Under the pieces are notes generated by a model. It had not been told where the DNA came from. It did not search any database and was given only the letters and a program-made list of their open reading frames with translations. Position numbers and translations under genes: made by a program. Shown here piece by piece: positions 1 to 64,000 of a DNA stretch of 64,000 bases (positions within the stretch are counted from its first letter, which is position 1; the number at the start of each line of letters is the position of its first letter). The stretch is from Serpentinimonas barnesii (lineage in GTDB: Bacteria > Pseudomonadota > Gammaproteobacteria > Burkholderiales > Burkholderiaceae_C), in NCBI RefSeq assembly GCF_000696225.1, contig NZ_BAWN01000033.1:1-64000 (forward strand). Direction: 5' to 3'.

Positions 1-93
1 ACACCGGTCGATGCGGTCACGCTCAACCCGGAGCGCGACTCGGTCATCAAAGCGGCTGTGGCGGGCGCACATATTCAGGCGGCGGCTGCATGA
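1..93 (+). CDS. 3' end of an unidentified reading frame
   Basis: A frame open from the left edge of the window runs 30 codons to a TGA at 91-93, ending in an alanine-rich tail (IQAAAA). The stop overlaps the ATG at 90 as ATGA, the style of coupling used by many genes here. I do not recognise the peptide. It is not the missing N-terminal half of the acyl-CoA ligase that follows. It could be the end of a real upstream gene, or chance sequence beside a rearrangement or assembly breakpoint. Confidence 0.25.
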   Translation, partial: TPVDAVTLNPERDSVIKAAVAGAHIQAAAA

Positions 94-1229
94 TTCAGGC
101 GACAACTATCTTGACATGCGCCGTCACCAACGTCACCATCCGCATGGAAGACGCCGGCGCACTCAAGCGCAAGCTCTACGGCTACTTCATGGAGCACGCC
201 AAAAAGGTTGGCCCCGCGCTCATGGACGGCAAATCCATAGGCGGCATCGACCGCCTGCTGTATGCGCTGGGCAACCTGATGGTCTATGGGCCGCTGCGCA
301 ACACGCTGGGTTTTTCGCGCGTGCGCGTGGCCTACACCGCCGGTGAGGCCATCGGGCCGGATTTGTTTACCTTCTACCGCTCCATCGGCATCAACTTAAA
401 GCAGCTCTACGGCTCCACCGAGACCGCCGTGTTCGTCTGCCTGCAACCCGACCACGAGGTGCGCGCCGACACCGTCGGGGTGCCGATCGAGGGCGTAGAA
501 ATCAAGCTGGCCCCGAACGGCGAAATCCTGGTCAAGTCACCGGGCCTGCTCAAGGAATACTACAAAAACGAAAAAGCCACGCGCGAGGTGCTCACCGACG
601 ACGGCTGGTACCACACCAGCGACGCCGGCTTCATCGACGCCAGCGGGCACCTGAAAATCATCGACCGCGTCAAAGACGTGGGCCGCATCAAGGGCGGCGC
701 CAACGACGGCGCCTTGTTCGCCCCCAAATACGTCGAGAACAAACTCAAGTTCTTCCCCTACATCAAAGAGGTGGTGGCCTACGGCGACGGGCGCGAGCGC
801 GTTTGCGTGTTCATCAACATCGACCTCGAAGCCGTGGGCAACTGGGCCGAGCGGCGCAACCTGCCCTATGCCGGCTACACCGATCTGGCCGGCAAGCCCG
901 AGGTGCTGCAACTCATCAAGGGCTGCGTGGAGCAAGTCAACGCCGACCTCAGCCGCGACGAGTTGCTGGCAGGCAGCCAGATCGCCCGCTTCCTGGTGCT
1001 GCACAAAGAGCTCGACCCGGACGACGGCGAGCTCACCCGCACCAACAAGGTGCGCCGCGGCTTCATCGGCGAGAAATACGCGGTGCTGGTCGATGCGCTC
1101 TACGGCGGCAAGGCCGAGCAGTTCATCGAAACCCAGGTCAAGTTCGAGGACGGGCGCACCGGCAAAGTGAGCGCCACGCTCAAGCTGCTCGACGCGCAAA
1201 CCTACTCCCCCGTCAAGGCCGCCGCATGA
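90..1229 (+). CDS. AMP-binding acyl-CoA synthetase, N-terminally truncated
   Basis: This is the C-terminal part of a long-chain-type AMP-forming acyl-CoA ligase (ANL superfamily). Visible motifs are the A5-like QLYGSTET, the A7-like YHTSDAGF, the hinge LKIIDRVKD and a C-terminal domain with ELTRTNKVRRGFI. Family members in similar transporter clusters are about 620-660 residues; this frame gives 379. Recognisable homology starts near residue 19 (RMEDAGALKRK), so the Ser/Thr/Gly-rich ATP-binding A3 motif is missing. As it stands it should not adenylate substrate. It is either a decayed gene or cut by an assembly break. It sits 43 bp before the livG-type gene and probably belonged to that operon. 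Confidence 0.75.
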   Translation: MIQATTILTCAVTNVTIRMEDAGALKRKLYGYFMEHAKKVGPALMDGKSIGGIDRLLYALGNLMVYGPLRNTLGFSRVRVAYTAGEAIGPDLFTFYRSIGINLKQLYGSTETAVFVCLQPDHEVRADTVGVPIEGVEIKLAPNGEILVKSPGLLKEYYKNEKATREVLTDDGWYHTSDAGFIDASGHLKIIDRVKDVGRIKGGANDGALFAPKYVENKLKFFPYIKEVVAYGDGRERVCVFINIDLEAVGNWAERRNLPYAGYTDLAGKPEVLQLIKGCVEQVNADLSRDELLAGSQIARFLVLHKELDPDDGELTRTNKVRRGFIGEKYAVLVDALYGGKAEQFIETQVKFEDGRTGKVSATLKLLDAQTYSPVKAAA

Positions 1230-1272
1230 AGCATTCACCCATCCACCGCGCACAGGGTCAACGGAGCAAGGC

Positions 1273-2058
1273 ATGAGCAAGAAAAAGATCGGCGAGGTCA
1301 TCCTCGATGTGCAAAACATCAGCCTGCGCTTTGGCGGCGTGAAAGCGCTGAGCGACATTTCCTTCGATGTGCGCGAGCACGAGATTCGCGCCATCATCGG
1401 CCCCAACGGCGCTGGCAAGAGCTCGATGCTCAACTGCATCAACGGCGTCTACAAGCCGCAAGAGGGCTCCATCACCTTCCGCGGCCAGACCTTCAAGCAC
1501 ATGAACAGCCGCCAGGTGGCCGAGCTGGGCGTGGCGCGCACCTTCCAGAACCTGGCGCTGTTCAAGGGCATGAGCGTGATCGACAACCTCATGACCGGGC
1601 GCAACCTGCGCATCAAAAGCAACCTGCTGCTGCAGGCGCTGCGCTGGGGTCCGGCCGAGCGCGAAGAAACCGAGCACCGCGAGAAGGTCGAACGCATCAT
1701 CGACTTCCTCGAAATCCAGGCGCACCGCAAAACGCCGGTGGGCCAGTTGCCCTACGGCCTGCAAAAGCGCGTGGACTTGGGCCGCGCGCTGGCCATGGAG
1801 CCGCAGGTGCTGCTGCTCGACGAGCCCATGGCGGGCATGAACGTGGAAGAAAAGCAGGACATGTGCCGCTTCGTGCTCGACGTGAACGACGAGTTCGGCA
1901 CCACCATCGTGCTGATCGAGCACGATATGAGCGTGGTGATGGACATTTCCGACCGCGTGGTGGTGCTCGACTACGGCAAAAAAATTGGCGATGGCTCACC
2001 GGGCGAAGTGCGCGCCAACCCGGACGTGATCAGCGCCTATCTTGGCACCAGCCACTAA
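1273..2058 (+). CDS. livG: HAAT-family ABC transporter ATP-binding protein (LivG-type)
   Basis: Cytoplasmic ATPase of a branched-chain amino acid-type (HAAT) importer, 261 residues, normal for LivG. Walker A is GPNGAGKSS at residues 43-51. The signature is the LivG-style LPYGLQKR near 159-166, and Walker B is VLLLDEP near 179-185 with the H-loop in IEHDMSVV. A GGAG ribosome-binding site precedes the ATG. It is followed 12 bp later by the LivH-type permease. Substrate cannot be read from the ATPase. The flanking acyl-CoA ligase genes suggest an organic acid rather than an amino acid. Confidence 0.88.
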   Translation: MSKKKIGEVILDVQNISLRFGGVKALSDISFDVREHEIRAIIGPNGAGKSSMLNCINGVYKPQEGSITFRGQTFKHMNSRQVAELGVARTFQNLALFKGMSVIDNLMTGRNLRIKSNLLLQALRWGPAEREETEHREKVERIIDFLEIQAHRKTPVGQLPYGLQKRVDLGRALAMEPQVLLLDEPMAGMNVEEKQDMCRFVLDVNDEFGTTIVLIEHDMSVVMDISDRVVVLDYGKKIGDGSPGEVRANPDVISAYLGTSH

Positions 2059-2070
2059 AGGAGACGGCAA

Positions 2071-3000
2071 ATGGGATTTTTAATTGAAACCGTGATCGCC
2101 GGGCTGATGAACGGCGTGCTTTATGCGCTGGTGGCCTTGGGCTTCGTGCTGATCTTTAAAGCCTCGGGGGTGTTCAACTTCGCCCAAGGCGCGATGGTGC
2201 TGTTTGCCGCGCTGGCCATGGCGCGCTTTGCCGAATGGCTGCCCGAGTGGCTGGGCTTTGAGAGCCTGCTGCTGGCCAACATCCTGGCCTTTGCCATAGC
2301 CGCCTTCCTCATGTTTCTGTTTGCTTGGGCGGTCGAGCGCTTGGTGCTGCGCCACTTGGTGAACCAAGAGGGTGTGGTGCTGCTCATGGCCACGCTGGGC
2401 ATCACCTTCTTCATCGACGGCTTTGGCCAGACCATTTTTGGCAGCGACATTTACGCCATCGACCTGGGCCTGCCGGCCGAGCCGATCTTCATCCTAGAGG
2501 GTGTATTCCCGGGCGGCCTGCTGATCAACTCCGACGACCTCGTCACCGCCCTGATGGCCATTGCCATGGTGGCCCTGCTCACGCTGTTCTTCCAGAAAAC
2601 CGGCACCGGGCGCGCCCTGCGTGCCGTGGCCGACGACCACCAGGCGGCTCAGTCGGTGGGCATTCCGCTGGGGCGCATGTGGGTGATCGTCTGGTTCATG
2701 GCCGGCCTGACCGCGCTGGTGGCCGGCATGATCTGGGGCGAGAAGATGGGGGTGCAGTTTGCGCTCACCTTCGTCGCCCTCAAGGCGCTGCCCGTGATCA
2801 TTCTGGGCGGCCTGACCTCGGTGCCTGGGGCCATCGTGGCCGGCCTGATCATCGGCGTGAGCGAGCAGTTGGCCGAGGTCTATATCGGGCCGCTGGTCGG
2901 CGGCGGCATCCAGATCTGGTTTGCCTACGTGCTGGCGATGGTGGTGCTGCTGTTCCGACCGCAGGGCCTGTTTGGCGAAAAAATCATCGACCGCGTGTAA
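2071..3000 (+). CDS. livH: HAAT-family ABC transporter permease (LivH-type)
   Basis: Inner-membrane permease, 309 residues, with about eight hydrophobic segments. The N-terminal signature GLMNGVLYALVALGFVLIFKA and FNFAQG are typical of LivH. The cytoplasmic coupling region GRALRAVADDHQAAQSVGI lies near residue 180. A strong AAAGGAGA ribosome-binding site lies 8 bp upstream of the ATG. It should pair with the LivM-type permease downstream to form the membrane channel of the importer. Confidence 0.88.
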   Translation: MGFLIETVIAGLMNGVLYALVALGFVLIFKASGVFNFAQGAMVLFAALAMARFAEWLPEWLGFESLLLANILAFAIAAFLMFLFAWAVERLVLRHLVNQEGVVLLMATLGITFFIDGFGQTIFGSDIYAIDLGLPAEPIFILEGVFPGGLLINSDDLVTALMAIAMVALLTLFFQKTGTGRALRAVADDHQAAQSVGIPLGRMWVIVWFMAGLTALVAGMIWGEKMGVQFALTFVALKALPVIILGGLTSVPGAIVAGLIIGVSEQLAEVYIGPLVGGGIQIWFAYVLAMVVLLFRPQGLFGEKIIDRV

Positions 3001-3027
3001 ACCTCGCTCAGGACGAACGGAATCATC

Positions 3028-4104
3028 ATGTTTTACCGCGAAAACGGTCAGTTCAAGACCACCTACCAATCCGACCAGCAGATCTTTGGCGTCAAGCAAG
3101 ACCGCATCGCCATCATCGCGCTGATCGCCTTTGCCTTCATCGGGGTGCCGCTGCTGGCCGATGAGTACCTGTTTCGTGCCATTCTGGTGCCCTTTTTGAT
3201 CTTGTCGCTGGCCGCCATCGGGGTCAACATCCTGGTGGGTTACTGCGGTCAGATCTCGCTCGGATCGGGTGCCTTCATGGCGGTTGGGGCCTACATGGCC
3301 TACAACGTCTTCATGCGCGTTGAAGACGTGCCGCTGATTGTGGCCCTGCTCTCGGGCGGCTTCTTTGCCATGGTGGCGGGCATCATCTTTGGCATTCCGA
3401 GCCTGCGCGTTAAGGGCCTGTATTTGGCGGTGGCCACGCTGGCGGCGCAGTTCTTTTTCGATTGGCTGTTTGTGCGCGTGAAATGGTTCACCCTCGACAG
3501 CCCCGCCGGAACCGCCGAAGTGAGCAACCTGAGCGTGTTCGGCTGGCAGATCGCCTCCCCGCTGGACAAATACCTGTTCGTGCTCGGCTTTGTGGTGGTG
3601 TTTGCGCTGCTGGCCAAAAACCTGGTGCGCGGCCCCATAGGGCGCGAGTGGATGGCGATCCGCGACATGGACGTGGCCGCCTCGGTGATCGGCATCCGCC
3701 CCATGTACGCCAAGCTCACCGCCTTTGCCGTCAGCTCCTTCATCATCGGCGTGGCCGGGGCGCTGTGGGCCTTCATCCACTTGGGCTCGTGGGAGCCGCT
3801 GTCTTTTGACATCAACCGCTCGTTCCAGCTGCTGTTCATCGTCATCATCGGCGGCCTAGGCTCGATCATGGGCTGCTTCTTTGGTGCCGCCTTCATCGTC
3901 ATCATCCCGATTGCGCTGAACCAGTTGCTGCCTTGGTTTGGCAGCCTGTTCGGGGTCGAAATCTCGACCGCCATGGTGGGCCACGCCGAATTCATGATCT
4001 TTGGCGCCTTGATCGTCTGGTTCCTGATCAAGGAACCGCACGGCTTGGCCAAGTACTGGAGCATGGCGCGCCACAAGCTGCGCCTGTGGCCCTTCCCGCA
4101 CTGA
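3028..4104 (+). CDS. livM: HAAT-family ABC transporter permease (LivM-type)
   Basis: Second permease subunit, 358 residues and strongly hydrophobic. It has the LivM hallmarks NILVGYCGQISLGSGAFMAVGAY near residues 72-94 and a coupling region REWMAIRDMDVAASVIGI near 210. It follows livH by 27 bp and precedes the substrate-binding protein, so it is part of the same transcript. The final residues KYWSMARHKLRLWPFPH form a basic cytoplasmic tail. Confidence 0.88.
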   Translation: MFYRENGQFKTTYQSDQQIFGVKQDRIAIIALIAFAFIGVPLLADEYLFRAILVPFLILSLAAIGVNILVGYCGQISLGSGAFMAVGAYMAYNVFMRVEDVPLIVALLSGGFFAMVAGIIFGIPSLRVKGLYLAVATLAAQFFFDWLFVRVKWFTLDSPAGTAEVSNLSVFGWQIASPLDKYLFVLGFVVVFALLAKNLVRGPIGREWMAIRDMDVAASVIGIRPMYAKLTAFAVSSFIIGVAGALWAFIHLGSWEPLSFDINRSFQLLFIVIIGGLGSIMGCFFGAAFIVIIPIALNQLLPWFGSLFGVEISTAMVGHAEFMIFGALIVWFLIKEPHGLAKYWSMARHKLRLWPFPH

Positions 4105-4116
4105 TTTTTTTCCGTT

Positions 4117-4148
4117 GGCAGGCAGCGCCCGACACCTCGCTGCCCGCC
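4117..4148 (+). terminator. Stem-loop between livM and the substrate-binding gene
   Basis: The arms at 4117-4127 and 4138-4148 can pair over 11 bp with one mismatch around a 10-nt loop, followed by CTTTTCC. The downstream gene is clearly part of the transporter operon. The hairpin may therefore act as a partial terminator or mRNA-stabilising element, setting different levels of permease and binding protein. Confidence 0.45.
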
Positions 4149-4188
4149 CTTTTCCTTGTGCCAGGTGTTTGATTTTAGGAGACATTTG

Positions 4189-5553
4189 ATGAGACTGCGA
4201 AAACTCGCGCTGTCCGCAGCCCTGGCCATGGCTGCAGCGGCCACTGCCCTGAGCACCAGCTTGGTCATGGCCCAGGCCCCGGCCGCTGCCCCGGCCTCGG
4301 CCACGGCCACGGTGCAATTCTTCCCCAGCCTAACCGGGCGCACCGGCGCCGTGGCCCCCAACGCCGCCCCCTTTGCCAACGGCTATGCCGACTACATGAA
4401 GCTGGTCAATGCGCGTGGCGGCCTCAACGGCGTGCAGACGCTGGTGGAGGAGTGCGAAACCGCCTACGCCACCGACCGCGGCGTGGAGTGCTACGAGCGC
4501 CTGAAAGGCCGCCACGGTGGCGCCACGGTGTTCCAGCCGCTCTCGACTGGCATCACCTTCGCCCTGATGCCGCGTCTGGCTGTTGACAAAATCCCCATGA
4601 TCACCTCCGGCTATGGCCGCAGCGACACCGCCGACGGGGCCATCTTCCCGTGGGTGTTCCCGCTGCTGGGCCACTACTGGATCGCGGGCGACGTGCTGAT
4701 CCAGCACATCGCCGCCAAGGCCGGCGGATTCGAGCGCCTGCGCGGCAAAACCATTGCCGTGGTCTATCACGACAGCCCCTTCGGGCGTGAGGTGTTGCCG
4801 ATCATCAACCGGCGTGCCGAAATGCACGGCTTCCAAGTGCTGGCGCTGCCGGTGCCGCCCCCCGGCGTGGAGCAGCGCGCGATCTGGCTGCAAATCCGCC
4901 AGCAGCGGCCCGACTACGTGATCATGCAAACTTGGGGCGTGATGACCGCCACCGCCATCCGGCAAGCGATCGCCACCGGCTTTCCGCGTGACCGCATGTT
5001 TGGCACCTGGTGGAGCGGGGCCGAGCCCGATCTGCGCGACATCGGCGCCGACGCCCGCGGCTACAGCGCCGTCATGATGCAGCACGGCCAAGCGCGCAAC
5101 TCCGAGGTGGTGCGCCAGATTCTGGCCCAGGTTCACGACCGTGGCCAAGGCACCGGCCCGCGCACCGAAGTGGGCGACGTGCTCTATATGCGCGGTGTGG
5201 TGGGTGCCATGCTGGCCACCGAAGGCGTGCTGCGGGCGCAAGAGCGCTTTGGCCGTGGCCGCCACATGACCGGCGAGCAAGCGCGCTGGGGCTACGAGAA
5301 CCTCAACATCACGCAAGCGCGGCTCGATGCGCTGGGCTTTGCGGGCGTGTTGCGCGGGCCCATCGCCACCTCGTGCCGCAACCACGTGGGCACCGCGCTG
5401 ATGCGCATCCACACTTGGAACGGCAGCGGTTTCGACTGGACCTCCGACTGGCTGCAAGCCGACATGAACGTGATTACGCGCATGATCACGGCCTCGGCCG
5501 AGTCGTTTGCGCGCGACAACAACATCACCCGCCGCACCGAGGCCGGCTGCTGA
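4189..5553 (+). CDS. ABC transporter substrate-binding protein (type I periplasmic)
   Basis: Periplasmic binding protein of the HAAT transporter, 454 residues, Leu/Ile/Val-binding superfamily. I chose the ATG at 4189 over an in-frame codon 33 bp upstream. It has an AGGAGA ribosome-binding site, and the protein then starts with a Sec signal peptide: MRLRKLAL, a hydrophobic Ala-rich core, and a probable cut after VMAQA near residue 30. The mature part has the two-lobe pattern seen in FFPSLTGRTGAVAPN, GGLNGVQTLVEE and GKTIAVVYHDSPFG. The ligand is unknown; adjacent CoA ligase genes point to an aromatic or aliphatic acid. Confidence 0.85.
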   Translation: MRLRKLALSAALAMAAAATALSTSLVMAQAPAAAPASATATVQFFPSLTGRTGAVAPNAAPFANGYADYMKLVNARGGLNGVQTLVEECETAYATDRGVECYERLKGRHGGATVFQPLSTGITFALMPRLAVDKIPMITSGYGRSDTADGAIFPWVFPLLGHYWIAGDVLIQHIAAKAGGFERLRGKTIAVVYHDSPFGREVLPIINRRAEMHGFQVLALPVPPPGVEQRAIWLQIRQQRPDYVIMQTWGVMTATAIRQAIATGFPRDRMFGTWWSGAEPDLRDIGADARGYSAVMMQHGQARNSEVVRQILAQVHDRGQGTGPRTEVGDVLYMRGVVGAMLATEGVLRAQERFGRGRHMTGEQARWGYENLNITQARLDALGFAGVLRGPIATSCRNHVGTALMRIHTWNGSGFDWTSDWLQADMNVITRMITASAESFARDNNITRRTEAGC

Positions 5554-5572
5554 TGGTTTGATGCAGCCCCTG

Positions 5573-5603
5573 CCCGCGCACCCCTACGCAAGGGGTGCGC
5601 GGG
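5573..5603 (+). terminator. Perfect 13-bp hairpin after the substrate-binding gene
   Basis: The arms at 5573-5585 and 5591-5603 are perfectly complementary (CCCGCGCACCCCT and its reverse complement) around the loop ACGCA. There is no U-run, so it is not a classical intrinsic terminator. Stable hairpins behind binding-protein genes often protect the upstream mRNA and let the binding protein be made in excess over the ATPase encoded downstream. Confidence 0.55.
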
Positions 5604-5739
5604 AACTGCCGGGTTGCCTGCGCACCGTGTTGGAGCGCAGCCACAGCCCGCAGTCGCATGCCCTGTGCCCAGCGCCCTGCGCTGGACGCGGGCAGCCGAC
5701 TGCCCCACCCGCCCCCGTTTTTTCGTCCGAGGTTCAACC

Positions 5740-6549
5740 ATGAGCACCCCCTCCATCGTCATCAACGTCAACGGCATCGAGGTCATTTACAACCACGTCA
5801 TCTTGGTGCTCAAGGGCGTCTCGCTGCAAGTGGCCGATGGCCAGATCGCCGCCCTCTTGGGTGGCAACGGCGCTGGCAAAACCACCACCTTGCGCTCCAT
5901 CTCCAACCTGCTCAAGGCCGAGCGCGGCGAAGTCACCAAGGGCAGCGTGGAAATGCGCGGCGAGCGCATCGACCACCTCAGCACCTCCGATCTGGTCAAG
6001 CGCGGCGTGGTGCAGGTGATGGAAGGGCGGCACTGCTTTGCCCACCTCACCATCGAAGAAAACCTGCTCACCGGGGCCTACACGCGCAGCGGCAAGGCCG
6101 AAATCGCCGCCAGCCTAGAAAAGGTCTACAACTACTTCCCGCGCCTCAAAACCCGGCGCACCAGCCAGGCCGCCTACACCTCGGGCGGTGAGCAGCAAAT
6201 GTGCGCCATCGGCCGCGCCCTGATGGCCAACCCAAGCGTGCTGCTGCTCGACGAGCCCTCGATGGGGCTGGCGCCGCAAATCGTGGAAGAGGTGTTCGAG
6301 ATCGTCAAAGACCTGAACCAGAAAGAGCGCGTGACCTTCCTGATCGCCGAGCAAAACACCAACATGGCGCTGCGCTACGCCGACTACGGCTACATCATGG
6401 AGAGCGGCCGCATCGTGATGGACGGCAAGGCCGACGACCTGCGCAACAACGAAGACGTGAAAGAGTTCTACCTCGGCATGGGTGGCGACGAGCGCAAGAG
6501 CTTCAAGGACGTGAAGAGCTACAAACGGCGCAAGCGCTGGCTGGCTTGA
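5740..6549 (+). CDS. livF: HAAT-family ABC transporter ATP-binding protein (LivF-type)
   Basis: Second ATPase of the importer, 269 residues when started at the ATG at 5740; the frame is open further upstream but only through intergenic sequence. Walker A is GGNGAGKTT near residue 40, the signature is TSGGEQQM (variant of LSGGQ), Walker B is VLLLDEPSMGLAP, and the H-loop position is occupied by Q in IAEQNTNMAL, as in other LivF proteins. The C-terminus is extended by a basic stretch (SYKRRKRWLA) beyond the usual ~235 residues, similar to homologues that travel with CoA ligases. Confidence 0.87.
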   Translation: MSTPSIVINVNGIEVIYNHVILVLKGVSLQVADGQIAALLGGNGAGKTTTLRSISNLLKAERGEVTKGSVEMRGERIDHLSTSDLVKRGVVQVMEGRHCFAHLTIEENLLTGAYTRSGKAEIAASLEKVYNYFPRLKTRRTSQAAYTSGGEQQMCAIGRALMANPSVLLLDEPSMGLAPQIVEEVFEIVKDLNQKERVTFLIAEQNTNMALRYADYGYIMESGRIVMDGKADDLRNNEDVKEFYLGMGGDERKSFKDVKSYKRRKRWLA

Positions 6550-6585
6550 GGCGCGCCACCCCACCCCACACACCGAAGCCACACC

Positions 6586-7863
6586 ATGCCCGCCCACTTC
6601 GACGCCTTGGAAACCCGCGCCCCGGCCGAACGCGAAGCCGCCCTGCTGGCGGCCCTGCCCGCGCACGTGCGCCATGCGCAAACGCACAGCGCCGCCTACG
6701 CCGAGCTGCTGGCAGGCGTGAGTCCCGATGACATCACCAGCCGCCACGCCCTGGCCCAACTGCCGCTGCTGCGCAAGGGCGATCTGCTGGCGCGCCAGCA
6801 AGCCAGCCGCGCCGCCGGTGGCGACCCCTTTGGCGGTTTTTCCACCATCGGCTGGCTGGGCCAGCGCCACGTGGGCGGAGCCCGGCGGGTGTATCAGTCG
6901 CCCGGCCCCATCTACGAACCCGAAGGGCTGCAACCCGACTACTGGCGCGTGGCGCGGGCGCTGGTGGCGGCCGGGTTTGAGCCCGGCGAGTTGGTGCACA
7001 ACTGCTTCAGCTACCACCTCACGCCCGGCGCCTGGATGATGGAAAGCGGTGCCCAAGCCCTGGGCTGCACCGTGATTCCGGGCGGCGTGGGCAACACCGA
7101 ACAGCAACTGGCGGCGATCGCCGACCTGCGCCCCAGCGCCTACACCGGCACCCCGAGCTTTTTGCGCATTCTGGTCGAGAAGGCCGAGCAGACCGGGCAG
7201 CGGCTCTCGATCCGCAAGGCGCTGGTCTCGGGCGAGGCCTTTCCGCCTTCGCTGCGCGACTGGCTGCTAGAGCGCGGCATTGCCGCCTACCAGTGCTACG
7301 CCACCGCCGACGCTGGCGTGATCGCCTACGAAACGGCGGCGCGCCAAGGGCTGGTGCTGGACGAGCAGGTGCTGCTCGAAATCGTGCGCCCCGGCACCGG
7401 CGACCCGGTACCGGATGGCGAAGTGGGCGAGGTCTGCGTCACCGTGTTCAACCCGGACTACCCGCTGCTGCGCTTTGGTACTGGCGACCTGTCGGCCACC
7501 TTGCCCGGCCCTTGCCCGACCGGGCGCAGCAACACCCGCATCAAAGGCTGGCTTGGGCGCGCCGACCAGACCACCAAGATCAAGGGCATGTTCGTACACC
7601 CGGCCCAAGTGGCCGAAATCGCCCGCCGCCACCCCGAGGTGCGCAAGGCGCGGCTGGTGGTGAGCGGGGCCATGGCCGACGACCACATGAAGCTGCAAGT
7701 CGAGCTCCACACCCCCAGCACCCCAGCCGATGCCGACTTAGCGAAAGCGCTGACCCAGACCCTGCGCGATGTCACCAAGTTAAACGGCCAGGTGGAGTTC
7801 CTTGCCGCCGAGGCACTGCCCAACGACGGCAAGGTGATCGAGGACGCGCGCCGTTACGACTGA
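6586..7863 (+). CDS. Phenylacetate-CoA ligase-like AMP-binding protein
   Basis: ANL-superfamily protein of 425 residues, similar in length and layout to PaaK. Visible elements are GEAFPPSLRDWL, the A5-like region CYATADAGVIAYE, the A8-like LLRFGTGDLSA and a C-terminal small domain with RIKGWLGRADQTTKIKGMFV and KLNGQVEFL. The canonical S(S/T)GTTG phosphate-binding loop is not obvious; its place is taken by YQSPGPIYEP, as in some PaaK-like proteins encoded beside HAAT transporters. It lies 36 bp after livF. Probable role: CoA activation of the imported acid; substrate unknown. Confidence 0.75.
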   Translation: MPAHFDALETRAPAEREAALLAALPAHVRHAQTHSAAYAELLAGVSPDDITSRHALAQLPLLRKGDLLARQQASRAAGGDPFGGFSTIGWLGQRHVGGARRVYQSPGPIYEPEGLQPDYWRVARALVAAGFEPGELVHNCFSYHLTPGAWMMESGAQALGCTVIPGGVGNTEQQLAAIADLRPSAYTGTPSFLRILVEKAEQTGQRLSIRKALVSGEAFPPSLRDWLLERGIAAYQCYATADAGVIAYETAARQGLVLDEQVLLEIVRPGTGDPVPDGEVGEVCVTVFNPDYPLLRFGTGDLSATLPGPCPTGRSNTRIKGWLGRADQTTKIKGMFVHPAQVAEIARRHPEVRKARLVVSGAMADDHMKLQVELHTPSTPADADLAKALTQTLRDVTKLNGQVEFLAAEALPNDGKVIEDARRYD

Positions 7864-8507
7864 GGTCGATACAGGTTGAGCGTGAGGCGCTCGCGCTCGA
7901 TCGCCCGCGCCACCGCTGGCAGGGCAGCAAACTGCTGCGACAGCGCCCATGTGGCGGGCAAGGTATGGGGGTCGATCCCGGCCAGCCCGCCCCAGCGCAG
8001 CAGCGTGAGTGCGTAGCCATCGAGGGCACCAGGCTGCTCGCCGCTGAGCCACGGCGTGTCCTTGTGCGCCACCCACTGTTCGATTTCGGCCAGTTCCTTG
8101 CGGTATTGCACCAAGGCCTGCGCCTTGATGGACGCCTGGGCGGCAGCGTCGTCGCTGAACTTTTGCGGGGCAAAAAAGTGCGAGAAAGTCGGGTGCGCGG
8201 TGTTGTTCATCCACAGCAGCTTCTCCAGCGCCCGGGTGCGCGCCAAGCCCGCTGGCGGCAACAAGCCGGCCTCTGGAAAGCGCTGATCCAGGTGCAGCAC
8301 AATGGCCACGATTTGGCTGATGGCGTCCGACCCGTCGACCAGCACCGGCACCTGGCCATGCGGATTCAGGGCCAGAAACTCGGCACTGCGCTGCTCGCCG
8401 CGTTGCAATTTAAGCAACACCGGCTCGAAGGTTGCGCCGGCCAGCTCCAACGCAGCGTGCGCCACAAAAGAACAGGTCCCGGGTGCAAAATACAGTTTCA
8501 GACTCAT
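7854..8507 (-). CDS. Glutathione S-transferase family protein
   Basis: Cytosolic GST-fold protein of 217 residues. The start at 8507 gives MSLKLYFAPGTCSFVAH, the usual thioredoxin-fold N-terminus of beta-class-like GSTs. The Ser/Cys at the catalytic position (TCSF), the cis-Pro segment GQVPVLV and the DGSDAISQI turn follow. The C-terminal helical domain has EIEQWVAHKDTPWLSGEQPGALDGYALTLL. The gene is convergent with the ligase gene and their 3' ends overlap by 10 bp. Physiological substrate cannot be deduced. Confidence 0.82.
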   Translation of the reverse strand: MSLKLYFAPGTCSFVAHAALELAGATFEPVLLKLQRGEQRSAEFLALNPHGQVPVLVDGSDAISQIVAIVLHLDQRFPEAGLLPPAGLARTRALEKLLWMNNTAHPTFSHFFAPQKFSDDAAAQASIKAQALVQYRKELAEIEQWVAHKDTPWLSGEQPGALDGYALTLLRWGGLAGIDPHTLPATWALSQQFAALPAVARAIERERLTLNLYRPQS

Positions 8508-8602
8508 GCGCGTCTCCAAAAAATAAGGTGCCAGCGGCTGCGCATCATAAACCGCCGCGCGCAATGGCTTACAGTAGCAGCCATGCCCCATGCCACCCCA
8601 AG

Positions 8603-10315
8603 ATGAGCAGCCCCACCCCCTCTGTTGTCCGCTCGGCCCCGCTGGGCTTGGCCGCTTGGCGCAAACGCTTGGCGGCGGTGCGCTTGCCCTTGGTCAGTCC
8701 GCCCGATGTGCTGCAAGCCCTGCAAGACCCCGACCTGCCCAGCCCGCGCCTGCTCGAAGCCCTGAACCGCGACCTGCCGCTCGGGCTGGCGGTGATGCGC
8801 GAAGCCCAGCGCGTGCTGCCCAAAGGGCAGCGCGTCAGCAACCTGGCGCACGCGCTGGGCGTGCTGGGCCTGACCCGCCTTTATAAATTGATCGACACCC
8901 TAGGCCAGCAGCGGCTCGACCCAGAGCAGCCGGGCCATCTGCACCTGGCCGAGGCGCTGCAAACCAGCCGCCTAGCGGGGCATCTGGCGCTGCAATTCGC
9001 CCAGATCGAGCCCGGCAACGACGGCCTGGCGCGCATGGGCGCGGTGCAGGCGCAAAACGTGGCCGAATGGTTGCTGCCGGTGGCCGCGCCCGCCTTGGCC
9101 GAAGCGCTGGCGCAACGGGTGCAGGACAACGAGCGCCCGGCGCGGGTGGAGCAAGAGCTGCTGGGCTGCACCCTGCAGCAGCTCAGCGCCGCCGTGGCGG
9201 TGGACATGGGCCTGTTTGAGGCCGAAAGCGCCAGCTTGCTGCACGCCCTCGAACCGGCGCGGCTGGGGCGCGCCGCCCGACTGGCTTGGGTGGGCACCAA
9301 CCCGCCCGAAATCCCGACCGAACTCGGACGCTGGCTGTACCGGCCCAGCACCCTGCCTTCGCTGCTGCAAATGCTGGCGCACGAGCTGATGCACGACTGG
9401 CACAGCCGCCGCAGCAGCGTGCTGCTCAAAGCCATCGCCACGCACCGCCGCCTCAAGCTCGACGAGGTGCTGGCCGCCACCCGGCGCGCCGCCATCTTGG
9501 CCAGCCAAGAGCCGCATCTGTGGGCCTTTTGCGCCGCCCCGGCGGCGCGGCTGCTGTGGCCACCCCAGCCACGCCTGCGCCGCCTGCGCCGCGGTCACGC
9601 CGCCGAGCCGGCTGCGCTGGAACCCGCCCAGCCAGCAAGGCCCGCAGCCCAAGCTGCTCCACCTGCCGCCCAAGCGGCGGCAACGCGCAACGCCCCCAGC
9701 CCGGCCGCACCCGCACCGCGCCCCAAGCCAGCACCCGAGCACCCGAGTTCGGTGGAGCCGGGCAGCCGCGCCCGCCTGCTCATCGACCTGTTCGTCAACG
9801 ACTGCCGCGATGGCCGCCATGCCGACCTGAGCACCTTCTTTCGCGCTTTCAAGCTCAGCTTGGCCGATGGGCTGGGCCTGGAGCGCTACGCGCTGTTTTT
9901 GAAGATGTCGCAGGCCGAGCAACTGGTGTGTTTTTTGGCACGCGGTTTTGGGCCCGACATCGAGCCGCGCCGCTACAGCCTGGCGCTGGATGGGCACAAC
10001 CTGATCGCCAAGGTCTTTGCGCAACCCAATGGGTTCTTCATGGCCGAGCGCGCCCGCGCAGCCGGGCTGCGCGCCCTGCTGCCCGAGAAGCTGCGCCCCG
10101 AGCTGCTGCCCAGCGGGGCCGTGTGGGGCGCGGTCAGTGTGAACCAGCGCTCGGTCGGGGTGTTGTGGGCCGACTGCGGCCCTGAGGGTGGCGACCTCGA
10201 CCCGGTGCAGTACGCCGGCTTCAAGCTGCTGGTGCGCCACTTTGGCGATGAGCTCACGCGCCTGATGCGGGTGCAAAAGAGCCAGACCGTGTTCGCCGAT
10301 TCCAGCCGCCTTTAA
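8603..10315 (+). CDS. HDOD domain protein with C-terminal GAF-like region
   Basis: Predicted cytoplasmic signalling protein, 570 residues from the ATG at 8603. The N-terminal ~290 residues are all-helical and resemble an HDOD domain (LPSPRLLEALNRDLPLGLAVMREAQ, then a long HD-like bundle). A Pro/Ala-rich linker covers about residues 335-385. The last ~180 residues look like a GAF sensor (LSTFFRAFKLSLADGLGLERYALFL broken by turns, AVWGAVSVNQRSVGVLWAD). HDOD proteins regulate chemotaxis, biofilm formation and the cell cycle in proteobacteria. It converges on the motA/motB pair. The exact role is unknown. Confidence 0.7.
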   Translation: MSSPTPSVVRSAPLGLAAWRKRLAAVRLPLVSPPDVLQALQDPDLPSPRLLEALNRDLPLGLAVMREAQRVLPKGQRVSNLAHALGVLGLTRLYKLIDTLGQQRLDPEQPGHLHLAEALQTSRLAGHLALQFAQIEPGNDGLARMGAVQAQNVAEWLLPVAAPALAEALAQRVQDNERPARVEQELLGCTLQQLSAAVAVDMGLFEAESASLLHALEPARLGRAARLAWVGTNPPEIPTELGRWLYRPSTLPSLLQMLAHELMHDWHSRRSSVLLKAIATHRRLKLDEVLAATRRAAILASQEPHLWAFCAAPAARLLWPPQPRLRRLRRGHAAEPAALEPAQPARPAAQAAPPAAQAAATRNAPSPAAPAPRPKPAPEHPSSVEPGSRARLLIDLFVNDCRDGRHADLSTFFRAFKLSLADGLGLERYALFLKMSQAEQLVCFLARGFGPDIEPRRYSLALDGHNLIAKVFAQPNGFFMAERARAAGLRALLPEKLRPELLPSGAVWGAVSVNQRSVGVLWADCGPEGGDLDPVQYAGFKLLVRHFGDELTRLMRVQKSQTVFADSSRL

Positions 10316-10349
10316 AGCGGCTCTGCAAAACCCTGCTGCCCCAGAGGCA

Positions 10350-11237
10350 TCACTGCCAGCCAAGCTGAAACGCTTCCTGCGCGCGCCCCTGCTCCAGCAG
10401 GCTCAGCACCTTGGCCTGGTAGGCGGCGATGGGCTGCTCCAGATCCACCACGATCTCCACGCGCCGGTTCTGCGCCCGGTGCTCGGGCGTGGCGTTGTCG
10501 AGCACGGGCCGGGTTTCGGCCAGGCCGCTGATGCGCAGCCGCTCTTGTTGCACCGCGCCCTTGGCCAGCAGCGCGTTGGCCACGGCAGCCGCGCGCGCCG
10601 CCGACAAATCCCAGTTGGAGGCGTAGCGCGCGCTGCGCATCGGGATGTTGTCGGTGTGACCCTCGATGGCAATCTTGCCCGGCACCTGCGCCAGCGTGTC
10701 GCCGATGCGGCCCAAAATCTCGGTGAACTCCGGTGAGAGTTGCGATGCGCCCGAACCAAAGGAGCCGCGCTCCTCGATGCGGATGATGATGCGGTCTTCT
10801 TCCTGTTGCAGTTGCAACTTGCCGGCCTGGATTTCGGCCGCCAGTTGCTGCGCCACCTGGGCGGCGGTGCGCTCGACCTGCTGCTGCGTTTGCTGCTCCA
10901 CCTGCGCCAGCACCTGCGCGGTGTGGGTGCGCAAGCGCGGGTCGTCTTGCTGGGTTTGCTGGCGCACCTCGTCGAGCAGGGTCGGCTCGGGGCGGCCGGG
11001 GGAAAAATGGTCGAACACCGGGCTGGTGCCCATGGGGATTTCCATCGCCGGCACCTCGCGCTGCACGCCAAAGGCCTTTTCCAGCGATTCGGCAATCTGC
11101 TTGAATTTGGTGGCGTCGATCTCGGCAAACGAGAGCAGCAGCACAAAAAAGCACATCAAGAGCGACATCAGGTCGGCAAAGGTCATCACCCAAGCCGGCA
11201 TGCTGCGCGGCTCTTCGGGCGGGTCTTCCATGGCCAT
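10350..11237 (-). CDS. motB: Flagellar motor stator protein MotB (MotD/PomB-like)
   Basis: Stator subunit that anchors the motor to peptidoglycan, 295 residues. A cytoplasmic N-terminus is followed by a single transmembrane helix TFADLMSLLMCFFVLLLSF at residues 19-37 carrying the ion-binding Asp22. A plug/linker with Gln-rich heptads follows, then an OmpA-like domain with GHTDNIPM and NRRVEIVV. It starts 4 bp after the motA stop, so the two are coupled. Ion specificity cannot be settled by eye. Confidence 0.87.
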   Translation of the reverse strand: MAMEDPPEEPRSMPAWVMTFADLMSLLMCFFVLLLSFAEIDATKFKQIAESLEKAFGVQREVPAMEIPMGTSPVFDHFSPGRPEPTLLDEVRQQTQQDDPRLRTHTAQVLAQVEQQTQQQVERTAAQVAQQLAAEIQAGKLQLQQEEDRIIIRIEERGSFGSGASQLSPEFTEILGRIGDTLAQVPGKIAIEGHTDNIPMRSARYASNWDLSAARAAAVANALLAKGAVQQERLRISGLAETRPVLDNATPEHRAQNRRVEIVVDLEQPIAAYQAKVLSLLEQGRAQEAFQLGWQ

Positions 11238-11241
11238 GGCT

Positions 11242-11997
11242 TCAGGCCTCGGCTTTGCGCTGCTTGGGCGGCAGGTAGCTGCTCACGAGCTGCTCGACCA
11301 CGCGCGGGTTGCTGCCACTCTGAATGGCGGTCACGGCGTCGATCAGCATGGCGTTCATGCGCGCCTCTTCGGTCATGCGCAGGTTGAGCTTATCGGCCAG
11401 GGGCAAAAAGATCATGGTCGCCATCACCGCCCCATAGAGCGTGGTGAGCAGCGCCACCGCCATGGCCGGGCCGATGGAAGCCGGGTCCTCCATATTGGCC
11501 AGCATCTGCACCAGCCCGATCAGGGTGCCGATCATGCCCATGGCCGGGGCCACATCGCCCATGGCAGAGAACACCTTGGCGCCCCAGCGGTGCCGCTCCA
11601 GCGTCAGCAGGCGCTCTTTTTCCAGCTTGGAGCGCACCACCTCGGGGGCGTGGCCATCGACCATCATCTGGATGCCCGTTTTAAACAAAGCCACCTCGGT
11701 GTCGTGGCCGTCGAGCGCCAAAAAGCCCTCTTTACGGGCAATGCGCGAGACCTCCATGATCTCTTCAATCAGGGCGTCGGTGGCGGGCAGCTTGAACTTG
11801 AAGGCCTTGATCGCCACCTTGAACGCGCCCAGAAACTGCTGCAGGCTGAACTTGGACAGCACCACGAAGACGCTGCCGCCAATCACGATCAGCACCGAGG
11901 CCGGATCCAAAAAACCGCCCGGGTCGCCGCCGACAAAAATGGCCGCCATGACGATCACCATGGCGCCGACCAAGCCTATGAGGGTAGCGATGTCCAA
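11242..11997 (-). CDS. motA: Flagellar motor stator protein MotA (MotC/PomA-like)
   Basis: Four-helix stator protein, 251 residues, the short PomA/MotC length rather than the ~285-residue classical MotA. The N-terminus DIATLIGLVGAMVIVMAAIF and IVIGGSVFVVL form helices 1-2. The cytoplasmic loop contains charged EKERLLTLERHRWG. MGMIGTLIGLVQML and AVALLTTLYGAVMATMIFLPLADKL form helices 3-4. It heads a motA-motB pair on the minus strand with no other flagellar gene nearby, the arrangement of a secondary stator or isolated stator locus. Confidence 0.87.
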   Translation of the reverse strand: MDIATLIGLVGAMVIVMAAIFVGGDPGGFLDPASVLIVIGGSVFVVLSKFSLQQFLGAFKVAIKAFKFKLPATDALIEEIMEVSRIARKEGFLALDGHDTEVALFKTGIQMMVDGHAPEVVRSKLEKERLLTLERHRWGAKVFSAMGDVAPAMGMIGTLIGLVQMLANMEDPASIGPAMAVALLTTLYGAVMATMIFLPLADKLNLRMTEEARMNAMLIDAVTAIQSGSNPRVVEQLVSSYLPPKQRKAEA

Positions 11998-12171
11998 GGC
12001 GCAAACTCCTGTTCGTGGCCGCCACGGTGACCTTGGGCGGCAGTTCGATTTCGACGCACAGCACCCAGCCGCACACCAACTGCCCCGAGTATATTGAGCT
12101 TAAACGGCCGGCATTTGAAAATCCGACCAATTTTGCAGCTTGGTGCGCCCGCTGGGGTGCCGCGCTTTGGC

Positions 12172-15030
<2,859 letters not shown>

Positions 15031-15171
15031 CTCTACAATCCGCTCCCATGCGCGCACGCGCGCCCATGCATGAGTTAACCTTAGCAAAGTTTTGGCCCGT
15101 TTCCATGAAATGCGCCCAAGCAGCCCCACCCGTTTTCTCCCCGCACCCTGCCCACCGCGCCTGAGCTGCCC

Positions 15172-15975
15172 ATGACCGACGCCCGCCTTCTGGCCGATTT
15201 GCACGCTGCCGCCGAATCGGTGTGGCAAGACGTGGTGCCTCTGTGCCCCGGTTTTGCGGTCGAGGTGCTGCCGCGCATCGACTCCACCAACTCCGAGCTG
15301 ATGCGCCGCGCCCGCGACGGCGCGCTGCACCCGCTGCTGCTGGTGGCGGCCGAGCAAAGCGCGGGCCGGGGCCGCCAGGGTCGGCAGTGGATCAGCCAGC
15401 CCGGGGCCTCGCTCACTTTTTCGCTGGGCTTGCCGCTGCAACCGGCCGATTGGTCGGGGCTGTCGCTGGCGGTGGGCGTGGCCCTGGCCGAGGCCCTGCA
15501 CCCGCAGGTGCAACTCAAATGGCCCAATGACCTGTGCTGGCAAGGCCGCAAGCTCGGCGGGGTGCTGGTCGAGACCGCCTCGCTGGGCGCGCAGCGCTAC
15601 GCGGTGATCGGGGTCGGCATCAACCTGCAAACCCCCGATCTGCTGCCCGGTGCGGCACCCAACACGGGGCTGCAGCCGCTGCCCGCTGCCGGCCTGCTGG
15701 ACTTGGTGCCGGATGCGCCCCGGGGTGCGGGCCATTGGCTGCGGCGCGTGGCGGCCCCGCTGCTGCGCCAGGTGCTGGACTTCGAGGCCCAAGGCTTTGC
15801 CCCCATGATGGCGCGCTACGCCGCCCTTGATGCCTTGGCCGGGCGCGCGGTGCGCCTGTCCGACGGCCGCGAGGGCGTGGCCGATGGGGTGCGCGCCGAT
15901 GGGGCGCTGTGGCTGGCCACGGCCAGCGGGCGCACGCCGGTGTGGCAAGCCGAAGTGAGTGTGCGCCCGTGCTGA
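15172..15975 (+). CDS. birA: Biotin-[acetyl-CoA-carboxylase] ligase
   Basis: Attaches biotin to the carboxyl-carrier protein of acetyl-CoA carboxylase, 267 residues. Visible motifs are DSTNSELMRRA, the biotinyl-AMP loop GRGRQGRQW at 65-73, KWPNDL at 116-121 and GRKLGGVLVE. No N-terminal helix-turn-helix domain is present, so it is a class I enzyme that should not repress biotin genes. It is divergent from topB and leads an operon in which the next gene starts inside its last codons. Confidence 0.88.
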   Translation: MTDARLLADLHAAAESVWQDVVPLCPGFAVEVLPRIDSTNSELMRRARDGALHPLLLVAAEQSAGRGRQGRQWISQPGASLTFSLGLPLQPADWSGLSLAVGVALAEALHPQVQLKWPNDLCWQGRKLGGVLVETASLGAQRYAVIGVGINLQTPDLLPGAAPNTGLQPLPAAGLLDLVPDAPRGAGHWLRRVAAPLLRQVLDFEAQGFAPMMARYAALDALAGRAVRLSDGREGVADGVRADGALWLATASGRTPVWQAEVSVRPC

Positions 15976-16817
15976 GGGGCTTGGCACTGCTGTTGCTGCT
16001 GGCCAACCTGGGCCTGTGGACCTACACCCAAGGCCATTTGGCCCCGCTGGGCTTGGCCCCTTTTGAAGCGCGCGAACCCGAGCGGCTGGCGCAGCAGGTG
16101 GCGCCGCACACGCTGCGCGTGCTCAATGCGCCTGCGCCTGCCGAAGCTGCTGCCGCCGCACCCGCCCTGCCGGAGCCTGCCGAAGCGGTTGCAGCCGGGC
16201 TCGGGCCGCTGGCAGCCGAGGCCACCCCCGCTGCCGCACCCACCCCGGCACCACGCCCAGAAACCGAGCCCGCCGCACCCACCCCGGCAGCGGCCCCGGA
16301 AGCGCCGCGCCCCAACCCGGCCATCGCTGCCGCCCCCGGCACTGGCCTAGGCACCGCCCCCGGCCCCGCCACGGCCTGCTGGCAGGCCCGAGGCTTATCG
16401 GGGCCGCAGGCGGCGCTGGTGCGCGCCGCACTGGAGCCCAAGGCCGAGCTGCAAGGGCGCTGGAGCCTGACCGAAACCCGGCTGCCGCCACGCTGGCTGG
16501 TCTACATCGGGCCCTTGGCCAGCGAGCGCGCCTTGCAGCAGCGCCGCTCGGAGCTGAGCTTGGCCGAGATCGAACACCGCAGCGTGGCCGCCCCGCTCGC
16601 GCCCGGGCTGGCGCTGGGCACCTTCTCCAGCCGCGAGCGCGCCGAAACCGCCCTGACTCAAGTGCGCCGCCAAGGCGTGCGCGACGCCCGCGTGCTGCAA
16701 GAGCGGCCCGAGTCGGTCACCCACACGCTGGTGCTCAGCGCCGTCAGCGCGGCGCAGTTGCGCCAGATCGAGGCCATGGCCATCGTGCCGCCGCGCGTGT
16801 TGCAATCCTGCCCTTAA
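15969..16817 (+). CDS. SPOR-domain membrane protein
   Basis: Single-pass protein of about 282 residues. I chose the GTG at 15969, which overlaps the birA stop by 7 bp and places a transmembrane helix at the N-terminus (LRGLALLLLLANLGLWTY). A long Pro/Ala-rich linker covers residues ~55-130. The C-terminal ~140 residues match the SPOR-like pattern (WLVYIGPLASERALQQRRSEL, then LALGTFSSRERAETALTQVRRQGVRDARV). SPOR domains bind denuded septal peptidoglycan, so a periplasmic cell-division role is plausible. The start is uncertain. Confidence 0.65.
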   Translation: MLRGLALLLLLANLGLWTYTQGHLAPLGLAPFEAREPERLAQQVAPHTLRVLNAPAPAEAAAAAPALPEPAEAVAAGLGPLAAEATPAAAPTPAPRPETEPAAPTPAAAPEAPRPNPAIAAAPGTGLGTAPGPATACWQARGLSGPQAALVRAALEPKAELQGRWSLTETRLPPRWLVYIGPLASERALQQRRSELSLAEIEHRSVAAPLAPGLALGTFSSRERAETALTQVRRQGVRDARVLQERPESVTHTLVLSAVSAAQLRQIEAMAIVPPRVLQSCP

Positions 16818-19087
16818 TGCCCACCCTCATACACCCCTCGCACCAGCCCGAAGCCCGGCGCACGCTGCTTGAACTGCTGCTGCTGGCCTTGTTGTGGCTG
16901 GTCCTGCTGGCGCTGCCACCCATTTTTCCGCAACCCAACCTGCTGCTGCACGTCGGGCTGGAAACGCTGGGCATCGTGCTGGCCGGGCTGATTTTTGCCG
17001 TGGTCTGGTCGGCTCCACGCACCAGCATCTCGCGCAACGCCCGCCTCTTGGCGACCACCTTCCTCGGCGTGGCCCTGCTCAATTTGGGCCACTTGCTCGC
17101 GCACCCCGGAATGCCGGCTTTTGTCACCCCCAGTGGCACCGAGAAAGCCATCAACTTTTGGCTGGCGGGGCGTTTGCTGGCGGTGCTGGGCTTGCTGGCA
17201 GCGCTGTGGCTGCCTTGGCGGCAGGCTGCATCGAGCCCGCGCTGGCTGCCGCTGCTGGCGGTGCTGGCACTGACCGCCAGCTTTTATGCCTGGTTTTTGT
17301 GGGCGCCGCACACCGTGCCGCGCACCCATATTGAGGGCGTTGGCGCCACGCCTTTCAAGCAGGCCGTCGAGGCGCTGCTGATCGGCCTGTACCTGCTGCT
17401 GCTGCTGCGCCTGCTCTGGCTGTGGCGGCAAGCGCGCACATTCAACCTCAGCGGCCTGTTTGGCGCCGCAGTGGCCATGGCCATGGGGGTGGCGCTGTTT
17501 GCCCAATACGCCGGCGCCAACGATCTGTTTTATGTGCGCGACCACCTGTTCAACATCTTGCCGTATCTGTTCCTCTACCGCGCCCTGTTCACCGAAACGC
17601 TGTTGGCCCCGCACCAGGCCCTGCAAGCGCGCACCCTCGAACTCGAGCAGGCGCGCTCGAATCTGGCGCGCGAACAAGAGCGGCTGCAAACCGCCCTTGA
17701 TGCCTCCCAGACCGAGATCGCCGAGCGCAAGCAGGCCCAAGCCGAGCGCGAGGCGCTTTGGCAGCAGCTGGGCGACCTGGCCGCCAACGTGCCTGGGGTG
17801 CTGTTTAGCTACCGCCACGACCCCGATGGCCAGCCCCGCTGCCTCTACCTGAGCCAACGCGCCGAGGCCGTCTGCGGCGTGGCGCGCAGCCTGCTTCAAG
17901 TCGACGTCAGCGCCCTGATCGCGCGCCTGCGCACCCGCGACCGGTTGCGCCTGATGCGTACCATGGCCGAGGCCGAGCTCTTGGGCGGCCCTGTGCACAC
18001 CACCTTCAGGCTGCCCCACCCCGAGCGGGGCTTGCGCTGGATCGAAATTTCGGCGCAACCGCACCACCAGCCCGGTGGCGGCGTGCTGTGGCACGGCTAT
18101 GCCCAAGACGTTACACGCGCCCACACCGACCAAGAATGGCTGCGCCTGTCTGACAAGGTGTTCGAGGCCAGCCAGAGCGGCATTTTCGTCACCGACGCGC
18201 GCCGCCGCTTGGTCAAGGTCAACCCCGCGTTTACCGAAATCACGGGCTACCCACCCGATGAGGTGCTGGGCCGCTCACCCAAGGTGCTTGGGTCGGGGCA
18301 GCACGACCCGCAGTTTTTTACGCGCATGCTCGACACCCTGGCCCAACACGGGCGCTGGCAAGGCGAGGTCTGGAACCGGCGCCGCTCGGGCGAGCTGTAC
18401 GCGCAGTGGCTGGCGGCCTCGTGCATCCGCAATGAAAGCAGCGAGATCACGCACTATCTGGCGGTTTTCACCGACATCTCTGGCCTCAAGGCGCACGAAC
18501 AACAACTGGACCACCTGGCCAACCACGACATGCTCACCGGCTTGCCCAACCGGCGCCTGCTGCGCGACCGGCTGCAGCAGGCCATCGCCTACAGCCAGCG
18601 CAACGGCAGCGGTCTGGCGGTGGCCGTGCTGGACCTCGACGGCTTCAAGCCGGTCAATGACGCGCACGGCCACGCGGTGGGCGACAAGCTTCTGGCCGAA
18701 GTGGCGCTGCGCCTGCGCGAGGTGGTGCGCGCCGACGAAACGGTGGCGCGTTTGGGCGGCGACGAGTTCGTGCTGCTGTTTAGAGAAAACCACGGTCCGC
18801 TGCCGCTGGAACGCGTGCTGCAAACGGTGCAGGAGCCGATTTGGGTCAACGGCTTGAGTCTGCGGGTGGGGGCCAGCGTTGGGTTGTCGCGGCTGCGCGC
18901 CGACAACGCCAGCGTCGAGCAACTGCTGCAAGAAGCCGACCAAGCCATGTACCAGGCCAAGAGCGCTGGCCGCAACCGCTGCGTCACGTACAACCCATCC
19001 GCCTCGAAGCAGGAGCGCGCCGAGGCCGCCGCCGGTGCCGCCACCCGGGCCCCGGCGCTGCCCCACAACGGGGAGACGCCCCCATGA
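16817..19087 (+). CDS. MASE3-PAS-PAS-GGDEF diguanylate cyclase
   Basis: Predicted inner-membrane diguanylate cyclase, 756 residues. The first ~260 residues contain about seven or eight hydrophobic helices of MASE3 type. A short coiled coil (~275-315) and two PAS-like domains follow; the second includes DARRRLVKVNPAFTEITGYPPDEVLG. The GGDEF domain carries the intact active site RLGGDEFVLLF near residues 644-654. The upstream inhibitory site reads RADE rather than RxxD, so product inhibition may be weak. No EAL domain is present. Its start overlaps the previous stop (TAATG). Confidence 0.85.
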   Translation: MPTLIHPSHQPEARRTLLELLLLALLWLVLLALPPIFPQPNLLLHVGLETLGIVLAGLIFAVVWSAPRTSISRNARLLATTFLGVALLNLGHLLAHPGMPAFVTPSGTEKAINFWLAGRLLAVLGLLAALWLPWRQAASSPRWLPLLAVLALTASFYAWFLWAPHTVPRTHIEGVGATPFKQAVEALLIGLYLLLLLRLLWLWRQARTFNLSGLFGAAVAMAMGVALFAQYAGANDLFYVRDHLFNILPYLFLYRALFTETLLAPHQALQARTLELEQARSNLAREQERLQTALDASQTEIAERKQAQAEREALWQQLGDLAANVPGVLFSYRHDPDGQPRCLYLSQRAEAVCGVARSLLQVDVSALIARLRTRDRLRLMRTMAEAELLGGPVHTTFRLPHPERGLRWIEISAQPHHQPGGGVLWHGYAQDVTRAHTDQEWLRLSDKVFEASQSGIFVTDARRRLVKVNPAFTEITGYPPDEVLGRSPKVLGSGQHDPQFFTRMLDTLAQHGRWQGEVWNRRRSGELYAQWLAASCIRNESSEITHYLAVFTDISGLKAHEQQLDHLANHDMLTGLPNRRLLRDRLQQAIAYSQRNGSGLAVAVLDLDGFKPVNDAHGHAVGDKLLAEVALRLREVVRADETVARLGGDEFVLLFRENHGPLPLERVLQTVQEPIWVNGLSLRVGASVGLSRLRADNASVEQLLQEADQAMYQAKSAGRNRCVTYNPSASKQERAEAAAGAATRAPALPHNGETPP

Positions 19088-19887
19088 AGCCCCCTACCGA
19101 CCCCGTTTTGCCTGCCAGCGCCCTGCTGCTGGCCGCTGGCCGCGGCGAGCGCATGCGCCCGCTCACCGACCGCACCCCCAAACCGCTGCTGGCGCTGCAC
19201 GGCCAGCCGCTGATCGCTTGGCACCTGGACGCACTGGCGCGCGCCGGCGTGCGCCACGCGCTCATCAACACCGCCTGGCTGGGCGAGCAGTTGCCCGAGC
19301 GCCTAGGGTCGAGCTGGCCGGTGGATGCCGCCAGCGCCTCTGCCACGCCCTTGGCCCTGAGCTACTCGCACGAAGGGCGCGACTTTGGCGGCGCACTCGA
19401 AACCGCTGGCGGCATTGCGCGCGCCCTGCCCGCGCTGGCCGAGTGCTTTTGGGCTGTGGCTGCCGACGCCTATGTGCCCGGCTTCGCCTTCGACCCCGCC
19501 GCCTTGCAGCGCTTTGCCGCCAGCGGCCTGCTGGCGCACCTGTGGCTGGTGCCCAACCCGGCGCAGCACCCGGGCGGTGATTTCGGCCTAGACCTCAACC
19601 CCGGCCCCAGCCACCAAGGCTGCACACTGGCGCTCAACCTGCCCCCCACCCACCCCGGACCGCGTTACACCTTCAGCGGCTTGGCGCTGTACCGGCGCGA
19701 GTTGTTTGCCCCGCCCTGGCTGGACATTGCCCCCGGCAACCCACAGGGCATCCGCGCCGCGCTGGCGCCGCTGCTGCGCCACGCGATGGACAATCAAATG
19801 GTAAGCGCCGAGCTCTACCCCGGCCCTTGGGCCGACGTCGGCACCCCGGAACGCTTGACCGCCCTCGAAGCACGAATCCCCCTATGA
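19084..19887 (+). CDS. MurU-like nucleotidyltransferase
   Basis: NTP-transferase of 267 residues, starting at the ATG that overlaps the previous stop as ATGA. The N-terminal nucleotide-binding motif is LLAAGRGERMRPLTDRTPKPLL, followed by GQPLIAWHLDALARAGV. These match N-acetylmuramate alpha-1-phosphate uridylyltransferase (MurU) of the peptidoglycan recycling route more closely than glucose-1-phosphate enzymes. Its usual kinase partner AmgK is not adjacent here, so the assignment stays at family level. Confidence 0.72.
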   Translation: MKPPTDPVLPASALLLAAGRGERMRPLTDRTPKPLLALHGQPLIAWHLDALARAGVRHALINTAWLGEQLPERLGSSWPVDAASASATPLALSYSHEGRDFGGALETAGGIARALPALAECFWAVAADAYVPGFAFDPAALQRFAASGLLAHLWLVPNPAQHPGGDFGLDLNPGPSHQGCTLALNLPPTHPGPRYTFSGLALYRRELFAPPWLDIAPGNPQGIRAALAPLLRHAMDNQMVSAELYPGPWADVGTPERLTALEARIPL

Positions 19888-21335
19888 ACGCCCCAGACCC
19901 CATTGCCGCCTCTGCCCCTGTCGCGCCCACACCGGCCTGCCCCCCAATCGCCCACGCCGAGGTCTATGCCGCGCGCCGCGCCCGGCTGGCAGCGCAACTG
20001 GGCCCGGGCGGCATCGCCCTTGTTCCCACCGCGCCCGAGCGCAAGCGCAACCGCGACAACGAATACCCGTACCGCTTCGACAGCTACTTTTACTACCTCA
20101 CCGGCTTCACCGAACCCAATGCCTGGCTGCTGCTCGACGATCAGGGCCACAGCACCCTGTTTTGCCAGCCCAAAGACTTGCAACGCGAAATCTGGGACGG
20201 CATCCGCCTCGGCCCCGCAGCGGCCCCGGCCGCGCTCGGCGTCAGCGCCGCCTACCCGATCGAGGAGCTCGACGCCCGCCTGCCCGCGCTGCTGGAAAAC
20301 CGCGCCAGCCTGAGCTACCCCTTCGCCATCCACGCCGGACTGGAGGGCCGCATCGACGGCTGGCTGCAAAAGGTGCGCGCCCGCACCCGCTACGGTGCCC
20401 TGTGCCCCGACACCCAGCGCGACCTGTGCGCCCTGCTCGACGACATGCGCCTGTTCAAAGACGCGCACGAGCTGGGCCTGATGCGCCGCGCCGCGCAGAT
20501 CAGCGCCGGGGCGCATGTGCGCACCATGCAGCGCTGCGCCCACTGGCTGCGCGGCGGCCGCGAGCTGCGCGAGTACCACCTAGAGGCCGAGCTGCTGCAC
20601 GAGTTTCGCCGCCACGGCGCCCAAAGCCCGGCCTACGGCAGCATCGTTGCCGCCGGCTCCAACGCCTGCGTGCTGCACTACCGCGCCGACGCCGCCCCGG
20701 TGCGCAGCGGCGAGCTGGTGCTGATCGACGCCGGCTGCGAGCTTGACGGCTACGCCAGCGACATCACCCGCACCTTCCCCGCCAACGGCCGCTTCAGCGG
20801 GCCGCAGCGCGACGCCTACCAACTGGTGCTGGCGGCGCAACAGGCCGCCGTGGCCGCCACCCGGCCCGGCCAGCGCTTCACCGACCCGCACCAGGCCAGC
20901 GTGCGCGTGCTGGCGCAAGGCATGCTCGATCTGGGCCTGCTCGATGCCGCCAAAGTGGGAACGCTCGACGATGTGATCGAGCAGCGCCACTACTTTCGCT
21001 TTTACATGCACCGCACCGGCCACTGGCTCGGGCTCGACGTGCACGACGTGGGCAGCTACGTGGAACCGAGCGAAATCGGGCAGGCCAGCGAGCGCACCGA
21101 CCCGCTCAGCGGCGAGACCATCAAAGACCGGCCCAGCCGCATCCTGCGCCCCGGCATGGTGCTCACGCTCGAACCCGGCCTGTACGTGCGCCCCGCCGAC
21201 GACGTGCCCGAGGCATTCTGGAACCTCGGCATCCGCATCGAAGACGACGCCGTGCTCACGCCCGAGGGCTGCGAGCTCATCACGCGCGCCGTGCCCGTAG
21301 AGCCCGATGAAATCGAGGCGCTGATGCGCGGCTGA
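19884..21335 (+). CDS. pepP: Xaa-Pro aminopeptidase
   Basis: Metallopeptidase of the pita-bread fold (M24B) that removes N-terminal residues ahead of proline; 483 residues from the ATG at 19884 (ATGA overlap with the gene before). The N-terminal domain has RKRNRDNEYPYRFDSYFYYLTGF. Metal ligands are seen in LIDAGCELDGYASDITRTFP (two Asp), HRTGHWLGLDVHDVG (His), LTLEPGLYV (Glu) and IRIEDD (Glu). All five expected ligands are present, so it should be active with two Mn ions. Confidence 0.9.
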   Translation: MNAPDPIAASAPVAPTPACPPIAHAEVYAARRARLAAQLGPGGIALVPTAPERKRNRDNEYPYRFDSYFYYLTGFTEPNAWLLLDDQGHSTLFCQPKDLQREIWDGIRLGPAAAPAALGVSAAYPIEELDARLPALLENRASLSYPFAIHAGLEGRIDGWLQKVRARTRYGALCPDTQRDLCALLDDMRLFKDAHELGLMRRAAQISAGAHVRTMQRCAHWLRGGRELREYHLEAELLHEFRRHGAQSPAYGSIVAAGSNACVLHYRADAAPVRSGELVLIDAGCELDGYASDITRTFPANGRFSGPQRDAYQLVLAAQQAAVAATRPGQRFTDPHQASVRVLAQGMLDLGLLDAAKVGTLDDVIEQRHYFRFYMHRTGHWLGLDVHDVGSYVEPSEIGQASERTDPLSGETIKDRPSRILRPGMVLTLEPGLYVRPADDVPEAFWNLGIRIEDDAVLTPEGCELITRAVPVEPDEIEALMRG

Positions 21336-21455
21336 GGCGCGACTGATGCGCACAGCAGGCGCAATATCGGCCCAGCAGCGCCAGCCCTGGTTCAGCCCTT
21401 GGGCGACCCAGCCCAGCGGCTACACTGGGCACCTCGACCCGCAAAGGCCCGCTCC

Positions 21456-22424
21456 ATGAACACCCCCCGCCCCACCGAAGCCATCGCGCCCGCCCAAACC
21501 GCCGCAGCAGACGCGCCGCCCGATCCGTCCGAGCCCAGCGCCCCGATCGAAGCGGCCCAAGCCAACGAAGACGACGCCACCCCAGCCCACCCGCCAGCCG
21601 CCGCCACCCACTTGAGCCCGCAAGAGCTCGACGAGCTCGAAGACATCCTGCTCGATCTGGGGCAGCGCGGCGTCGAGGCGCCCTCGTGGGAATTTTTGGA
21701 AGGCTTCATGGCCGGGCTGCTGTGCTGCCGCCGCGCCATCGAAGCCGATGAATACTTTGCCGCTGTGCTGGCCGACCCGAATAGCGGGCGCTTCGGGCCG
21801 CATCTGTTCCCAAGCCCCGAGCAGCACCAGCGCTTCATGGACCTGTGGCAGCGCCGCTGGCTGCAGGTGCAAACCGCGCTCGACGCCCCGGTCGATGCGC
21901 TGGACGACGAGCGCGCCTATGCCCCCGAGCTGTTCGATCTGCGCGCCCTGCTGTGGTCGCTCAGCGAAGAAGAGCGCGCCAAGATGCTCGCCGAAATGGC
22001 CGCCGAAGCGGCGGCCCAAGAGGGCGTCGATGCCGACGGCATGCCCCACGTGCCCGCCTTCGCCCAGTTGTGGGCCATCGGCTTCATGGCCGTGGTGCAG
22101 ACCTGGCCCGAAGAATGGCAGCCGCCGCGCGACCGCGAACTGGCCCAGTGGCTGCAGGAAGCGCTCGATGACATCGAAGCCCTCACCGAAGACGATCTGG
22201 ATCCGCCCAGCCTGAGCACCCAGGCCGACAACGACCCGCCCAGCGTCAGCCAGCAGCGCCTAGACGACTACGGCACGGCCCTGTGGGCCGCCTACGACCT
22301 GCGCGAAATCGCGCGCACCCTAGGCCCGCGCGTGGTGCCGCAGCGCAAAACCGAACAACCCGGCCGCAACGACCCCTGCCACTGCGGCAGTGGCAAAAAA
22401 TTCAAGAAGTGCCACGGGGCTTGA
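21456..22424 (+). CDS. YecA/UPF0149 family protein with SEC-C zinc motif
   Basis: Cytoplasmic protein of 322 residues from the ATG at 21456. An acidic, Pro/Ala-rich N-terminus is followed by a UPF0149-type helical domain (LEDILLDLGQRGVEAPSWEFLEGFMAGLLCC), which is unusually long and acidic. The last 20 residues are a SEC-C motif, GRNDPCHCGSGKKFKKC, the zinc-binding tail found in SecA and YecA. Proteins of this group bind ribosomes or SecA-like partners in other bacteria. The precise role is unknown. Confidence 0.75.
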   Translation: MNTPRPTEAIAPAQTAAADAPPDPSEPSAPIEAAQANEDDATPAHPPAAATHLSPQELDELEDILLDLGQRGVEAPSWEFLEGFMAGLLCCRRAIEADEYFAAVLADPNSGRFGPHLFPSPEQHQRFMDLWQRRWLQVQTALDAPVDALDDERAYAPELFDLRALLWSLSEEERAKMLAEMAAEAAAQEGVDADGMPHVPAFAQLWAIGFMAVVQTWPEEWQPPRDRELAQWLQEALDDIEALTEDDLDPPSLSTQADNDPPSVSQQRLDDYGTALWAAYDLREIARTLGPRVVPQRKTEQPGRNDPCHCGSGKKFKKCHGA

Positions 22425-22456
22425 AGCCCACCACCAGTGCCCAACAAGTGCCCGAA

Positions 22457-22547
22457 GGCGGGGCGCTGTGGCCGGCGGGTGTGGGCCGATTTCTGGCCGC
22501 GCAGCGGACGGCATGAGGCCCGCGCCCGCCGGCCGCAGCGCCCCGCC
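22457..22547. repeat. 25-bp inverted repeat between convergent genes
   Basis: The arms 22457-22481 and 22523-22547 are complementary over 25 bp, with two positions that become G-U pairs in RNA; the loop is 41 nt and contains a further GGGCC/GGCCC pair that can extend the stem. It lies between the 3' ends of the SEC-C gene and pncC. It could serve as a bidirectional terminator without U-tract, or be an inserted palindromic element. Confidence 0.75.
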
Positions 22548-22569
22548 GGAGCGAGCCGCAGGTTCGGCC

Positions 22570-23067
22570 TCAACCCGCCTCAACCTGCCGCAACAGCCCC
22601 TGCAGCGCGTGCCGCACCGCCGCCCAGCGCACGGCGTCGCGATCGCCCTCGAAGTGCTGCGTCTGGCTCGTTACCCCGGCCGGCGTGGCCCAAGCAAAAC
22701 ACACCGTGCCCACCGGCTTGCCGGGGCTGCCACCCAGCGGCCCAGCCACGCCGCTCACCGCCACGCTCACCTGCGCCACAGAATGCCACAGCGCCCCCTC
22801 GGCCAAGGCGCGCACCACCGGCTCGCTCACCGCCCCGTGCTGCTCGATCAAGGCCGCGCTCACCCCCAGATGCGCGCTCTTGGCCGCATTGGAATAGCAA
22901 ACAAAGCCGCATTCAAACCACTCGCTGGAGCCACTCAGGCCGGTGCAGGTGGCGGCGATCAGGCCGCCGGTGCAGCTCTCGGCGCTGGCCATGCGCCAGC
23001 CGCGCGCGCGCAGCGCAGCCGCTAGGGGCTGACACAGATCGAGCAGTTGCGGCTCCAGCGTGTTCAT
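22570..23067 (-). CDS. pncC: Nicotinamide-nucleotide amidohydrolase (CinA C-terminal type)
   Basis: Stand-alone CinA C-terminal domain, 165 residues, that deamidates NMN to nicotinate mononucleotide in pyridine-nucleotide recycling. The start at 23067 (MNTLEPQLLDLCQ) removes a longer frame running into pgpA. Signatures are RMASAESCTGGLIAA, VCYSNAAKSAHLGV and VAVSGVAGPLGGSPGKPVGTVCFAW. The damage-linked N-terminal CinA domain is absent, as in E. coli PncC. It lies 17 bp after pgpA in the same direction. Confidence 0.88.
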   Translation of the reverse strand: MNTLEPQLLDLCQPLAAALRARGWRMASAESCTGGLIAATCTGLSGSSEWFECGFVCYSNAAKSAHLGVSAALIEQHGAVSEPVVRALAEGALWHSVAQVSVAVSGVAGPLGGSPGKPVGTVCFAWATPAGVTSQTQHFEGDRDAVRWAAVRHALQGLLRQVEAG

Positions 23068-23084
23068 GCGCAGCCCCTCAATAA

Positions 23085-23639
23085 TCAGAACAAAAACCGC
23101 CACAGGGCGAACAACAGCAGCACGCAAAAAGCCGCCACCAAGTCGTCGAACATCACCCCCCAAGCCCCGCGCCAACCCTGGCCCTTGAAGACGCGGTCGG
23201 CCCATGCCACCGGCCCGGGCTTGGCGGCGTCAAAGTAGCGAAACAGCGCAAAAGCCAGCAACTGCCCCAGCCAGCCCGCCGGTGCGATCAGCCACAGCAC
23301 CAGCCAGAAGGCAACGACTTCGTCGATCACGATAAAGCCTGGGTCGCTGGCGCCGCTGTGGCGCAGCGTGATCGCCGTGGCCCACCAACCCAGCAGCAGC
23401 GTGACAGCGATGATTAGCCCCCACACCCAATCGGGGGGCTGCCACAACAGGCTGACCCACACAAACACCGCCCAAGCCCACAGCGTGCCGACGGTACCGG
23501 GCGCGCCCGGACTCAAACCAGACCCAAAACCCAGCGCCAGCGTGTGCGCCGGATGTGCCAGCAGAAAGCGCAGCCCCGGCTGGCGCATGGCTTTGGGTGC
23601 CGAGGCCGAGGCCGATGCCGATGTCGATTCCGGGCTCAC
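23085..23639 (-). CDS. pgpA: Phosphatidylglycerophosphatase A
   Basis: Inner-membrane phosphatase that converts phosphatidylglycerol phosphate to phosphatidylglycerol, 184 residues. The PgpA hallmarks are GFGSGLSPGAPGTVGTLWA near residue 40, FIVIDEVVAFW near 100, FRYFDAAKPGPV and GVMFDDLVAA. Four hydrophobic segments are visible. The N-terminus has a small Ser-Ala repeat (STSASASASA). Its start overlaps the NUDIX gene stop by 4 bp. Confidence 0.9.
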   Translation of the reverse strand: MSPESTSASASASAPKAMRQPGLRFLLAHPAHTLALGFGSGLSPGAPGTVGTLWAWAVFVWVSLLWQPPDWVWGLIIAVTLLLGWWATAITLRHSGASDPGFIVIDEVVAFWLVLWLIAPAGWLGQLLAFALFRYFDAAKPGPVAWADRVFKGQGWRGAWGVMFDDLVAAFCVLLLFALWRFLF

Positions 23640-24604
23640 GCAAACCAGCCCTCAAAACCATCCACCGGCTCGAAGCGGCGGCCCAGCACGCGCAGCCGCG
23701 TCGGGCCGGGCAGCAGGCGCGTGGGCTGCGCGTGGCAGGGGTCGCCGGGGTAGCACAGGCCGCGCAGCGCGCCTTCGGCAAAGGGCGTGGGCTCGATGCA
23801 CGGGGCGCGCCGCCCCAGTGCCTGCTGCCACGCCGCCGCCGCGCTCTCAAAACGCGCCAGTTCGGCCAGCGCCATCAGTTGCGGCGCAATCAGCTCCAGC
23901 TCCTGCGCCCAGTGGCGCTGCAGGGCCGCGCGCGGGCTCAGCCAGAGCGCCTCCACGGCCTCGCGCTGGTCTGGCACGGCCTGCTGCCCCGGCGGCAGCA
24001 GGGCCAGAAAAAACCGGGTGTCAAAGCGCGCCGTGCCCACCACCGGGTTGCGCGGCGTGATCCAGCGCGACCACGGGCGCAGGGCCGCCGTCCGGGCCTG
24101 CACCCCATGTAGGCCCAGCACCTCGGGCCAAGGCCGGCCTTGCTGCAAAGCCTGGAGCAAGCCCTGACTGAAGGCCGGGCTTGGCCCAAGCCCAGACGGC
24201 CACGCCCCGCCGCCCGCAGGCGCCGCCAGCAAGACCCCGGCCTCTTCGTACAACTCGCGCAAAGCCGCCAGATGCAGCCCGCGCGCCTGCTCGCCGCTCG
24301 TCTGCGGTTCGTTGAGTTGGTGCGCAAAATCGGCCTCGGGCTGGTCCAGCGCCGCCAACCAAGCGGCGTCGCAGTCGGCCGCATCGAGCTTGCCACCCGG
24401 AAACACATAGACCCCGCCCAGCACCTCGGTGCCAGGGTGGCGGCGCAGCAGCAGCACCTCCAGCCCAGCGCTGCCGTCGCGCAGCAGCAACACAGAGGCC
24501 GAGGCACGCGGCGGCCGGTCGGCCTCGCAGCCAGTGGCATCAGTGGCGCCCGGAGCACGGGTTGCGCTCGGTTCGGCCTTGGGGCAGTTTGCGGACGGGT
24601 TCAT
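23636..24604 (-). CDS. NUDIX hydrolase
   Basis: Nucleoside-diphosphate-linked hydrolase family, 322 residues, longer than a minimal NUDIX domain. The fold begins at SASVLLLRDGSAGLEVLLLRR and VYVFPGGKLD. The core box residues ALRELYEEAGVLL come about 45 residues after that glycine segment, a large insertion as in NUDT19-like enzymes. The C-terminal half has WITPRNPVVGTARFDTRFFLALLPPGQ, also typical of that subgroup. Substrate not predicted. It is co-directional with pgpA and pncC. Confidence 0.8.
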   Translation of the reverse strand: MNPSANCPKAEPSATRAPGATDATGCEADRPPRASASVLLLRDGSAGLEVLLLRRHPGTEVLGGVYVFPGGKLDAADCDAAWLAALDQPEADFAHQLNEPQTSGEQARGLHLAALRELYEEAGVLLAAPAGGGAWPSGLGPSPAFSQGLLQALQQGRPWPEVLGLHGVQARTAALRPWSRWITPRNPVVGTARFDTRFFLALLPPGQQAVPDQREAVEALWLSPRAALQRHWAQELELIAPQLMALAELARFESAAAAWQQALGRRAPCIEPTPFAEGALRGLCYPGDPCHAQPTRLLPGPTRLRVLGRRFEPVDGFEGWFA

Positions 24605-24695
24605 GGCGCGATTGTGGCACCGTCAGCGGCCACGCAAGCCTGGTGCAACACCCGCGCTGGGCACCCAAGCTGGAGCGCACGCTATGCGGCCGGTC

Positions 24696-25715
24696 TCAAG
24701 CAAAGTGATCAAAGCCCGCCAACTCCACCCCCGGCGGCAGGGTGTAGGGCTGCCCCCGGGCATCCACCAGGCGGCACGGCGGCCCCGCATCGGCCAAGGC
24801 CACGATGCGCCCGATGCGGCTCAAGGCCACCCCCGCCTCCTGCCCGGCGCGCTCGATGGCAGAGCGCGCCGCCAGCGGGGCCGTGAACAAAAGCTCGTAG
24901 TCGTCGCCACCGGCCAGCAAGCAGGTCAGCGCCCGACCGGGCTGCGACTGCGCCAGCGCGCACAGCTCTGGCCCCACAGCGGCGCTGGCCAGCAGCGCCG
25001 GCACCTCCAACTGCGCCGCCACCCCCGAGGCGCGCAACACATGCCCAAGGTCGGCCAGCAGGCCGTCGCTCAAGTCGATCGCCGCGTGCGCCTGCCCGCG
25101 CAAGGCCAGCCCGAGCGCCACCCGTGGCTCGGGCCACTCCAGCCGCTGCCGGCAGCGCGCCAGCGCGGCCGCAGGCAGCGGCCAGTGCCCGCGCAGGGCC
25201 TCCAGCGCCAGCCGCGCCTGGCCCAAGTGGCCGCTCACGTACAGATCATCGCCAGCGCGGGCAGCGTCGCGGCGCAGCGCCTGCTCGGGCGGCAGTTCGC
25301 CAAACACCGTCAGGCACAGATTGAGCGGCCCGGCGCAGGTGTCGCCCCCCACCAGCGCGCAGCCGTGCGCGTCGGCCAGCGCCAGCAGGCCGGTGGCGAA
25401 TTCCTGCACCCAGGCTTCATCGATCTGCGGCAGCGCCAGCGCCAGCGTAAAGGCCAGTGGCCGCGCGCCCATGGCCGCCAAGTCGCTCAGGTTCACCGCC
25501 AGCGCCTTGTGGCCGAGCGCGCGCGGGGCCACATCGGGGAAGAAATGCCGCCCCTGCACCAGCATGTCGGTCGAAACCGCCAGCACCTGCCCCGGCCCGG
25601 CTTGCAGCAGCGCGCAGTCGTCGCCATTGCCTAAGCGCACTCCGGCACGCGCCCCGGCTTGCGCCAAGGGGTGCTGGAAATATCGCCGGATCAGATCGAA
25701 TTCGCCCAAGGCCAT
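24696..25715 (-). CDS. thiL: Thiamine-monophosphate kinase
   Basis: Phosphorylates thiamine monophosphate to thiamine diphosphate, the last step of cofactor synthesis; 339 residues. It starts GEFDLIRRYF, then shows NGDDCALLQ, STDMLVQGRHFF, KALAVNLSDLAAMGA and VGGDTCAGPL, all typical of ThiL, and AIDLSDGLLADLGHVL and GGDDYELLFTAP further on. It is separated from the NUDIX gene by 91 bp in which I see nothing defined. The context thiL-pgpA-pncC is common in betaproteobacteria. Confidence 0.92.
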   Translation of the reverse strand: MALGEFDLIRRYFQHPLAQAGARAGVRLGNGDDCALLQAGPGQVLAVSTDMLVQGRHFFPDVAPRALGHKALAVNLSDLAAMGARPLAFTLALALPQIDEAWVQEFATGLLALADAHGCALVGGDTCAGPLNLCLTVFGELPPEQALRRDAARAGDDLYVSGHLGQARLALEALRGHWPLPAAALARCRQRLEWPEPRVALGLALRGQAHAAIDLSDGLLADLGHVLRASGVAAQLEVPALLASAAVGPELCALAQSQPGRALTCLLAGGDDYELLFTAPLAARSAIERAGQEAGVALSRIGRIVALADAGPPCRLVDARGQPYTLPPGVELAGFDHFA

Positions 25716-25724
25716 ACACCGCGC

Positions 25725-26114
25725 TCAGTGCAGCGCCGAGCGGCCTGCTTCCCCGTCGGCGCGCAGCACGAAAGCCGCCACCGGGGCCTCGAAGCGCTGC
25801 CCATCGACGGCGACACAGAAAAAATGCCCGCTCATCAGCCCCATCGGGGTGCGCAGCGGCACGCTGCTGCTGTAGCGAAACGACTGCCCCGGCTGCAGCA
25901 GGGGCTGGTGCCCGACCACGCCCAGCCCATCGACCTGCTGCGTCTGGCCGCGCGCGTCTTCGATCTCCCAGTGCCGCGCCACCAATTGCGCCGCCACCTC
26001 GCCGCTGTTGCGGATGGTGATGGTGTAGGCAAACAGGTACAGCGGCGCCTGCGGGTCGGACTGCTCCGGCACGTACTGGGGCTCGGCTTCGCAAGTGAAT
26101 TGGTAACGTGACAT
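25725..26114 (-). CDS. apaG: ApaG family protein (Co2+/Mg2+ efflux-associated)
   Basis: Small beta-sandwich protein with FN3-like fold, 129 residues from the ATG at 26114; the upstream extension of the frame has no ApaG homology. Conserved ApaG features are YLFAYTITIRNSGEVAAQLVARHWEI, VVGHQPLLQPGQSFRYSS and GLMSGHFFCV. ApaG affects cobalt resistance and dinucleotide polyphosphate levels in enteric bacteria, but its biochemical role is unresolved. It is divergent from rpe across a ~200-bp gap. Confidence 0.88.
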   Translation of the reverse strand: MSRYQFTCEAEPQYVPEQSDPQAPLYLFAYTITIRNSGEVAAQLVARHWEIEDARGQTQQVDGLGVVGHQPLLQPGQSFRYSSSVPLRTPMGLMSGHFFCVAVDGQRFEAPVAAFVLRADGEAGRSALH

Positions 26115-26318
26115 GGGCCGCATTGTGAAGCACGCGGCGCCGCGCTGCACGCCTTGGCTGCGGCAACCCTGCAAAGGGCGGGCGCGCATGCGCCAATCTG
26201 AAGCCCGGCCTAAGGAAATCTAAAGCGTTGCGGTGCGTCTTGGGCGCCGCCATCGGTACACAATCGCACTGTGTAAGCTGCCCGACCCTTGGTTCAACCC
26301 CCTCACAGAGCCCATCCC

Positions 26319-27005
26319 ATGCCCACCTACCGCATTGCCCCCTCCATCTTGTCGGCCGACTTTGCCCGCCTTGGGCAGGAGGTGAGCGAGGTCATCGCCG
26401 CCGGGGCCGACTGGATCCATTTTGACGTGATGGACAACCACTACGTGCCCAACCTCACCTTTGGGCCGATGGTCTGCCAGGCGCTCAAGCCGCACGCCAA
26501 AAAGCCCGACGGCACGCCGGTGCCGATCGACGTGCACCTGATGGTGCAGCCGGTCGATGCGCTGGCCGGGGCCTTTATCGACGCCGGGGCCAATCTGGTG
26601 AGCTTTCACCCCGAGGCCAGCGCGCACGTGCACCGCAGCATCCAGGCCATCAAGGCGCGCGGCTGCCAGGCCGGGCTGGTGTTCAACCCCGCCACCCCGC
26701 TCGATGTGCTGGACTGGGTGATCGACGAGCTGGACCTGATCCTGATCATGAGCGTCAACCCCGGCTTTGGCGGCCAGGGCTTCATCGACTCGGCGCTGCG
26801 CAAGGTCGAGCAGGCGCGCAAGCGCATCGAGTCCTGCGGGCGCGACATCCGGCTTGAAGTCGATGGCGGGATCAAGGTCGGCAACATCCGCCGCGTCGCC
26901 GCCGCCGGGGCCGACACCTTCGTGGCCGGCAGCGCGATTTTTGGCCAGCCCAGCTACGCCGCCGTGATCGCGCAGATGCGCGCCGAACTGGCCGCCAAGG
27001 CCTGA
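26319..27005 (+). CDS. rpe: Ribulose-phosphate 3-epimerase
   Basis: TIM-barrel enzyme of the pentose phosphate and Calvin cycles, 228 residues from the ATG at 26319. Motifs are [31 protein letters not shown] (His/Asp metal ligands), [24 protein letters not shown] and [12 protein letters not shown], which together cover all the metal and phosphate-binding loops. In an autotroph it would serve the Calvin cycle, but no other CO2-fixation gene is in the window. Confidence 0.93.
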
Positions 27006-27150
27006 ACCGAGCGCATGCAACCCCACACCGGGGCAGCGCCCAAGCCCGCACCATTAAGGGTAAACCCCGGTCCAATTGATAACCACGCTTGCCGCAATGT
27101 GACTATGATCAAATAGTATCTTTTATTGACCCCACTTGGGCGCTTACCAC

Positions 27151-29514
27151 ATGACTTCACCATTGCGCTTTCACCCCCTGATCCGCCCCGGTGTCTGGCT
27201 GATGCAGCGCCTGCCCATGGGCTTCAAGCTGTTGGCGCTGGCCGCCGTGGTGCTGCTGCCGCTCTCGCTGGCGGCGGTGTGGATCGTTCACAACCTCTGG
27301 AGCGATCGCGCCGGGGTGCAGGGCCAGCTCAGCGGCTTGCAGGTGCAGCAGCAGGTCGTGGCCGTGGCGGCCCCGCTGCTGGAGCACCAGGGCCAGGTGC
27401 ACGGCTTGCTGGCCGGGCGCGCCGATGCCGCCCCAGCGCTGGAGGCCGCGCGCACGCAATTGCGCCCCGCCGTCGCCGCGCTGGATGGGGCCATTGCCAC
27501 CACGGGGCAAGCCGAACTGAGCGCCAAATGGGCACCGCTGCGCGACGAACTGCGCCTGCTGCTCAACACCGCCCCGGCCAGCCACAACGCCGCCGACTGG
27601 TACGCCCGCCACACCGATCTGCTGCTGCGGCTGCAGCGTCTGGCGCTGCTCAACGACGAAACCTCTACCCTGCTGCTCGACCCCGACCGCACCCTGTTCT
27701 ACCTCGTCGATGCGCTGGTGCAGCGCCAATTGCCCTTGCTGCAAGCCAGCGCGCACCTGCGCAACGAGGGCGCCGTGCTGCTGCTGCAAGCCCAAGGCGG
27801 CGGCATCAGCCCCGAGCTCATCACCCAGGCGGTGCGGCTGGGCAGCTACACGACCGTGGTCGATGAACAGCTGCGCCAGATGCAAGAGCGCATCGAGGCC
27901 TTGGTCCGCATCGGCGCCGCCGCTCCGGCGGCTTGGCCGCAAGCGCAGGCCAGCAGCCAGCAATACGCGGCGGCGGTGCGCGACGGCATCGGGGCGGGCG
28001 TGCTGGCCACCGAGGCGCCAGCGCATTTCCAGCAAGGCAGCCAGGTGCTGGCCCTGCAACTGGATCTCAACCAACAACTGGTCGCACAGGCGCAACAACT
28101 GCTGGACCAACAGCACAGCCGCCTGCAGTGGCTCTTGCTCGGCATGGGCTTGGGGGCGTTGCTGGTGCTGCTGGCGCTGGTCTATGGCATGGTCGCGCTC
28201 TACCACGCCACGCTCGATGGCCTGCGCCAACTCGGTACCGTGTTCAAAAACGCCACCCAGGGCGACTTGACCGGCGAGGTGCAGATTGCCGGCCAAGACG
28301 AAGTGGCGCAGATGGCGCAGCAATTTCGGCTCATGCTCAACACCCTGTCGGCCATTGTTGCCGATGTGCGCAGCGTGGCCGCCGTGCTCACCCACATGGG
28401 CGGACAACTGGTGCAAGACAGCCAGCTTTTGTCTGAGCGCACGCAGTCGCAGGCCGCCAGCCTGGAGCAAGCCAGCGCCAACATCCGCGAAGCCGCCGAT
28501 ACCGTGACGCGCAACAGCGAGGGCGTGCTCGAAGTCAGCCGCGTCAGCGCCGGGCTGCACCGCCAGACCGAACACGCCAGCGGCCTGATGCAGCAGACCA
28601 TGAGCGGCATGGGCACGCTGCAAAGCACCTCCAAGCGCATGAACGAGATCATCGGCGTGATCGACAGCATCGCTTTTCAGACCAACATCCTGGCCCTCAA
28701 TGCGGCGGTGGAGGCGGCGCGCGCGGGCGAGGCCGGGCGCGGTTTTGCGGTGGTGGCCTCCGAGGTGCGTTCGCTGGCCCAACGCAGCCAATCGGCCGCC
28801 GGAGAGGTGCGCCAGTTGATCGCCGAATCCACCAGCCGGGTAAAAAACTCGGTCGATGAGATCAGCGCCGTCAATGCCGTGATGGAGCAACTGGTGCAAG
28901 GCATCCGCGACATCACGCAGCGCATCGACGCCATGGCGGTGGCCAGCAACCAGCAAAGCGCCGCCCTCAAGGAGGTCTCGCAAGCCATGACGCAGCTCGA
29001 CGGCGTGACCTACGACAACGCCGCCATGGTCGAGCGCAGCGCGCGCCACACCCATGAGCTGCTGGCCCACACGGCCGACCTCGACGCGGCCGTGCACCAC
29101 CTGCGCCTCAAGCAGGGCACGGCCGACTTGGCGCGCCAACTCACCGAGCAGGCGCTGGCGCATGTGCGCAAGGTCGGCTATGAGCGCGCCAGCGAAGATT
29201 TTTACAAGCAAAACGGGCCCTTCATTGACCGCGACCTCTACATTTTTGTGCTCGATCGGCAAGGGGTGTACCGGGTCATGGGAGCCAACCGCGCCAAGAC
29301 CGGCAGCCGCGTGCAAGACGCACCCGGCATCGACGCCGTGCAATTCATGCACGATGTGTGGGAGCAGGCCGATGCCGGCGGCGGCTGGCTTGAATACAAT
29401 ATCGTCAACCCCTTGACCGGCGAGGTGCGCGGCAAGTCTTCTTTCGTGTTGCCGCTCAGCGCCGACTTGCTGATCGGCTGCGGGGCCTACCGCAGCGCGC
29501 TCAAAACCAGCTAA
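27151..29514 (+). CDS. Methyl-accepting chemotaxis protein with C-terminal Cache-like domain
   Basis: Chemoreceptor of 787 residues from the ATG at 27151. TM1 lies near residues 24-47 and TM2 near 328-352, bounding a helical periplasmic sensor of ~280 residues. HAMP follows TM2. The signalling hairpin [35 protein letters not shown] spans about 502-536. After the methylation helices the chain carries ~120 more residues (from about 665) resembling a single Cache domain ([28 protein letters not shown]). That puts a sensor fold on the cytoplasmic side, giving two possible sensory inputs. No CheW-binding pentapeptide NWETF is seen. Confidence 0.85.
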
Positions 29515-29529
29515 CCGTCGCTCCATTCT

Positions 29530-30765
29530 TTGTCCATCAACGAAACTGCATCGCCGCACCTGATGACGGCTGGCGAACGCCGCGCCAGCGCGTCCTTGGC
29601 CGCCATTTTTGCGCTGCGCATGCTGGGCCTGTTTTTGGTGCTGCCGGTGTTTGCGCTGGAGGCGGCGCGCTACCCCGGCGGTGACGATCCGCTGCGGGTC
29701 GGGCTGGCGCTGGGCATTTATGGCCTGACGCAGGCGCTGCTGCAAATCCCGCTCGGCATGGCTTCCGACCGCTGGGGCCGCAAGCGCGTCATCCAGGGCG
29801 GGCTGCTGCTGTTCGCTGTCGGCAGTTTGGTGGCCGCCTGGGCCCCGACGCTGGAATGGCTCACCGTGGGTCGCGCCCTGCAAGGTGCGGGAGCAATTTC
29901 GGCCGCCATCACCGCCTTTTTGGCCGATGTCACGCGCGACGAGGTGCGCACCAAAGCCATGGCCATGGTGGGCATCAGCATTGCCCTGACCTTTGCCCTC
30001 TCGCTGGCCACGGCGCCGCTGCTGGTGACGGTAATCGGGCTGCATGGCCTGTTTGGGCTCACGGCCGCGCTGGCGCTGCTGGGCATGGCGGTGGTGGCTT
30101 GGGTGGTGCCGCCGGAGCCGCTGCGCCTGCGCCCGCCCCAGCGCGCCAGCTTGCGCTCGGTCTTGCTCGATGCGCGCTTGGCGCGGCTGAACGTGGGCGT
30201 GTTCGTGCTGCATGCGGTGCAACTGGCCTGCTGGGTGGCGCTGCCGGCTCTGCTGTTGCAAGCGGGCCTGGCGGCGCATCTGCATGGCTGGGTGTATTTG
30301 GTGGCGGTGTTGGCGGCCTTTGTGGTCATGGGCGCGCTGCTGTTTCGGCTGGAGCGGCGCGGGTTTTTGCGCGCCGTGTTTTTGTTCGCCATCGGCCTGA
30401 TCGTGCTGGCGCAACTTGGCCTGTGGTGGGCCAGCGCCGCGGCCGCGCCGAACTGGATGTGGCTGTTTTTGTGTTTGCTGGTGTTCTTCATTGGCTTTAA
30501 CACGCTCGAAGCCAGCCAGCCCAGCCTGGTCTCAAAAATGGCCAGCGCCGAACAGCGCGGCGCCGCGCTGGGGGTCTACAACACGCTGCAATCGCTCGGA
30601 TTTTTTACTGGCGGGGCGCTCGGTGGGGCGGTGCTGGCGCTGTGGGGGCCGAGTGGCCTGTTTCTGGCGTGCGCCGCCCTGGCCCTGCTGTGGCTGCTGG
30701 TGGCCTGGCGCATGCCGGCGTTGCCGGCTGCGCCGCCCAAGCCCAAGCGATCGGGCGCGCCCTGA
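29530..30765 (+). CDS. Major facilitator superfamily transporter
   Basis: Twelve-helix MFS permease, 411 residues with a TTG start at 29530; an ATG at 29563 (MTAGERRAS) would shorten it by 11 residues and neither has a clear ribosome-binding site. Signature A is present as MASDRWGRKRVI between helices 2 and 3. The opening LGLFLVLPVFALEAARYPG and GIYGLTQALLQIPLG resemble YajR-like drug/H+ antiporters. The C-terminal YAM domain of E. coli YajR is missing. It lies 15 bp after the chemoreceptor gene and ends 14 bp from the convergent hypE. Confidence 0.8.
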   Translation: MSINETASPHLMTAGERRASASLAAIFALRMLGLFLVLPVFALEAARYPGGDDPLRVGLALGIYGLTQALLQIPLGMASDRWGRKRVIQGGLLLFAVGSLVAAWAPTLEWLTVGRALQGAGAISAAITAFLADVTRDEVRTKAMAMVGISIALTFALSLATAPLLVTVIGLHGLFGLTAALALLGMAVVAWVVPPEPLRLRPPQRASLRSVLLDARLARLNVGVFVLHAVQLACWVALPALLLQAGLAAHLHGWVYLVAVLAAFVVMGALLFRLERRGFLRAVFLFAIGLIVLAQLGLWWASAAAAPNWMWLFLCLLVFFIGFNTLEASQPSLVSKMASAEQRGAALGVYNTLQSLGFFTGGALGGAVLALWGPSGLFLACAALALLWLLVAWRMPALPAAPPKPKRSGAP

Positions 30766-30779
30766 CCGGGGCGCGGGTT

Positions 30780-31877
30780 TCAACAAATGCGCGGCAACTG
30801 CTCACCACTGAGCCAGTCCACCACGCGGCGCCCGCCAAAGCGGGTTTGCATTTGCACGAAGTGCTGCGCGTCGGCGGCCACGGTGCCAATCTGGCAGGCC
30901 TGGCCGCCCAGCGGGTGCGCACGCATCGCCGCCAGCACCGTGGCGGCGGCCTCGGGGGCGCAGATCGCCACCAGCTTGCCCTCGTTGGCCACATAGAGCG
31001 GGTCCAGCCCGAGCAGCTCGCAGGCGGCATCGACTTGCGGCTGCACCGGGATCGCCGCCTCTTGCAGCAGCATACCCACGCCCGACTGGCGCGCAATTTC
31101 GTTGAGCGTGGTGGCCAAGCCGCCACGGGTGGGGTCGCGCAGCACGCGCACCGCCCCCGGGGCCGCTGCCAGCATGGCCGCCACCAGGGTGTGCAAGGCG
31201 GCGCTGTCGCTCTCGATGGTGGTGGCAAAGGCCAGTGACTCGCGCTGAGACAGCACCGCCACGCCGTGCTCGCCAATCGAGCCTGACAGCAACACCGCAT
31301 CGCCGGGGCGGGCGTTGCGGCCGCTGACATCGACCCCCGCCGCCTGCAGCCCCACGCCCGTGGTGGCAATGAACACCCCGTCGCCCTTGCCGCGCTCGAC
31401 CACCTTGGTGTCGCCGCAAACCACCGGCACCCCAGCGGCGCGCGCCGCGGCGCCCATCGAGCGCACGATGCGCTGTAGATCGGCCAGCGGGTAGCCCTCT
31501 TCGATGATGAAGCAGGCGCTCAGGTAGAGCGGCTGCGCGCCCAGCATGGCCACGTCGTTGACGGTGCCGTGCACCGCCAGGCTGCCCAGATCGCCACCCG
31601 GAAAGAAGATGGGCGAGACCACGTGGCCGTCGCAGGCCATGACCAAGCGGCCCGCGATGGAGCCCGGGCCCGGCAGCGGCAGGCTGGCGCCGTCGTCGCC
31701 TTGGCGCAGAAAGGGGTTGTCGAGTTCGGCCAGAAACAGCTCATCGATCAACTGCGCGGCCGCCTTGCCGCCGGCCCCATGCCCCATGTCGATGCGGCCG
31801 CGCTTGATATCGAGTGGGCGCAAATAGGCTTTGCGGGTCGGCTCGCCCGTTTGCCCGGCTGCAGAGGAGTCGCTCAT
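30780..31877 (-). CDS. hypE: Hydrogenase maturation protein HypE
   Basis: Dehydrates the thiocarbamate on its own C-terminal cysteine to a thiocyanate, supplying the CN ligands of the [NiFe] active-site iron; 365 residues. It ends in the required PRIC tail. Other motifs are GHGAGGKAAAQLIDELFL, ACDGHVVSPIFFPGGDLGSLAVHGTVNDVAMLGA (ATP-binding PurM-like fold) and RDPTRGGLATTLNEIA. The ATG at 31877 overlaps the hypD stop by 4 bp. It is the last gene of the operon; hypX, which follows hypE in C. necator, is absent. Confidence 0.95.
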   Translation of the reverse strand: MSDSSAAGQTGEPTRKAYLRPLDIKRGRIDMGHGAGGKAAAQLIDELFLAELDNPFLRQGDDGASLPLPGPGSIAGRLVMACDGHVVSPIFFPGGDLGSLAVHGTVNDVAMLGAQPLYLSACFIIEEGYPLADLQRIVRSMGAAARAAGVPVVCGDTKVVERGKGDGVFIATTGVGLQAAGVDVSGRNARPGDAVLLSGSIGEHGVAVLSQRESLAFATTIESDSAALHTLVAAMLAAAPGAVRVLRDPTRGGLATTLNEIARQSGVGMLLQEAAIPVQPQVDAACELLGLDPLYVANEGKLVAICAPEAAATVLAAMRAHPLGGQACQIGTVAADAQHFVQMQTRFGGRRVVDWLSGEQLPRIC

Positions 31878-33046
31878 GCCGGCGCCCCCTCGGGTTGCGG
31901 CGCCGCCGCGCTGGCCACAATGGGGATGTCGCGAAAGCGCCCGTAGGTGTAATGCGCGGCGCAAGCGCCCTCGCTCGACACCATGCAAGAGCCGATCGGG
32001 TTTTCGGGGGTGCACACGGTGCCAAAGATTTTGCATTCGCGCGGCTCTTTGACACCGCGCAAAATGGCGCCGCACTCGCAGGCTTTGTTGTCGGCCACGC
32101 TGCGGTAGTGCAGGCCAAAGCGGTGTTCGGCGTCAAACAGGCGGTAAGCGGGGCGTATCTGCAAAGCCGAATGGGCCAGGCTGCCCAGGCCGCGCCATTC
32201 GAAGGAATCGCGCAGCTCAAACACCTGCTCCATCAGGGCCTGGGCGCGCAGGTTGCCGGTGGGGTTGACGGCGCGGGTGAATTCGTTTTCGACCTCGGCC
32301 CGGCCTTCGTTGACCTGGCGCACCAGCATCAAAATGGCTTGCAACACGTCCAGCGGTTCAAAGCCGGCGATCACCACCGGCTTGCGGTACTCACGGGCAA
32401 AGCGGGCGTAGGGCTCGGAGCCAATCACGATGCTGACATGGGCCGGGCCCACGAAGCCTTCGATTTCGGCCGTGGACCGCTCGGCCGCGCTGGCACCGTC
32501 CAGAATGGCGCGTATGGCCGGCGGCGTGAGCACGTGGTTGCACATCACGCTGAAGTTGGCCACGCCTTGGCGTGCGGCGGCGTCGATCACCAAGGCGGTG
32601 GGCGGGGTGGTGGTCTCAAAGCCGATGGCAAAAAACACCACCTCGCGCTCGGGGTTCTGGCGCGCCAGCTCGAGCGCATCAGCGGGCGAATAGACCATGC
32701 GGATGTCGGCCCCGCGCGCCTTGGCCCGGGTCAGGGAGTCGCCCTCCGAGGCGGGCACGCGCAAGGTGTCGCCGAAGGTGCACAGGATGACGCGCTGGCT
32801 CAGGGCCAGATCGATGGCCATGTCGAGCCGGCCAATGGGCAGCACGCAGACCGGGCAGCCGGGACCGTGGATCAGGCGCAGGTTGGGCGGCAACAGATCG
32901 ACCACGCCGTAGCGCGATATGGCGTGTGTGTGGCCGCCGCAAAACTCCATGAAGCGGTAGGCGTGCCCGGGGTCAACCTCGGCGGTGATGCGCTCGGCGA
33001 TCTGGCGCGCCAGCGCGCCGTCGCGGAATTCGTCGATGTGCTTCAT
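31874..33046 (-). CDS. hypD: Hydrogenase maturation protein HypD
   Basis: Fe-S scaffold that, with HypC, assembles the Fe(CN)2CO group; 390 residues. Conserved elements are MEFCGGHTHAISRYG (catalytic Cys), IHGPGCPVCVLP, GFETTTPP, VIAGFEPLDVLQAI and the C-terminal cluster cysteines in ECGAILRGVKEPREC and GSCMVSSEGACAAHY. It overlaps hypC and hypE by 4 bp on either side, consistent with coupled translation of complex partners. Confidence 0.95.
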   Translation of the reverse strand: MKHIDEFRDGALARQIAERITAEVDPGHAYRFMEFCGGHTHAISRYGVVDLLPPNLRLIHGPGCPVCVLPIGRLDMAIDLALSQRVILCTFGDTLRVPASEGDSLTRAKARGADIRMVYSPADALELARQNPEREVVFFAIGFETTTPPTALVIDAAARQGVANFSVMCNHVLTPPAIRAILDGASAAERSTAEIEGFVGPAHVSIVIGSEPYARFAREYRKPVVIAGFEPLDVLQAILMLVRQVNEGRAEVENEFTRAVNPTGNLRAQALMEQVFELRDSFEWRGLGSLAHSALQIRPAYRLFDAEHRFGLHYRSVADNKACECGAILRGVKEPRECKIFGTVCTPENPIGSCMVSSEGACAAHYTYGRFRDIPIVASAAAPQPEGAPA

Positions 33047-33336
33047 GGGGTGCAGTCGTCGAGCTGAGGTGCGGCCCGCAGGGGCGGCTTGGCGGCCAGC
33101 GGCGGCGGCTCCAGCTCCTGAAAGCGCTCGATTTCAGCAAAAATCTCGAGCGTGCGCTGCGCCTCTTCCGCGTCGAGCAGGCCGATGGCGTGGCCGACGT
33201 GGACGATCACGTAGTCGCCCTCCACCGCCTCGGGCACCAGCGCCAGCGAGATGGTTTTGCGGATGCCGCCGAGCTCGATGACGCCCTGCTCGTGCTCCAG
33301 GCGTTGCAGCAGCAGGGCCGGTATGGCTAGACACAT
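33043..33336 (-). CDS. hypC: Hydrogenase maturation chaperone HypC
   Basis: Chaperone carrying the iron group between HypD and the large-subunit precursor, 97 residues. It begins MCLAIPALLL, where Cys2 is the essential iron ligand. EGDYVIVHVGHAIGLLDAEEAQRTLEIF is the family pattern. The C-terminus is ~15 residues longer than most HypC proteins (Pro/Ala-rich). A longer in-frame extension runs through hypF in the wrong frame and is not coding. It overlaps the hypF end by 10 bp. Confidence 0.95.
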   Translation of the reverse strand: MCLAIPALLLQRLEHEQGVIELGGIRKTISLALVPEAVEGDYVIVHVGHAIGLLDAEEAQRTLEIFAEIERFQELEPPPLAAKPPLRAAPQLDDCTP

Positions 33337-34529
33337 GGTTCGTTCTCCTTCGTTGTGGCAAGGGCCGCCGATGCGGCAGTCAGTTCTTGCGCCACCACCC
33401 AGGCCTGGCCCAGCGCCAGACCGGCGTCGCCGCAGCCGTGTTCGGTTTGTAGCCAGACCGGCAAACCCGCCTGCTGCAGCCGGGCGCTGAGCCGCTGGCG
33501 CAAGATGGCGTTGTAAAAGCAGCCGCCCGCCAGCGCCACGCCGCGCACCGGGCGCTGGCGCCGGGCTTGCAGCACCCAGTCGGCCAGCCCATCGGCCAAG
33601 CTCAGGTGAAAGGCGGCGGCGAGGGCGTCGGTGCGGGCGTCGGTGGCAGCGGCCGGGGCCGGGGCGGACTGGTGCAGCGCCAGCCAGAGCGGGCGCAAGT
33701 CCAGCCGCCCCTGAGCGTCGGACAGCGGCGTGGGCAGCTCGGGCAGCTCGGTGGCGCGATCCAAGGCCCGCTGCGCCGCCTGTTCCAGCGCCATGGCGGC
33801 TTGGGCTTCGTCGTCTTGCTGCAGGCACAGCCCGAGCGCGGCGGCGGCGGCGTCGAACCAGCGCCCGGTGCTGCTGCTGGGCGGGCAGTTGAACTGGCGC
33901 GCCAGCATCTGTTGCAGCAGCGCGGCTTGGGGCGCGCCCACCGCCGCACCCCAGCGCGGCCCGATCTGCTCCCCCAAGCCGCAGGCGTGCAAGGCGCTGG
34001 CGGCCATGCGCCAAGGCTGGCGCGCGGCGCGGTCGCCGCCGGGCAAGGCCAGCGGGAACAGATGCCCCAAGCGCTGCCAGTGTGGGCCGTGCAGCCACAG
34101 CAGCTCGCCGCCCCAGGCGCTGGCGTCGTCCCCCAGGCCAAAGCCGTCCAGCGCCAAACCCAGCACCGGCTCGTCGAGTGCCTGCGCCGCCAGCACGGCA
34201 GCTATGTGGGCGCGGTGGTGCTGCACCGCCACGGCGGGCAGGCCCAGCTCGTTAGCCAGTTCCAGCGCCAGTTGCGTGCTGTAAAAGTCGGGGTGCAGGT
34301 CGTGCGCCAGCGCCGCCACCGGCGCACCGGCCAAGCGCGCGCGCTCGATCAGCTCCAGCGCCGACTGGCGCAGCGCCGAGCAGGCCGCCGGGTCGCTCAG
34401 GTCGCCGTGCGCGGCCGACCACTGCACCCGGCCGCCCTGTACCAGGCAGGCGCGGTTTTTCAGCCACGCCCCCAGCGCCAGCACGGTGGGGGCGGTGCGG
34501 TGGCAGGGCGCGGCGAGCTGTGGGTTCAT
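33327..34529 (-). CDS. hypF: Short-form hydrogenase maturation carbamoyltransferase HypF
   Basis: 400-residue HypF consisting only of the Kae1/TsaD-like C-terminal part. Seen are ALAHDLHPDFYSTQLA, VQHHRAHIAAVLAA (metal-site His), GLALDGFGLGDDASAWGGELL, ALAGGCFYNAILRQRL and LQTEHGCGDAGLALGQAWV. Full-length HypF is ~750 residues with acylphosphatase, zinc-finger and YrdC-like domains, all missing here. A similar short HypF1 (~394 residues) sits at the same place in the C. necator operon. Carbamoyl adenylation would need a domain supplied elsewhere, or use an alternative route; a full-length copy may exist outside the window. Confidence 0.9.
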   Translation of the reverse strand: MNPQLAAPCHRTAPTVLALGAWLKNRACLVQGGRVQWSAAHGDLSDPAACSALRQSALELIERARLAGAPVAALAHDLHPDFYSTQLALELANELGLPAVAVQHHRAHIAAVLAAQALDEPVLGLALDGFGLGDDASAWGGELLWLHGPHWQRLGHLFPLALPGGDRAARQPWRMAASALHACGLGEQIGPRWGAAVGAPQAALLQQMLARQFNCPPSSSTGRWFDAAAAALGLCLQQDDEAQAAMALEQAAQRALDRATELPELPTPLSDAQGRLDLRPLWLALHQSAPAPAAATDARTDALAAAFHLSLADGLADWVLQARRQRPVRGVALAGGCFYNAILRQRLSARLQQAGLPVWLQTEHGCGDAGLALGQAWVVAQELTAASAALATTKENEPCV

Positions 34530-34539
34530 GGGAGTTGGT

Positions 34540-35613
34540 TCAGACCGCCGCCCCGGCGCGCAGCCGCGCCAGCTCGGCTTCGAGCGCGGCCACCCGCTCG
34601 CGCAGCGCCTGTTCGGCTACCGAGGGGCTGGCCGCAGCGTGTGCGTGCCCATGCTCGCCATGATCGTGCTCGTGCCCCAGCGCGTGCTCTATCCAGTGCA
34701 GCCAGTCTTCCATGCCCTGCCCGGTGCTGGCCGACAGTTGCACAATTTCGATGCCCGGGTTGACGCGCCGCGCCAGCTCGATGCAGCGCTCGACGTTGAA
34801 CGCCACGTGCGGCAGCAGGTCGATCTTGTTGAGGATCATCAGTTGCGCGGCGGCAAACATATCGGGGTACTTGAGCGGCTTGTCCTCGCCTTCGGTCACG
34901 GACAGGATGGCTACCTTGGCGCGCTCGCCCAAATCCCACATCGCGGGGCAGACCAGGTTGCCGACGTTTTCGATGAACAGCAGGCTGCTGCCGTGGCTGT
35001 GGTCATGGCTGTGATCGCCATGGCTGTGAACGTGGCCATGCGCGTGGTCGTGGTCGTGCCCATGTGGATGCGGATGCGACGGCGCATGGCTGTGCAGTTG
35101 CGCAAACGCCGCCGCCACCATCGGGGCGTCGAGGTGGCAGCCCTTGCCGGTGTTGACCTGGATCGCCGGGGCGCCGGAGGCGCGGATGCGCTCGGCATCG
35201 AAACTGGTCTGCTGGTCGCCCTCGATCACCGCTACCGGCAGCGCCGGGTGGCGCTGGCGCAGCGCTTCGATGGTGGCGCATAGCAAAGTGGTCTTGCCCG
35301 ATCCGGGGCTGGAGACCAGGTTGAGCGCCAACACCCCGTGCGCCGCGAAATGGGCCCGGTTCTGCTCTGCGATGCGCTGGTTGGCCCCCAGAATGTCTTG
35401 TTCGAGCTTGATGGCGCGCGCCTGGCTCATGCCCGGCACCGACACCTTGGCCGCCCCCGCGCCGTAGTGCAAATCGCCGCTGTGCGGGTCGATCTGCGGG
35501 CCGTCCTCCGTCTGCGGCACAGGCTGGGCACCGTCAGACGAGGCGGCGGCAGGACGGGCCGGATCGGGGCCGGCCATTCGGTTGGTTTGGCTGCATCCGC
35601 ATACGACGCACAT
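34540..35613 (-). CDS. hypB: Hydrogenase nickel-insertion GTPase HypB, with internal His-rich insert
   Basis: GTPase that donates nickel to the large subunit together with HypA, 357 residues. The N-terminal nickel site is MCVVCGC (Cys2, Cys5, Cys7). The P-loop is SSPGSGKTT at 101-109, the switch region [10 protein letters not shown] at 131-140, NTGKGCHLD at 154-162, and NKID at 262-265. A His-rich stretch at residues 173-208 lies inside the G domain, just before [13 protein letters not shown], and a second short one ([14 protein letters not shown]) is near 317-330. The usual His tract between the CxxCGC and G domain is missing. The C-terminus ends in a short coiled coil. Confidence 0.94.
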
Positions 35614-35710
35614 GGTTCAAGTCTCCTGGGTTCTGGGCGGCTGGGGTGCCCGCACGGGGTTCAAATCTGGGTCTTGCCTGAAAGCCCGCGTGGCGCGTGG
35701 TCTCAAGGCG

Positions 35711-36058
35711 TCAATCATCGCTCACTTGCAGGTCGAGCAGGCGCAATTCCATGCCGCCCGTGGCTTGTATTTGATGGCTGGCACACAATGGGCAGGGCTG
35801 GCCGCGCTGGGCAATCGTCACGCTTTGGTGGCAGCCTAGGCACCAGCCTTGGCCGGGGCTTTCGATGATCTCGATCTGCGCCCCGTCGAGCCGGGTGCCG
35901 GGGGCGATGCAGTCGAGCGCAAAGCGCAGCGCCTGCACCTCGACCCCGGCCAACTGACCGACTTCGAGCCGCAATTGCAACACACGGCTAAAAGCCTCAC
36001 GCTGCGCCGTGTCATCGACCAGTTGCAACACGCCGGCGGCGAGGCTGGCTTCATGCAT
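35711..36058 (-). CDS. hypA: Hydrogenase maturation nickel metallochaperone HypA
   Basis: 115-residue HypA starting MHEASL; the N-terminal amine and His2 bind nickel. The zinc-ribbon has CLGCHQ near residue 75 and CPLC near 91. It works with HypB in nickel delivery. Its start lies inside the last 8 bp of hoxV, and it is followed by a 97-bp gap before hypB in which I see no promoter. The long upstream extension of this frame is a shadow of hoxV. Confidence 0.94.
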   Translation of the reverse strand: MHEASLAAGVLQLVDDTAQREAFSRVLQLRLEVGQLAGVEVQALRFALDCIAPGTRLDGAQIEIIESPGQGWCLGCHQSVTIAQRGQPCPLCASHQIQATGGMELRLLDLQVSDD

Positions 36059-37337
36059 GGCAGTGCTCCAGGGAAATCGGGGTGGGCTTGGTTTCGATCT
36101 GCCACGGCACGCAGGGGTCGAGCGCAGCCAGCAGCAACTGGGCCTGCGCACGGCTGCGTGGGTCGGCGGGGTTGAGGCGCTCCAGCGCCTGCGCCGCAAC
36201 GCCGTCTGGGGCAAAGTTCCAGTCGGTCGGGGCCAGCACCTGCAAGCGCTTGACCTGGGCCGTGTTGGCACTGCCGGTGAGGCTGAGTTGGTGCAGCAGC
36301 AGGCCGCGCGCGGTTTCGACCCAGGCCAGGCCCTGCCCCGGCCCGTTGCTGCGCCAACCCCAGGCCAGCAGCGGCGCTGCACCGGTTTCGGGTGCGGTTT
36401 CGCCTGCGTCGGCTGGGCCCGGCCCGTGCCCGGCCGCCTCGCTGCCGAGTGGCAGCAGGCTCAGGCGCGCCAGTTCGGCGATGCGCGCACCCAGAAAATC
36501 GGCGCTGTGCCACGGGGCCTGGCAGCCGGGTCCAAAACCTGTGGCGCGGGTGGCCAGTCCGGTCTGCGCCGCACCGGCTTGCCAGCGCGGGCCTGGGGCT
36601 GCTGCGGCCGCCAGTGTGGCCGCGGTGGAGGTCTCTAGGGTATGGCGCCAGTGTTCCCAAGCGCCCGCTGCACTGGGCAGCGGCAGGTGTGGCACGGCGG
36701 GCAGTTCCAGCGCCAGGGGCAGCACCTGGCGCAGCAGTTGCGACGGCCAGAGCGGCTGCTGCGCCGCCCATTCGTGCAGCCAGCCGCGCGCGTCGGCGTC
36801 CCAGCGCAGCAGCCATTGCTCGGCGCTTAGGCCCAGCCAGGTGCGCTCCAGCCAGCGCTGCGCTGCCGCCCGCTCGGCGCCGGCTGCGCCCGTGCTGGCG
36901 CGCAGCCAAGGGCAGTCGGCCAGGCCGGTGCTGGCGGCGCTGGGCAGGGCAGCGGCAGCGGCATCGGGCAGCAGGCCAGCCAACTGGCGCGGCCAGTCGA
37001 GCGCGATGCGGCGCACGTGCTCGGCCGCGCATTCGTGTCGCAAGGCGCGCTCCAGTTCGGCCGCCGGCGGGGCCTCACCCAAGCCCGCCGCGTGCAAGGC
37101 CAGGCGGGCGCACAGCCGGTGCGCCTGCGCACACAGGCCAAACAGGCTGGCCAGCCTATCGGGCAGCCGCTGCGCCGGCAACCCGTGTACCAAGCGCTGC
37201 AGCAGCCCGGCTCCGTTGCCGTTCTGCAGCAGCATGGGCCGGTTGCTGCGCAAAACCTGCCCCGGCGGCGCACCCAGGCGCACGCTGAGCGCTCCAGCCC
37301 AGTCCAGCCCGGCGCTCGCCTTGCTCATGCTGCTCAT
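36051..37337 (-). CDS. hoxV: Hydrogenase accessory protein HoxV (HupK family)
   Basis: 428-residue HupK/HoxV protein, a distant paralogue of the hydrogenase large subunit thought to hold the Fe(CN)2CO cofactor during assembly for the O2-tolerant enzyme. The family pattern is seen at the C-terminus: WNFAPDGVAAQALERL, then ALDPCVPWQIE, reminiscent of the DPCLAC ligand motif with only the first cysteine kept. The middle is unusually Ala-rich. ATG at 37337 overlaps the hoxT stop by 4 bp. Family assignment rests on C-terminal motifs and position between hoxT and hypA. Confidence 0.85.
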   Translation of the reverse strand: MSSMSKASAGLDWAGALSVRLGAPPGQVLRSNRPMLLQNGNGAGLLQRLVHGLPAQRLPDRLASLFGLCAQAHRLCARLALHAAGLGEAPPAAELERALRHECAAEHVRRIALDWPRQLAGLLPDAAAAALPSAASTGLADCPWLRASTGAAGAERAAAQRWLERTWLGLSAEQWLLRWDADARGWLHEWAAQQPLWPSQLLRQVLPLALELPAVPHLPLPSAAGAWEHWRHTLETSTAATLAAAAAPGPRWQAGAAQTGLATRATGFGPGCQAPWHSADFLGARIAELARLSLLPLGSEAAGHGPGPADAGETAPETGAAPLLAWGWRSNGPGQGLAWVETARGLLLHQLSLTGSANTAQVKRLQVLAPTDWNFAPDGVAAQALERLNPADPRSRAQAQLLLAALDPCVPWQIETKPTPISLEHCHA

Positions 37338-37894
37338 GCTGCCCCTGTGCCGCCCAGCGGGTAGCGGAAAAAAGCGCGGCGCGAAGCCAGCGCCCGTGCC
37401 TCTGCGCTGCTGCGCTCGGCGCCAGGGTCGGCGGCTGCATCGGCAAGGGCTGCAGGCGTTTGGCGCAACTGGCGCAACACCTCCTGCGCCGTCTGCAGCG
37501 CCAGGGGCTGGCTGTCGAAGCCGTGCATGGGCGAAAACAGGGCGCAGCTTTCGTAATAGCCGATCTCGGCGTCAAAAGCGCCCAGAAAATCGAAGCACTC
37601 GTTGCCAAAGGCGTGGCTGCTGCGCTGCCCGATCCGCCCCCCGGCTGGCGCTTGCGCCCGCAGCGGCAGGCGCAGCAAGCTCATGAACCAGGGGGTGAGC
37701 AAGACCCCTTCGGCCAGCGTCGGGTTCTGCGCAGCGGGCTCGAAGCCCAGCGCCTGCACCGACAGCGCCGGGTTGAGCAAACCCAAGCCGCCCATGCGCT
37801 CGTGCTGCACCCGGCGGTAGCAGCGCTCCAGCGCCGCCGTGCGCTGCGCCAAGGCGCCTGCTGCCGGGTTTGCACCATGGGTGGGGGCGTTCAT
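37334..37894 (-). CDS. hoxT: Hydrogenase chaperone HoxT (HybE family)
   Basis: 186-residue HybE/HupJ-family protein. The typical pattern is RMGGLGLLNPALSVQALGF, GVLLTPWFMSLLRLPL, IGQRSSHAFGNECFDFLGAFDAEIGYYESCALFSPM and SRRAFFRYPLGG at the C-terminus. HybE-family chaperones bind the Tat signal of the small subunit or help large-subunit maturation. It lies between the rubredoxin hoxR and hoxV with 4-bp overlaps on both sides. Confidence 0.9.
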   Translation of the reverse strand: MNAPTHGANPAAGALAQRTAALERCYRRVQHERMGGLGLLNPALSVQALGFEPAAQNPTLAEGVLLTPWFMSLLRLPLRAQAPAGGRIGQRSSHAFGNECFDFLGAFDAEIGYYESCALFSPMHGFDSQPLALQTAQEVLRQLRQTPAALADAAADPGAERSSAEARALASRRAFFRYPLGGTGAA

Positions 37895-38145
37895 GCCAGG
37901 TCGGTGTCGGGCAAGAGCAGGAACTGGTCGGGGTGGCAGTCGCAATTGGGGCAACGCCAGTGCGGCGGCAGATCGGCAAAGGGGGTGCCGGGCGCGATCT
38001 GCCACACCGCGTCGCCCTGCGCCGGGTCATAGACCCACCAGCAAATCTTGCACTCCAGGCGCGAAGCGGGCCGCAGCACGGAGCGGTCACCCAAGTAGGC
38101 GCCCTCGAAGCCCTGAAACTGCGCGCCGTCGTGCGGGCTGCTCAT
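37891..38145 (-). CDS. hoxR: Rubredoxin-like protein HoxR (HupI family)
   Basis: 84-residue rubredoxin with two CxxC knuckles, CKIC near residues 32-35 and CPNC near 65-68, and the aromatic WVYDP. An N-terminal extension of ~30 residues is typical of HupI/HoxR rather than free rubredoxins. In C. necator HoxR is needed for forming the special proximal cluster under oxygen. Its presence fits the cysteine signature in HoxK. Confidence 0.93.
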   Translation of the reverse strand: MSSPHDGAQFQGFEGAYLGDRSVLRPASRLECKICWWVYDPAQGDAVWQIAPGTPFADLPPHWRCPNCDCHPDQFLLLPDTDLA

Positions 38146-39005
38146 GCCAGCTCCAGGTACTGCAACACATCGAGCAAGCGCTCGTGCGAACTGGCCATGT
38201 CTTCGGGGGCGGCCAGCGCCACCTCGGGAATGCCCACGATTTCAACGGTGTTGAGGATCACGCGGTCGTTGGAGTTGTAATAAACCACGCGCCAGCAGTG
38301 GGGCAAGCGGGTGTTGGTGATGCGGCAGTTGCCGTAGCCGCGCGAGAGCAGCAGCACGCGCCCGGTGCCGATCTGGTGATCGAGAAAGCCAATGTCGGCC
38401 GGCGTCACGGGCAGCAGCGTGAGGTTGATCACGTGCACCGGGTCGCCCGGCTGCCAGCGCTGCACCCGCTCGCGCACCTCCTGCACCAGCAAGGGGGCGT
38501 TTTGCACATTGGGCGGCGGGCTGCCCACCCAGGGCGGGCACGGGCTCTGGGCGTCGTCTAGCGCCGCTTGCAGCAGCCCTTGGGGCACAGCCGCCACTTC
38601 AATCCATTCCTGCAACACCCGCTGTTCGCGCCGCAGCAGCACGCGCCAGACGCCGGTGAAAATCGACTCCTGGATGCGCACCTCGGTGCCCGAGGCGTCG
38701 GCGGCGATCAGGGCGCTGGCCTCGCCTTCGCCCAGCAACTGGTCGATCAGGCCCAGGTCCTCGGGCGCCAGCCCGGTCATGGGCACCTGGGCTCCGGGCT
38801 GACCCTGGGCGCAGCGCTGCAGCTGCTGCAACACCTGCGCCATCAGCTCGCGCACCGCGGCGTTGGGCTGGATTTCGTCTGGCTCGGGCAGGATCGGGGT
38901 CTGGTAGCCGCCCATGTCTTTGGGCATGGGCAGGTAATCGAGGGCATCGTCTTCGCTGTGCGCACCGGGGCCTAGGGCAAGGACTGGAATCGGGAAGGGT
39001 TTCAT
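38142..39005 (-). CDS. hoxQ: Hydrogenase accessory protein HoxQ (HupH family)
   Basis: 287-residue HupH/HoxQ protein from the ATG at 39005. The N-terminal PIPVLALGPGAHSEDDALDYLPMPKDM and the C-terminal IGTGRVLLLSRGYGNCRITNT and RVVYYNSNDRVILNTVEIVGIPEVA are family signatures. With HoxO it is thought to chaperone the small subunit before Tat export. It overlaps hoxR by 4 bp. Confidence 0.92.
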   Translation of the reverse strand: MKPFPIPVLALGPGAHSEDDALDYLPMPKDMGGYQTPILPEPDEIQPNAAVRELMAQVLQQLQRCAQGQPGAQVPMTGLAPEDLGLIDQLLGEGEASALIAADASGTEVRIQESIFTGVWRVLLRREQRVLQEWIEVAAVPQGLLQAALDDAQSPCPPWVGSPPPNVQNAPLLVQEVRERVQRWQPGDPVHVINLTLLPVTPADIGFLDHQIGTGRVLLLSRGYGNCRITNTRLPHCWRVVYYNSNDRVILNTVEIVGIPEVALAAPEDMASSHERLLDVLQYLELA

Positions 39006-39027
39006 GGCGGCTGGGGCTCTCAATGGT

Positions 39028-39486
39028 TCAGTGGCAGGCGCTGCCAGATTGGCCCGGGCCCAGCACCGGGATGCCGATGGTAGGCGGGCGCGAGGGCGGC
39101 AGGCGCAGCGCGGCGTCGATGGCGCGCAGATAGACCTCCCAATCCTGCATCCCGACGAGGGCGGTCACGTACTGCGCGTCGCGGAAAAACAGCAGCGCCG
39201 GCCAGCGTTGCGAACCGTAGCGGCGCGCCAAGGCGTCTTCTTGCTCGCGCGCTACCACCGCGATCTGGAAGCGGCCCGGGAAGGCCTTCATGAGCTCGGG
39301 CAGCACCGCTGCCACATCTTGGCCTTCGGGGAAGCGCACCGGCTCGCCGGCCAGCAACAGCACCCGGTCGCCGCCTTGGGCCAGCCAGTGGTCGAAGGTC
39401 TCGGGGGTCACCCAAGCGGCGCCGAAGTCGCGCGCTAGGCGTTGCACTAGGGGTGGAGCCAGAGCGGCAGTGGTGGATGGGTTCAT
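39028..39486 (-). CDS. hoxO: Hydrogenase accessory protein HoxO (HupG/HyaE family)
   Basis: 152-residue thioredoxin-fold protein lacking the CxxC active site, as in the HupG/HyaE family. Fold elements are DRVLLLAGEPVRFPEGQDVAAVLPEL, FQIAVVAREQEDALARRYG and RWPALLFFRDAQYVTALVGMQDW. It partners HoxQ on the small-subunit precursor. The ATG at 39486 was chosen over a longer frame running into hoxL. 22 bp separate it from hoxQ. Confidence 0.92.
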   Translation of the reverse strand: MNPSTTAALAPPLVQRLARDFGAAWVTPETFDHWLAQGGDRVLLLAGEPVRFPEGQDVAAVLPELMKAFPGRFQIAVVAREQEDALARRYGSQRWPALLFFRDAQYVTALVGMQDWEVYLRAIDAALRLPPSRPPTIGIPVLGPGQSGSACH

Positions 39487-39502
39487 GGGGATAGGGTTGG
39501 AT

Positions 39503-39814
39503 TCAGGGCTTTGCTGCGCCGGTGAGGGCGCGCAATTGTTGCGCACTCAGGCGCGAAGGCAGTTCGAAATCGGGCTGCGCCTGCGGCGTTTGGCCGTTCA
39601 TGGCGGCGCTCACCATGTCGAGCACCGCGTTCACTTCAGCCGCCCGCTGTGCGTCGATGCGCTCGCGCGCGTCGTCGAGAAAGACCAGCAGCCAGTCGCC
39701 GGGGGCCACCGTGCCCACCAGCGCGGTGCCGACGCGGCGGCGCTCACCGCGCCCGAGCACCGTGGCGTGGCGCGGCTCGACTTGCTCGACCTGCATGGGT
39801 ATGCCGATGCACAT
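39503..39814 (-). CDS. hoxL: HypC-family hydrogenase chaperone HoxL (HupF)
   Basis: 103-residue HypC paralogue dedicated to the membrane-bound enzyme. It starts MCIGIPMQVEQVEP with the essential Cys2, and contains VGTVAPGDWLLVFLDDARERID. In C. necator HoxL replaces HypC on the HoxG precursor and protects the cofactor under oxygen. It sits between the protease gene hoxM and hoxO, as expected. Confidence 0.93.
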   Translation of the reverse strand: MCIGIPMQVEQVEPRHATVLGRGERRRVGTALVGTVAPGDWLLVFLDDARERIDAQRAAEVNAVLDMVSAAMNGQTPQAQPDFELPSRLSAQQLRALTGAAKP

Positions 39815-39818
39815 CGCT

Positions 39819-40496
39819 TCAGCCTGCGGCAGGCGCCGGGAAAAACCGCTCGTCGCCGAAGCGGCAAGCCATTTCTGGGGATGGGCGCTGCGCCTCGTAG
39901 GCGCTCATGGCAAGTTCGTCGAGCGTGACGGCCTCGCGCACCTGCAGCGCAGCCCGGCGCGGCTGCGGCCGCGCTCCCCAGCGCTCGAGTTCTTGCAGGC
40001 CCAAGTGCAGCGCCTGCTCCAGCGCCGCCTTGACGACTGGGCGCAGGCTGCCGCCATAGTCGTCGAGCTCTTGTGGCTGGCAGCCCAGCAGCAGCACCTG
40101 GGCTGGATAGCGCCCGGTGAATTGCGCCAGCGCCAGCACCTCCTGGAAACCGGTCTGGTGCAAGCTCATTTTTTTGGCGCCCATGAACAGCGGCACCTCG
40201 GCGTCGCGCACCGCCTTGAGGGTGCCGGGCTCCAGGCCGTAGTCGATGGCGTCGAAAATCAGCAGCGCGTCGGCCTCTTGCACGTGGTGCAGCAGGTACA
40301 GGCCCTGGGTGCCCCCATCGACCAGCCGCACGTGCTCGGCAAACTCAAAACCGCGCTGCAAGGCTTCGATGCAGCGCACCCCAAAGCCCTCGTCGGCCCA
40401 GAGCAGGTTGCCGATACCCAGCACCACGATGCGCGCCGGGGCGTCTGGCGCCACGGGGGCGGCGGTCTGGGTGAGTGCGGTCGGATCAGCAAACAT
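39819..40496 (-). CDS. hoxM: Hydrogenase maturation endopeptidase HoxM
   Basis: Ni-dependent protease that removes the C-terminal peptide of HoxG once nickel is in place; 225 residues. Nickel-sensing residues are in GIGNLLWADEGFG (Glu), FDAIDYGLEPG (Asp) and KKMSLHQTGFQE (His). The ~20-residue N-terminus and ~35-residue C-terminus extend beyond the HybD core. It is encoded 12 bp after the cytochrome b gene. Confidence 0.94.
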   Translation of the reverse strand: MFADPTALTQTAAPVAPDAPARIVVLGIGNLLWADEGFGVRCIEALQRGFEFAEHVRLVDGGTQGLYLLHHVQEADALLIFDAIDYGLEPGTLKAVRDAEVPLFMGAKKMSLHQTGFQEVLALAQFTGRYPAQVLLLGCQPQELDDYGGSLRPVVKAALEQALHLGLQELERWGARPQPRRAALQVREAVTLDELAMSAYEAQRPSPEMACRFGDERFFPAPAAG

Positions 40497-40508
40497 GGCG
40501 GCGTGGCA

Positions 40509-41255
40509 TCAGTCGCGGAAGGTGCGGTAGCCCGAGAACATGGTCGAAATCGTGCCTTGGCGCCCCAGGATGTCTTCGCGTATGGCGGCGTAGATGTGCA
40601 GCACGACAAAAATCACGATCGCCCACAGGCCCATGCGGTGCCAGGTTTGCAGCGTCAGCGGGTTGTCGAAGATCAGGAACATCCAGCCAAACAGCACATC
40701 CTGCCACGAGCCCATGCCGGTGCCCAGCGAGTACAGCGCAAAGCCGCTCAGGATCATGAACAGCGTCACCAGCAGGTAGCCAAAGAACATGGCAAAGCGC
40801 GCCATGGGGTTGTGCGCCACGTAGCGGCTCGGCCGCGGGGCCAGGAAGGCGTACCACTTGAGCATCAGCAGCACCTCTTTCCAGTAGGCCCTGGACCAGA
40901 TCGGCAGCCAGAAAATCTCGCGCGAGTAGTGGTTGCCCACCAGCGCCCAATAGGCCCGCCCAAGCAGGCCTATGGCCAAGATATAGCCGGCGGCAAAATG
41001 GACGAAGCGGATGTAGCCCATGAGAAACTGCTCGCTCGCCTCGCCCGGCATGGTAGGCAGTGGGCGGCCTATGAAGTAGCCGGTTAGGCACAGCACCGTG
41101 ATCGCCAGGGCGTTGACCCAGTGCCACAGGCGCACCGGTGCCTCATAGACATAAACCGACTTGAGCGAGCGCCCGCTATCAATGGCGTCTTCATCGACGC
41201 CAGTGACCGAGGCCAAACGCCTTTTGTCTTGCATTTCTGCGGAATGGGCGGCCAT
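40509..41255 (-). CDS. hoxZ: Ni/Fe-hydrogenase b-type cytochrome subunit
   Basis: 248-residue di-haem cytochrome b that anchors the HoxKG dimer on the periplasmic side and passes electrons to quinone. Four transmembrane helices with haem-ligand histidines are seen in VRLWHWVNALAITVLCLTGYFIG, RFVHFAAGYILAIGLLGRAYWA, the third around FFGYLLVTLFMILSGFALY, and TWHRMGLWAIVIFVVLHIYAAIREDI. The gene is separated from hoxG by hupE, which is unusual compared with C. necator. Confidence 0.94.
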   Translation of the reverse strand: MAAHSAEMQDKRRLASVTGVDEDAIDSGRSLKSVYVYEAPVRLWHWVNALAITVLCLTGYFIGRPLPTMPGEASEQFLMGYIRFVHFAAGYILAIGLLGRAYWALVGNHYSREIFWLPIWSRAYWKEVLLMLKWYAFLAPRPSRYVAHNPMARFAMFFGYLLVTLFMILSGFALYSLGTGMGSWQDVLFGWMFLIFDNPLTLQTWHRMGLWAIVIFVVLHIYAAIREDILGRQGTISTMFSGYRTFRD

Positions 41256-41285
41256 GGCACTGCTCCCGTATTTGCAGGCCGGCCG

Positions 41286-41888
41286 TCAGGCTGCCAACTG
41301 GCCAAACAGCGCCAAGCCGGCCAGACCCAGCGCAGCACCCAAGCCAGCGAAAACCAGCCCTTGGCGCGCCGCCAGCCAGCGCCGAATGCCCAAACCCAGC
41401 AGCACCCCCAAGCCGTGCAGCAGCGCCGTGCTCAGCACCAAACCCAGCGCATACACGCCCGCCCCGCTGCCCGGCACTTGAAAACCGTGTGCCAAGCCAT
41501 GCACCACACCCGCCAGCGCCACCAGCCCCAAGCCCCAGCCCAGCGGCACCTGGCGCAGCGTGCTCAGCAGCAACAAGGCCCCAAACAGCAGCACCGACAA
41601 GGCCAGCGCCTGCCCCTGCCAAGGCAACATGAAGCCCATCCAACCCAGCACCCCGGCCGCCAGCAGCGCCAGCACAAACAGCGCCGGCCCCTGCCAAGCT
41701 TTGCGGGCCGGCAAGGCCAGCACCGACCACAGCCCCACCGCCAGCAGTGCCAGCAGGTGATCGAGCCCGAAGGGGTGCAGCAAACCGGCTGCCAGGGTGT
41801 GCGTGCCGTGGCCCGGGTGGGCCAAGGCAGCGCCAGTAAACAGCAGCAGGCCGACAGCGGCGGCGCAGCGGATGAACGAGGATTGCAT
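41286..41888 (-). CDS. hupE: HupE/UreJ family nickel permease
   Basis: 200-residue membrane protein with a Sec signal peptide and about six further helices, starting at the ATG at 41888. The mature N-terminus begins with AHPGHG and the family motif HPFGLDHLLALLAVGLWS follows, plus VHGLAHGFQVPG. HupE proteins are secondary nickel importers in rhizobia. Its place between hoxG and hoxZ implies co-expression with the enzyme to supply its metal. Confidence 0.9.
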   Translation of the reverse strand: MQSSFIRCAAAVGLLLFTGAALAHPGHGTHTLAAGLLHPFGLDHLLALLAVGLWSVLALPARKAWQGPALFVLALLAAGVLGWMGFMLPWQGQALALSVLLFGALLLLSTLRQVPLGWGLGLVALAGVVHGLAHGFQVPGSGAGVYALGLVLSTALLHGLGVLLGLGIRRWLAARQGLVFAGLGAALGLAGLALFGQLAA

Positions 41889-41932
41889 GGTGATCTCCTG
41901 TGAAGGTGGGGGGGGTGATTGGTGGAGCCAAT

Positions 41933-43792
41933 TCAGCGCACGGTGACGCGCGCCATCTCTTGCCCGTCGGGGCTCATGACGTGGGTCGAGCACGCCAAGC
42001 AGGGGTCAAAACTGTGCAGAGTGCGCAAAATTTCCAGCGGCTGCTCCGGGTTGACCATCGGCGTGTTGAGCAAGGAAGCTTCGAAGGCACCAATCTGGCC
42101 CTTGGCGTCGCGCGGCGAGCCGTTCCAGGTGGTGGGCACCACGCACTGGTAGTTCTCGACCCGCCCGTCCTTGATCTTGATCCAGTGCCCGAGCATCCCG
42201 CGCGGGGCCGCCACCAGACCCACGCCCTTGGCCTCCTTGGGCCAGGTGCTCGGGTCCCATTTCTCGACGTTGGCGGTGCTGCTGTCGCCGTTTTTGATGT
42301 TTTGCACCAGTTGGCGGTAGTCGTCCATCATCATCTCGGCGCAATACTGGCTTTCGAGCGCGCGCGCCAGCGTGCGGCCGATGGTGGTGGGCAGCAACTG
42401 CTTGAGCGTGTATTCGGTCTGGGGCAGGCCGAGGGCCGCCGGAATGCCGCGGTTGATGGCTTGGGCGGCGTGATCGACCTGCTCTTTGACGCGCTGGCAA
42501 TGCTTGTTGCCCTGGCTGGCATGGACGTAGCCCAAAATGTAGCGCGACAGCGGCCCGACCTCCAGCGCGTGCCCGCGCCAGCGCGGGGCCTTGATCCAAG
42601 AGTATTTGGCCGACTCATCGACCTGCTCCAGGTTGGTGCGGGTGCCTTTGAAGTTGGGCCCTTCGGGCTTGTAGTTTGGCTCGGTGACGCCGTCCCAGGG
42701 GTGCAGGCCCTTGGTTTCGTCGCCGTATTTGTACCAGCTGTGGGTAACGAACTCTTGCACCTGCTCCGGGTCGCGCGCGTCGATTGGGTGGATTTCGTTC
42801 CAGTTGCCGTTGAGGATGACACCGCCGGGCAACTGCTGCGTGCGCGGGTCGTACTGCACTTTTTCATAGGTGCCGTAGTCGGCCACATTGAGCGCGGCCA
42901 GCCCGCCACCGTAGAGCCAGCCGGCCTGCTTGTAAATGGTGCCTATGGCCAAGACGTCGGGGATATAGACGTTGTTGTTGAAATCTATCATCTCCTTGAT
43001 GCGCTCTTCGACGAAGTTGAGCCGCTCCATGGTGATGGGGGCACCGACCGCACCGTCACCATCGAGGTTGATGGCGCAAGGCACCCCGCCGACCATGTAG
43101 TTCGGGTGCGGGTTCTTGCCGCCAAACACCGTGTGCACCTTGACCCACTCTTTTTGCAGATCGAGCGCCTCCAGGTAGTGCGTGACCGCCATCAGGTTGG
43201 CTTCGGGCGGCAACGCATAGGCCTTGGAGCCCCAGTAGCCGTTGGCAAACAAGCCCAGCTGGCCGCTTTCGACAAAGCGCTTGAGCCGGTTTTGCACATC
43301 GCGAAAGTAACCCGGCGCCGATTTGGGGTGCGCGGGTGAAACCAGCTTTTGCAATTCGCTGGTTTTTCTGGGGTCGGCGTTGAGTGCCGAAATCACATCG
43401 ACCCAATCCAGCGCGTGCAGGTGGTAGAAATGCACCGCGTGGTCGTGCACCTGCAGGGTTTTGGCCATCATCTCGCGGATCAGGTAGGCGTTGGGCGGCA
43501 CCTTGATGCCGAGCGCGTCTTCTACCGCCAGCACGCTGGCGAGGGCGTGGCAGCCGGTGCAAACGCCGCAGATGCGCTCCACAAAGGCCCACACATCGCG
43601 TGGGTCGCGGCCCTTGACGATCACCTCCAGCCCGCGCCAAAGCGAACCGGTCGAGACGGCGTTGCGGATCACGTTGTCGCTGTCGAGGTTGACCTCGCAG
43701 CGCATATGGCCTTCGATGCGGGTAACGGGATCGACCACCACGCGGCGGCCCGTGTTGTCGAGCTTGAAGCCCTGGGTTTCGTATGCGCCCAT
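41933..43792 (-). CDS. hoxG: Membrane-bound [NiFe]-hydrogenase large subunit
   Basis: Catalytic subunit splitting H2, 619 residues, group 1d type. N-terminal ligands are [14 protein letters not shown] with Cys75 and Cys78; C-terminal ligands are DPCLACSTH with Cys598 and Cys601. A 15-residue tail after His604 (starting VMSPDG) is the substrate of HoxM. Nearly every segment reads like C. necator HoxG. It is exported by hitch-hiking on the Tat signal of HoxK. The gene follows hoxK by 43 bp. Confidence 0.97.
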
Positions 43793-43835
43793 TTTTATGT
43801 CCTTCTCATGCGTCTATGCCAGCGGTGGCGGCGGC

Positions 43836-44957
43836 TTAGGTTTTTTCCTGCTCGGTCGCAGCAGGGCTCTGGCTGGCGGGTTCGGGGCCTTTTTTCTCGC
43901 GCGCCGCTTCGACGCCGCGCTTGGCCACCGTGATGGCGGCGTGCGCGGCCACTGCCGCCCCGACCACCGCCGCCGCCGTGCCGCCGACCAAATCGGCATT
44001 GGCCTCGACGCCAAACTGCAGCAGGTCGGTTTGGCGGTCGTAGAAAGAGCCCTTGTCCCAGAAGCCGTCTTCGGAGCAGCCGATGCAGCCGTGGCCGGCC
44101 TTGATCGGGAAGCTGGTGCCCTCGTTCCACTCCATGGTCGCGCAGGCGTTGTAGGTGGTGGGGCCTTTGCAACCCATTTTGTACAGGCAGTAGCCCATGC
44201 GCGCGAATTCGTCGTCGAAGGCCTCGACGAACTGCCCGGCGTCGAAGTGCGGACGCCGGTAGCATTTGTCGTGGATGCGCTGGCTGTAGAACATTTTCGG
44301 CCGCCCCTGCCGGTCCAGCTCGGGCAGGCGGTCGAATGTCAGCATATAGGTGACGACGCCGGTCATGACCTCGGCAATCGGCGGGCAGCCCGGCACCTTG
44401 ATGATGGGCTTGTTGGTGATGACCTTGTGTATTGGCACCGCCTGCGTGGGGTTGGGCTTGGCCGCTTGCACGCAGCCCCAACTGGCGCAGGAACCCCAGG
44501 CGATCACCGCCTTGCAGTGTTCGGCGGCGCGTTGCAGCTTGTCCATGAAAGGCTTGCCGGCTTGGATGCAGAACATCCCGTCTTCGTTCAGCGGCGGGTT
44601 GCCCTCCACCGCCAGAATGTAGTTGCCCTTGTATTTCTCGATGGTGTCGTTGAGCGACTTGATGGCCTGGTGCCCGGCGGCGGCCATCAGGGTGTTGTGG
44701 TAGTCCATCGAGATCATCGACAGCACCACATCGGTCGCCAGCGGGTTGGCCGAACGGATGAAGCTCTCGGAGCAACAGGTGCACTCCAAGCCGTGCAGCC
44801 ACAGCACCGGGGTGCGCGGCTTGGTTTCCATGGCGTGAGCGATCTGTGGCACGAAGGATGGGGCCAAACCGAGCGAGGTTGCGGTGAGCGAGCAGTATTT
44901 GAGGAAGCTGCGCCGCGAAATGCCGCGCTTGCGCATGATCTCGTAAAACGTCTCCAT
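43836..44957 (-). CDS. hoxK: Membrane-bound [NiFe]-hydrogenase small subunit, O2-tolerant type
   Basis: 373-residue precursor with a Tat signal (RRSFLK at 15-20, cut expected after IAHA, residue 42). In mature numbering the proximal-cluster cysteines are 17, 19, 20 (ECTCCSES), 115, 120 (CASWGC) and 149 in the VPGCPP segment. The extra Cys19 and Cys120 mark the [4Fe-3S] cluster of O2-tolerant enzymes. [19 protein letters not shown] and [15 protein letters not shown] hold the other clusters. A C-terminal helix ([21 protein letters not shown]) anchors it in the membrane. The start at 44957 has GGAGA 10 bp upstream. Confidence 0.97.
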
Positions 44958-45026
44958 CTGGGCGTATCTCCGTTGGAATAAAAACAGGCCGGTAGCGCCC
45001 CCTAGCAGGGCGGTGCCTCTAAGCAA

Positions 45027-45042
45027 GGCAATTCACGGGCCA
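45027..45042 (-). promoter_or_regulatory. Sigma-54 (-24/-12) promoter of the hox operon
   Basis: Read on the minus strand the site is TGGCCCGTGAATTGCC, against the consensus TGGCACG-N4-TTGC. The invariant GG (45041-45040) and GC (45029-45028) are exactly 10 bp apart. Transcription would begin near 45016, about 59 nt before the hoxK ATG. Hox operons in C. necator use sigma-54 and the activator HoxA; no such activator is encoded in this window. Confidence 0.75.
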
Positions 45043-45080
45043 TCTTGGGGCCGCTTGGTGTAAACCCTGATTCCACCCGC

Positions 45081-45093
45081 CAGCGGCTTGATT
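45081..45093 (-). promoter_or_regulatory. Possible IHF-binding site upstream of hoxK
   Basis: On the minus strand the sequence AATCAAGCCGCTG fits the IHF consensus WATCAANNNNTTR with one mismatch. It is centred about 71 bp upstream of the predicted start of transcription, between the promoter and the two upstream dyads. That is the usual place for IHF to bend DNA so that a distant activator meets sigma-54 RNA polymerase. Confidence 0.4.
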
Positions 45094-45149
45094 AAGCGAG
45101 TGAATTTTGGCCCGTGCAGGGAGACTAGGCTGCAGTGGGCGGCAGGATC

Positions 45150-45196
45150 GGAATTTTTCATTCCAATATTACCGCCGAACTGGAATTATGCTTTCC
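45150..45196. promoter_or_regulatory. Two similar dyads, candidate activator sites for the hox promoter
   Basis: GGAATTTTTCATTCC at 45150-45164 and GGAATTATGCTTTCC at 45182-45196 share the GGAAT...TTCC dyad. Their starts are 32 bp apart, about three helical turns, and they lie roughly 141 and 173 bp upstream of the predicted hoxK transcription start. This layout matches tandem upstream activator sites of an NtrC-family regulator such as HoxA. The rest of the 373-bp gap (44958-45330) holds no gene I can support; the AddB-like gene starts on the other side. Confidence 0.5.
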
Positions 45197-45330
45197 GGTT
45201 GCGCCACGGGCGATCCAAGGGCTCGCAGCCTCCCTCGCATCGGGCACGGCTCCCTCTCGGCAGATACACTGTGGCTGCCATCGCCTAGGCCGCCCCGGCT
45301 GGCGAGCCCAACCAGTCCCTACCCCGCCGC

Positions 45331-48216
45331 ATGAACCCCTGCCCACTGGACGCTGCATCCGCAACCCCCGCCACCCGGGTGCTGTGCGCCACCACGCGGC
45401 TGGCGGCGGAGCTGCGCCAGCGCCACGGCCGTTTGCAGGCCGCGCAGGGGCGAAAAAGCTGGGCGGCGCTGGACTGCTGCACCCTAGGCCAGTGGCTGGC
45501 GGCGCTGCGCCAGCAGTGGCTGCTGCGCGGCACCGTGCCGCTGCCGGAGCTGGCGCGCACCCCTTTGAGCGAGCTGCAGGCGCGCGAGCTCTGGCAGCGC
45601 CTGATCGCGCAGCAGCTTGGCCCCGAAGCCCCCTTGCTGTTCGATCTGCCCGCGCTGGCGCAGTCGGCGCAGCAGGCGCTGGCGCTGCAGTTCGTTTGGC
45701 GCATCGAAGTGGGTGCGCCGCCGCTGGCGGCTGAGGCGCAGCAATACCTGATCTGGCGCAGCGATTTTTTGGCCCATTGCGCGGCGCAAGGCTGGGCCAC
45801 CGTGGAGCAACTCGACGCCGCCACCGTGGCCGCGCTGGCCGAGCTGGAGCACGCCCCGGCGGGGCCAGGTTGGCCACAGCGCCTGCTGCTGGCGGGCTTT
45901 CACCGCCTAAGCCCCTTGCTGAACACGCTGCTGCAGCAGTTGCAGCGCCTGGGGCTGCAGGTGCAGAATCTGGCCGATGAGCCTGTGGCCGAGCGCATCG
46001 AGCTGCGCAGCTACCCCGACGCCGCCGCCGAATGCCTGGCCGCCGCGCAGTGGGCGCAGGCGCAACTGGCGGCCGATGCGCACAGCCGCATCGCCATCGT
46101 CGCGCCCGATCTGCGTGCGCTGCGCCTGCCCCTGCACGATGCGCTGCAAGATGCGCTGGCCCCGGAGCTGCTGCACCCGCAGCGCGCCCAAGTGCCGCCA
46201 CCTTTCAACCTCACCCTGGGCGCGCCACTGGCCGAGCAGGCGCTGGTAGGGGCTGCGCTGGCGCTGCTGCAATGCCTGGCCCAAGCCGATGCGCTCGAGC
46301 AGCGCGACATCGGCCTGCTGCTGCGCCACCCCTACTGGTCCGCCCCCGAAGAGGCGCTGGCGCGCGCGCACCTGGAGCAGCAGATGCGCAGCGAACTGCC
46401 CGCGCGCTTGTCGTTGGAGCAATGGCTGGCTTGGGCGGCGGCAAAACCCGAATCGCCCGCCAGCGCCCAGCCCGCTACACCGGCCTGGCTGCAGCATGTG
46501 CAGCAGTTGCACCAGCTGGCCGCCAGCGCCCACGCCGCCTCGCGCCTGCCATCGCAGTGGGCGGCGCTGCTGCCCAGCTGGCTGGAGCAAGCCGGTTGGC
46601 TGCATGGGCGCAGCCTGTCGAGCCCCGAATACCAGGCGCAGCAGGCCTGGCTGGAGGCGCTGGACGAACTCGGCCGCCTCGACGCCTGCAGCGGCCCCTT
46701 GCCCCTGCGCGGCTGGCTGCAGCGCCTGCGCGCCCTGTGTGGCGAGCGCATTTTTCAGCCGCAGAGCGTGGGCCAGCCGCGCCTGCAGGTGCTCGGCGCG
46801 CTGGAGGCCAGTGGGCAGCGCTTCGACGCGGTCTGGGTGCTGGGCTTGCAAGCCGCGGTCTGGCCGCCACCGCCGCAACCCAACCCCTTGCTGCCGTATG
46901 CGGCCCAGCGCCGCGCCGCCAGCCCCAACGCCTGCGCCGCCGTGCAGGCCGAATTTGCGCAACAGGTGCAGCAGCGGCTGCTGCGCGCCGCGCCCGCGCT
47001 GTGGCTATCCTGGCCGCGCAGCGAAGGGGCCGCCCCCTGCCAGCCCAGCCCCTTGCTGGCGGGTTTGCCTGGCAGCCTGTCGGACTTGGGAATCGTCGGC
47101 TGCAAATCGACCGCAGCGGCCCCAGTCCGACAGGCTGCTGGCGCCACCGAACACGCCGCGCCGCCCAACCTGCACTGGAGCGCGCTGGCGCTGCGCAGCG
47201 GGCAGGCGCTGGCGGCCCGCGAAACCCTGGACGACGCCTGGGCTCCGCCCATGAGCGCCGAGGAAGCGGCGCGCGGCGGCAGCGCCCTGCTGCGCGCCCA
47301 AGCCCTGTGCCCGGCCTGGGCCTATTTCCAATACCGGCTCGCGGCGCTGGGCCTGCCCGAGGCCAGCGAGGGCCTGGAGCCGCGCCAGCGCGGCAGCCTG
47401 ATGCACGCCGCGCTGGCGCATCTGTGGCTGGAGTTGAAGGATGCACCCACCCTGCACGCCCTAAGCGCGGCCGATTGCGCAGCCGCCATCGAGCGCGCCT
47501 GCCGCAGCGCGCTGGACGCGCACGCCGCCTACCCCCTGCCAGAGCGGCGGCACACCCTGGAGCAGCGCCGCCTGCACCTGCTGCTGCAGCGCTGGCTGGA
47601 GCTAGAGCGCCGCCGGAGCAGCGGCTTTACCGTGCTCGGCATCGAGCAGAACCAGGAAATCGAACTGGCCGGGCTGAGCCTGAAGCTGCAAATCGACCGC
47701 ATCGACCAACTCGACGACGGCCGGCTGCTGGTGATCGACTACAAAAGCAGCCAGCGCATCGACACCGGCAACTGGGCCAGCCAGCGCCCAAGCGAGCCGC
47801 AACTGCCGCTCTACGCCGCCTGCGCCACGCTGCCCCAGGGCCCTGTGGCCGGTGCCCTGTTTGCCAAGGTGCGGCGCAAAGAACCCGGCTGGGCCGGCCT
47901 GGTTGCCGACGCCGCTGCCAAACCCCATGGCGCCGCCTGCTACGACGAGCCGCGCAGCCGCCAGCGCTACCCGCTGGCGCGCTTTCCCACCTGGGACGCG
48001 GTGCTGCAGCACTGGCGCGAACGCTTGCAGGCGCTGGCCACCGAAGTGCGCACGGGTGATGCCGCCGTGCGCCTGGCCGACCCGGCGCTGCTGCGCCACT
48101 GCGAGGTGCTGCCGCTGCTGCGCCTGAGCGAGCGGCGCAGCCAGTGGCTGGCCTTGCTGGCGCAGCCGCCCGCCCTTGCGCCCCAGCACCCCGCCCGGCC
48201 GCCGCACACCCCATGA
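45331..48216 (+). CDS. AddB-like PD-(D/E)XK nuclease, DNA repair (TIGR03623 type)
   Basis: 961-residue inactivated-helicase/nuclease protein of the AddB-like group annotated as probable DNA repair protein in betaproteobacteria. The N-terminal half has RVLCATTRLAAELRQRHGR and the helicase-like FDAVWVLGLQAAVWPP. The C-terminal nuclease shows GSLMHAALAHLWLEL (His), FTVLGIEQNQEIEL (Glu) and DGRLLVIDYKSS (Asp, Lys). Codons ~581-603 fall in a palindromic REP-like insert. It is coupled by an ATGA overlap to the UvrD-like gene, and the two probably act as one end-resection complex. Confidence 0.82.
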   Translation: MNPCPLDAASATPATRVLCATTRLAAELRQRHGRLQAAQGRKSWAALDCCTLGQWLAALRQQWLLRGTVPLPELARTPLSELQARELWQRLIAQQLGPEAPLLFDLPALAQSAQQALALQFVWRIEVGAPPLAAEAQQYLIWRSDFLAHCAAQGWATVEQLDAATVAALAELEHAPAGPGWPQRLLLAGFHRLSPLLNTLLQQLQRLGLQVQNLADEPVAERIELRSYPDAAAECLAAAQWAQAQLAADAHSRIAIVAPDLRALRLPLHDALQDALAPELLHPQRAQVPPPFNLTLGAPLAEQALVGAALALLQCLAQADALEQRDIGLLLRHPYWSAPEEALARAHLEQQMRSELPARLSLEQWLAWAAAKPESPASAQPATPAWLQHVQQLHQLAASAHAASRLPSQWAALLPSWLEQAGWLHGRSLSSPEYQAQQAWLEALDELGRLDACSGPLPLRGWLQRLRALCGERIFQPQSVGQPRLQVLGALEASGQRFDAVWVLGLQAAVWPPPPQPNPLLPYAAQRRAASPNACAAVQAEFAQQVQQRLLRAAPALWLSWPRSEGAAPCQPSPLLAGLPGSLSDLGIVGCKSTAAAPVRQAAGATEHAAPPNLHWSALALRSGQALAARETLDDAWAPPMSAEEAARGGSALLRAQALCPAWAYFQYRLAALGLPEASEGLEPRQRGSLMHAALAHLWLELKDAPTLHALSAADCAAAIERACRSALDAHAAYPLPERRHTLEQRRLHLLLQRWLELERRRSSGFTVLGIEQNQEIELAGLSLKLQIDRIDQLDDGRLLVIDYKSSQRIDTGNWASQRPSEPQLPLYAACATLPQGPVAGALFAKVRRKEPGWAGLVADAAAKPHGAACYDEPRSRQRYPLARFPTWDAVLQHWRERLQALATEVRTGDAAVRLADPALLRHCEVLPLLRLSERRSQWLALLAQPPALAPQHPARPPHTP
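47072..47138. repeat. REP-like palindrome inside the AddB-like gene
   Basis: The arms 47072-47090 (GCAGCCTGTCGGACTTGGG) and 47120-47138 are inverted copies over 19 bp with one mismatch, with a smaller dyad (CTGC/GCAG) in the 29-nt middle. Sequences with CAGCCTGTCGGACT are, as I recall, common dispersed REP elements in Comamonadaceae. The insert keeps the reading frame and adds about 23 residues (GSLSDLGIVGCKSTAAAP and so on) to the protein. Confidence 0.65.
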
Positions 48217-51200
48217 ACCACGCCGCCACCCAAGCCGCCGCCAGCGCCGATCTGCTGGCCCAAGACGCGCACAACCGCCTGCAAGCCATAGACCCCGAGC
48301 GCAGCTTCATCGTCGAAGCCCCGGCCGGGGCCGGCAAAACCGAGCTGCTCACGCAGCGCTTCCTGGCCCTGTTGCAGCGCGTCGAGGAACCCGAGCAAAT
48401 CGTCGCCCTCACCTTCACCCACAAGGCGGCGGCCGAAATGCGCGAGCGCATCGTCGGCAGCCTGGAGTTGGCCGCCCTGGGCCACGCCCCGGCCGAGCCG
48501 CACCGCCTGCAAACCTACCACCTCGGGCAGGCGGTGTTGCAACACGAGCGCCAGCGCCAGTGGGGCCTGCTGCAGCACCCGGCGCGGCTGCGCATCACCA
48601 CCTTAGACGCGCTCTGCGGCCAATTGGCGCGCCAGATGCCGCTGCTCTCGCGCTTGGGCAGCCAGCCCGGCATCGCCCCCGACGCCCAAGCCCACTACCG
48701 CCGCGCCGCCCAGGAAACCCTGCGCCTGCTCGATACCGACAGCCCGCTGGCCGACTGCCTGCAGCGCGTGCTCGAGCGCTTTGACCACGACCCGGCGCGC
48801 CTCTCTGAACTGCTGCAAGCCATGCTGGCGCGCCGCGAAGCCTGGCTGACGCGCAGCCACCAAGGGGCCAATCTGGAGCAGGCCGAGGCCGCGCTGCGCG
48901 ACCTGATCGACGACGAGCTGCGCCGCCTGGCCGCGCTGCTGCCCCCTGGCTGGCAAACGGCGCTGCAAGCCGCCGCCCGCTGGGCCGCCGCGCACGCGCT
49001 GCAAAAACGCAGCGAGCAGGCTTGCACCGAAAACCCAGCCCAGACCGAGGAACTGGCCCGGGCCAGCGACCCGACGCAGCCGACAAGCCGCGGCAGCGCC
49101 ACGCCCATCCCGGTTCACCCGCTGCAAGCCGTGGCCGACTGGCAGCAGCCGCTGCAGGGTTGCTGCGCCGAGCTGCCCCTGTGGCGCGGCTTGGCCGAAC
49201 TGCTGCTCACCCAGACCGGCAAACCGCGCCAAAAAATCCCGGCCGAATACGGCCTGAGCGGCCCCGAAGGCAAGGCGCTGGCCCTGGTTTTCAAGCACAG
49301 CCTGGGGGCGCTGCCCGAGGCGGCGGCCGCGGCGCTGGCGCGGGTTCGGCGCCTGCCCGATCCGCACTACCCCAGCGCCGACCACCCCTTCATCGCCGAC
49401 CTGCTGGAACTGCTCAATGTGGCGGCAGCGCAGCTCTGGCTGGTGTTCCAGCAGGCGCGGGAAGTGGATTTTTCCGAAATCGCCCAACAGGCTCTGCGCG
49501 CCCTGGGCCACACCGATGAGCCCAGCGAGTTGCAACTGCAGCTCGACCACCGCCTCAGCCACCTGCTGATCGACGAGTTCCAAGACACCAGCCCGCTCCA
49601 AGTCGAGCTGCTGCGCCGCCTCACCGCTGGCTGGCAAGCGGGCGACGGCCGCACCCTGTTTCTGGTTGGCGACCCGATGCAATCGATCTACCGCTTTCGC
49701 AAAGCCGAAGTCGGGCTGTTTTTGCAGGTGCGGGCGCATGGCCTGGGGGCGCTCAAGCCGCAGCCGCTGCACCTGTACCGCAACAACCGCTCGCACCCGC
49801 CGCTGGTGCAGTGGGTGAACCAAAGCTTTGCCACCGTGTTTGGCGCGCACGACGACCACCGCCGCGGTGCCGTGCGCTTCGCCCCGGCCAGCGCCACCCG
49901 CGCCGCGCACCCGCTGGCGCGCGTGCAGTGGCACCCGATCATCATCCAAAACCCGCCCGCCAGCCCAGCAGACGAGGAGCCCGACCCGCTGCTGGCCGAC
50001 GAGCCCGCCAGCGGTGCCGAACGCGAGGCGCAGCAGGTGCTGGCCCTCATCGAGCAAGCCCGCGCCGACGACCCGGCCGGCCGCATCGCGGTGCTGGTGC
50101 GCGCCCGCACCCACCTCCAAGCCCTGGTGCAAGCGCTGCGAGCGCGACCGCAGCCGCTGCCCTTTCAGGCCGTTGAAATCGAAGCCTTGGCCGAGCGCCA
50201 GCCGATTCAAGACTTGCTCACCCTCACGCACGCGCTGCACCACCTGGCCGACCGCGTGCATTGGCTGGCGCTGCTGCGTGCCCCCTGGTGCGGCCTCAGG
50301 CTGGCCGACCTGCACGCGCTGGCCGCCGACGCACCGCGCCACAGCGTCTGGGCACTCATCCAAGACACCGCGCGCTGCCAGCGCCTGAGCCCCGACGGCC
50401 AGCAACGGCTGGCGCACCTGCGCGAAGTGCTCACCCTGGCCTTTGCGCACCAAGGCCAGCAGCGGCCACGGCGCTGGGTAGAAGGGGTTTGGCAGGCGCT
50501 GGGCGGCCCGCTCACCCTGGCCCAGGAATCCGACCTGCACGACACCCAAGCCTACTTCGAGGTGTTGGATCGCTGCACCCAGCACGGCGCGCTGCAGCCC
50601 GAGCGCATCGCCAGCGAGCTCGAGCGCCTCTACGCCGCCCCCGACCCCGACGGCAGCGCGCTGCAACTCATGACCCTGCACAAAGCCAAGGGGCTGGAGT
50701 TCGACACCGTGATCCTGCCCGGCCTGCAGCGCAAGGCCCAGGGAGCCGACCGCGCCCTGCTGCTGTGGGACCAGGTGCTCGACGACTCGGGCCACGAACG
50801 CCTGCTCGTGGCCGCCCAAGCCGAGGCCGAGCACGGCGGCCCCTCGATCTACGACTACCTGCTGGCGCTAGAAAACGAGCGCCAGCGCAACGAAGCGCGC
50901 CGCCTGCTCTACGTCGGGGCCACGCGCGCGCGCCGCCAGTTGCACCTGCTGGGCTGCGCCGCGCCCAACAGCAAAGGCGAGGCCCTGCGCGAGCCGCCCT
51001 CCGACAGCCTGCTGGGGCTGCTGTGGCCGCTGGCCGAAGCCGAATTCGTGCGCGCCTGGCAGGCCGTAGCACCGCCAGCCGATGCCGATGCCGATGCCGA
51101 TGCCGATGCCGATGCCGATGCCGATGCCGATGCCGATGCCGATGCCGATGCCGATGCGGATGCGGATGCGGATGCCGCTGCTGGTGCTGGTGCTGGTGCT

Positions 51201-52067
51201 GGTGCTGGTGCTGGTGCTGGTGCTGGTGCTGGTGCTACCCGGCCCAGCTTGGCCGAGTACACGCACCGGCTGCAGCGGCTAATCGCACCTGGCTGGCCTG
51301 CGGCCTTGATGCACCCGACGCAGCCTGCCACGCCAGCGCCCCGCGCTGCCCCAAGCGCTGCGTACCCCGCCTTTGATCTCGCCAGCCATTCGACCACTGG
51401 GCCTGCCTCTGCCACGGATTTTGCGCCCACAGACGCCTGCGCCCCAAGGCCCCAGCACCCGCTTGCGGCTGCAACGCCCGAGCGCGCCGCCCCAAGCAGA
51501 TCAAGCCGCCCACCCAGCCCCACCCGGCCCGCCGCCATCGGCACCCTGGTACACCGCTACCTGGAACTGATCGCCCACGACGGCCTAGACGCCTGGCCCA
51601 CGGCGCGCCTGCCCGCGCTGCACGGCGCCATGCAGCAGGCCCTGCGCACCCAGGGCCTGACCGATACCCAAGCCAGCGCCGCCGCCACCGAGGTGCAGCG
51701 GCACCTGCACAACACCCTGAGCAGCCCCGAGGGCCGCTGGCTGCTCGCCCCACATCCGCAAGCGGCCAGCGAATGCGCCTTGGCCAGCGCCGCCGCCCAA
51801 GGCAGCGCCAGCGACACCAGCGACACCAGCAGCCCCACGCTGCACGTGCTCGACCGCACTTTCATACACGAGGGCAGGCGCTGGATCGTGGACTACAAAA
51901 CCGCCGACCCCGACAGCGCCGACCCCAGCGCCTGGCAGGCCCAGTTGCAGCGCTACAGCGCCCTGTTCGACGACGGCCTGCCGGTGCAACTGGCGCTGTT
52001 TTTCACCCACAGTGGGCGCTTGCTGCCGCTGGCCGACGAAGCGCCTGCTGCGCCTGCGAGGCCCTAA
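48213..52067 (+). CDS. AddA-like UvrD/REP helicase-nuclease
   Basis: 1284-residue SF1A helicase with C-terminal nuclease, from the ATG at 48213 that overlaps the previous stop. Motif I is EAPAGAGKTELL near 36-46, then ALTFTHKAAAEMRER (Ia), LLIDEFQDTSPLQ (II), LVGDPMQSIYRFRKAE (III), LMTLHKAKGLEFDTVILPG (V) and RLLYVGATRARR (VI). The PD-(D/E)XK end has GTLVHRYLELIAHDG and RRWIVDYKTA near residue 1225. Residues ~957-1008 are (DA)16 followed by (AG)9, encoded by tandem hexanucleotides, forming a linker between helicase and nuclease parts. Confidence 0.85.
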   Translation: MNHAATQAAASADLLAQDAHNRLQAIDPERSFIVEAPAGAGKTELLTQRFLALLQRVEEPEQIVALTFTHKAAAEMRERIVGSLELAALGHAPAEPHRLQTYHLGQAVLQHERQRQWGLLQHPARLRITTLDALCGQLARQMPLLSRLGSQPGIAPDAQAHYRRAAQETLRLLDTDSPLADCLQRVLERFDHDPARLSELLQAMLARREAWLTRSHQGANLEQAEAALRDLIDDELRRLAALLPPGWQTALQAAARWAAAHALQKRSEQACTENPAQTEELARASDPTQPTSRGSATPIPVHPLQAVADWQQPLQGCCAELPLWRGLAELLLTQTGKPRQKIPAEYGLSGPEGKALALVFKHSLGALPEAAAAALARVRRLPDPHYPSADHPFIADLLELLNVAAAQLWLVFQQAREVDFSEIAQQALRALGHTDEPSELQLQLDHRLSHLLIDEFQDTSPLQVELLRRLTAGWQAGDGRTLFLVGDPMQSIYRFRKAEVGLFLQVRAHGLGALKPQPLHLYRNNRSHPPLVQWVNQSFATVFGAHDDHRRGAVRFAPASATRAAHPLARVQWHPIIIQNPPASPADEEPDPLLADEPASGAEREAQQVLALIEQARADDPAGRIAVLVRARTHLQALVQALRARPQPLPFQAVEIEALAERQPIQDLLTLTHALHHLADRVHWLALLRAPWCGLRLADLHALAADAPRHSVWALIQDTARCQRLSPDGQQRLAHLREVLTLAFAHQGQQRPRRWVEGVWQALGGPLTLAQESDLHDTQAYFEVLDRCTQHGALQPERIASELERLYAAPDPDGSALQLMTLHKAKGLEFDTVILPGLQRKAQGADRALLLWDQVLDDSGHERLLVAAQAEAEHGGPSIYDYLLALENERQRNEARRLLYVGATRARRQLHLLGCAAPNSKGEALREPPSDSLLGLLWPLAEAEFVRAWQAVAPPADADADADADADADADADADADADADADADADAAAGAGAGAGAGAGAGAGAGATRPSLAEYTHRLQRLIAPGWPAALMHPTQPATPAPRAAPSAAYPAFDLASHSTTGPASATDFAPTDACAPRPQHPLAAATPERAAPSRSSRPPSPTRPAAIGTLVHRYLELIAHDGLDAWPTARLPALHGAMQQALRTQGLTDTQASAAATEVQRHLHNTLSSPEGRWLLAPHPQAASECALASAAAQGSASDTSDTSSPTLHVLDRTFIHEGRRWIVDYKTADPDSADPSAWQAQLQRYSALFDDGLPVQLALFFTHSGRLLPLADEAPAAPARP
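51081..51176 (+). repeat. Tandem hexanucleotide (GATGCN)16
   Basis: Sixteen in-frame copies of GATGCC or GATGCG: twelve GATGCC, three GATGCG, then one GATGCC. They encode (Asp-Ala)16 in the AddA-like helicase. Near-identical codons over 96 bp mean recent expansion and a likely length-variable tract; changes by whole units would keep the frame. Confidence 0.95.
51180..51236 (+). repeat. Tandem hexanucleotide (GCTGGT)9
   Basis: Nine perfect copies of GCTGGT plus GCT follow directly on the GATGCN array and encode an Ala-Gly repeat. The two different arrays side by side make a ~156-bp low-complexity block in one gene. All copies are identical at the third codon position, so the array is young. 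Confidence 0.95.
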
Positions 52068-52109
52068 GGTTCACACCCCCCAGGTCACACGCCATTTGCC
52101 CACCGCCCC

Positions 52110-53225
52110 ATGAACCGCGCCATCGCCTACGCCCTGGCTTCGGCGCTGCTGTTTGGGGCCAGCACCCCGCTGGCCAAGCAGTTGCTCGACCAGGTGCCGC
52201 CGCTGCTGCTGGGCGGCCTGCTCTACCTTGGGGCGGGGCTGGGGCTGCTGCTGTACCGGCTGCTGCGCGACCGGGGCTGGCGCCACCCCGGCTTGCAGGG
52301 GCGCGACTGGGGCTGGCTGGGAGCGGCCATCGCCATCGGCGGCGTGCTTGGCACCGGCGCGCTCATGTTTGGGCTGCAGCTCAGCAGCGCCGCCAGCGCC
52401 TCGCTGCTGCTCAACCTCGAAGCGGTGTTCACCGCGCTGCTGGCCTGGCTGGTGTTTCGCGAGCACGCCAGCCGGCGCGTGGTCACCGGCATGCTGGCCA
52501 TCGTGGCCGGGGGGCTGCTGCTGGCCTGGCCCACCGACCCGGCCGCCACTGCTGCGGCTGCCGCCACCGCCGGGGCTGCCGGGGCTGGCCTGGTGGCCCC
52601 GAGCGCCTGGGCTGCGGCCAGCGCCTGGTTGGGGCCGCTGCTGGTGGCGCTGGCCTGCCTGTGCTGGGCCATCGACAACAACCTCACGCGCAAGGTCGCT
52701 GCCGCCGACGCCCTGTTCATCGCGGGCAGCCGCGGCTTGGTGGCGGGCGTGGTGAGCAGCGGCGCGGCGCTGGCCTTGGGTGCCGCCTGGCCCGCTGCTG
52801 GCCCTGCGCTGGCGGCCATGCTGGTGGGTTTGCTGGGCTACGGCGTGAGCTTGGTGCTGTTCGTGCTGGCGCTGCGCGGGCTGGGCACGGCGCGCGCCAG
52901 CGCCTACTTTGCCACCGCCCCCTTCATCGGCGTGGCGCTCTCGCTGCTGCTGCTGGGCGAGGCCACCACCTGGCTATTCTGGCTCGCCGGCCTGCTCATG
53001 GCCGCGGGGGTCTGGCTGCACCTGGGCGAGCGCCACGCCCACCTGCACCAGCACGAGGCGCAAGAGCACGAGCACTGGCACCAGCACGACGCCCACCACC
53101 AGCACACGCACGAGGGCGGCGCGCGCCCCGAAAGCCCCCTGGGGCACCGGCACTGGCACCGCCACGAGCCCCTCACGCACCGCCACCCGCACTACCCCGA
53201 CACGCACCACCAGCACCGCCACTGA
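52110..53225 (+). CDS. EamA/DMT-family transporter with His-rich C-terminal tail
   Basis: Ten-helix drug/metabolite transporter, 371 residues. Two EamA repeats are visible: AYALASALLFGASTPLAKQLL and LGPLLVALACLCWAIDNNLTRKV. The last helix ends near residue 305. A 60-residue tail follows in which roughly one residue in three is His (for example HQHEAQEHEHWHQHDAHHQH). Such tails usually bind Ni, Zn or Co, so metal export or metal-sensed transport is possible; the family itself mostly moves metabolites. It lies 42 bp after the helicase gene. Confidence 0.75.
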   Translation: MNRAIAYALASALLFGASTPLAKQLLDQVPPLLLGGLLYLGAGLGLLLYRLLRDRGWRHPGLQGRDWGWLGAAIAIGGVLGTGALMFGLQLSSAASASLLLNLEAVFTALLAWLVFREHASRRVVTGMLAIVAGGLLLAWPTDPAATAAAAATAGAAGAGLVAPSAWAAASAWLGPLLVALACLCWAIDNNLTRKVAAADALFIAGSRGLVAGVVSSGAALALGAAWPAAGPALAAMLVGLLGYGVSLVLFVLALRGLGTARASAYFATAPFIGVALSLLLLGEATTWLFWLAGLLMAAGVWLHLGERHAHLHQHEAQEHEHWHQHDAHHQHTHEGGARPESPLGHRHWHRHEPLTHRHPHYPDTHHQHRH

Positions 53226-53293
53226 TCTGATTGCTGCCGGCTTGACCCCATGCTTGGCCCACTGCCCGTGCTACCAGACTGGAGTGAAAAACC

Positions 53294-53514
53294 ATGAATA
53301 AGCAGCCCATCGAGACCGCCCGCGACTGCGACCTGCGTCTGTCGTTTCAGGCCATGCAACGCGCCGCACTGAGCGCACGCGCACTGGCCACACAAACCGG
53401 CACCGCCTTGGTCGTGAGCCGCAACGGGGTCATCGAGCACATCCGGCCCCAGCCAGAGCTGGCCAGCCCGCGCACGCGCGCGAGCCGCAGCCGCTCTGAT
53501 GGACAATCCCCCCC

Positions 53515-53518
<4 letters not shown>
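53294..53518 (+). CDS. Small hypothetical protein
   Basis: 74-residue protein; ATG preceded by GGAGTG about 10 bp upstream. Its stop overlaps the ATG of uup (ATGA), which supports it being translated. The core LRLSFQAMQRAALSARALATQTGTALVVSRNGVIEHIRP is a compact helix plus strand pattern. The C-terminus is Arg/Ser-rich. I do not recognise a family with known function. Confidence 0.6.
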
Positions 53519-55539
<2,021 letters not shown>

Positions 55540-55633
55540 CTCGCGCAGACCGCTCAGGCCGCATGCCCCATAGGCATGAAACGTGCTTGCATCCAGATGG
55601 CCCTACAACACCACTGGATCAAGGTCGACTCAC

Positions 55634-58246
55634 ATGAGAAAACGCCCACGCCCGCCCCTGAAATCGGGTTTTGATTACCTTTTGGGCTTCATGCATGGCC
55701 TGCAAGATGACCGCAGGCGGCTCAAAGACATCCAGTCAACCTACGACAACCTCACGCTGCTGGGTCAATTGCTGGGTGCCGGCACCGATATCACCCGCAT
55801 GCGCGCCGACTTCAACCGTTTGGCCGACGTCTTGATCGAACAGATGGCGAGCGAGCACCACCGCAAGGCCGTCCTCAATTTGGGCTATGGCGCGCGCGTG
55901 GCCATTGACACCCTGACCCGCAACCTCTATGAACGCACCGCCGACATCGGCTTTCTTGCCACCGATGCCGAGATTTGCTCCTTTGCCCAAGCGGTTGCCA
56001 ACGACCCCAGCCTGCGCCAAGATGCGTCACGGCTTGCGGCGCTCAGGGCACGCTTTGGCGAGTACGTGCAGAATTATTCGGTTTACCACAACATCATTTT
56101 GCTCACCCCAGACGGCCAAGTGCTGGTGCAACTCGATGAACACAACCCCGCCACCTGCACCACCGACCCGCTGCTGGAGCAGGCGCTGCGCACCGAAGCC
56201 GGCTACGTCGAGGCCTTTCACCCGACCGACCTGCTGCCGCTCGAGGCCAGCCCGCTGGTTTACGCCTACCGTGTCATGTCAGATGATGGCCGACGGGCCA
56301 CCGGCGTCTTGTGCCTGTGTTTTCGCTTTCAAGACGAATGCCAGCGCATTTTTGACAGCTTGGTGGCCGAGGACGACTGGAACGTGATCACGCTGCTCGA
56401 TGCCAATCAGCGCGTCATTGCCAGCAGCGACTCCTACCAGTTTCCCTTGGGCGTGCGGCTCGAACCCGTGCCCGGCGAAGACTGCCGCGTGGTGCGCTTT
56501 GCGGGGCGCGAATACCTCGCCAGCACACGCCCCGCCCAAGGCTATCAGGGCTATACCGTCCCGGGCTGGCGCGGGCACGCCTTGGCACCACTCAACCACG
56601 CCTTCGAAATGTCGGCCGCCCATGAGCTGGAGTCGGTCCGATCCGAACTGCTCGATTGCGTGTTGGCAAGCACTTCGCTGTTCAGCCCAGAATTGCGGGC
56701 CATTCCCCGCAACGCCGCGCGCATCCAAAGCGAGCTCAACCGGGCGGTATGGAACGGCCACGTCTGGCTGTTGCGCCTGCCCGATGCCGCACAGAGCGGC
56801 TCTTTTGCCAAGGTCTTGTTGCACGAGATTGGCGACACGGGCGAGCGCACGCGCAGCGTCTTTGCAGAATCGATCCACAACCTCTACAAAACCGTGCTCT
56901 CGTCGGTGCTGTTCGACTGCAGCCAGCAAGCCGCATTGGCCATCGAGATCATGGACCGCAACCTGTACGAGCGCGCCAACGATTGCCGCTGGTGGGCGCT
57001 CACGCCCGACTTTCGAGCCGCTCTGCGACCGGGCGCCAGTCCCAGCCCAGAACAAAGCCAGCGCCTGAGTGCCATTTTGCGGCACATCAACAGCCTCTAC
57101 ACCGTTTACAGCAACCTGCTGTTGTTTGATCAAAACGGCCAGGTGCTGGCGCTCTCCAATCCGGCGGACTCCGACTGGTTGGGCAAGCCCCTCGGCGAGC
57201 CGTGGGTGCGCGCGGCGCTGGCCCTGCCCGATTCGCTGCACTACTGCGTATCGGATTTTGTCTCCAGCCCGCTGTATGGTGGGCAACCCACCTGCATTTT
57301 TTCCGCCGCCGTGCGCACGCCAGGTGGCAACGAGCCGGTGGGCGGCATCGCCATTGTGTTTGACTCTGCCCCGCAGTTTCAGGCCATGCTGCACGATGCG
57401 CTGCCGCGCCAAGCCGATGGCAACCCGGTTCCAGGTGCCTTTGCCGTGTTTGCCGAACGCGAAAGACGCGTCATTTCCAGCACCCATCCGGGCCTGCAAG
57501 CCGGCGCCCACTTGGCCATCGACGAGCGCTTTTTTCGCCTTGAACGGGGCGAGAGCTGCAGCGACATAATCATCTACGAGGGGCGCTACTTCGCCGTCGG
57601 ATCGACCATGAGCGCAGGCTACCGGGAATACAAATCCGACGGCCAAGTGCACCGGAACGATGTGGTGGCTCTGGTGTTTTGGCCGCTTTCAGATCGCACC
57701 ATCGACCCCATCAGCCTAGCGCAACTGGACTCCGAAACGGTGGACGCTGGCCCCCGCCGGACCAGCGCTGACACCGACAGCACCGATATCGCTTGTTTCT
57801 TGATTGGGCGCAACTGGTACGGCGTGCTGTCGAGCCACGTGATTGAGGCCCTTGATGGCTCCCAACTGATGCCCATGCCGGGTTTGCTGGGCCGCGCCAG
57901 CGGCTGCCTGATGCACCAAGACCAGGTCATCAGCGTATACGACTTGGCTGCAGACCTTGTGGCTGCACCCGCAGGACAGGAGCGCAGGCAAGCGGGTGGG
58001 CCTGCCACACAGCGCCAGATCGTGGTACTGCAAGTCCCCGGACAAACCCAGCGCTTTGGTGTGTTGGTCGATGCCCTCGGCGCCGTTCGCAACGTTGCCA
58101 ATGCCCGCATCGATGCCCTTTCCGATGCCATGACCGGAGGCTCCAGCCTGGTTGAAAGTTTGGTCAAGCCCGAAGTCGGCAGCGCCGACCGCCGCCTCCT
58201 TTTGGTTTTGTCCACGCCGCGCATTTTGCGCCGATTCAGCAAATAG
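55634..58246 (+). CDS. Soluble double-Cache protein with C-terminal CheW domain
   Basis: 870 residues from the ATG at 55634, with no signal peptide or transmembrane helix. Two related ~250-residue Cache-like regions are present, starting near residues 95 and 441; each opens with a NLYER motif (NLYERTADIGFLATD and NLYERANDCRWWALT) and continues with a YxVYxNxLL strand and a later FAGREYLAST or YEGRYFAVGST turn. From about residue 715 a CheW-like domain follows (IACFLIGRNWYGVLSSHVIEAL, VISVYDLAADLV, RFGVLVDALGAVRNV). It probably feeds a cytoplasmic signal into a CheA array. No kinase or receptor hairpin is included. Confidence 0.75.
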   Translation: MRKRPRPPLKSGFDYLLGFMHGLQDDRRRLKDIQSTYDNLTLLGQLLGAGTDITRMRADFNRLADVLIEQMASEHHRKAVLNLGYGARVAIDTLTRNLYERTADIGFLATDAEICSFAQAVANDPSLRQDASRLAALRARFGEYVQNYSVYHNIILLTPDGQVLVQLDEHNPATCTTDPLLEQALRTEAGYVEAFHPTDLLPLEASPLVYAYRVMSDDGRRATGVLCLCFRFQDECQRIFDSLVAEDDWNVITLLDANQRVIASSDSYQFPLGVRLEPVPGEDCRVVRFAGREYLASTRPAQGYQGYTVPGWRGHALAPLNHAFEMSAAHELESVRSELLDCVLASTSLFSPELRAIPRNAARIQSELNRAVWNGHVWLLRLPDAAQSGSFAKVLLHEIGDTGERTRSVFAESIHNLYKTVLSSVLFDCSQQAALAIEIMDRNLYERANDCRWWALTPDFRAALRPGASPSPEQSQRLSAILRHINSLYTVYSNLLLFDQNGQVLALSNPADSDWLGKPLGEPWVRAALALPDSLHYCVSDFVSSPLYGGQPTCIFSAAVRTPGGNEPVGGIAIVFDSAPQFQAMLHDALPRQADGNPVPGAFAVFAERERRVISSTHPGLQAGAHLAIDERFFRLERGESCSDIIIYEGRYFAVGSTMSAGYREYKSDGQVHRNDVVALVFWPLSDRTIDPISLAQLDSETVDAGPRRTSADTDSTDIACFLIGRNWYGVLSSHVIEALDGSQLMPMPGLLGRASGCLMHQDQVISVYDLAADLVAAPAGQERRQAGGPATQRQIVVLQVPGQTQRFGVLVDALGAVRNVANARIDALSDAMTGGSSLVESLVKPEVGSADRRLLLVLSTPRILRRFSK

Positions 58247-58336
58247 CCGCACACCGCGGGGCTGCCGGTCGTGGCACGCCCCCCGGTCGCCTGGGCGACG
58301 CGGCGCGTCATCGGGCGGCCGCACAATCGCAGCCCC

Positions 58337-59008
58337 ATGGGAACGCTCTACTTGGTGCGCCACGGCCAGGCCTCGTTTGGCGCCGACGACTACGACCGCC
58401 TGAGCCCGCTCGGGCAGCGCCAGAGCCTGCGCTTGGGCGAGCATTTGCGCGCGCACGGCTGGCAGCCCGATGCGGTGCTGTGCGGCACCTTGCGCCGCCA
58501 CACCCAGACTTGGAGCGCGCTGGCCGAGGGGCTGGGCGCTGCGGCCCCCGAGCCACTGCACTGGCCGGGCCTGAACGAGTACGACAGCGCCGCCCTGATC
58601 GCGGCCCTGCACGCCGCGCCCTTGCCGTCGCCCCACACGCCCGAGGGCTACCGGCAGCATTTTCGGCTGCTGCGCGACGCGCTGCGCCAATGGATGGCGG
58701 GTGTGCTCACGCCGGCGGGCATGCCCGATTACCCAAGCTTCGTGGCCGGCGTGGTGGCGGCGCTGGACCATGTGCGCCAGCTCGGCCAAGGCCGGGTGCT
58801 GATCGTCAGCAGCGGCGGCCCGATTGCCACCGCCGTGGGCCAGGTGCTGGGCACCACGCCCGAGACCACGATCGAGCTCAACCTGCGGCTGCGCAACACC
58901 GCCGTCACCGAGTTCGATTTCAACCCCAAGCGGCACTCGCTGCAAAGCTTCAACACGCTGCCGCACCTAGCGCAGCCCGAGCAAGCCGATTGGATCAGCT
59001 ACGCCTGA
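58337..59008 (+). CDS. Histidine phosphatase family protein
   Basis: Phosphoglycerate-mutase-like phosphatase of 223 residues from the ATG at 58337. The catalytic RHG motif is LYLVRHGQASF with His9. A second histidine is not clearly seen: the expected place near VLIVSSGGPIATAVGQVL has Ser rather than the usual His before Gly-Gly. Acid/base Glu is likely in GLNEYD. Substrate unknown. Confidence 0.78.
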   Translation: MGTLYLVRHGQASFGADDYDRLSPLGQRQSLRLGEHLRAHGWQPDAVLCGTLRRHTQTWSALAEGLGAAAPEPLHWPGLNEYDSAALIAALHAAPLPSPHTPEGYRQHFRLLRDALRQWMAGVLTPAGMPDYPSFVAGVVAALDHVRQLGQGRVLIVSSGGPIATAVGQVLGTTPETTIELNLRLRNTAVTEFDFNPKRHSLQSFNTLPHLAQPEQADWISYA

Positions 59009-59033
59009 GGCGCCGCCGCCCCAAAGGGCGGAA

Positions 59034-61151
59034 TCACTGCGCCGCCTCGTTGGGTGCCGCCACCTCTGCAACGTCAGGGGCGCTGTCGGATGGCGGCAGC
59101 GTCGCCGACTCGGCGTCGTCATCGAGGTCGACCGCCAGCGCCAGCGCGGGGGCCAGCGCGGCTTCGTCCTCCTCGTCGGACTCGGCTTCAGCGGCCTCGG
59201 CGCCACTTGGGGCCGTGCGCGCCAGTTGCTCGATCACGCTGGCCGACACCTCAAGCCCGATCAGGTCGATGTCGCCCAGCCGCACCCGCACCGGGGTGCC
59301 GCGCGCCAGCCCCGCGCTGCCGGCGGCGTTGAGCACCAGCGGCAGGGTGTCGGCGCGCACCAGCCCGTCTTTGATGACGCTGGCGTTGAGCTCGCCCACG
59401 CTGTTTTGCTGCAGGTAACGCAGCGTCCAGTAGCGCTCCATGCCGTTTTGGAACTGGGCGTAGGCGGTGTAGGCGGCGTCGAAGGCGCCGATCACGGCCA
59501 GCAGGTCGGTGTCGCGCGGCTTGAAGGGCGCCGCCAGCGCGGCCGCCTTGCCGTGGCGCACGCAAGCGATCAGTTGCCACTGGTTGACCAGATCGGTGTA
59601 GCGGCGCAGCGGCGAGCTGCTCCAGGCGTAGCAGGCCACCCCGATGCCGGCGTGCGGCAGCGCTCTGGCCCCCATGCGCACCTTGATGCCCGGCGCCAAG
59701 CTGGCCTGGCTGCGGTAGATGGCGGGCACGCCGCAGTCGGCCAGCCACTGGCCCCAGGTGCTGTTGGCCAGAATCATGGCCTCGGCCACCATCAGGTCCA
59801 GCGGCGCGCCGCGGCTGCGGGTGCCGATCTGCACCCGTTCCTCGCCCGTCGGGCCCTCGGGCGGTGCGTCTTGCAGGGCAAAGGTGTAGTCGGGCCGGGT
59901 GAAGGTCTCGGGTTTGCCGCGCACCGCCTCGCGCCGCGCCTTGCAGTGCAGCGCCAGCCGGTACAAAAAAGCCAGTTGCGGGCGCAGGGCGGCGATGGCT
60001 TCGGGCAGCGGGGCCCCGGGCGCAGCGGCGGGGTTTTGCAGCCAGTCGACGCTGAGGGCCTGATCGAGCTGGTCGTGGCGCAGGTTGTGCGCGATCGGCA
60101 CCTGCTCGATGCGCGTCTCGCTGCCGCGCAGCTCCAGCGTCTCGGCGTCCAGCCGCAGATAGAGCGAGAGCGCCGGGCGCGCGCCCCCGGCGTCGAGCGT
60201 GTAGGCCTGCACCACCGCGTCGGGCAGCATGGTGATTTTGTGCCCCGGCATGTACACGGTGGACAGGCGCTGGCGCGCCACCTGGTCGAGCGGGCTGCCG
60301 GGTGCTATGGCCAGCCCCGGCGCCGCGATGTGGATACCCAGCGTGACCTCGGCACTGCCCAAGCCCTGCAGGCTGAGCGCGTCGTCGATTTCGGTGGTGC
60401 TTGAGTCGTCGATCGAAAACGCCTGCACCGTGGCCAGCGGCAGGGCCTCGGTCAGTGGCGACAGGGGCGGCAGCGCCGCAAAACCCGTCCCCTTGGGGAA
60501 CTGATCGAACAAAAAGCGCTGCCAATGAAACTCGTAGGCGTTGCGAATGGCGCCCGCGCGCTGCAGCAGCAGCAGCGGGGCGGTGTGGCTGCTGCGCGCG
60601 GCGTGCACCACGGCCTTGTACTCGGGCGCGTTTTTGTCGGGCCGAAACAGGATTTTGTAGATCTGCTGGGCCACCGCCGGTGGGCACTGGCCCGCAGCCA
60701 ACTCGGCCGCCCAGGCCTCGGTCTGGGCCTGGATCTGACGCTTTTTCTCGATCGCCGCCAGCGCTAGCTGCAGCACGTCCGCCGGGGCTTTTTTGTAGCG
60801 CCCTTTGCCAGCGCGGCGAAAGTAATGCGGTGCCTCGCTCAGGCGCAACAAGGCGCCGACTTGCTGCGCCGGCGTGGGCGGATCTTGGAAGTAAACGGCG
60901 GCCAATTCGGCAAAGCCAAACTCGGCCTCGGGCGCAAACTCCCACGCCAGCTCGAGCTCGATCTGGGCCCGCAGGGCCTCGGCCGCTTGCAGCAGCGCGC
61001 TGGGCTCGGGCTGGGCAAAGCGCAGCAGCACCAAGGCCACCTTGACCTTGACGCGCTTGCCCGACTCCAGCTCAACTTGCAGCGCGGCATCGGATTCGGA
61101 CAGGATGCGACCAGTGAGCAACTTACCGGCTTCGTCAAACAGGGCGTACAA
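59034..61151 (-). CDS. RNB-domain ribonuclease (RNase II/R family)
   Basis: 705-residue 3'-5' exoribonuclease-like protein. I place the start at TTG 61151, giving MYALFDEAGKLLTGRILSES, the start expected from homologues; the longer frame to 61229 reads through upstream sequence. The RNB domain has AFSIDDSSTTEIDDALS with the four conserved acidic residues, STVYMPGHKITMLP, and an S1-like end. The C-terminal ~50 residues are acidic (DEEDEAALAPAL). The length and N-terminus fit the shorter RNase II-like group of betaproteobacteria rather than RNase R. Confidence 0.82.
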   Translation of the reverse strand: MYALFDEAGKLLTGRILSESDAALQVELESGKRVKVKVALVLLRFAQPEPSALLQAAEALRAQIELELAWEFAPEAEFGFAELAAVYFQDPPTPAQQVGALLRLSEAPHYFRRAGKGRYKKAPADVLQLALAAIEKKRQIQAQTEAWAAELAAGQCPPAVAQQIYKILFRPDKNAPEYKAVVHAARSSHTAPLLLLQRAGAIRNAYEFHWQRFLFDQFPKGTGFAALPPLSPLTEALPLATVQAFSIDDSSTTEIDDALSLQGLGSAEVTLGIHIAAPGLAIAPGSPLDQVARQRLSTVYMPGHKITMLPDAVVQAYTLDAGGARPALSLYLRLDAETLELRGSETRIEQVPIAHNLRHDQLDQALSVDWLQNPAAAPGAPLPEAIAALRPQLAFLYRLALHCKARREAVRGKPETFTRPDYTFALQDAPPEGPTGEERVQIGTRSRGAPLDLMVAEAMILANSTWGQWLADCGVPAIYRSQASLAPGIKVRMGARALPHAGIGVACYAWSSSPLRRYTDLVNQWQLIACVRHGKAAALAAPFKPRDTDLLAVIGAFDAAYTAYAQFQNGMERYWTLRYLQQNSVGELNASVIKDGLVRADTLPLVLNAAGSAGLARGTPVRVRLGDIDLIGLEVSASVIEQLARTAPSGAEAAEAESDEEDEAALAPALALAVDLDDDAESATLPPSDSAPDVAEVAAPNEAAQ

Positions 61152-61321
61152 AATGGGGCTTTCTGGGCGAAGGCAGGGTGAACAAGGGATGGCGAGGCGG
61201 CGGGGGCCGCACAGAGGCGGCGCCCGCACCAGTGCGGCCTTGGGCGGGCTCCGAGTTTAACGGCCTTGCTGCGGCTGCGCTGGCAGCGCCCTTGGGGCGC
61301 GCGCCATCTCGGCGCCCGCTG

Positions 61322-61966
61322 TCAGGGAATGCCCAGCCATTTGTGGGTTTGCACAGACAGGCGCCATTGCGGATGCGCCATGCAGTAGCCGATCGCCTGC
61401 TGGGTGTGCGCTTGGCGCAGCGGCCCATCCAGTGGCTGCAAAAAAAAGTGCGCAAAGTCCAGCCCCGCAAAGCGCTCGGGCGGGGCCTCGGTTTGCGGAT
61501 AGACCAGCTTGAGCTCGTTGCCGCGCTGCACGCGCAGCTCGGCGTCGGCCTTGGGGCTGACGCAAACCCAGTCCAACCCGTCGGGCAGCGCCAGCGTGCC
61601 GTTGGTCTCGACGGCGATCTCAAAGCCTTGGGCGTGCAGCGCCTCGATCAGGGCGGCGTCGAGCTGCAGCAGCGGCTCGCCGCCCGTGCACACCACCAGC
61701 GGCCGGCCCGCGTCGGCACCGCTGCCGCCGCCCCAGCAGGCGCGCACCGCCTGCGCCAGCGCCAGCGCGCTGGAAAACTTGCCGCCGCCGCTGCCGTCGG
61801 TGCCCACAAAATCGGTGTCGCAAAAGCGGCACTGGGCGCTGGCCCGGTCGGCCTCGCGGCCGCTCCAGAGGTTGCAGCCGGCAAAGCGGCAGAACACGGC
61901 GGCGCGCCCGCTCTGGGCGCCTTCGCCTTGCAGGGTGTAGAAAATTTCTTTGACGCTGTAGTTCAT
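61322..61966 (-). CDS. queE: 7-carboxy-7-deazaguanine synthase
   Basis: Radical SAM enzyme that contracts 6-carboxytetrahydropterin to 7-carboxy-7-deazaguanine on the way to queuosine, 214 residues. It starts VKEIFYTLQGEGAQSGRAAVFCRFAGCNLW. The cluster cysteines are Cys31 in FAGCNLW, then Cys46 and Cys49 in CRFCDTDF, with the unusual CX14CX2C spacing of QueE. VVCTGGEPLLQ and AVETNGT follow. It is the last gene of queC-queD-queE; 95 bp separate it from queD. Confidence 0.92.
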   Translation of the reverse strand: MNYSVKEIFYTLQGEGAQSGRAAVFCRFAGCNLWSGREADRASAQCRFCDTDFVGTDGSGGGKFSSALALAQAVRACWGGGSGADAGRPLVVCTGGEPLLQLDAALIEALHAQGFEIAVETNGTLALPDGLDWVCVSPKADAELRVQRGNELKLVYPQTEAPPERFAGLDFAHFFLQPLDGPLRQAHTQQAIGYCMAHPQWRLSVQTHKWLGIP

Positions 61967-61984
61967 GTCAGTGGCGCACGGCCG

Positions 61985-62040
61985 CCCAAAGCCACTGAAG
62001 CACCCCCTCAGGGGGCAGCAAGCGCAGCGCGCGTGGGGGT
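61985..62040. repeat. Intergenic hairpin-bearing repeat between queD and queE
   Basis: CCCCC at 62003-62007 and GGGGG at 62011-62015 form a short hairpin, and ACCCCC can also pair with GGGGGT at 62035-62040. The string CCCCTCAGGGGGCAGCAAGC is, as I recall, a dispersed intergenic element in Comamonadaceae. It may attenuate transcription between queD and queE. Confidence 0.45.
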
Positions 62041-62061
62041 AACATCATGCCATTGCCTTGC

Positions 62062-63162
62062 TCAAATCAGGCCCGGGCCTAGGTCGGTGGCCATCACCAG
62101 CGCCCCGCAGCCGGGCGTCTGGTACAGATCGACCCGCTCCAAAGCCGCCAGCTCGCGCCGCCCTTGTTGCAAGATCCACCCAGCCAGGCTGGCGCAATCG
62201 CAATCGGGCAGGCCCGCCGCGGCCGCCAGCTCGTGCAAAGGCTGGTGGTCAAGGGCCTTGAACAGCGGGTCGAACAAGCGCTTGACGTCGCCAAAGTCGA
62301 GCACCCAGCCCTGCACCGCATCGAGCTCCCCGCCCAGCCCCAGGCGCAGCGTGTAGGTGTGCCCGTACAGGGCCGCCAGGGGGTGGTCAGGCGGGGCCTG
62401 GCGCAGCCGGCGCGCGCTGTCGAGCGTCAGGTCTTTCCAGATGCGGTAGCGCTGCCCGTCGAAGCTGGCCCCGCAGGAGGCGGTCTCGAACACCGTGACG
62501 CGGCTCAGACCGGGCAGGGCGGGCACAAGCTGCTGCCACAGCCACGCCGACAGCACCTCGCTGGTGGGGTTTTCCAGCCCCGCAAGGTCGTTCAGGCAGT
62601 GCCGGTGCAGGCGCTGGTGCAAGGGCGCCCAGGCGCGGTCGAGGCGGTCGGTGGCGTCCAGCTCATCAAACAACCCGTCTGGGCGGGCGTGCAGCAGCAC
62701 CTCGAAGCCGTGCCCGTGCATGCGACCGCACTTGTGGCCCGCCGGCACGCGCGGCAACTGGTGCGCGGCCTCGAAGCGGTAGCGCCGCCACGTGTGGGCG
62801 TGGCCGCTGGCGTCGAGCTCGCAACCGCTGCGCGGGGTGCTTTGCACCCCGATCTGGGCCAACTGCAAGCCCGCGCTGGCCAAGCGCTGCTGCAGCCAGC
62901 GCGCCAGCGCGGTGTCGTCGGGTTCGGGCAGGCAGTCGTTGAGCAGGCGGTGGTCCAGCGCCGCCGTCACACCCTCCAGATGCTGCTGCAACTGCTCCAC
63001 CTCGGTGCCGGCCACCGCCGCCCAGCCGGGCGCCAAGCGCGCGCGCAGCCTTGCATCGAAGCTGTGCCCATGCAGGCGCGCCTGCGGGTGCTGGGGCGGG
63101 CGGCGTTGCAGTTGCCGCGCGGCTTCGAAGCCGGCCTGGGCGCAGTGGTGCAGGTTCAGCAT
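62062..63162 (-). CDS. queD: Triple-domain 6-carboxytetrahydropterin synthase (QueD)
   Basis: 366-residue protein from the ATG at 63162, three times the usual ~120-residue QueD. Repeat 1 (~1-122) has HGHSF and LDHRLLND but Arg17 at the first zinc-His and no catalytic Cys. Repeat 2 (~126-236) has all three zinc His (134, 149, 151), Cys145 and Glu226, but HRHCLND where LDHRLLND is expected, so the Asp-His pair is absent. Repeat 3 (~237-366) has VLDFGDVKRLFDPL and LDHQPL (Asp305-His306) but only YGH for the zinc motif. Converts dihydroneopterin triphosphate for queuosine synthesis. It lies 14 bp after queC. Confidence 0.85.
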   Translation of the reverse strand: MLNLHHCAQAGFEAARQLQRRPPQHPQARLHGHSFDARLRARLAPGWAAVAGTEVEQLQQHLEGVTAALDHRLLNDCLPEPDDTALARWLQQRLASAGLQLAQIGVQSTPRSGCELDASGHAHTWRRYRFEAAHQLPRVPAGHKCGRMHGHGFEVLLHARPDGLFDELDATDRLDRAWAPLHQRLHRHCLNDLAGLENPTSEVLSAWLWQQLVPALPGLSRVTVFETASCGASFDGQRYRIWKDLTLDSARRLRQAPPDHPLAALYGHTYTLRLGLGGELDAVQGWVLDFGDVKRLFDPLFKALDHQPLHELAAAAGLPDCDCASLAGWILQQGRRELAALERVDLYQTPGCGALVMATDLGPGLI

Positions 63163-63175
63163 GGGGCAGGCCACT

Positions 63176-63901
63176 TCATGGGTGCAGACCAAAACGCTGC
63201 CGCAAGGGGTCGGGGCAGCCCACCTCGGCAAAGCCCTTGGCGCGCAGCAGGCAGGCATCGCAAGCGCCGCAGGGCTGGCCCTGCGGGCCCGGGTCGTAGC
63301 AACTGCAGGTGTGCGCCAGATTGACCCCCAGGCGCAGCGCCTCGCGCACGATCTCGGCCTTGCTCAGGTGCTGCAAGGGGGCGTGGATGCGCAACCGCTG
63401 CGTGCCTTCGACGCCCGCCCGGGTGGCCAAGTTGGCCATGGCCTCGAAAGCCTGGATGAAGGCCGGGCGGCAGTCCGGGTAGCCGGAGTAGTCGAGCGCG
63501 TTGACGCCGATGAAAATGTCGACACTGCCCAGGGTTTCGGCCCAGGCCAGCGCCAGACTCAGAAACACCGTGTTGCGCGCCGGCACGTAGGTCAGGGGTA
63601 TGCCCGCCTGCGCCATCCCCTCCAGCGTGCGGTGCTTGGGTACCGCCAGCGCAGGCTCGGTCAGGGCTGATCCGCCAAAGGCGCGCAGATCGACCGGCAC
63701 GGTGATGTGGCGCCGCGCGCCTTGGGCCTGCGCCTGCGCCCGCGCCGCATCCAGCTCGTGGGCGTGGCGCTGGCCGTAATCGAAGCTCAGGGCGCAGACG
63801 GCAAAGCCGCGCTCGCGCGCCAAGGCCAGCACGGTGGCCGAATCGAGGCCGCCGCTGAGCAGCACCACCGCCGTGGGTTGGGCCGCGCTCGTCAAAGTCA
63901 T
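63176..63901 (-). CDS. queC: 7-cyano-7-deazaguanine synthase
   Basis: ATP-dependent synthase of preQ0, 241 residues from the ATG at 63901. The PP-loop is [17 protein letters not shown] near residues 12-28, then [47 protein letters not shown] and the zinc site [26 protein letters not shown] with four Cys. It leads the queC-queD-queE operon on the minus strand. The last 99 bases of the window (63902-64000) hold its upstream region, in which I see no clear preQ1 riboswitch. Confidence 0.93.
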
Positions 63902-64000
63902 GGTGGGTCCTTTTTTTTCAAGATGGGGGCGAGGGAACCCATCGGGCCAAAGCAGCGGCACGAGCCGGTGCGCAAGCCGCTCATTTTAAGCTTGTGCCAC

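Follow-up and report, generated by a model that had tools for sequence, protein, structure and literature searches.

How can an enzyme of the PTPS type work when three copies of its fold are joined in one polypeptide, and which copy then serves which? PTPS is a dimer of trimers in which each active site occupies a cavity between three adjacent monomers, giving six sites per hexamer (PMC7546909). The question is raised by the queD gene found between queC and queE in the window, the stretch of 64,000 nucleotides from Serpentinimonas barnesii analysed here:

62062..63162, (-) strand: queD, open reading frame from ATG, three tandem PTPS/QueD (T-fold) domains, 366 aa
63176..63961, (-) strand: queC, 13 bases upstream of queD (TIGR00364, 191.9 bits, cut-off 150.3)
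61322..61966, (-) strand: queE of the Cx14CxxC type, 95 bases downstream of queD (TIGR04508, 360 bits, cut-off 240)

Judged from its sequence, the 366-aa protein belongs to QueD, on the strength of its profile match, its signature and its context, but falls outside the single-domain subtype. PF01242, the sole Pfam family detected in it at E<=0.001, matches three times (66.8, 57.5 and 39.7 bits in the genome search, all above the curated cut-off of 22.4), bearing out the three tandem T-fold repeats described in an earlier note on this DNA. The QueD equivalog model TIGR03367 passes its cut-off over three stretches (117.6 bits versus 89.25) and the broader subfamily model TIGR00039 falls below its own (94.9 versus 125.5). 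The CxxxHGH signature of QueD (PTPS-I), as given in PMC5041015, is present in the second domain as Cys145-Gly-Arg-Met-His149-Gly-His151, and the queC/queE gene context of QueD is found in the window. The three domains are 29-34% identical to one another. A separate complete queD, which the earlier note had asked after, did not appear: the assembly (94 contigs, completeness 100%) yielded no second PF01242 match at E<=0.001. The same genome codes for Tgt (473.8 bits, cut-off 306.75) and, on another contig, for QueF (79.4 bits, cut-off 27.3), so later steps of the queuosine pathway, which modifies tRNA, are represented.

The domains and their diagnostic positions are the following, with counts referring to the distinct three-domain proteins ("triples") compared below:

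62806..63162, (-) strand: domain 1 (D1), residues 1-119; HGH 31-33 kept, no site Cys or Glu
63064..63072, (-) strand: D1 His31-Gly32-His33, the sole invariant D1 columns
62950..62955, (-) strand: D1 Asp70-His71, not conserved in the family (Asp-His 59/152, Asp-Tyr 75/152)
62452..62805, (-) strand: domain 2 (D2), residues 120-237; putative catalytic half A
62728..62730, (-) strand: Cys145 (E. coli QueD Cys27), in 152/152 triples
62602..62607, (-) strand: D2 His186-Arg187 at the position of E. coli QueD Asp70-His71; Asp-His kept in 25/152
62065..62451, (-) strand: domain 3 (D3), residues 238-366; putative half B, site Cys lost
62245..62250, (-) strand: D3 Asp305-His306 (E. coli QueD Asp70-His71), in 152/152 triples

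D2 features the zinc ligands His134, His149 and His151, Cys145, a PTSE motif (199-202) and Glu226. Alignment with E. coli QueD places His134, Cys145, His149, His151 and Glu226 at its positions 16, 27, 31, 33 and 110, and the residues named in the earlier note are all correct. No T-fold carries every catalytic residue, D2 being without Asp-His here and in 127 of the 152 triples. D3 holds Trp286, Asp289, Lys294, Phe297 and Asp305-His306. Of the zinc histidines D1 retains His31 and His33, with Arg16 in place of the third, and D3 retains His268 alone, Arg251 and Tyr266 replacing the other two. The claim that repeats 1 and 3 had lost the zinc set was thus too strong, as two of three histidines survive in D1 and one of three in D3. 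Loss of the Cys and retention of Asp70-His71 and Asp305-His306 were read correctly, to which loss of the Glu has to be added for both domains (Gln107-Ser108 at its position in D1, Gln348 in D3).

This division of residues is kept across the family. Removal of exact repeats from 155 rows left 152 distinct triples, every one of which has the His, Cys, His, His, Glu set (HCHHE) in D2 and Asp-His in D3; none lacks the D3 pair. Both remain complete when the collection is thinned at 95% (128/128), 80% (74/74) or 60% identity (30/30). The homologues therefore answer the conservation question of the earlier note in its favour, the D2/D3 split recurring in 152/152 triples, more than chance would give. 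The other two domains vary at the pair position. D2 has Asp-His in 25/152 triples and D1 in 59/152, the remaining D1 sequences having Asp-Tyr (75), Asn-Tyr (11) or other residues (7). The pair is found in D3 alone in 74/152 triples, and in all three domains in six. After thinning at 60% identity D3 alone has it in 24/30 triples and D1 in just 1/30.

D1 features a His-Gly-His in 152/152 triples. Its third zinc His is replaced in every one of them (by Arg in 73, Cys in 67, Leu in 8, Ala in 2 and Val in 2), and its site Glu is absent throughout (0/152). Close to the catalytic position, a Cys is seen in D1 of 3/152 triples and in D3 of 2/152. The anchor Glu of D3, replaced by Gln in the window protein, is present in 126/152 and the D3 His-Gly-His in 131/152.

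Single-domain relatives served as a control, 41 being compared after exclusion of 8 of 49 rows whose matched stretch was shorter than 90 residues (insertion or partial match). The HCHHE set is found in 28 of them, and all 28 have Asp-His in the same domain. The other 13 comprise one truncated protein and 12 with HSHHR, that is Ser for Cys and Arg for Glu. These twelve PTPS proteins (L012, L014, L016 to L025), encoded by genomes of the window's own family, are probably not QueD.

The 28 single-domain QueD have 37 invariant columns, which were scored as kept by D2 or D3 when conserved in at least 95% of 74 triples. D2 alone keeps 17 (including two zinc His, the Cys, PTSE and the Glu), D3 alone keeps 6 (Gly, Trp, Asp, Pro and Asp-His), both keep 6 (including the third zinc His) and neither keeps 8. 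A Cys beside the conserved Glu-Thr (residue 109 of the L204 stretch), invariant in 28/28 single-domain QueD, is missing from D1 and D2 and nearly missing from D3 (0 to 1% of 74). In the 74 representatives D1 is invariant only at His31, Gly32 and His33, D2 at 21 columns around the zinc ligands, Cys, PTSE and Glu, and D3 at Gly267, Trp286, Asp289, Lys294, Phe297, Asp305, His306 and Gly353. Mean pairwise identity is 0.40 in D1, 0.52 in D3 and 0.58 in D2; the contrast between D3 and D1 could partly reflect overall rate, which does not apply to that between D3 and D2.

Structure prediction with AlphaFold2 gave a pLDDT of 92.7 and a pTM of 0.90 with 26 sequences (87.6 and 0.86 with 11), and the three domains are confidently predicted to pack together. 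In the model short turns connect the last strand of D1 to the first of D2 (112-116 to 122-134) and the last strand of D2 to the first of D3 (230-234 to 239-251). Such strand-turn-strand joints fit the way in which N-terminal and C-terminal strands pair between PTPS subunits; this pairing in the PTPS barrel was reportedly described by Nar in 1994. In the 11-sequence model D2 superimposes on E. coli QueD 4ntk (Z 11.1, rmsd 1.9 A, 118 residues aligned), while two adjacent domains superimpose on uricase, D1-D2 (model residues 3-237) on 5yja (Z 11.4, rmsd 4.7 A, 215 aligned) and D2-D3 (121-360) on 7cmn (Z 11.0, rmsd 4.2 A, 214 aligned). Whole-chain comparison with Foldseek gave weak matches to uricases (TM-scores 0.19-0.42) and single QueD chains as top matches.

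We consider it likely, with a probability of about 0.8, that the 366-aa protein is the working QueD (6-carboxytetrahydropterin synthase) of this genome and functions as a covalent pseudo-trimer, the single active site of each chain being made by D2 and D3. The three T-folds, joined by short hairpin turns, would form a 12-stranded barrel within one chain, and two chains would stack to replace the ordinary QueD hexamer. One of the three possible sites per barrel would be retained. D2 would give the zinc, which it is expected to bind through its three histidines, the catalytic Cys145 and Glu226, which would anchor the pterin; D3, in contact with D2, would give Asp305-His306, the pair that comes from a neighbouring subunit in ordinary QueD; and D1 would fill the third place of the barrel with no catalytic residue set. 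The cost of fusion would be one site per chain instead of three. The arrangement recalls what Nar reportedly saw in 1994 in PTPS, where zinc, Cys and Glu are said to come from one subunit and His89 from a neighbour in the same trimer, and the intersubunit catalytic triad that Burgisser is said to have described in 1995.

The idea of a composite site per covalent trimer, put forward in the earlier note, is supported, since D2 and D3 between them have the residues that make up the site in ordinary QueD: Cys, zinc ligands, Glu and Asp-His. On conservation, the Asp-His neighbour of D2 would be D3 rather than D1. The part of the proposal that made D1 and D3 equal donors of the pair has to be given up, as the D3 pair is present in 152/152 triples and the D1 pair in 59/152. 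For the 25/152 triples whose D2 has an Asp-His of its own, the residues would also allow a site of the ordinary type. The invariant His-Gly-His of D1 falls outside the composite-site account. It is possible, though we hold it doubtful, that the domains have three separate jobs: D2 as metal, thiol and pterin anchor, D3 as acid-base pair and D1 with a new role at its His-Gly-His, for instance as a structural or regulatory metal site or as a ligand pocket controlling the catalytic site.

Three-domain QueD is no oddity of one genome: it occurs in Burkholderiales, in other orders of the class and in two families outside it. Three matches in one frame were found in 11/61 genomes (the window's own and 60 relatives). 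Re-search of 37 genomes of the order with at least two PF01242 matches found the triple gene in 36 (37 genes); G175 has two separate short frames and no triple. Three further genomes (G040, G050, G053) were covered by the search of the 60 relatives. These carrier counts in the order are lower bounds, as 15 two-match genomes were left out of the re-search (G047, G056, G095, G122, G139, G191, G202, G234, G257, G264, G265, G276, G299, G306 and G327). G137 has two triple genes (L134 and L135) about 53 kb apart, differing in the residue states of D1 and D2. A single-domain PTPS accompanies the triple in 1/47 carrier genomes (G050) and in none of the other 46.

A profile built from 26 triples found full-length matches (356-563 bits) in 19/369 genomes of the class, the window's own included, and in 14/398 genomes of the phylum, 11 of these 14 lying outside the class in two families. 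Its best match short of full length (153.5 bits) spans about one domain, and no two-domain intermediate is among the matches listed in the 369 and 398 genomes. A scan of named genomes turned up 353 relatives, of which the best 80 loci were retained; these 80 include records of Tepidimonas, Macromonas, Ideonella, Roseateles, Paucibacter, Pelomonas, Rhizobacter, Sphaerotilus and Rhodoferax. Two contigs, titled Pantoea sp. (L075) and Actinomycetales (L105), carry triples that share 59% and 56% identity with that of the window; they are possibly mislabelled or contaminating Burkholderiales DNA.

Among the 100 of 154 triple loci that have 2.5 kb on both sides, queE is found on the same strand within that distance in 93, queC in 30, at least one of them in 94 and neither in 6. 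No PLSDB plasmid record has a single match spanning 80% of the query; weaker matches occur in 102 records, of which the 15 listed resemble ordinary queD. No published account of a triple-domain QueD was found in the open-licence literature, which is weak evidence of novelty.

The history of the fusion was followed with two trees. A domain tree (152 rows: 37 each of D1, D2 and D3 plus 41 single domains; 119 columns) omits triples more than 60% identical to a kept one, and a full-chain tree of 74 omits those more than 80% identical. In the domain tree all D1 sequences group together, as do all D2 and all D3 sequences (supports 100/100, 83/87 and 100/100 for D1, D2 and D3), so the three-domain gene has a single origin that predates the split of the sampled lineages. 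D3 stands among the single-domain rows (weak support, 82/59) and D1 and D2 outside them. Triplication of a single gene and the joining of different QueD copies are both possible origins.

On the 74-chain tree, midpoint-rooted and built with the Asp-His columns included, presence of the pair requires no fewer than 13 changes in D2, of which well-supported branches force 6, and no fewer than 4 in D1 (3 forced), while in D3 there is no variation and hence no change. Asp-His in D1 is limited to 10 of the 74 chains, nested among mostly Asp-Tyr chains, so the D1 pair of the window lineage would most simply be a later, secondary gain that does not belong to the active site. Among the triples outside the class L197 stands apart from L193, L198, L199, L201 and L203 of one family on this tree; incomplete grouping of the triples L193-L203 by family suggests horizontal transfer. 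Selection is purifying in all three domains and strongest in D3, dN/dS in the three pairs formed by the three genomes of the genus being 0.12-0.14 in D3, 0.15-0.29 in D2 and 0.24-0.43 in D1.

Other readings of the pattern have to be set against these data. A relaxed, decaying gene with a complete queD elsewhere would account for the loss of two of three sites, but it is hardly credible for a genome with no other PF01242 match, per-domain dN/dS of 0.12-0.43 and residues invariant in 152/152 triples; it was rejected on these three grounds. The earlier note was thus right to set decay aside, and relaxed selection, which it had named as a possible refutation, is seen in no domain. The composite site might instead be made by D1 and D2, with Asp70-His71 reaching the zinc and Cys of D2. 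Asp70 is common in D1, the window protein has Asp-His there, and in bimodular QueF, which has no canonical ring, the helper module precedes the catalytic one (PMC5372742), opposite to the order of D2 and D3. This alternative is nonetheless very improbable, and D1 as partner was rejected on conservation, given a D1 pair in just 59/152 triples and in 1/30 at 60% identity, where 24/30 have the pair in D3 only.

It is also improbable that the protein is not a QueD at all and that a changed reaction or a scaffold role explains the pattern. The missed TIGR00039 cut-off (94.9 versus 125.5) and the lack in every domain (0 to 1% of 74 triples) of a Cys invariant in the 28 single-domain QueD would agree with such a change, and QueD activity of the triple is proposed from sequence. 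Against it stand the passed QueD equivalog cut-off, the neighbours queC and queE, the lack of an accompanying single-domain PTPS in 46/47 carrier genomes, and Tgt and QueF in the window's genome. Chances are about even that redundant sites decayed after fusion with no functional gain, a neutral ratchet (constructive neutral evolution) that concerns origin and is compatible with the pseudo-trimer explanation. The state of the D2 pair changed at least 13 times and takes many different residues, as under free drift once D3 serves the site, and in every pair compared it is D1 that shows the highest dN/dS (0.24-0.43). Invariance of the D1 His-Gly-His in 152/152 triples shows, on the other side, that some residues beyond the composite site are constrained as well.

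If the pseudo-trimer reading is right, the triple QueD is a natural experiment on intersubunit active sites: fused copies dropped what a neighbour supplies, and the residues surviving in each reveal which copy serves which. The intersubunit arrangement of Cys and Asp-His assumed for PTPS-type enzymes would become testable with single-chain mutants, since mutations in a single-chain triple hit one known site. The case is also a warning, as a domain-by-domain reading would label two of the three domains dead.

The triple resembles canonical QueD (E. coli, PDB 4ntk/4ntm) in its fold, the CxxxHGH signature, the zinc His, Cys and Glu of D2 and the queC/queE neighbourhood. It differs in that one domain of canonical QueD holds the whole set (28/28 single-domain proteins), whereas the triple spreads its residues over three domains. 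Uricase also has two covalent T-folds side by side and aligns with D1-D2 and with D2-D3; it catalyses another reaction, has two domains, is 3-10% identical in the rows listed and gives low Foldseek TM-scores. Uricase is not known to contain zinc.

Among known enzymes the closest parallel is bimodular QueF, which acts later in the same pathway. In V. cholerae and E. coli it has tandem T-folds in one chain and an interdomain site, and only one of its two modules retains the catalytic Cys (PMC5372742). The window genome's own QueF (L162) appears bimodular from its sequence, ESKSFKLY being seen by eye in the N-terminal half and Cys and Glu in the C-terminal half. The triple QueD is not a QueF-family sequence, and QueF differs from it in having two domains, in reducing a nitrile and in lacking the canonical ring, a barrel being expected for the triple. 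What the two have in common, as far as residues indicate, is a division of catalytic residues between fused T-folds, and queuosine synthesis would thereby gain a second such enzyme, after QueF, on the same path.
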